Source of the DNA: a virus
Direction: 5' to 3' (one strand)
Virus record (IMG/VR): IMGVR_UViG_3300021057_000111
Location: 1 to 22,666 of that record
Length of the DNA stretch: 22,666 bases
In this document: positions 1 through 22,666 of the stretch, piece by piece
Numbering within the stretch: position 1 is the first letter of the stretch
Layout of the letters: every line of letters begins with the position of its first letter
Notes under the pieces: model-generated
What the model saw: only the letters and a program-made list of their open reading frames with translations
The model's database searches: none
What the model was told of the DNA's origin: nothing
Translations under genes and position numbers: made by a program

Positions 1-974
1 TCTTTAATTTCCGAGTACATCGTCATTTGTCTTAAAAAATCTTTTAATGTGTGTTGAATAATGGACCGGAGATTTCCTTCATTGTATGCTCCCAGAGTAC
101 CGCCTTCAGAGCAGTTGTAGTAAATTCCAGGAACAGTCATAGAAATATACTCAAACCAACCTTTAAAATTATAATATGATTTCCACGTGCTGACAGGCAT
201 TCCAAATACATCTCTTAATCTCATAACCTGACCCATGTTTTTGTCATATTTAGAATCCCAAGCATGAAACTTTGAGTTATATCCGAAACAAAAATCAGCA
301 CCGATAAATCCAACAATTGAGGCGCCCAAATACGCCTTAGCAATATAAAGACAAGCCCCTAATACATTTCCACCGCTTGAAACGTATGTATTGAACAATT
401 CGATTTTATCAACATAATCTGTAAACTGCTGATCCGGAACCGGAGCATTAAAGAATAAAACTTTTCCTCTCCATTTTTCTAGTAGCCTTGGACTTGTTCC
501 AATGTAACACAAAAGAGTTCTGTCTTTTGTTAAATTCCAATAATGATGTTCATCATGAGCGCCGCCTTCATAAACCTCTTCAGTTGTAATATCGCCAGCG
601 TCTAATGAAACATAGTAGTCCGCAGGACATCCCAAATCTTCTAAGAAATGAAAGTTATGCAGACACGAAACAACTTTGATGTCGCCTCTATTTTTTAATT
701 CATGGGCATTATTTTTAAGGCTTGGCCCTGATCCAACAATAACCACAGGCTGCATGTGCGCTTCGCCGTAAATACTGCCGATTGAGTTTAACTCAAAGCT
801 TTTGTATTTGTTGTGATTTTCAAGCACGTTTTTCTCCCAAATGGGTCTCCACGCGTTTATTGTTGGTCCATCGTTTTCACACGCCTGAGTATGTAGCTGT
901 TGAGGCGCTAGCGGCGCATGATCTATATAATTCTGAAAGTACAAATCAATTGGTTCTGTTCTCAATTTAGTCAT
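1..974 (-). CDS. DUF115 / MptE-like family protein, partial (C-terminus off the left edge)
   Basis: An uninterrupted frame of 324 codons begins at ATG 974 behind the purine-rich TTTGGAG and leaves the window still open. From about residue 79 it reads PVVIVGSGPSLKNN, a glycine-rich nucleotide-binding-like loop, then a Cys/His stretch (VSCLHNFHFLEDLG), then PADYYVSLDAG. Further on come SSGGNVLGACLYIAKAYLG and GFIGADFCFGYN. This pattern is that of the DUF115 family (6-hydroxymethylpterin diphosphokinase MptE-like; some members are the Maf motility-associated flagellin glycosyltransferases). The gene lies just downstream of the capsid genes, past a terminator. In a phage it may modify a virion or host surface molecule, but that role is inference. 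The family call is fairly secure from motifs; the substrate is unknown. Confidence 0.75.
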   Translation of the reverse strand, partial: MTKLRTEPIDLYFQNYIDHAPLAPQQLHTQACENDGPTINAWRPIWEKNVLENHNKYKSFELNSIGSIYGEAHMQPVVIVGSGPSLKNNAHELKNRGDIKVVSCLHNFHFLEDLGCPADYYVSLDAGDITTEEVYEGGAHDEHHYWNLTKDRTLLCYIGTSPRLLEKWRGKVLFFNAPVPDQQFTDYVDKIELFNTYVSSGGNVLGACLYIAKAYLGASIVGFIGADFCFGYNSKFHAWDSKYDKNMGQVMRLRDVFGMPVSTWKSYYNFKGWFEYISMTVPGIYYNCSEGGTLGAYNEGNLRSIIQHTLKDFLRQMTMYSEIK

Positions 975-982
975 TCAATCTC

Positions 983-1006
983 CAAAGAAGGCCCCCGAAG
1001 GGGCCT
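983..1006 (-). terminator. Intrinsic terminator downstream of the decoration-protein gene
   Basis: On the minus strand AGGCCCC-TTCG-GGGGCCT forms a perfect 7-bp G+C-rich stem capped by a very stable TTCG tetraloop, followed by TCTTT. The stem arms are 989-995 and 1000-1006. It starts 6 bp after the stop codon of the gene at 1013, so it probably ends or attenuates the head-gene transcript before the DUF115 gene. The T-tract is short (one C interrupts it), so some read-through is likely. Confidence 0.75.
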
Positions 1007-1012
1007 GTTAAA

Positions 1013-1510
1013 TTAACCCATTACTCCACCGAAGATGCGTCCTTTTCCAGTTCCTGCTGTTACTGCTGAATTGATTGTGAAACCAAATCGCGGCGCAGTT
1101 GAGAAAGTCGCTCCAGCGGCTACGAAACCACCGTCTGTTCCAAGAGCAAGGTCAACGCCTGCGTTCATCGAAACCTCGCCTGAATCAAGCGCAATCAATG
1201 AAACACCTCGGACCATTACCCAACCATAAGTTCCAGTGTTAATTGTATTTTGAGCAACACCGAACATAACTCCAGCAAGTGAAGCGTTTGTTACGGTAAC
1301 AGAGTAACCAGAGGTAAAGCTGGTGCCGCCATTTTTATCCAAAACACAATATTTTCCTGAGCCGATTACTGAGTTCGCCGCAGCATTGTATACGTAAACG
1401 TATTTGTTGCCGCTGGAAAAGTGCTCTGCTCCAGGCGAATAAAGTGGAAGGGTGGAAAATGATGTTAAGTCATCACCCTTTACAACATCGATAATACCGT
1501 TAAATGCCAT
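1013..1510 (-). CDS. Putative head decoration / minor capsid protein
   Basis: A 165-residue protein lying 9 bp downstream of the major capsid gene, with a strong AGGAGG ribosome binding site before ATG 1510. It is rich in Gly, Ala, Ser, Thr and Val, has one Cys and no membrane segment, and is predicted to be mostly beta (for example KYVYVYNAAANSVIGSG and YGWVMVRGVSLIALDSGEV). Size, composition and position immediately after the major capsid protein fit the small capsid-stabilising or decoration proteins that tailed phages encode there. I see no diagnostic motif, so the role rests on synteny. The gene ends just before a strong terminator. Confidence 0.55.
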   Translation of the reverse strand: MAFNGIIDVVKGDDLTSFSTLPLYSPGAEHFSSGNKYVYVYNAAANSVIGSGKYCVLDKNGGTSFTSGYSVTVTNASLAGVMFGVAQNTINTGTYGWVMVRGVSLIALDSGEVSMNAGVDLALGTDGGFVAAGATFSTAPRFGFTINSAVTAGTGKGRIFGGVMG

Positions 1511-1519
1511 TTTAGCCTC

Positions 1520-2440
1520 CTAAGCTGTTAAGGCAGACAATTTGCCATGTAAACGATTGTTTGAAGAACCAATTGCTCCCATCCAGTAAACCTTGGCAAC
1601 CTTAACGTTCTGGTTGTTTGGTTTTTGGAATGGTTCAAATCTCATGTCCTCGTCTTTGTGTACGAAAAGGCTCAGATAATCTTCATTGATCAAGAAGATA
1701 TGATTTGCCGGACAGTGAGAGTCAGCAATAAATGGAATACCGTTAAACATTAAAGATGAAAAACCACCTTTTGCTGTTTCAGAATCCATAAAGCGCTGCT
1801 GTGGCTGTAAAGCCGCATAGTATCTGTTGTAGTTAGCACGAGTCGCTAAAATCACAGTTGGGCTGTCGTTATCTACTGAACAAGCATTAAACTGTGTCTG
1901 CAAAGCAGAAATAGAAAATGTTGTAGTAGATGAGTCAACCTGAGCCTGCCACCATGAGTTAGTACTTTGTGAAATTCCACCAACAGTATTAGCCGTACCT
2001 ACGATTGAACGCAAACCCGCAGGAGCGTTCAAAGTAGAGCCGTCGTTATAAAGAGCAGTTCCTAATTGATCGATCATGGTTTTTTCAGCAATTTGAATTT
2101 TGCTCTTAACCAAATTGATTTTTTGAGCATCTCCGCTATTTTTTAACTCATCTAGGCGAGTAATTGAGATATTTGCATAAAGCTGCTTCCATTGATATTC
2201 AGCCGCTGAAATATTCTCATTATCCGCTGTTGATAAGGTGTCTGCACCAGTATACCAGCCAGACGCTGTTGTTTGTGCGTAGTTTAACGGAACCATAATC
2301 GACGTACCGCCATCCAATTTCTCAAGGCCTTTTTCTTTAAGACGTTTGATGCCTGGATTTGAGTCGAAAATATTATCCGCTAATTTTTTTATAAACTTTT
2401 TCTCAGTAATACCTGAGATTTGGTCCCAAGTTAGTGCCAT
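1520..2440 (-). CDS. Major capsid protein (HK97-fold type)
   Basis: A 306-residue protein with a good site (AGGAG, ATG at 2440). It lies directly downstream of a scaffold-like gene and upstream of a decoration-like gene, the canonical head order. Recognisable stretches include an N-terminal helical arm (ITEKKFIKKLADNIFDSNPG), a middle region with GTALYNDGSTLNAPAGLRSI, and a C-terminal part with PTVILATRANYNRYYAALQP, FNGIPFIADSHCP and NEDYLSLFVHKDEDMRF. The last two are typical of the P-domain and A-domain of phage capsid proteins that bind a 'GIPI..D' loop. There is no long N-terminal delta domain, matching the separate scaffold gene upstream. It should self-assemble on the scaffold around the portal. 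Confidence 0.87.
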   Translation of the reverse strand: MALTWDQISGITEKKFIKKLADNIFDSNPGIKRLKEKGLEKLDGGTSIMVPLNYAQTTASGWYTGADTLSTADNENISAAEYQWKQLYANISITRLDELKNSGDAQKINLVKSKIQIAEKTMIDQLGTALYNDGSTLNAPAGLRSIVGTANTVGGISQSTNSWWQAQVDSSTTTFSISALQTQFNACSVDNDSPTVILATRANYNRYYAALQPQQRFMDSETAKGGFSSLMFNGIPFIADSHCPANHIFLINEDYLSLFVHKDEDMRFEPFQKPNNQNVKVAKVYWMGAIGSSNNRLHGKLSALTA

Positions 2441-2482
2441 TTTTATCTCCTAGGCTCCTAGTTATGGAGCAATAGTTAAATG

Positions 2483-3331
2483 TTAATTTAAGCCCAATTC
2501 TGCGAGGGCCTCTGCCGCTAGATCATTGTAATTCTTGCCTTTGACTGAATCTGTCTTTCGGGTAGTTGGAGTTGGACTAATGCCCAAGATACCAAGCCGA
2601 GTTTTAGAAACTTTGTCATTAGCGACTTTTTCTTTAGCTCTTTGTTCTGCTAAACTTACCAGACGGTCATGATTGTAATCTCTAAAGGCCGTGGTGAATT
2701 TCCTAATACCGTTTTCAAGGGCATATTGGATGACTTTGGCTTCGAGAGTAGTTCCTGTTTCGTCAACGGTTTGCAAATCAATTTCTGGATATTGTTTTTT
2801 AACCTCTTCAAGCTCTTTTAAATATGCCGCATCTTCTTGCTGCATTTGAGCTTGTTGAGCGCGTTCTTGATAAGTAGAAGCTACTTTTTCAAGTCCGGTT
2901 ACTTTTTCAATCAGTTGGTTAATTACTGGATCAGTCGGTTTGTTTTGGTTCTGCGCCTGCTGAAGCTGCGCTTGAACCGTACTCCACCATTGTGGATTTT
3001 CTTTAATGTATTTGTCAACAGGCTCATACTTAGTTTTGTATTCGTTAATAATGGCCTCTTTATCCTGCCATTCTTTAAGTTTTTGCTCGTAGGTCTGAAT
3101 TTTCTTATTAACCTCACTCATTTTTGTCGGGTATTCGTAACCTTGCTGAGCCCAGCGGATTAACTTATCTCGGTCTTTAGTGAGATCAATTTTGACCTCT
3201 TTGCCACCTACAGTAAAAGCAAAGCCAGAATGCTGCTGAGGCGCTGATGGTGTTTCATCTTGTGGCTGTTCGATAGTATTTAATAACTCGTCGGCTTGTT
3301 CTTCATTTTGTGGAACTGTATCAATATCCAT
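2483..3331 (-). CDS. Putative capsid scaffolding protein
   Basis: A 282-residue, highly charged and Gln/Glu-rich protein. Residues about 35-60 hold a small folded segment (FAFTVGGKEVKIDLTKDRDKL). Residues about 70-190 are predicted helical or coiled coil (YEQKLKEWQDKEAIINEYKTKY and QQAQNQ-type runs). The C-terminus is short and basic to amphipathic (KNYNDLAAEALAELGLN), the shape expected for the capsid-binding helix of a scaffold. It lies between the portal block and the major capsid gene, where internal scaffolds are coded. No protease motif is seen, so it may act as an uncleaved, exiting scaffold. Sequence similarity among scaffolds is low, so the call rests on composition and position. Confidence 0.72.
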   Translation of the reverse strand: MDIDTVPQNEEQADELLNTIEQPQDETPSAPQQHSGFAFTVGGKEVKIDLTKDRDKLIRWAQQGYEYPTKMSEVNKKIQTYEQKLKEWQDKEAIINEYKTKYEPVDKYIKENPQWWSTVQAQLQQAQNQNKPTDPVINQLIEKVTGLEKVASTYQERAQQAQMQQEDAAYLKELEEVKKQYPEIDLQTVDETGTTLEAKVIQYALENGIRKFTTAFRDYNHDRLVSLAEQRAKEKVANDKVSKTRLGILGISPTPTTRKTDSVKGKNYNDLAAEALAELGLN

Positions 3332-3340
3332 TTTAACTCC

Positions 3341-3601
3341 TTAGTTTTTTACTTGAGGTCCAATTGGTTGACCGCTTACACCTTGATTTACCGGAACCTG
3401 TCCTGGCTCTGCTGGAACCGCTTCAGGTTCACCGCCGCCTAGTTTTTTCTCTACCAAATCAACATACAAAGACATGATTTGACCCATCTGACCGACCTCT
3501 TCTTCTGAACCTCCAGATTGAACTAACATTTCTTGAAGTTTTTGAAGTCCTTGTCCTACTTGTTGAGCCAGTTGTGTAGCTGGTCCTGCTCCTTCTTCCA
3601 T
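3341..3601 (-). CDS. Small acidic head-module protein, function unknown
   Basis: An 86-residue protein. Residues 1-55 form a helical Gln/Leu/Met-rich segment (ATQLAQQVGQGLQKLQEML and EEEVGQMGQIMSLYVDLVEKK). A Pro/Gly/Val-rich tail follows (residues about 56-86) and looks disordered. Its ATG at 3601 overlaps the TAA of the upstream small membrane protein by one base (TAATG), so translation is probably coupled. It sits between the portal and scaffold genes. I do not recognise a family. Small helical proteins here are sometimes portal- or scaffold-associated, but nothing in the sequence settles that. Confidence 0.65.
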   Translation of the reverse strand: MEEGAGPATQLAQQVGQGLQKLQEMLVQSGGSEEEVGQMGQIMSLYVDLVEKKLGGGEPEAVPAEPGQVPVNQGVSGQPIGPQVKN

Positions 3602-3765
3602 TAAATACCTGCCTTTTTTTCTAGTTTAATTATTCTTGTTTCGTGATTTTCTACCTGTGAATTTAATGCTGAAAAAAACCAAATAACCCGGCCAGCAAAA
3701 TAAATAAACGACCCGATTATTCCTATATTTGAAACGATTAAGGCTCCAATAACATATTCCATCAT
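3601..3765 (-). CDS. Small single-span membrane protein between portal and scaffold block
   Basis: A short frame of 54 codons (MMEYVIGALIV...), or 53 if the second of two tandem ATGs is used (start 3762). The first ATG overlaps the portal stop as ATGA, and its own TAA overlaps the next ATG as TAATG, so it fits exactly between its neighbours. Residues about 4-32 are strongly hydrophobic (YVIGALIVSNIGIIG and SFIYFAGRVIWFF). They are followed by a short basic/heptad tail (SQVENHETRIIKLEKK) that could form a coiled coil. The layout is one membrane helix plus a cytoplasmic or periplasmic helix. This resembles XhlA-like lysis accessories in reverse order, but no family is recognised. The perfect fit with both neighbours is the main evidence that it is real. 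Confidence 0.72.
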   Translation of the reverse strand: MMEYVIGALIVSNIGIIGSFIYFAGRVIWFFSALNSQVENHETRIIKLEKKAGI

Positions 3766-5603
3766 GCTATGCCTTTCTGCGCTTGTAATTGTTGTTGCTG
3801 TTGCATTTCTACTTGTGCCTGTTGCTGAGCTTGCATTGCTATTCTTTGTAAAACGGCTTGATAGTTAGGATATTTAAGGTTTTTCATTACCTCTTCAGCG
3901 TCAATGATTCCTAATTGAAATAATTTGATAGATTGTTCTTCAATTCTATTTTTCTCAAACGGCAGCGCTGATCCGAGCGATATTTTCACATCAAACTTGC
4001 GGCGTATATCATAGACTTTTTCTTCACCTTCAACCTGCTGACCTTGTTCATTAACATGAACATCTTTGATCCTAGCTCTTTTAATGTTTGGATCTACTGG
4101 GTCTTGATCGATGTGAAATTTAAAGTATTTAATTGTGTTATCGTCATTGGTAATTCTAAAAACTTTAGGGACAGAGTAGTTTTCAAATACTAACGAGAGG
4201 TACAATTGACCAAAATCCTGCATGAAAGCGTCAATGTTTTTTGATTTTTGTCTAAGTCTTGTTTGTTGCGCTTGCTGGAGAGCTTCGATTGCTGAAGCTG
4301 CGGTAACGCCCTCTGGCTGCGCCCCCCTTGAAACGTCAGTTGAACCGGAAATATCATCAAACCACAGCTTCATTCTATCGATCATCTGAAGAACATATGG
4401 CTGAAGCTGAACCCCTTCTTCTCGTCTGACTTCTGAACTAGGATTTTTCTCTACAATGAGGCCAGGACGGTTAAACAAGTTGTCAGTATCAACTCCGGAC
4501 GTGTTATCAACTACCCAAATAGGATTTCCCATTAGAGTGAGAACATCTAAAGTGAATGAAAGAAGCTTATTAAATATTTTTTGTGGAGATTCCAACTGTT
4601 CAACTTCGCTCATTCCCCAGAATTCGTGAGCCATAATGTAGTTTTGAAGACGCAAGTAAGGGAATTTTCCACCCTCTTTTTCAGTAATAGGGCGGTCTTC
4701 AACTAAAACTCCAGAAACAACACACGAATAACGACCCAATGGATATTTTAGTTTCTTAAGATAAGAAATTTGTCCAGTTTCTTTGTCGGCAATTTCTTCT
4801 TCCTCAATCTCCATATCTTTGTAATAACATTTGATCTCAAGAGCTTCGTTCTTGTTTTCAATTGCCGTTGAGCCTTCCATTAACACACGATTATCAGACG
4901 GAGATTTATAGCTAACCATTTCGGTCATTCCTTTTTCTCGTCTCATGATGTCCACAATGTCGGCTTCTAAGTAATCTGCATATTCAGGATATTTTTGCTT
5001 TAAAACCTCTAATTCGACTGGTCTTGCTTCAACGTATGACCGTGATCTTTTATTTACATCCAAAGCGTAAGGGTCGGGATATTGATAAAACGTGTCAGGT
5101 GATTCAAAACAGATTCCACCAATGCCGTCGTTATAATCTGGGTCATAATGTAGTTCGCCAAATCCAGTTCCTAAAATATGAGAATCATACAAACATTCGG
5201 TGAAAATATATGACCAGTTATTTGAATCCCAATCACACTCTAAAACATCGTTAAGGATTTTACTTAGTTCGTAGTCAGATGGCTCTTTGGGTAAAAACTC
5301 AGGCTTTGGAAGCGCGTCTGTTAAAATAGGGATGACTGATTGAATAGCTCTAAAAATTAGATTTATAACTTCGGAGTGCCTGTAAGAAGGACGTTGTTCT
5401 TTCCACTGCTTGCCACGAAACATCCGGTAATAATCTTGCCATTTTTCATCATTGGCTTTTCTTCCAGCTTTATTCTTGGAGAAAATCTGATTAACTAATT
5501 TAATTGTGCTAGCTTGTTCTGGGGTAGGCTGATATTCGGAAGTGTGATTTTCGGCAGAACTTGGTGCTTCATGCTCGTTTAATAATCCGTAAACTTCAGC
5601 CAT
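3762..5603 (-). CDS. Portal protein (P22 gp1-like type)
   Basis: A 613-residue protein. The N-terminus is followed by NDEKWQDYYRMFRGKQWKEQRPSYRHSEVINLIFRAIQSV, the usual portal start in which a small DNA-entry domain is set up. Then come ILGTGFGELHYDPDY and IGGICFESPDTFYQYPDPYA, typical of portals whose products describe 'G.g..e....P..f..DP'. The long clip/stem segment includes VEQLESPQKIFNKLLSFTLD and a helix-rich region near GVTAASAIEALQQAQQTRLRQKSKNID. A Gln-rich tail (residues about 590-613) may form the barrel or be disordered. It follows terminase and an FmdB protein and precedes scaffold and capsid genes. It would form the dodecameric DNA channel and seat the terminase. Confidence 0.86.
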   Translation of the reverse strand: MAEVYGLLNEHEAPSSAENHTSEYQPTPEQASTIKLVNQIFSKNKAGRKANDEKWQDYYRMFRGKQWKEQRPSYRHSEVINLIFRAIQSVIPILTDALPKPEFLPKEPSDYELSKILNDVLECDWDSNNWSYIFTECLYDSHILGTGFGELHYDPDYNDGIGGICFESPDTFYQYPDPYALDVNKRSRSYVEARPVELEVLKQKYPEYADYLEADIVDIMRREKGMTEMVSYKSPSDNRVLMEGSTAIENKNEALEIKCYYKDMEIEEEEIADKETGQISYLKKLKYPLGRYSCVVSGVLVEDRPITEKEGGKFPYLRLQNYIMAHEFWGMSEVEQLESPQKIFNKLLSFTLDVLTLMGNPIWVVDNTSGVDTDNLFNRPGLIVEKNPSSEVRREEGVQLQPYVLQMIDRMKLWFDDISGSTDVSRGAQPEGVTAASAIEALQQAQQTRLRQKSKNIDAFMQDFGQLYLSLVFENYSVPKVFRITNDDNTIKYFKFHIDQDPVDPNIKRARIKDVHVNEQGQQVEGEEKVYDIRRKFDVKISLGSALPFEKNRIEEQSIKLFQLGIIDAEEVMKNLKYPNYQAVLQRIAMQAQQQAQVEMQQQQQLQAQKGIA

Positions 5604-5656
5604 TTAAACCCTTTTAGTTTATTGGCTCGGTAAAGAGTCCGGATCAATTTAGTAGA

Positions 5657-5992
5657 TTATAAGAGATCGTCCCAAGTTTTCTTGCGTTTTTGTTCACGCT
5701 GAGTATCGAACGTCTTATGGATAGTATTAGGGTTTTCGTTACCAATTTCAACTAAATTTTTACGCTTGCATATTTCTTCCCTATGTTGCTTATTTTTGAC
5801 TATACATCCTAGGCCGGGATTGTACTCGGCGTTTTCCACTTTGGCTCCAATAAAACCATATGGCTTTGTTACAAGCTTTTTGCCTATATTTCTACAATCC
5901 GGACAGTGCCCAGGATCTTTGTATTCTGACATCGGCCTTGTTAAATCAAATTCTTTATCGCATTTTTCACATTCGTAGGCATAAACTGGCAT
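5657..5992 (-). CDS. FmdB-type small zinc ribbon protein
   Basis: A 111-residue protein starting MPVYAYECEKC, with Cys pairs at C8/C11 and C30/C33. This is the FmdB/CxxC-CxxC regulatory-type zinc ribbon (family known from FmdB; function mostly undefined). The C-terminal half is basic and polar (REQKRKKTWDDLL). Its ATG at 5992 shares one base with the stop of the large terminase gene. Such zinc ribbons recur in phage head modules next to terminase, where they may be nucleic-acid-binding or assembly helpers; that is inference. A TATAAT string overlaps its stop codon but has no matching -35. Confidence 0.75.
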   Translation of the reverse strand: MPVYAYECEKCDKEFDLTRPMSEYKDPGHCPDCRNIGKKLVTKPYGFIGAKVENAEYNPGLGCIVKNKQHREEICKRKNLVEIGNENPNTIHKTFDTQREQKRKKTWDDLL

Positions 5993-7314
5993 TATGAAAA
6001 ATCCTCGCTTCCTGGGTAACGTTTAGTAAATTTCTTTAATTGCTGAATTCTTATATTGTGGTCTTTTGAAAGCTTTTCTTTTTCTTGTGGAATAATAGGA
6101 CCCTTTTTATCCATGCTCTTGTGAGCTAAAGCCAAAGTAAGATAGCGCTCAGTATCCATATAGTGATTATTCGCATCAACTGGTAGTCTTTCTTTTGAGT
6201 TATCGTCCGGGCCAAGGTCTTTTTCTTCCGGGTAATGGTATGAAGAATACTCGTCAACAATATGTGTATGTGTACCTTCAAATATTTTGTATTTGCCTGA
6301 TAAAAGCAGTTCATAATGCGCATCTAAACCTTTTCTGATCTCGTTATCTGCTGGCACCGTAGGAATTCCAGCTTGATTAAATGAGTCTATTGAGTCGGGC
6401 CTTGATGGATCAGCCCAGAACATTTTTATGTTAAAAATCTTTTTAAGCATCAATGCTGCTTCAATTTGCTTTGGCAGCGTTTGCTCAACCTTATAAAATC
6501 CAGATACTTTAAATTGATGTCCGGATGGAGTGACTCCACGTACATTTATTACAAATGGATCGGTATATCCCCAATCAATTGAGGCATAGTATTCAGTACC
6601 AGTTGGAAGCTGCGTTGATTGGCATACATGGACATCTTCTTTAAAGCAGTCATAAACTAGACCTGCCATTTGCCCGAATTCTCCACCATAGATCATGTTG
6701 AATCTTCTTGGATCCATGGTGCGTTCTTTTAACTTTCGTTTTTCTTGATCGTACAACGAATGATATTTGTTTTCCCAAGAAGCAGCTGTCACATATTCAA
6801 CATCAGGCCTTAATCCTTTTTGGTATGGTTTAATGAGCTCTCTTGGAATCCAGTTCATTGAATATGGAGAAGTGGTTAAATCAATTCCACACCCACAGAA
6901 ATCAGCTCGAGCTTGCATATTCTCCCAGAAATAAAGCCTGTACTTTCCGGCCTCATCACCCCATATGTGTTTTATGTTAGTAATCCCCACGATAGAGTCA
7001 GGATCTCTCTCGGTACGGCAATAAACATTACCTCCGGTATTTAACCTGAAGACATCAAATTTTTTATCGTATGACCCATACCCTTCCATGAACTTTAAAA
7101 AGGCAGGCATTGTTGATTGATGAAGGGTTTTGTATGTTGGCGAAGTAATTAAGAAATTATCTTCTTTGTCAGTAAATTGATGAGTCTTCATTTTCATTCT
7201 TATTGCGCCAACCTGGGTTTTTCCCCATTGAGTGCCAGCTGCCAACAAAAGTATTGGCTTTTCTGATTTAAGTGCTAGCGATTGTTTATGAGAATGAGCC
7301 TCAAAGATATTCAT
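5992..7314 (-). CDS. terL: Terminase large subunit (packaging ATPase/nuclease)
   Basis: A 440-residue protein with both terminase domains visible. The ATPase domain has a Walker A-like loop AAGTQWGKTQ (G27-Q34), Walker B HIWGDEAG (116-123, catalytic Glu at 121) and a coupling motif-like TTSPYSMNW (147-155). The C-terminal RNase H-fold nuclease has the acidic triad pattern SIDWGY (D247), ADPS (D302) and HYMDTERY (D387). It would translocate and cut phage DNA at the portal. The gene starts within an ATGA overlap of the upstream coiled-coil gene, in a block led by a DUF5681 small-terminase candidate. Length is normal for phages with separate head genes. High confidence from motifs and context. 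Confidence 0.93.
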   Translation of the reverse strand: MNIFEAHSHKQSLALKSEKPILLLAAGTQWGKTQVGAIRMKMKTHQFTDKEDNFLITSPTYKTLHQSTMPAFLKFMEGYGSYDKKFDVFRLNTGGNVYCRTERDPDSIVGITNIKHIWGDEAGKYRLYFWENMQARADFCGCGIDLTTSPYSMNWIPRELIKPYQKGLRPDVEYVTAASWENKYHSLYDQEKRKLKERTMDPRRFNMIYGGEFGQMAGLVYDCFKEDVHVCQSTQLPTGTEYYASIDWGYTDPFVINVRGVTPSGHQFKVSGFYKVEQTLPKQIEAALMLKKIFNIKMFWADPSRPDSIDSFNQAGIPTVPADNEIRKGLDAHYELLLSGKYKIFEGTHTHIVDEYSSYHYPEEKDLGPDDNSKERLPVDANNHYMDTERYLTLALAHKSMDKKGPIIPQEKEKLSKDHNIRIQQLKKFTKRYPGSEDFS

Positions 7315-7607
7315 GAAAAAACAAGAACATCCATCCGACTAATTTCATCCGCAACATACTTTGTGAGTTCTGTGGCACTAGTGGTCTGACTTAAACAAAA
7401 CGCTCGACAATTCGCTTCTTGAAGGATCTTTTCTTTAATCAAGTCATTTCTTTGTTTCATTAGTTTATTAAACTCTTCTAAAAGCTTGTGAAATGGTTTT
7501 TGAGCTTCATTAACGACTTCTAAAGCTTTGTTTCTTTCAGATTTATAATAATCACGCTCTTTTATTGCCGCCTCAACGGATTCAGGGCTCCAATCTAAAT
7601 CACTCAT
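7311..7607 (-). CDS. Coiled-coil protein of the packaging block, function unknown
   Basis: A 98-residue protein with a long amphipathic helix at residues about 10-65 (KERDYYKSERNKALEVVNE, FNKLMKQRNDLIKEKILQE). No conserved catalytic residue is evident. It has ATGA overlaps at both ends, with the upstream 91-residue gene and with terL. Position between small- and large-terminase candidates suggests a packaging or assembly role, but I cannot name one. Confidence 0.65.
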   Translation of the reverse strand: MSDLDWSPESVEAAIKERDYYKSERNKALEVVNEAQKPFHKLLEEFNKLMKQRNDLIKEKILQEANCRAFCLSQTTSATELTKYVADEISRMDVLVFS

Positions 7608-7879
7608 GCATTTTCTCTTAATCGCAATATTGCTAAGTCCAGTTTGTTCTCTGGAATCTCGCAGACATATACTTTATAGGAATACTCTTTAAACACTGGT
7701 TCGTCTTTTACGATGGCATCAGCAGCAACCACGTAGCGCCCATCAATTTCTCTGTCTTTATAGGTGACAACTTTTTTGGTGCCTATCTGTTTAGAAGTTT
7801 TGCCGACTTCGGTCCTTAAAACTTTGTGTTTAATGTCATGTAATTTATCATATTCGTATTCTGAAATATTAAGTATCAT
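7604..7879 (-). CDS. Hypothetical protein upstream of terL
   Basis: A 91-residue protein with mixed alpha/beta character: MILNISEYEYDKLHDIKHKVL, then a strand-rich middle (KKVVTYKDREIDGRYVVAAD) and CEIPENKLDLAILRLRENA. No recognised domain. It is coupled by ATGA to the gene below and overlaps the gene above, so it is almost certainly expressed with the packaging operon. I cannot assign a function. Confidence 0.6.
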   Translation of the reverse strand: MILNISEYEYDKLHDIKHKVLRTEVGKTSKQIGTKKVVTYKDREIDGRYVVAADAIVKDEPVFKEYSYKVYVCEIPENKLDLAILRLRENA

Positions 7880-8043
7880 ATTGCCTCCGATTTGCAGTTA
7901 AAGCAGAAATTCTCTTTAATTCTAGGTTTTGAACATTGGCAGCGGATTGCCACTCTGATTTTTCTAACAAGGCTATGTAAATCTTGTTGTGGTTCATTTA
8001 TTAACTCACGCACTTTCTTTAGTTTTTTACTCGCCTTGCTCAT
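7876..8043 (-). CDS. Small basic protein with zinc-knuckle tail
   Basis: A 55-residue protein when started at ATG 8043 (MSKASKKLKKVREL). A longer TTG reading start at 8058 is less likely. The first 35 residues are helical and basic; the last 20 hold CQCSKPRIKENFCFNCK, a four-Cys pattern (CxC...CxxC) that could bind zinc. It overlaps the end of the DUF5681 gene by 17 bp. A nucleic-acid-binding role is plausible but not shown. Confidence 0.55.
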   Translation of the reverse strand: MSKASKKLKKVRELINEPQQDLHSLVRKIRVAIRCQCSKPRIKENFCFNCKSEAI

Positions 8044-8467
8044 TATCTTCAGCGCCAAGGAGATAAGCGTCTCCGTCTGTCAATTTAACCAAGGTAGGAG
8101 TTGGTAACTGATGCTTAATCGTTTCTGTAACTTTCCCTATTGATCTATCTAATAAGAAATTGATCCTCGAAAAGTCTCCGTACTTTCTTGCAAACACAAC
8201 AAGGGTCGCTGCTAACACTTCCATTGCTGGCTTATCTGTAGCCTTTGAAATCTTGGTTAATTCAGAAATTGTCATGTTCAGTTGATCTAAAATAATTTTA
8301 GCAATGGCGTTTTTGTTAAGTTCTCTGGCTTTTTTAAGATCCGGTGGCACTTTAGGTCTTCCACCTGGATTCCCAGACTGTCCCGGTTTAAAGGGTTTAA
8401 GGTTCTTTATACTTTTTTCTGTCACTGCATAAGCCTCTGTTGTCAATGTTGGCGCTGTATCATTCAA
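8027..8467 (-). CDS. DUF5681-containing small-terminase candidate
   Basis: A 146-residue protein with KPFKPGQSGNPGGRPKVPP near residues 25-43. This is the diagnostic basic G-rich motif of DUF5681, a domain widespread in phage packaging modules next to terminases. The rest is helical (AREL, IIDQLN, IGKVTETIKHQL) with a flexible acidic tail. It sits at the head of the packaging block, so a DNA-recognising small-terminase role is likely by position. The start is unsettled: the first codon is TTG at 8467, directly after a hairpin. GTG at 8425 has a better AGAGG site and gives 132 residues. Confidence 0.7.
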   Translation of the reverse strand: MNDTAPTLTTEAYAVTEKSIKNLKPFKPGQSGNPGGRPKVPPDLKKARELNKNAIAKIILDQLNMTISELTKISKATDKPAMEVLAATLVVFARKYGDFSRINFLLDRSIGKVTETIKHQLPTPTLVKLTDGDAYLLGAEDNEQGE

Positions 8468-8487
8468 AAGGCTCGTCCATGAGCCTT
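8466..8487 (-). terminator. Hairpin directly before the DUF5681 start, terminator- or attenuator-like
   Basis: On the minus strand AAGGCTC-ATGGAC-GAGCCTT is a perfect 7-bp stem with a 6-nt loop, followed by TTTTG. It overlaps the TTG start region of the small-terminase candidate. It could be an intrinsic terminator with a short T-tract, an attenuator or a translational control hairpin. It lies 18 bp downstream of one copy of the 17-bp repeat. Confidence 0.5.
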
Positions 8488-8505
8488 ACTTTAGTCTTGT
8501 AAGGC

Positions 8506-8522
8506 ACTTGTTAATGGGTCAA
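8506..8522 (-). repeat. 17-bp direct repeat, copy 1
   Basis: The minus strand reads TTGACCCATTAACAAGT, identical over 17 bp to the copy at 10015-10031. Here the first 12 bases also encode the end of the upstream 71-residue protein (Leu-Thr-His-stop). A hairpin and a translation start follow within 40 bp. TTGACC resembles a -35 hexamer but I see no good -10 at 16-18 bp. Confidence 0.7.
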
Positions 8523-8726
8523 GTCTTTCCCGTAGTTAGATTTTCTTAAGAATTTTAGTACCTTATCTAGATCTATTTCTTTTTTGATTCCAGTTTCGGT
8601 TTTATACACGATTAACCTTCTATCCCAATCTGCATATAGTTGTTCGATTTTACCAATGTCCTCTTCAACGGAATCTAAGAAGGTCTGGTCAGTTAAAAGC
8701 ATGTCGATTAGATATTTGTCTGTCAT
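8511..8726 (-). CDS. Hypothetical 71-residue protein
   Basis: A short acidic, helix-rich protein (LTDQTFLDSVEEDIGKIEQL, then IDLDKVLKFLRKSN) with no recognised domain. Its ATG overlaps the stop of the gene above by ATGA. Its last codons run into the 17-bp repeat, so a regulatory element and the coding end share sequence. Function unknown. Confidence 0.58.
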   Translation of the reverse strand: MTDKYLIDMLLTDQTFLDSVEEDIGKIEQLYADWDRRLIVYKTETGIKKEIDLDKVLKFLRKSNYGKDLTH

Positions 8727-8995
8727 ATAAAAGACCCTTCCTTGTTGTTAATGGCGTTTTTAATCTTTTCGCCGCGAACTTTTCTCATGTAGTCGTTACA
8801 AGCGTCTTCAACTGTTGTTCCTGTACCGAATAAGAAGGTTTGATTTCCCGGAATGAATACCCCTTCAACATAAACGTATAAGCTAAAATCAGTGGTAAAA
8901 GCGAAAATAGCTTTTGAACCTAATTCATGAGCAATATTGGCTACATCTCTAATATAACAATCAAATCCTTTTGGTAAAATTACGTCATTGAACAT
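8723..8995 (-). CDS. Hypothetical 90-residue protein
   Basis: An alpha/beta protein (MFNDVILPKGFDCYIRDV, FAFTTDFSLYVYVEGVFIPG, GTTVEDACNDYMRKVRGEK). No signal peptide and no motif I recognise. It overlaps the upstream secreted-type gene by 11 bp and is coupled by ATGA to the one below. Cotranscription with lysis-region genes is certain from spacing, but its role is not. Confidence 0.58.
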   Translation of the reverse strand: MFNDVILPKGFDCYIRDVANIAHELGSKAIFAFTTDFSLYVYVEGVFIPGNQTFLFGTGTTVEDACNDYMRKVRGEKIKNAINNKEGSFI

Positions 8996-9191
8996 AATAA
9001 CGAGGCTCCTTCCATGTCTCCCCGTGCTTTGGAACTCTTAAAATTATCTTGGACATATCTCTTTGGTTTGCACAGTAACACGTCTTGTCTTTAACAAAAT
9101 AAGTCTCGTCACCGTCCATTTTACATACGGTCCGGCATTCGATTTCAAACACACTAATCAATATCAATGTTAGACATAACCATTCCGACAT
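8985..9191 (-). CDS. Small Cys-rich protein with N-terminal hydrophobic segment
   Basis: A 68-residue protein from ATG 9191 (MSEWLCLTLILISVFEIEC), preceded by GTGGGAATAT as ribosome binding site; the longer TTG start at 9203 is less likely. Residues 4-16 are hydrophobic and could be a membrane anchor or signal peptide, though a positive n-region is missing. After it come five Cys in total counting C19 (C19, C24 and the CYC pair among them) and a basic C-terminus. Its first 38 bp overlap, in another frame, a 29-codon membrane microprotein. Such nesting recalls Rz/Rz1-type spanins, but no lipobox is visible. Confidence 0.55.
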   Translation of the reverse strand: MSEWLCLTLILISVFEIECRTVCKMDGDETYFVKDKTCYCANQRDMSKIILRVPKHGETWKEPRYYVQ

Positions 9192-9243
9192 ATATTCCCA
9201 CAACTAATGTAATTACGAGTTTAAATGCAATTCCTTCGATCAT
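9154..9243 (-). CDS. 29-residue single-span membrane microprotein
   Basis: A frame too short for standard listings. ATG at 9243 overlaps the metallophosphoesterase stop as ATGA, which gives coupled translation. It encodes a short polar start (MIEG), a hydrophobic helix (residues 5-24, including FKLVITLVVGIYVGMVM) and a tail SNIDID. Its 3' end overlaps the next gene in a different frame. The ATGA coupling and clean membrane helix argue it is real. Function unknown; lysis or membrane anchoring is possible. Confidence 0.55.
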   Translation of the reverse strand: MIEGIAFKLVITLVVGIYVGMVMSNIDID

Positions 9244-9992
9244 TTAAATAACTTCCCATCTACTACGCATGTATAGTTGTCCATGATGTGAATTTTTTGG
9301 TGATAGAAATATTTTGTTTTAGGATCTACCCGTACAATGCCAAATCCTAATTGCCATTGATGATGATTTTTAACGTAATCAAAAACTTTATCGTACCGCT
9401 TATCTCCTAGCCACCCTACTGAAAAGCAGACGTGGTTAGTTCCATCTAGACCTACAATGTGACTTTCCTCAATTGTATGAATGTGGAAATACGCTAATGA
9501 ACACAGAGCCTTGGTGGCTGTGGCTTTAGCTGATGTTGATAGCGGTGTGTGCTTACACCTTAGGTATGAATTTAAAATTTTATATGATTGATTTGGAGAG
9601 TATCTAACAAACTTCCAATTAGGGCGGCGGTTAATATCTAAGAGGTGCTCTGTGGATGTCAGTCCAAATAACGCCGGAGCATTGTCTGTTAAATGTCTCT
9701 CAAGTCGGTTTTCATGGTTGCCTTCAATATATATCTTCTTGGCTCTTGGAAAGAGTTTATCTAATTGATCAAGGCCTTTTCTAACATCTTCTACTTCATC
9801 AACAAGCAATTGAAAAATTCTTGGATCCTTAGCATGTGAAGAGATGTTGTAAAAATCTGCGTAATCACCGCCAATCACTATTTCATGCGGGTTAATGAAC
9901 TGTGCGACCTTAATCATAAGGTTATAAGCCCTGCGATCATGATAGGGCCGATGTGTATCCGGTATTAGTAAAGCCGTCTTTAGTTTACTCAC
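9240..9992 (-). CDS. Calcineurin-like metallophosphoesterase
   Basis: A 250-residue protein with the ordered motifs of the family: PDTH (D12, H14), GGDYAD (41-46) and GNHE (91-94), followed by later histidines (FHIHTIEESHIVGLDGTNHVCF) and the pattern G-W-L-G. The enzyme would use a dinuclear metal centre to cleave a phosphodiester or phosphomonoester, but the substrate in this phage is not deducible. The start is GTG 9992 and a stop codon lies in frame upstream. The AAGG and GTG sit inside a hairpin, so translation may be regulated. Similar phosphoesterases are common phage accessories. Confidence 0.82.
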   Translation of the reverse strand: MSKLKTALLIPDTHRPYHDRRAYNLMIKVAQFINPHEIVIGGDYADFYNISSHAKDPRIFQLLVDEVEDVRKGLDQLDKLFPRAKKIYIEGNHENRLERHLTDNAPALFGLTSTEHLLDINRRPNWKFVRYSPNQSYKILNSYLRCKHTPLSTSAKATATKALCSLAYFHIHTIEESHIVGLDGTNHVCFSVGWLGDKRYDKVFDYVKNHHQWQLGFGIVRVDPKTKYFYHQKIHIMDNYTCVVDGKLFK

Positions 9993-10012
9993 CTTACGTC
10001 TAGTAAGTGAGT
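9987..10012 (-). promoter_or_regulatory. Hairpin enclosing the metallophosphoesterase start codon
   Basis: On the minus strand ACTCACTTAC-TAGAC-GTAAGGTGAGT pairs 10 bp with one bulged G. The right arm contains the AAGG purines and the GTG start (9992-9990). When folded, the start would be masked; alternatively the palindrome is a DNA operator. It lies directly downstream of the 17-bp repeat copy 2. Confidence 0.5.
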
Positions 10013-10014
10013 AT

Positions 10015-10031
10015 ACTTGTTAATGGGTCAA
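10015..10031 (-). repeat. 17-bp direct repeat, copy 2
   Basis: TTGACCCATTAACAAGT on the minus strand, identical to 8506-8522. It begins right after the stop codon of the 72-residue zinc-ribbon gene and 23 bp before the metallophosphoesterase GTG. As at the first copy, a hairpin separates it from, or overlaps, the downstream start. This suggests a shared regulatory module. Confidence 0.7.
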
Positions 10032-10250
10032 TTACAGGTCTAGGTCGTTTTTCTTTGATGTTTTCCAGCCGTATTCAGCATCTGGCCTGTTTGCTCTTAG
10101 AGCACCTCTTTTGTTTTTATCTTCTGTGTACTTAAAAAAGAGTGCGTGTCTGCAATCCGGACAATAATCAACCATTTTGTTATGAAATTTCACAAGCCCT
10201 CTGGATCCTGCACCTTTGCAGCTAAAACAAATCATTTTGAATTCTCTCAT
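10032..10250 (-). CDS. Small zinc-ribbon protein
   Basis: A 72-residue protein with CFSCKGAGSRG and CPDC motifs (C8, C11, C30, C33), a treble-clef or zinc-ribbon pattern similar to one half of a DnaJ zinc domain. The tail is basic and polar. ATG 10250 has a clear AGAGGGG site 5 bp upstream. It lies between the endolysin candidate and the metallophosphoesterase. Likely nucleic-acid or protein binding, exact role unknown. Confidence 0.68.
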   Translation of the reverse strand: MREFKMICFSCKGAGSRGLVKFHNKMVDYCPDCRHALFFKYTEDKNKRGALRANRPDAEYGWKTSKKNDLDL

Positions 10251-10271
10251 GTTGCCCCTCTATAGTAACGG

Positions 10272-10658
10272 TTAGACCGCAAAACTCCTATCAAGCTGCC
10301 AGTGAATGTGATCTCCATGACCACTATTATGATGAACGGCCAACTGCCTTATGCCTGATTGCGTAACGGCTCCAATGTTCCCATATTTTTCTGTTACGTC
10401 GCGAATAATCAAAGGAATGATCTCAGGCTCAAGATTCCATGTTCTTTGATCCAAAGCTCTTCCTTGCTCGTGTGAATTGCTTACACGCCCCAAAGCTTTG
10501 TCAATTGAGCCGTTAGTTTTAGTTTCTGTAAAAACACACTCGCCTCCATACTTTTTAGTAACTTCAATAATATAAGCAGCTACTTCTTGAGTCTTTGGAT
10601 GGCATTCTGAAAAACCCAAGTAGTTATTGGCAGTTTTGAAGTGTTTTCTGTGTATCAT
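10272..10658 (-). CDS. Endolysin candidate, M15-type peptidase
   Basis: A 128-residue protein with the paired motifs of peptidase M15/VanY-like zinc carboxy- or endopeptidases: SHEQGRALD (H63, D70) and GHGDHIHWQL (H117, H119), with supporting HHNSGHG before it. This family cleaves stem peptides of peptidoglycan, and phages use it as a lysis enzyme. There is no signal peptide, so it would need a holin for release; small membrane proteins are coded at 11109, 11584, 3601 and 9154. It is coupled by ATGA to the coiled-coil gene above. A non-lytic peptidase is a minor alternative. Confidence 0.72.
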   Translation of the reverse strand: MIHRKHFKTANNYLGFSECHPKTQEVAAYIIEVTKKYGGECVFTETKTNGSIDKALGRVSNSHEQGRALDQRTWNLEPEIIPLIIRDVTEKYGNIGAVTQSGIRQLAVHHNSGHGDHIHWQLDRSFAV

Positions 10659-11125
10659 GATTTCGCCTGTTTATATCGACGCGTCACTTCGCAAGCTTTC
10701 ATACAATTCTCCAACGCCTCAACCAATCCCTGGTTCATATCAACCAATTTCTGGTAATCTTTCCTAGCCCTTGCGAGTTCTTTCTTGGTTTTATTGTGCG
10801 CGTCGATTTCTCCGCCGAAATACTGATGCTCTAGTTCAAGGTCTTTCTCAGCTTTTTCTAGTTCGGATTTCAAAGCTTTAACAACAACCTCGTGATCGGC
10901 TTTTAGAACCGCCAACAATGTACCTAAATGCGGATTTTCTTTTGTATACTCGCCAACAACTTCTACGGCATATATTTTCATCTCTCTCGGTCCCTTAGTT
11001 GTGTTGTTGGTCATACTGTGTTTTGCATTATATTCGTTGTCAAAAATCTCTGTCGTAGTAGCTGCTATTGTTGTTTCTAGCTGCTCGTCAGGATATTTAC
11101 TTGCTCGTTTAAATTCTGTGGTCAT
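10655..11125 (-). CDS. Coiled-coil protein upstream of endolysin
   Basis: A 156-residue protein. The first 48 residues are Thr/Asn-rich and look disordered. From about 49 it reads MKIYAVEVVGEY, then a long heptad-rich segment (VVVKALKSELEKAEKDLELE, KTKKELARARKDYQKLVDMN). The internal Met at residue 49, with GAGAG before it, could be the true start. Its 5' end overlaps the 37-residue membrane protein by 17 bp. It resembles neighbours at 11219, 12247 and 12867 in layout, suggesting related or duplicated genes. No function assigned. Confidence 0.6.
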   Translation of the reverse strand: MTTEFKRASKYPDEQLETTIAATTTEIFDNEYNAKHSMTNNTTKGPREMKIYAVEVVGEYTKENPHLGTLLAVLKADHEVVVKALKSELEKAEKDLELEHQYFGGEIDAHNKTKKELARARKDYQKLVDMNQGLVEALENCMKACEVTRRYKQAKS

Positions 11126-11222
11126 TTTTTTCCTTTGTCTTTGTGATTAAAATTGCTAACGGAAACAGAAACATCGCTAGCTGAACACCCATGCATAAAG
11201 CTCCAAGCTGTAAGTCTGTCAT
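11109..11222 (-). CDS. 37-residue membrane protein, holin candidate
   Basis: A short frame from ATG 11222 with a very strong GGAGGGGGA ribosome binding site. The ATG overlaps the upstream stop as ATGA. It encodes MTDLQLGAL, a hydrophobic segment (residues about 6-26, including GVQLAMFLFPLAILI) and a basic tail (TKTKEKNDHRI). One helix followed by a positive, cytoplasm-like tail, two genes upstream of an endolysin candidate, is the layout of a small class III-type holin or antiholin. The size is at the low end, so the assignment is tentative. Confidence 0.6.
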   Translation of the reverse strand: MTDLQLGALCMGVQLAMFLFPLAILITKTKEKNDHRI

Positions 11223-11587
11223 TCCCCCTCCGTGTTGTTGAGTTCGGCCTGAAGCCTTTTGATTATTTTATCGGATGAATCAACGCTATCGTACTGAAGG
11301 TCGTTCCATAGTCTGACGTATTTGTTTCTCTGCTCTTTGCACGTTTCCAGCTTTGCATTTGCCTCATTCAGCTTTTGTTGGAGGTCGGTGTTTTTCTCCA
11401 TCATTTTGTAAGCCGTTGTTTGCTCCTCATTGGCAGCGTCGTTAAGCCGATCTAGCTCAACCTGAACTTCTGACTTTAATACCAAATGAACCCATGGCTT
11501 AGGATATTCAATTTCTGGCTCTTTTTCCCAACAATCAAAGCTGCCATCAACACACATGCTGTTTGGATGATAGACGTAGGTTTTCAC
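11219..11587 (-). CDS. Coiled-coil accessory protein
   Basis: A 122-residue protein starting at GTG 11587. The GGAGG five bases upstream and a GTGA overlap with the preceding stop decide this over the TTG at 11599. The N-terminus reads VKTYVYHPNSMCVDGSFDCWEKEPE; residues about 40-115 are coiled coil (ELDRLNDAANEEQ, LNEANAKLETCKEQRNKY). Phage genes of this 'short head plus coil' type recur in the neighbourhood. Function unknown. Confidence 0.62.
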   Translation of the reverse strand: MKTYVYHPNSMCVDGSFDCWEKEPEIEYPKPWVHLVLKSEVQVELDRLNDAANEEQTTAYKMMEKNTDLQQKLNEANAKLETCKEQRNKYVRLWNDLQYDSVDSSDKIIKRLQAELNNTEGE

Positions 11588-11760
11588 TTTAACCTCCAAA
11601 CAAAATCATTGTCCTGCGCTACTTTTAACGGAATTAAAACCAACAGCACAAATGGCATGGCAAGAAAGTTTAGAAAGAACTTTAAAGCTTTTTCTGGTAA
11701 CTTTTTATAATCTTGCTTTCTTTTAATTTGCTCGAAAGCTTTTCTTTTTGCTTCGCCCAT
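11584..11760 (-). CDS. 58-residue membrane protein with basic N-terminus
   Basis: A frame between two larger genes, starting at ATG 11760 right after the upstream TAA (TAAATG) and ending in a GTGA overlap. The first 25 residues are very basic (GEAKRKAFEQIKRKQDYKKL). Residues about 28-48 are one hydrophobic helix (FFLNFLAMPFVLLVLIPLKV), then a short tail. Basic residues before the helix predict an inside N-terminus. It could be a second lysis membrane protein or an unrelated small membrane factor. Confidence 0.58.
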   Translation of the reverse strand: MGEAKRKAFEQIKRKQDYKKLPEKALKFFLNFLAMPFVLLVLIPLKVAQDNDFVWRLK

Positions 11761-12114
11761 TTACGCTTTTCCTTTGTTGAGGGTTTCGCGGATTCGTTTT
11801 ATTTCAGGCATGATTTTCACTAATGCGATATGCTCTTTGCCGACCTCTTGATAACGCTTTATCGAATGTTCAAGGCTGTATAAATGGCGTGAAATTTCCT
11901 CAAGCTGCTTTTCTTTTTCGGCCAGGACTTCTTCGTAGCGAACTAGCTGTCTTTCTGCGGCGTGAATAGCTGCGTATTCCACGACATGAACAGGCTCAAC
12001 GTCGAAGTGCATAGGCCAGTTACCGCCTGGATCTGTTTTAAAAATAATGTCATATCGTTCTTCTGTGGAGTTGGCGTTAATCCAAAACTCCCGATACTTG
12101 CTAGTGTTGGTCAT
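11761..12114 (-). CDS. Hypothetical protein with C-terminal coiled coil
   Basis: A 117-residue protein. N-terminal YREFWINANSTEERYDIIF and GGNWPMHFDVEPVHVVEYAAIHAAERQ form a small globular part. Residues about 60-115 are heptad-rich (VLAEKEKQLEEISRHLYSLE). The 'YREFWI' start recurs in phage accessory proteins of unknown role. ATGA-coupled to the gene above. Confidence 0.6.
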   Translation of the reverse strand: MTNTSKYREFWINANSTEERYDIIFKTDPGGNWPMHFDVEPVHVVEYAAIHAAERQLVRYEEVLAEKEKQLEEISRHLYSLEHSIKRYQEVGKEHIALVKIMPEIKRIRETLNKGKA

Positions 12115-12260
12115 TTGGATTGGTCCTTTCTTAATGCTCTAATCGTCATGTAATCAAAGTAATCACAGCATGATTCGCACTTACCGATAGACCAAGTTTT
12201 ACTAAAATGTTTGACGGTTTTCTTCTGTCCACAGCGCTTACATTTTCTAAACAGGTTCAT
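12111..12260 (-). CDS. 49-residue zinc-knuckle protein
   Basis: A short frame from ATG 12260 (AAGGGGGTTGAGA upstream) ending in ATGA with the next gene. It starts MNLFRKCKRCGQKKTVKHFS and continues GKCESCCDYF, giving C7/C10 and a second CxxC-C cluster, a four-Cys zinc ribbon. The rest is basic. Likely nucleic-acid binding; no named family. Confidence 0.62.
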   Translation of the reverse strand: MNLFRKCKRCGQKKTVKHFSKTWSIGKCESCCDYFDYMTIRALRKDQSK

Positions 12261-12867
12261 TCTCAACCCCCTTAGATTCTGCGCTCAAGGCTGCTAAAAG
12301 TAGGTCGCTAGTTTCTTCATAAAGGCTAGAGTCTGTATATTCATGCGCTAGGTCGTATTTAAAGCCGTTGTCACAAGCGACTTGTTTTGACTGTAAATGC
12401 CATGCGTGGTGCTTTTCTAATACAGCCTTCAGCTTCGCGTTTTGTTGGGTGAGTTCGGCTAGATCTTTTCCTAAGCGTTTTATTTCCCATTGTTTTATAT
12501 TTAACTGCTGCGCGTATGTTGGATTCTCATAAGGGTTAGCCGTTCCGTTTGCAGAGATAGCGCAAAACTTCTCAAAGTATGGCGTGTCTTTTAACAGGTC
12601 ACGAAGTCGTTGAAACCTCACGGCATAAAATTCACTTGTGAAGCGTTTACTTTCTTCTAGCTTCTCATTCTCTTGCTTGAGGGCTTCGATTTCCTTATGA
12701 AGTTCAACTGTAGTTGTGTTTCTACCCAACAGAGCGTTTAAGTGTTCAATCTCAGCCTGTGCGTCCTCAAGTTGTTTCAGCGGAACAACATCAATAATTT
12801 CAAAAGGATCGGAAGAAAATTCATTTGATCCAGGTTTTAAGATTTTGTGTTTGTATATATTGCCCAT
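12247..12867 (-). CDS. Coiled-coil accessory protein (206 residues)
   Basis: Residues 1-30 make a short beta-like head (GNIYKHKILKPGSNE, FEIIDVVPLKQLEDAQ). Residues about 30-80 and 130-155 are coiled coil. A C-terminal HAWHLQSKQVACDNGFKYDLAHEY precedes a leucine-rich tail. No enzymatic motif. TAATG overlap with the gene above. It shares the 'head plus coil' plan of 10655, 11219 and 12867. Confidence 0.6.
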   Translation of the reverse strand: MGNIYKHKILKPGSNEFSSDPFEIIDVVPLKQLEDAQAEIEHLNALLGRNTTTVELHKEIEALKQENEKLEESKRFTSEFYAVRFQRLRDLLKDTPYFEKFCAISANGTANPYENPTYAQQLNIKQWEIKRLGKDLAELTQQNAKLKAVLEKHHAWHLQSKQVACDNGFKYDLAHEYTDSSLYEETSDLLLAALSAESKGVENEPV

Positions 12868-13373
12868 TATTCCTGTCCTTTTCTTTTAAGCTCGTCGTTT
12901 TCGACTTTTAATGCTGCGTTTTCTGATTCTAAATTTAAAATATCTTCGCGGTGAATGTCGTTGCGGCCTAAAGCGATGTTACGCATGAATTTTTCGTCAA
13001 AGACTTTCCCTTTTAATTGCTCTAATTCGACCTCTAGTTCGTGAATTTTTCCGTTAGCCTCTTGTCGGCGCACAACGTGTTCATTGATTGAAGCATTTAG
13101 TTGTTCGATTACCGCATCCATCTGCGCCTGTATGTGAGAGGCTCCGGCGAGGAAGCCCTGCTTAATGGCTTGATAAATGTCAGTCGAATGTTTTCTGTAG
13201 GAACCTTTGTCTAATCCTGTAGCTTTGTACTCCTCAGCCGCTTTCTCAATCTCTACTGTCGGCTTGGTGAGATACTGTCGAGCCCAATTCGCAAAGTAAC
13301 GACAAGGTTCTGTGCCTGCGCCGTATGTTTCCCATTTAACTATTTCAGCCTCTAGGTCTTTCTCGAAACTCAC
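12867..13373 (-). CDS. Coiled-coil accessory protein (168 residues)
   Basis: Starts with GTG (GTGA overlap with the upstream stop). Residues 1-75 are globular (VKWETYGAGTEPCRYFANW, KGSYRKHSTDIYQAIKQGF). Residues about 80-165 are coiled coil (KIHELEVELEQLKGKVFDE, ENAALKVENDELKRK). Function not recognised. Tightly packed with both neighbours. Confidence 0.6.
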   Translation of the reverse strand: MSFEKDLEAEIVKWETYGAGTEPCRYFANWARQYLTKPTVEIEKAAEEYKATGLDKGSYRKHSTDIYQAIKQGFLAGASHIQAQMDAVIEQLNASINEHVVRRQEANGKIHELEVELEQLKGKVFDEKFMRNIALGRNDIHREDILNLESENAALKVENDELKRKGQE

Positions 13374-13666
13374 AGGGCCAACTCCTTAGCGACCAAATCA
13401 ACTAATCCGCTTTGCTCAATGACGTTAAAATCAACGTGCTTATAGAAAGCTTTTTTAAGCTGTTCGTAATCTATCGTCACCTTTGGCAGTTCAACGTGTT
13501 TGGACCAACAATGCGGCGATTGAAAAGACCAATCAGAATCATTCAACATTCCATCTTTTTTAAGCCAAACGCTTGCGCCTGTTTCACTACATACAACGTA
13601 ATTCACTTCCGGCTTCTCTAAGAGCCATTCCCAAATAGCCCTAGTGCTTGAAAAATCTTGGCTCAT
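13370..13666 (-). CDS. Hypothetical 98-residue protein
   Basis: ATG 13666 overlaps the previous stop as ATGA; a TTG two codons earlier is less likely. Reads MSQDFSSTRAIWEWLLEKPE, then NYVVCSETGASVWLKKDG, WSFQSPHCWSKHVELPKV and a C-terminal helix. Trp-rich, soluble and acidic. No domain known to me. Confidence 0.58.
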   Translation of the reverse strand: MSQDFSSTRAIWEWLLEKPEVNYVVCSETGASVWLKKDGMLNDSDWSFQSPHCWSKHVELPKVTIDYEQLKKAFYKHVDFNVIEQSGLVDLVAKELAL

Positions 13667-13887
13667 TTCCAATCCCCATTCTCAGATAGTTCAATTAACG
13701 ACTGGCCGAACTCTGGATTTTGCTCATAAATGTTTCTTGCAAGCTCCATAACAGCTTTGCGGCAAGCTCGGCCCCAATCGTCTTTTTTATCAAGGCGCAA
13801 AACAAAATATCTAGCCTCTGGGTCAACTGGTTTGCCGTCTGTTCTGCTGATAATGTATTTTTGATAAACTTTGTTTTCGTTACCCAT
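13663..13887 (-). CDS. Hypothetical small protein with 'DPEARYFVLRLD' motif
   Basis: A 74-residue protein: KYIISRTDGKPVDPEARYFV followed by LRLDKKDDWGRACRKAVMEL and a helical tail. This motif is seen in many small phage and bacterial hypothetical proteins; I have no function for it. GGGGGAG lies before ATG 13887. It ends by ATGA coupling to the next gene. Confidence 0.62.
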   Translation of the reverse strand: MGNENKVYQKYIISRTDGKPVDPEARYFVLRLDKKDDWGRACRKAVMELARNIYEQNPEFGQSLIELSENGDWK

Positions 13888-13888
13888 C

Positions 13889-14074
13889 CTACTCCCCCGA
13901 TGCTTTAAAGGTTGTTGTTTCTTTGTATCTGTCAGGCTCTGAAAGCATGTCTTTCAATGTGAAGGCTGTTGCTTCAAGCTTCCCGTTATAGATTCGGTAA
14001 AAACTTTCACCAATTAGACAAAACTCCATCCAGCTAAGTATTCTGTCTTGCCAGTGTCGATCACACTTCTTCAT
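13889..14074 (-). CDS. Hypothetical 61-residue protein
   Basis: Started at ATG 14074; a GTG at 14092 would overlap the upstream gene further. It overlaps that gene by 14 bp. Sequence MKKCDRHWQDRILSWMEFCL and then IGESFYRIYNGKLEATAFTL suggests a small alpha/beta fold. No motif recognised. Confidence 0.55.
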   Translation of the reverse strand: MKKCDRHWQDRILSWMEFCLIGESFYRIYNGKLEATAFTLKDMLSEPDRYKETTTFKASGE

Positions 14075-14180
14075 AAACACCAACGCCTTCACAACAAGGA
14101 CACACCATTGGCTTGCCTGTTAGCAAATTTACAGTTGTTCCTTCGCCGTCGCATTCGATACAAATTATTTCTTCTGTCAT
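14061..14180 (-). CDS. 39-residue double DnaJ-type zinc motif protein
   Basis: A short frame at ATG 14180 with AGAGGTTGAA as ribosome binding site, ending in TGA 14063-14061. It holds two CxxCxGxG motifs, CIECDGEG (C7, C10) and CPCCEGVG (C27, C30), separated by 16 residues, with almost nothing else. CxxCxGxG is the signature of the DnaJ/Hsp40 central zinc domain. Two motifs form one zinc site, so this is a minimal single-zinc unit. It could imitate a J-protein zinc domain or simply be a structural zinc microprotein. Confidence 0.68.
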   Translation of the reverse strand: MTEEIICIECDGEGTTVNLLTGKPMVCPCCEGVGVYEEV

Positions 14181-14215
14181 TTCAACCTCTCTTGTTAATT
14201 GCCGGAGCGTTGGGG

Positions 14216-14557
14216 TTAAGTGTATTCAGTAACCGCATAGATTTTTATTTGCGAAGCATCGACCTCAAACCCTAACGAACGAATATCAGTCAAAACTTCG
14301 GCTTTCTTTTCAAGAGTGACATCTATTTCGATTGGCTTCGAACCAAAATCAGCGTCTCCATCGCGACCGTTGTCAGTACAAGCAAGCATATGGCCAGCAA
14401 TAAAATATTTACCTGACATTGGGTCTGTTAAAAGAACCAGCTTGTTCAACTTTGGCTTCCAAGAATCAAACTGCCATTTCTCGTGTTTATCGTAGTCGTG
14501 CAGATTTGGATTTAGTTTTGCGCCTACTATAACGATATTACTATTATTTACTCCCAT
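14216..14557 (-). CDS. Hypothetical 113-residue protein
   Basis: Starts MGVNNSNIVIVGAKLNPNLH, continues WQFDSWKPKLNKLVLLTDP and FIAGHMLACTDNGRDGDADF, and ends with a strand-helix segment (KKAEVLTDIRSLGFEVDASQ). Soluble alpha/beta protein, no recognised motif. A gap of 35 bp to the next small gene contains an ATTAACAAG string also found in the 17-bp repeat. Confidence 0.6.
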   Translation of the reverse strand: MGVNNSNIVIVGAKLNPNLHDYDKHEKWQFDSWKPKLNKLVLLTDPMSGKYFIAGHMLACTDNGRDGDADFGSKPIEIDVTLEKKAEVLTDIRSLGFEVDASQIKIYAVTEYT

Positions 14558-14588
14558 AATTATCTCTCCCTTGCGGCTCTTAGGCCGG

Positions 14589-15350
14589 TTAAATTAAATC
14601 CATTTGATAACATGATTCGCCGTTTTCGATTCGGCGCTTTGCTATTTCAAAATACTTCTCGTCTTTTTCTATGCCGATGAAATTTCTTTTAAGCTTTTTA
14701 GCTGCGACTCCTGTAGAGCCTGAACCCATTGTGAAATCTAAAACTGTATCACCTTCGAGAGTGTAGGTTTTGATTAGGTACTCAAGAAGATCGACAGGCT
14801 TTTGGGTTGGGTGAACTGTATCAAATTCACTGTCAAAAGCTAAAATTGACTTCGGATAGCCAGTGTATTCAGAAACGAAATCTTCCTGATCCTTCTTTGC
14901 TTTTCTGTGTTCGCTTGCATCTGCCTTCTTGCCTTTAACAACTCTTGGCGCAAAAATTAAGCCTTGCGGATAGTAATTCATTCTAGGCTTTGCATTTTCA
15001 GAGCAACCAGCAAGCGAAAAAACTGCAACATCTTCGTGCTCGTTCATAAACTTATAAGGCGCTTGCGCGAATCCGTTGATTCTGGTTTTCTTCCAGACTA
15101 ATTGATACTTGAACATTTCTATATTGCTAACCACTAGCTGACTTGTGAAAGGCTGTCCTGCAAACAAAACAACAGCAGAGGATTCTTTAATTAATCTTTT
15201 TAAATGGCCCCACATCGGCTCAAAAGGTATAATCGAATCCCATTTACAGGCCGTTGTCCCATAGGGAGGATCAGTTAAAACCAAATCAACCGACTTGTCG
15301 GGAATTGATTTCATAACTTCTAGGCAGTCGCCATGATGAAGTTCAATCAT
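14589..15350 (-). CDS. N4/N6 DNA methyltransferase, beta-type motif order
   Basis: A 253-residue protein from ATG 15350 (MIELHHGDCLEVM), chosen because methyltransferases of this kind start exactly so; an upstream ATG at 15392 would overlap the previous gene by 50 bp. It has DPPYGT (27-32, motif IV, target amino group), HPTQKPVDLLEYL (motif X, about 180-192) and DFTMGSGSTG (205-214, motif I, SAM binding). DPPY before the SAM motif gives the beta-type order. The enzyme would methylate exocyclic adenine or cytosine amines in DNA. No cognate restriction gene is obvious, so it is best treated as an orphan methylase that protects phage DNA. Target unknown. Confidence 0.87.
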   Translation of the reverse strand: MIELHHGDCLEVMKSIPDKSVDLVLTDPPYGTTACKWDSIIPFEPMWGHLKRLIKESSAVVLFAGQPFTSQLVVSNIEMFKYQLVWKKTRINGFAQAPYKFMNEHEDVAVFSLAGCSENAKPRMNYYPQGLIFAPRVVKGKKADASEHRKAKKDQEDFVSEYTGYPKSILAFDSEFDTVHPTQKPVDLLEYLIKTYTLEGDTVLDFTMGSGSTGVAAKKLKRNFIGIEKDEKYFEIAKRRIENGESCYQMDLI

Positions 15351-15639
15351 TGTGAACCCATTTCTGCAAAACCTCGTCAAACTGCCAGCCATTATCTAAT
15401 AGCCATTGTCTGTAACGAGGATATTTATTAGCGAAAGTTACGGCTCCGATTTTGTGCAGTTCTTGATGATACTTATGCGCTAAAGGGCATATATTCCATT
15501 CGACATCATCGCCATGGCTACCGCGACTTTTTACGTGCGAAGGGTCGTTAGGACCTGGAGCGCCTGAAATCACACAAGGCTGCATACGAACAAAATCCAT
15601 CAGCTTTGTATCTTGAATGCGGTATTTCTTAGAAAACAT
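15343..15639 (-). CDS. HNH-like nuclease, possibly recombination-type
   Basis: A 98-residue protein started at ATG 15639, which has GGGGG seven bases upstream; the ATG at 15663 lacks a site. It reads CVISGAPGPNDPSHVKSRGS, then GDDVEWNICPLAHKYHQELH, giving a Cys, SH, then PLAHKYHQELH pattern close to HNH/DUF968-type endonucleases (C..C-like first pair reduced to one Cys). It overlaps the methyltransferase by 8 bp and the gene above by 11 bp. Likely a DNA-cutting enzyme of the replication or recombination block; the loss of a Cys is odd and should be checked. Confidence 0.6.
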   Translation of the reverse strand: MFSKKYRIQDTKLMDFVRMQPCVISGAPGPNDPSHVKSRGSHGDDVEWNICPLAHKYHQELHKIGAVTFANKYPRYRQWLLDNGWQFDEVLQKWVHND

Positions 15640-15886
15640 CAACACCCCCAGAAAACGCTCCATTAAACTTTGCTTTTCTTCCTTTATTGTGAATAAAAGT
15701 TACATCAGCCATTCTTAAGCAAAGTCTAAAGACAGGTATCGAAACTCTATGCCTATCTCTAGTAAACTTCTGCGCTAAAGATGCTGAATTTCCACCAGCA
15801 ACAAATTCTTTCATGCTGTCAGAAACATTAACCGCAATTGCTTTTTGCTCCAGGTCTGAAAGCCTGCTAAATTCTGCAATGGTCAT
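15629..15886 (-). CDS. Hypothetical 85-residue protein
   Basis: MTIAEFSRLSDLEQKAIAVN then a segment SLAQKFTRDRHRVSIPVFRL that has a helix-turn-helix-like look, and a basic C-terminus (HNKGRKAKFNG). Helical, basic overall. ATGA coupled to the gene above. DNA binding is plausible by composition only. Confidence 0.55.
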   Translation of the reverse strand: MTIAEFSRLSDLEQKAIAVNVSDSMKEFVAGGNSASLAQKFTRDRHRVSIPVFRLCLRMADVTFIHNKGRKAKFNGAFSGGVDVF

Positions 15887-16089
15887 TCGACTTCCCTTCT
15901 ACAAATGTTACAGCATTTTTGATTTTTTAAATCTTCGCTAAAGAATTTGTAATCACAGATAAGGCAAAACCTAAACCCAGTTTCAACCTCGCTCATTTTT
16001 AATTCTTTTCTCATCTTGTTCGCAGCTTTGAAATTAGCGATTCGTCCGCTGGTTCGGCCAGTTGCTCTTCTTGTAGAGAATGAAATCAT
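15883..16089 (-). CDS. Small basic zinc-ribbon protein
   Basis: Start set at ATG 16089, which overlaps the upstream stop as ATGA and has GGGAG at the right distance; an apparent longer reading frame upstream is the shadow of that gene. The N-terminus is very basic (STRRATGRTSGRIANFKAAN). The C-terminus has CLICDYKFF and CCNICRREVE, a four-Cys zinc ribbon. Probably nucleic-acid binding. Confidence 0.62.
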   Translation of the reverse strand: MISFSTRRATGRTSGRIANFKAANKMRKELKMSEVETGFRFCLICDYKFFSEDLKNQKCCNICRREVE

Positions 16090-16337
16090 TTTACTACTCC
16101 CATCATTGGAATCTTTACCGTTGTTAACTTCTCTGTTAAAATCATGTTTTGTAATTCTAAATTTTCTCTTAATAGCAAAACGCAAACGTCTTCCAAAACT
16201 AACTTCCAGAAAAACCGCTTCTTCATTTTAGCCATATGCTGACAAACTGGATGATAAAGGGCGATCTGCTCTAATTTCTCAGAACTTTTTAGGTTATCGT
16301 CTTTAAGGATTTTTAAAGCCTCTTGCTCGTATCTCAT
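16086..16337 (-). CDS. Hypothetical 83-residue helical protein
   Basis: Starts at ATG 16337 with AGGGG five bases upstream; a TTG at 16358 is not needed. Sequence MRYEQEALKILKDDNLKSSE, YHPVCQHMAKMKKRFFWKLV and a leucine-rich segment. All helical and soluble. No recognised family. Lies directly after the alanine-repeat gene. Confidence 0.55.
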   Translation of the reverse strand: MRYEQEALKILKDDNLKSSEKLEQIALYHPVCQHMAKMKKRFFWKLVLEDVCVLLLRENLELQNMILTEKLTTVKIPMMGVVK

Positions 16338-16348
16338 AATCCCCTCGA

Positions 16349-17071
<723 letters not shown>

Positions 17072-17073
17072 TT

Positions 17074-17328
17074 TTACTCCTTGATTTGCCAAACTATGGC
17101 GCTTTTATTTGTTTCTGGATTAACTCGACGCTTTTCTGAGGCTTCAACTAAACCCATCTTTACTAATTCATTTACTCGCCCTGTAATGCGATTAACGGCC
17201 CATCCTGTGATCTTTGAGATCTCAAACAAGCAAAGACCTTTGTAAGCAGAAATTAACGCTAATACGTGCGCTTGCTTCTCTCCGATGTTTTCTAATTCGC
17301 TGTAAGCGTCTAGTGATGTTTGTCTCAT
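17074..17328 (-). CDS. Winged-helix DNA-binding protein
   Basis: An 84-residue protein with a winged-helix layout: QAHVLALISAYKGLCLFEIS (helices 1-2), KITGWAVNRITGRVNELVKM (recognition helix about 40-57) and a wing GLVEASEKRRVNPETNKSA. Similar to MarR-like or phage replication-associated small wHTH proteins. ATGA-coupled to the replication gene above. It could be a replication helper or a local regulator. Confidence 0.72.
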   Translation of the reverse strand: MRQTSLDAYSELENIGEKQAHVLALISAYKGLCLFEISKITGWAVNRITGRVNELVKMGLVEASEKRRVNPETNKSAIVWQIKE

Positions 17329-18143
17329 TCGTCCTCCGCAAGTTTTAATTTGCCGCCAAATCTAGATGCGATTTTTACTAGGTTAGGATCTTGCATCGCT
17401 TTTTTAAGCCCCTCATCTGTGGAGCCAACCGCAATTATTGCTTGAATCTTTTTGTGTTCCTCAGCTTGTAAATTCACAGACTCTGGCTTTGACCCATGAT
17501 CAGCATCAATCCAAAGCCTCCACTCAAGAGCCCATGTCTTAGGGTGTGGAATCCATTTAGCATCTGTCTTTTTACGAATGTGATAATGCTTGTAGTGTTT
17601 CGCGGCGGTCCTGAGATCCAAAGCGTCTCGAGGGGTTTTTATTTGAGGGAGGAGAGCTTGAATCCCAGGACCGAAGCCGTCTGCAATCGGATATTCTTCA
17701 TCTAAAATTTTAAGAATTTCTTTTTCTAGTTCTTTATCTATCTCTATGTCTTTATCTATAGGGGCTTCAGAGCCCCTAACGAGGACCTTTAATTTGTCAA
17801 TTGAATGAACATCAATACCTAAAGATTTAAGTCTCTTAATTACAGAGCTATGTACTGAATTTGATTCGTTTAAAACTCCACGATACTGATAAACAATAAA
17901 GCCAGGGCAAAAGAGTTTATCTTCAACAACTTTGAAGCGTTCAGCAAAAGCAGGAACTGAAAGAATTTCTTCAAGCGTTAAGTCGCTTCCTACATAATAT
18001 TTGATTGCATCTTGATCTATGTCCCACAAACCAGCGTGGTCACACATATCTGTAAAAAATTTCCAGATAGCTTTAAGTTCAGGAGTTAATTTCCGGTACC
18101 AAGTCTTTTTTTGGATTGAGGTGTCGCAATAGCGGTTAGCCAC
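17325..18143 (-). CDS. Replisome-organiser-type replication initiation protein
   Basis: A 272-residue protein from GTG 18143. It has the typical start of phage replisome organisers (KKTWYRKLTPELKAIWKFF, then CDHAGLWDIDQ), a winged-helix DNA-binding N-domain, a charged Asp/Lys linker (IDKDIEIDKELEKEILKIL, residues about 129-147) and a C-terminal domain with HIRKKTDAKWIPHPKTWALE. These proteins bind the phage origin and load the host helicase; a helicase-loading part is not directly seen. Stop overlaps the wHTH start. A perfect hairpin lies in the linker coding region. The start overlaps the HNH gene by 8 bp. Confidence 0.72.
   Translation of the reverse strand: MANRYCDTSIQKKTWYRKLTPELKAIWKFFTDMCDHAGLWDIDQDAIKYYVGSDLTLEEILSVPAFAERFKVVEDKLFCPGFIVYQYRGVLNESNSVHSSVIKRLKSLGIDVHSIDKLKVLVRGSEAPIDKDIEIDKELEKEILKILDEEYPIADGFGPGIQALLPQIKTPRDALDLRTAAKHYKHYHIRKKTDAKWIPHPKTWALEWRLWIDADHGSKPESVNLQAEEHKKIQAIIAVGSTDEGLKKAMQDPNLVKIASRFGGKLKLAEDE
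17759..17778 (-). other. Strong hairpin inside the replication gene
   Basis: TAGGGGCT-CTGA-AGCCCCTA on the minus strand is a perfect 8-bp stem with a 4-nt loop, just where the linker between the N- and C-domains is coded. No T-tract follows, so it is not an obvious terminator. It may be a chance palindrome, a processing site or a pause. Confidence 0.6.
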
Positions 18144-18654
18144 AAGACACCTGCCAAATTTTATTGTTTTTTATTTCTGAAATTGTGCTTTTACCGACTC
18201 CGAACTGCTTCGCTAGTTCCTCGACGGAATGTCCCTTTTCCAAAAGTTCTCTGATAAAGTTAGCCGTTTTTTGATCTAGCTTTTTGTATCCAATTACAGG
18301 TTTTCTTTTTAGGACCCTGAATGAATGGAGCATATTTTGACTTGCAGTAACTAATTCTAAATTGTTTTTGTGATTGTTTGCGCGGTTTCCGTCGATATGA
18401 TTGACCTGCAGGCCGTCAATATTTCCGATGAATTTTTGCGCGATGATTCTATGAAGAAATAAGTCTCTATAATCGTATTTAATTCTTACGTAGCCATAAA
18501 GATTTAATGTTTGAGGTTTATCGCGCCAATTATTTTTTGTAGAGCGTTTTCCGGTGCGCTCAATTAGCGTGTAAATTTTTCCATCAGGTCTTATGTCGTA
18601 ATTTGGATCTTCGCAAAGAACTTTTATAGCGAAGTCATTTAATGGACTTATCAA
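18136..18654 (-). CDS. HNH homing-type endonuclease with C-terminal HTH
   Basis: A 172-residue protein. NYDIRPDGKIYTLIERTG and LHRIIAQKFIG lead into VNHIDGNRANNHKNNLELVT (HNH residues H68, N85-H86 and N93/N94 onward), the HNH_3 pattern of free-standing phage endonucleases. Residues about 130-160 form a helix-turn-helix (HSVEELAKQFGVGKSTISEI) for target binding. The likely start is TTG 18654; an ATG four bases earlier opens only 7 codons in another frame, so the 5' end may carry a small frame change. It overlaps the replication gene start, consistent with recent insertion. Confidence 0.82.
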   Translation of the reverse strand: MISPLNDFAIKVLCEDPNYDIRPDGKIYTLIERTGKRSTKNNWRDKPQTLNLYGYVRIKYDYRDLFLHRIIAQKFIGNIDGLQVNHIDGNRANNHKNNLELVTASQNMLHSFRVLKRKPVIGYKKLDQKTANFIRELLEKGHSVEELAKQFGVGKSTISEIKNNKIWQVSCG

Positions 18655-18730
18655 TCATTTAACCGCCTGTAACCAACAAAGCCTTATAAAGGCGGTCAAC
18701 AGCGGATTTTGTGCTTGACTTGCTTTAGGC

Positions 18731-18754
18731 CTCCATCTCTTGAGAGAGATGGAG
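18731..18754. repeat. Inverted repeat at the CCA end of the tRNA copy
   Basis: CTCCATCTCT-TGAG-AGAGATGGAG: perfect 10-bp arms with a 4-base loop. One arm contains the tRNA CCA end. There is no T-tract on either strand, so an integration-related role is likelier than termination. Confidence 0.6.
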
Positions 18755-18799
18755 CGGGAAACGGGACTCAAACCCGCGACCTATGCCTTGGCAAGGCAT
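18750..18799 (-). other. attP core: 3' half of tRNA-Gly(GCC)
   Basis: On the minus strand 50 bp match the 3' half of a tRNA-Gly: anticodon arm ATGCC-TTGCCAA-GGCAT with anticodon GCC, variable region, T-arm GCGGG-TTTGAGT-CCCGT, acceptor TTCCCGC, discriminator T and CCA. The 5' acceptor half is missing and the T-loop lacks the usual C56, so this is not a working tRNA. Integrases of the tyrosine type commonly use tRNA 3' halves, and int follows 110 bp away. Likely restores the host gene on integration. Confidence 0.78.
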
Positions 18800-18908
18800 C
18801 ACTCATTCCGCTGTGGACTGAATGATTTGGTTACTAATCATTGACCTTAGTCTAACGACTAAAGTTTAGGTAAATCAACATTTATTTTTAAGATTTCTAA
18901 AGATTTCT

Positions 18909-19823
18909 CTATTTGATGAATTTCCGCGCATCTTCTTTTGTTAGGTGTTTGTAGCGTTCAGTTGTTGTTAAACTTGCATGTCCCATCTCGCCTTGAATTA
19001 TTCCAGAAGGAACGCCTTCTTTGAATTTATTTGTGCAATAGGTGTGGCGTAAATTTTTCGCTCTTACTTTTTTATTGGTGCAATATTTTTTTACAGCACG
19101 ACTAACGGATTGATTTAATCCATAGTTAGTAAAACGTATTCCCCGCCCAAAAACCAAATTGCCGCTCATTGGGATTGTATGCAGTAATTTTTCAATGTCC
19201 TTTGTTAAAATTATTTCTCTCATTTCGCCTTTAATTTTGCCAGTATGTAGACGAATTATTCTCTTGTCGTAATCAATGTCAGTCCAATTTAAATTTATAG
19301 CCTCACAAACCCTAGCACCTGAAAGGCTTATAAAGTGAATAATGTCTTTGACTCTTTGAGAGACCTTCGAGTAACAAATCCAAAAATCTTCCTCTGTCCA
19401 TAAATCAATAACAGGTTTTTTCTCGGGTAGTCTTTTTAATTTTAAGCATGGATTTTTAGAGATTTTTTCCTCTATAAATAGAATGTTAAAGAAATGTCGA
19501 AAGGTGTTGAACTGTCTATTTATAGTAGAATTAGAAACCGTTTTTTTAAGCTTTCTTTGATATTCAACTAACTTCTCATATTTGATTTCATCAATCGTGT
19601 AGATTTCATTCTCCAGCAAGAACTCATAAAAATTTGAAAAATATGTTGGCTCATTATTTATTGTATACGGTGATCTTTTGTGCTTTGTGTAGTCATTGAT
19701 ATATTTTCCAATGGCAGCGAAAACATAAATCCTTGGCACAGTCGCAACGCCGACCGTAACGCTGGATATTTCTTGATAGTTCTTTCTATCGTAGGAAATT
19801 CCTAACCAAGGGCCGCTACTCAT
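18909..19823 (-). CDS. int: Tyrosine-type integrase
   Basis: A 304-residue protein from ATG 19823 (AGAGGG site). An N-terminal SAM-like core-binding domain (residues about 30-125) precedes the catalytic domain. Visible are R171 (LSGARVCEAINLNW), K196/K198 of the beta-hairpin, KNLRHTYC (box II, R259; the first His is replaced by Lys, an accepted variant), GHASLTTTERY (H282, Y291 nucleophile). No separate arm-binding domain is obvious at the N-terminus, so it may be a shorter type. It would recombine the adjacent tRNA-Gly attP with the host attB. The upstream gap holds its promoter with a palindromic operator. Confidence 0.9.
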   Translation of the reverse strand: MSSGPWLGISYDRKNYQEISSVTVGVATVPRIYVFAAIGKYINDYTKHKRSPYTINNEPTYFSNFYEFLLENEIYTIDEIKYEKLVEYQRKLKKTVSNSTINRQFNTFRHFFNILFIEEKISKNPCLKLKRLPEKKPVIDLWTEEDFWICYSKVSQRVKDIIHFISLSGARVCEAINLNWTDIDYDKRIIRLHTGKIKGEMREIILTKDIEKLLHTIPMSGNLVFGRGIRFTNYGLNQSVSRAVKKYCTNKKVRAKNLRHTYCTNKFKEGVPSGIIQGEMGHASLTTTERYKHLTKEDARKFIK

Positions 19824-19884
19824 TTAGCCCTCTGATTAAAAACAGGTCTAGCCCCAAAGAAGAATCCCCTTTGTTATGACCTCT

Positions 19885-19914
19885 ACTATATTTTAGATCG
19901 ACTACTTTTGTTAA
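19885..19914 (-). promoter_or_regulatory. Integrase promoter
   Basis: On the minus strand TTAACA (-35, 19914-19909), 18-bp spacer, TATAGT (-10, 19890-19885), five of six matches in each. The transcript would start near 19878, about 55 bases before the integrase ATG. Confidence 0.6.
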
Positions 19915-19928
19915 AATAAATTAACAAA
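19907..19928. promoter_or_regulatory. 8-6-8 palindrome over the integrase -35
   Basis: TTTGTTAA-AATAAA-TTAACAAA: perfect 8-bp arms covering the -35 hexamer, so a bound dimeric regulator would block the promoter. A second inverted repeat TTAAGG/CCTTAA lies next to it (19934-19952). Confidence 0.6.
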
Positions 19929-19965
19929 CTTGATTAAGGTATTAGTCCTTAACCGTTCTTTAACT

Positions 19966-20149
19966 AAAAAAGCAAGTGGCAGAGCGCGACTTCTGCGTTT
20001 CTTTACAGCATGGAATTTAAGAAGGCCATGTTGTTCAGAACAGGGTAGCACCCCTTACGTGTTCCAATCCTTTTGAAAGTCAATCCCGACACTCTACATT
20101 TCGGTCCTTGTGTTTCTAAAACACTGATAGCTTCCACGCCTTCACTTGC
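19966..20149 (-). ncRNA. Possible structured RNA between sak4-like gene and integrase
   Basis: On the minus strand, three compact hairpins follow each other: GTGTTT-TAG-AAACAC (20124-20110), GAAC..AGGG-(GTGCTA)-CCCTGTTC (20064-20038, with a 5-base bulge) and CATGG/CCATG (20030-20009). A final GCAGA/TCTGC hairpin (19996-19979) is followed by a T6 tract (19971-19966). A weak promoter-like TTGCAA-16-TATCAG lies before the first. The chain of hairpins with a terminal T-tract is what an independent small RNA would show, but each stem alone is short. An overlapping open frame is an alternative reading. Confidence 0.35.
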
Positions 20150-20197
20150 AAAAACTAGGCGGCTCCAGGAACGAATTACACTGGACCGCCAATAAAT
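20003..20197 (-). other. In-frame open extension after the Sak4-like stop
   Basis: Directly after the TAG of the ATPase gene the same frame stays open for 64 codons to TAA. It includes SRLVFASEGVEAISVLETQ, CRVSGLTFKRIGTRKGCYPV and NNMAFLNSML. There is no ATG near its beginning; a GTG could give about 44 residues. It overlaps a terminator and the hairpin series. It could be a decayed gene tail, a read-through extension or chance. Confidence 0.3.
20150..20190 (-). terminator. Intrinsic terminator after the Sak4-like gene
   Basis: The minus strand has GGCGGTCCAG, an 11- to 12-base loop and CTGGAGCCGCC (one bulged G), a 10-bp G+C-rich stem, then TAGTTTTT. The stem starts 7 bp after the TAG of the ATPase gene. 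This should end the early leftward transcript before the integrase region. Confidence 0.78.
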
Positions 20198-21184
20198 CTA
20201 ATTCAAATTCTGGTTCTCTAAGTTATCTCTTGGTGGATAAAATCCGATCTTTATGAGATAAGTCTCCGTCTGCTTATAATACTCTTGCTGCTCTTGATTT
20301 GGGTTTTTTATATTCTTTTCCATCCAATCAAGAGAAGAGTCTAAAGTTTCAACCGGAATATCCTTAAGCATTTTTCCTTTATTCGTGCCTAATGTCGCAA
20401 TAAATTCTGCTGGATCTCCTGTGTAAGGCACAAAAGTTTTCCCTTTAGCCGTTGGCTTCGCTTCTGGCTTTGGCGGCGGCACATAATCCGCGCCCGTATT
20501 AAGCCAGTTCAATAATTCTTTCCCGGTTTCTTCGGTAATCTTAAAAAATTTACCTTTAAATAGCGTTGTCCTATCTTTCGAAACATCGGCCTCATTGTTA
20601 GATGTTAAATCAAAAACGGTTGTGAATTCGTATTCAAGACCGTCTCTTTGAATTGGAGCCATACCTAACTTTTCAACTTTTTTCTTCCCATTATTCTCTA
20701 CCTGCGCGTAGTCCATTTTCGAGCGCATTGTGCAGATAACATGACACGATGAATGAAGATATGCGTTTTTAAGTTCTAAATCTTTCTTGTCAATCGGACC
20801 CCAGTTTGTCCAGTGATTAGAATTAGGACGCGCATCTAGTTGAGCTTTTTGCTGCAAAAGCCCGCCCTCACCCGCCCATGCGTGAGTAAGAGAATCAATC
20901 ACGATGGTATCGTATCCAGCTTTCTCAGCAGCGTTAATTGCATCAATATATTTTTCGGTCGTGAATGGCGGCGTCATATCCATAACATCGAATTCTAAAC
21001 CAACTAGAGGGCCCTCTTTCATGTCTGAATAAAGCGACGCCGAGCCATTTTCTGTGTCAATTACAGCGATCTTTTGCCCTATTGTTTTAGCTAATATTAG
21101 AGCTGAAAAGGTTTTTCCCGATCCGCTAGGCCCGGTTAATGCTAACTTTAGTTTTGTCTTTTTTCGTTCTGCTTTTTTAAACAT
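20198..21184 (-). CDS. Sak4-like RecA-fold ATPase (phage recombination)
   Basis: A 328-residue protein with Walker A GPSGSGKT (18-25), an IDTENGSA strand-loop (42-49) and Walker B TIVIDS (93-98), followed by a conserved DAxP-like HWTNWGPIDKKD and CTMRSKMDY, as in the phage AAA_24/Sak4 family of RecA-like annealing/recombination ATPases. Residues about 255-290 (FIATLGTNKGKMLKDIPVET and LDSSLDWMEKN) look like a DUF3820-type 'GKyKGk..diP...L.Wl' add-on often fused to recombination enzymes. It would act in strand annealing during phage replication. A small coiled-coil gene overlaps its start; a terminator follows. Confidence 0.82.
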   Translation of the reverse strand: MFKKAERKKTKLKLALTGPSGSGKTFSALILAKTIGQKIAVIDTENGSASLYSDMKEGPLVGLEFDVMDMTPPFTTEKYIDAINAAEKAGYDTIVIDSLTHAWAGEGGLLQQKAQLDARPNSNHWTNWGPIDKKDLELKNAYLHSSCHVICTMRSKMDYAQVENNGKKKVEKLGMAPIQRDGLEYEFTTVFDLTSNNEADVSKDRTTLFKGKFFKITEETGKELLNWLNTGADYVPPPKPEAKPTAKGKTFVPYTGDPAEFIATLGTNKGKMLKDIPVETLDSSLDWMEKNIKNPNQEQQEYYKQTETYLIKIGFYPPRDNLENQNLN

Positions 21185-21321
21185 TTTTCTCGCTCCTTGT
21201 TTTCTTTGATCTCTTTTTTTAAATCATCTAAATCTTTTTGTGCTTTTCTTAATCGGTCCCAGATTTCACTCTCTGGCATGCCGCTTTTATTAAAAGGAAC
21301 TTCTTCAATCTTCTCTGACAT
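21148..21321 (-). CDS. Small charged coiled-coil protein
   Basis: A 57-residue protein from ATG 21321 (GGAGGAAT upstream; the longer start is within the gene above). Mostly one helix (RLRKAQKDLDDLKKEIKENK, EREKCLKKQNEKRQN). It overlaps the ATPase start by 37 bp in another frame. May assist or regulate that ATPase; no evidence beyond coupling. Confidence 0.55.
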   Translation of the reverse strand: MSEKIEEVPFNKSGMPESEIWDRLRKAQKDLDDLKKEIKENKEREKCLKKQNEKRQN

Positions 21322-21652
21322 ATTCCTCCCCACAGCAGGAATTTCCAACCTCAGTCCATTCTTTGCACTTACAGCAGCGCCCGATTCGATACTTAACTCC
21401 GGGATTGTCTAAGCGTTTTTTGCAAAGAGCTAATTCAGCTTGAAATTTCTTATTTGCTTCTATCCATTTAATCTTTACTGCCTCTGCCTTTTCAGGCACA
21501 GGGAATGGGGTATTATCAAAATATTCATCTTGTAGTCCGGCCACGTTCTTAGCGTCAGCCTTAGCTTGGTCTTCGCCATACTTTGAACTATTTCTCAATC
21601 TGTCATAATCTGACTCTCGAAATATTTTGTCATACTTAGTCCACTCGCTCAT
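21305..21652 (-). CDS. Hypothetical 115-residue protein with C-terminal Cys cluster
   Basis: MSEWTKYDKIFRESDYDRLR and a helical middle, then YRIGRCCKCKEWTEVGNSCC (CCxC...CC), a likely zinc site. N-terminal and middle parts are charged and soluble. ATGA coupling to the gene above. Position in the early block before a recombination ATPase suggests a DNA-related role, unproven. Confidence 0.58.
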   Translation of the reverse strand: MSEWTKYDKIFRESDYDRLRNSSKYGEDQAKADAKNVAGLQDEYFDNTPFPVPEKAEAVKIKWIEANKKFQAELALCKKRLDNPGVKYRIGRCCKCKEWTEVGNSCCGEEYVRED

Positions 21653-21894
21653 GAGATTGCTCCGACAGCCTCAGAGTGACGTTCATCATCAACCAATATC
21701 TGAAGTCGATCCCGTTCAGTTCTTTTAGAATCTAATTGCTTTGAGAGGTCATTAAGTTCTTTTAGTTCTAAGATTGCAAAATCAAACTCTCGTCTAACGA
21801 AAGACCAGTTAAATGCTTTTTCAGCAGCTACAACTCTTTCCTCAAGAATTGAAATATCTTTTTTGATTACAGTTAGCTTTTCATAATTGGTCAT
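21649..21894 (-). CDS. Hypothetical 81-residue coiled-coil protein
   Basis: ATG 21894 has AGGAG upstream (GACAGGAGCGAATC); the longer frame start is the overlapping gene. Predicted helical throughout (KDISILEERVVAAEKAFNWS, ILELKELNDLSKQLDSKRTE). Function unknown. It overlaps the gene above by 14 bp. Confidence 0.57.
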   Translation of the reverse strand: MTNYEKLTVIKKDISILEERVVAAEKAFNWSFVRREFDFAILELKELNDLSKQLDSKRTERDRLQILVDDERHSEAVGAIS

Positions 21895-22114
21895 GATTCG
21901 CTCCTGTCTCTTTAAGGATTTTGGCGTGCTCATATCTGTAATCATCCAAAAGATCGGTGAGGGCTATACATTCCTGAATGTAGGCGGCTACTGGCCTGAA
22001 GCTATTATATTTTAAATCGACCTCTACCATTCTCTTAAGTTCTGCCCGTCTATTTTCTGTGGTAGAAATCAGTTGATAAAGCTCAAGCAAGCGTTGTCGC
22101 TTATCAGTTGTCAT
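21881..22114 (-). CDS. Hypothetical 77-residue helical protein
   Basis: MTTDKRQRLLELYQLISTTE, RRAELKRMVEVDLKYNSFRP, TDLLDDYRYEHAKILKETGA. Helical with no motif, related in plan to the gene below. Its ATG 22114 overlaps the end of the HTH gene by 11 bp. Confidence 0.57.
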   Translation of the reverse strand: MTTDKRQRLLELYQLISTTENRRAELKRMVEVDLKYNSFRPVAAYIQECIALTDLLDDYRYEHAKILKETGANHDQL

Positions 22115-22361
22115 ACTTCCCTGCCTTTATTTCTTTTAATAAAGCTTTTGTTTCATTAGCTATTAACTCAGAAACTATTTTCTTTTCTGGTAAATTAAGA
22201 ATTACAATAAGCTTCCCGAGAGTTTTTAAAGGGCATTTAGAGCGCCCAACTTCAATCATGTGAACAAACTGCATAGACTCGTAACCAAGCTTTTGACTTA
22301 ATTCGAGCTGAGTCATTCCGGCTTTTGATCTGTATTCGCGGATAGTTTGGCCGAGGGTCAT
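22104..22361 (-). CDS. XRE/Cro-type HTH regulator
   Basis: An 85-residue protein with a Cro/C1-type helix-turn-helix at residues 16-40 (MTQLELSQKLGYESMQFVHM, then IEVGRSKCPLKTLGKLIVIL). The C-terminus is a short helix. No peptidase domain, so it is not a LexA-type repressor. As part of the leftward early operon it may act as Cro-like or accessory regulator; its operator could be one of the palindromes left of it, but no link is shown. ATGA coupling to the gene above. Confidence 0.78.
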   Translation of the reverse strand: MTLGQTIREYRSKAGMTQLELSQKLGYESMQFVHMIEVGRSKCPLKTLGKLIVILNLPEKKIVSELIANETKALLKEIKAGKYDN

Positions 22362-22591
22362 TTGGACTCCTCATGTAAAACAATATCAACAAGGATTTCT
22401 TTTAGGTGCTCCGATAGTTTTTTAGGCGAAGTAAAAAGACCGTGTTCATCATACCCATCAAATTTTTCCGACAATCTTTTAATGTCAGCAATTCTTTCTC
22501 TTTGAGCTTGCGCCACATTTGCATCTAAAATTTCAATGCGCTTTAAGGCGCTCTTAACTTCTTCTTTGGTAAATTCTGCAACTTGCTTCAT
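22358..22591 (-). CDS. Hypothetical 77-residue helical protein
   Basis: From ATG 22591 (GAGGATGAG upstream); an in-frame TTG at 22648 gives 96 residues but lacks a good site. Helical and charged: MKQVAEFTKEEVKSALKRIE, AQAQRERIADIKRLSEKFDG, LSEHLKEILVDIVLHEESK. No recognised motif. It is the most upstream gene that I can place fully in the window. Confidence 0.55.
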   Translation of the reverse strand: MKQVAEFTKEEVKSALKRIEILDANVAQAQRERIADIKRLSEKFDGYDEHGLFTSPKKLSEHLKEILVDIVLHEESK

Positions 22592-22666
22592 CTCATCCTC
22601 ATACTGTGTAATATTGATCTGTAAATTTCTTCTAACTTCCAAAACCAAGAGCCTTACACCTTTGAA

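Follow-up and report, generated by a model that had tools for sequence, protein, structure and literature searches.

A duplicated 17-bp repeat and stem-loop in the leaders of a phosphoesterase gene and a probable small terminase gene of a phage genome fragment

Repeated leader elements in phages and the present locus

PeSLs, reportedly described by Arbiol et al. in 2010 and by Comeau et al. in 2014, are cassettes of a promoter and a stem-loop by which small genes are shuffled in T4-type phages. Phage-specific promoters, for example those of T7-type RNA polymerases, also occur as repeats, which are about 17 to 23 bp long, exact, on the same strand and located in gene leaders. In the T4-type phages the abbreviation PeSL denotes a promoter early stem-loop (PMC4503421). 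In prophages, accessory genes with a promoter and terminator of their own are referred to as morons (PMC6469090, PMC7067206).

The window considered here is a virus record of 22,666 bases, a fragment in which open reading frames (ORFs) run off both ends. The genes of interest are all encoded on the minus strand and comprise the terminase large subunit (terL), portal, integrase, HNH endonuclease, capsid, a DUF5681 protein and a metallophosphoesterase (PDE). The capsid protein matches annotated phage capsids, and because an integrase is present the phage is considered temperate. A PDE profile search in 84,980 genomes revealed no close prophage for host assignment. The genes and repeat copies needed below are:

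9240..9992, minus strand: metallophosphoesterase gene (PDE), GTG start without Shine-Dalgarno (SD) sequence, anti-SD energy -0.6; matches phrog_221 (E 2.5e-34) and Pfam Metallophos
8027..8467, minus strand: probable small terminase gene (terS; DUF5681, Pfam PF18932, E 2.5e-10), annotated TTG start at 8467
10015..10031, minus strand: copy B of the 17-bp repeat, exact TTGACCCATTAACAAGT, directly after the TAA of ORF 10032-10250 and upstream of PDE
8506..8522, minus strand: copy A of the 17-bp repeat, exact TTGACCCATTAACAAGT, containing the TAA stop of ORF 8511-8726
8523..10014, minus strand: four-gene block between the copies, consisting of PDE and ORFs 8985-9203, 8723-8995 and 8511-8726

In related phages the terS relatives are located upstream of terL. 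The three small ORFs of the block have no match among the relatives tested. An HTH protein of the phage is encoded by ORF 22104-22361.

Two further regions of the window deserve mention. ORF 16349-17092 (minus strand) carries a long alanine-rich tract built from AGC-type repeats, and Rfam matches to isrG and to a miRNA within it were discarded as repeat artefacts. Downstream of the integrase gene lies a tRNA-like stretch (18753-18811, minus strand; 30.2 bits for Rfam tRNA, none reported by ARAGORN), which on reading the sequence is likely the 3' part of a tRNA-Gly(GCC) and an attachment site.

The locus shares with PeSLs a short repeated intergenic module in which promoter-like sequence and a stem-loop stand beside small exchangeable genes. 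It differs in that no host early promoter is recognisable, the stem-loop is no clear terminator and the phage is a temperate one with an integrase rather than T4-like. PeSLs occur in many copies that bound shuffled small genes; here two copies bound a single four-gene block in a fragment genome. The exact same-strand repeats in gene leaders are equally reminiscent of T7-type promoters, but there are just two of them, and no typical start region comes after either. Moreover, no phage RNA polymerase gene was recognised among the genes examined in this incomplete fragment, and instead of a repeat at many transcription-unit starts, as expected for promoters of such a polymerase, only two sites were found in the 22.7 kb at up to 3 mismatches. 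Finally, PDE resembles the morons in its varied gene contexts, upstream motif of its own, SD-less start and nearby hairpins in several phages, a likeness based on sequence; it differs from them in that tightly packed genes come after it in many relatives.

The duplicated unit

The exact repeat at 8506 and 10015 given in the earlier note is borne out: TTGACCCATTAACAAGT is found without mismatch at both positions, the minus strand being the coding strand. Both copies occupy short same-strand gaps between the stop codon of the upstream gene and the next gene. No further site with up to 3 mismatches is present in the window (0.10 expected; two sites in 0 of 100 shuffles), and the 17-mer is the longest repeat of the window outside low-complexity sequence (the alanine-codon tract). 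Repeat length alone is nonetheless modest evidence, as 5% of window shuffles also yield a direct repeat of this length or more. The similarity does extend past the 17-mer: CTTAC(A/T)AGAC..GTAAGG is found in both copies, and the downstream sequences (GCCTTACAAGACTAAAGTAAGGC at A, CTCACTTACTAGACGTAAGGTGAG at B) align locally with a p of about 0.01. Because the similarity continues into a stem-loop, the duplicated unit measures about 40-45 nt and consists of the 17-mer plus the stem-loop. Its placement and the shared stem-loop make an origin by chance unlikely.

The stem-loops and a competing fold are located as follows:

9988..10011, minus strand: hairpin B, CTCACTTAC-TAGAC-GTAAGGTGAG, with the GTG start (9992-9990) in the 3' arm
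8483..8505, minus strand: hairpin A, GCCTTAC-AAGACTAAA-GTAAGGC, pair probability 0.998
8468..8487, minus strand: AAGGCTC-ATGGAC-GAGCCTT, an alternative fold that competes with hairpin A; within the full leader its probability is 0.0007

Hairpin B folds at -13.6 kcal/mol (z -2.93), a stability equalled or exceeded by 2 of 200 shuffles. The inner stem (CTTAC/GTAAG) is identical in both hairpins, and each loop contains AGAC; further out, the stem positions differ between the two yet pair in each, a comparison of two sequences only. Taken in full, the 112-nt terS leader shows no unusual stability (z -1.4), and the Rfam 15 covariance models give no hit around 8450-8525 or 9985-10035, even with E up to 5. 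No T run follows hairpin B, while GGCTC..GAGCCTTTT at copy A represents a minor alternative fold; the hairpin at 8468..8487 is terminator-like on the plus strand. A terminator reading of the hairpins, which by eye fits the L129 and L133 leaders of relatives, was dropped as it does not fit copy B. Within the terS leader (8411-8505, minus strand) four segments can pair as 1:2 and 3:4 or else as 2:3. The 3:4 pairing covers the AGAGG before GTG 8425, an attenuator-like arrangement that is no more stable than shuffles.

The composite pattern (the TTAACAAG half plus the stem) matches nothing but these two places across the 2.96 Mb of fetched loci. A scan of IMG/VR, of a type that may omit the record of the window itself, gave no match. 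Exact 17-mers in IMG/VR (L003-L006) were treated as chance matches. None of these encodes relatives of the window genes tested; three of the 17-mers lie inside open frames of at least 50 codons, that of L004 is near a contig end, and the shared stem accompanies none of them. The earlier note also attached meaning to the core ATTAACAA at 14191 and 19919. This does not hold, as the core stays at chance level (5 sites against 2.2 expected; at least 5 in 7 of 100 shuffles); the site at 19920 is on the opposite strand and the one at 8745 inside coding sequence. A regulon based on this core was rejected accordingly. One chance ATTAACAA site is followed by an unlisted ORF of 39 codons (~14180-14062, minus strand), which encodes two CxxC pairs and has a good Shine-Dalgarno sequence.

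Relatives of PDE with 54-67% identity are found in other viral contigs, and relatives of the packaging and capsid genes in many more. The scan of relatives proposed in the earlier note yielded no further copy: the 17-mer is absent at up to 2 mismatches and the module is kept in no relative found. Three contigs, whose capsid is 92% identical, stop short of the terS region.

Start regions and phosphoesterase leaders

The earlier note places a stable hairpin between the repeat and a non-ATG start, or over that start, at both genes. Hairpin B indeed encloses GTG 9992, but at terS a start-codon hairpin could not be confirmed. TTG 8467 is itself an uncertain start, because the alternative GTG 8425 is preceded by a Shine-Dalgarno-like AGAGG 8 nt upstream. 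The anti-SD energy is -5.8 near GTG 8425 (3 nt off that position, placed by reading the sequence) against -3.0 for TTG 8467. From the sequence, terS may start at GTG 8425 rather than at TTG 8467. Equally stable start regions are present at several other genes of the window, for example at 3-974 (1st percentile), at 13889-14092 and at the integrase gene. Translational gating, as suggested before, is possible at the PDE start, where the 3' arm of hairpin B contains the GTG and no Shine-Dalgarno sequence precedes it, but doubtful at terS. Gating limited to PDE is thus a plausible model. On reading the leaders we had the impression that hairpins occlude the start throughout the PDE relatives; this was rejected, since occlusion by structure is not conserved there compared with other ORFs (p = 0.33), and consequently hairpin gating is not a general PDE feature.

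Regarding transcription, TTGACC in the 17-mer resembles a -35 box. Neither site is listed in a sigma-70 consensus scan, however, with no 9-of-12 promoter match at either, and the best -10 fit at PDE is a weak CTTACT after 18 nt. What remains of the proposed shared switch is a shared, non-random module at the start of two gene groups, whereas a good -10 box is missing. As no convincing -10 follows TTGACC, a site for an operator or activator or a stem-loop acting at the RNA level is equally possible. A general leaderless promoter upstream of PDE was tried and set aside: the L125, L130 and L192 leaders fit, but the sigma-70 scores have no clear peak.

The PDE start lacks a Shine-Dalgarno sequence across the clade: the median anti-SD energy is -0.9 kcal/mol against -6.2 kcal/mol for other ORFs at the same loci (Mann-Whitney p = 1e-6), a contrast exaggerated by the preference for good SD sequences in picking the starts of these other ORFs. 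It is also plain in the window itself, where starts were taken from the ORF list and most genes other than PDE do have an SD. A second shared property is a motif in the PDE leader:

10036..10043, minus strand: CTAGACCT motif, 4 nt before copy B and upstream of PDE

Five phages (the window, L125, L126, L128 and L189) carry this motif 58-70 nt before the PDE core, and a sixth (L127) has CTAGACTT at the corresponding place in its PDE leader. When any 8-mer at any shared position was allowed, 0 of 300 permutations reached at least 5 loci (maximum 3 against 5 observed), though independence of the loci is incomplete, L125 being related to L126. If 1 mismatch and either orientation are allowed, sites are 13 times as dense at -90 to -45 as in the rest of the loci (10 sites against 0.77 expected), for a motif chosen after seeing the data. 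CTAGACCT is absent at copy A. Its interpretation as a protein-coding residue (LDL*) was rejected, as in several relatives the upstream reading frame does not include it. Searches for a shared motif after PDE and for common long intergenic words across the phages revealed nothing decisive.

The conserved position of CTAGACCT indicates that PDE has dedicated upstream signals, and the gene probably carries its own expression signals. Its gene neighbourhood is different in every relative tested. The SD-less, CTAGACCT-bearing PDE leader is a more general observation than the duplicated element, a genuine but minor feature of an ordinary kind.

Two other similarities were noted. A 10-mer of the PDE leader, CTAGACCTGT, recurs 28 nt before the integrase ATG (19842-19851, minus strand). 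In addition, AAAATCTTAAAAAGTCTGAAATCATT (L128, upstream of PDE, ~4960-5000) and AAAATCCTTAAAAAGTCTGAAATTATT (L199, downstream of PDE, ~5850) look very similar by eye, and such stretches in leaders of different phages are possibly a shared promoter.

Possible roles of the duplicated unit

The reading we favour, though tentatively, is that both sites are copies of one phage regulatory cassette of 40-45 nt, an expression signal controlling two gene groups together. Such a cassette would consist of the TTGACC-containing 17-mer followed by the stem-loop, lying after the stop codon of one gene and ahead of the gene that opens either the PDE block or the terS-terL-portal-capsid group. Most likely it would be bound by a protein or polymerase, as a promoter or operator, allowing both groups to start or be controlled together. 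At PDE, the hairpin over the SD-less GTG could in addition lower translation of read-through message. Arguments for this cassette are the exact 17-mer in two same-strand leaders, the continuing CTTACnAGAC..GTAAGG similarity with outer pairs that differ but still pair, the restriction of the composite to two places in the fetched loci, the missing SD of PDE in window and clade, and the dedicated upstream signals marked by CTAGACCT. Against it count the lack of a good -10 box, the absence of the module from all relatives found, the missing CTAGACCT at copy A, and the presence of two copies only in 22.7 kb, other gene-group leaders being without the module. A different reading is an evolutionary residue, in which a stretch of the PDE leader was copied before terS by illegitimate recombination and is functionless now, or in which the 17-mer is partly due to chance. 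The 5% of shuffled windows with such a repeat and the absence of the module from relatives agree with a residue; the location of both copies in leaders on one strand and the stem-loop similarity beyond the 17-mer do not, and a fully neutral copy is not expected to keep a 17-mer exact for long. We consider a residue improbable.

It might also be argued that the repeats serve recombination, with regulation being secondary. They are direct and bound exactly four genes, the surroundings of PDE vary among relatives and the flanking small ORFs are unmatched there, so that by analogy an exchangeable block with a mobile PDE fits a PeSL-like recombination cassette. Nevertheless, a single such block is seen, and no relative was found in which it is missing or swapped at the repeats (the contigs with the 92% identical capsid end too early), leaving this an unlikely explanation. 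A translational operator at the RNA level, where an RNA-binding protein of phage or host origin would bind the AGAC-loop stem-loop and repress both PDE and terS, would account for the kept inner stem and loop, the compatible differences in the outer pairs and the location of the GTG of copy B inside the stem. The predicted fold of the terS leader also pairs the AGAGG before GTG 8425 (probability 0.99). Yet the comparison concerns two sequences, leader A is no more stable than shuffles, PDE relatives do not conserve the start occlusion and no Rfam family matches at the sites, which makes such an operator quite unlikely. A broader scenario starts from PDE itself: a widespread phage gene would travel with an unusual start region (SD-less, CTAGACCT ~60 nt upstream of the core, often a hairpin) and be expressed differently from the surrounding genes, for instance leaderless or gated by a regulator. 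Here its leader would also have donated the 17-mer and stem-loop to the packaging operon, thereby coupling both; this scenario, too, we rate as a minor candidate.

If the regulatory cassette that we favour is a promoter or operator, it would form a control point linking an accessory nuclease- or phosphatase-like gene with DNA packaging in an uncultured group of temperate phages. The broader side result concerns the many phages in which PDE starts without a Shine-Dalgarno sequence among neighbours that have one, and with a common upstream motif. From the SD-less starts and the shared motif it follows as a prediction that transcription or translation of PDE would not depend on the operon around it.
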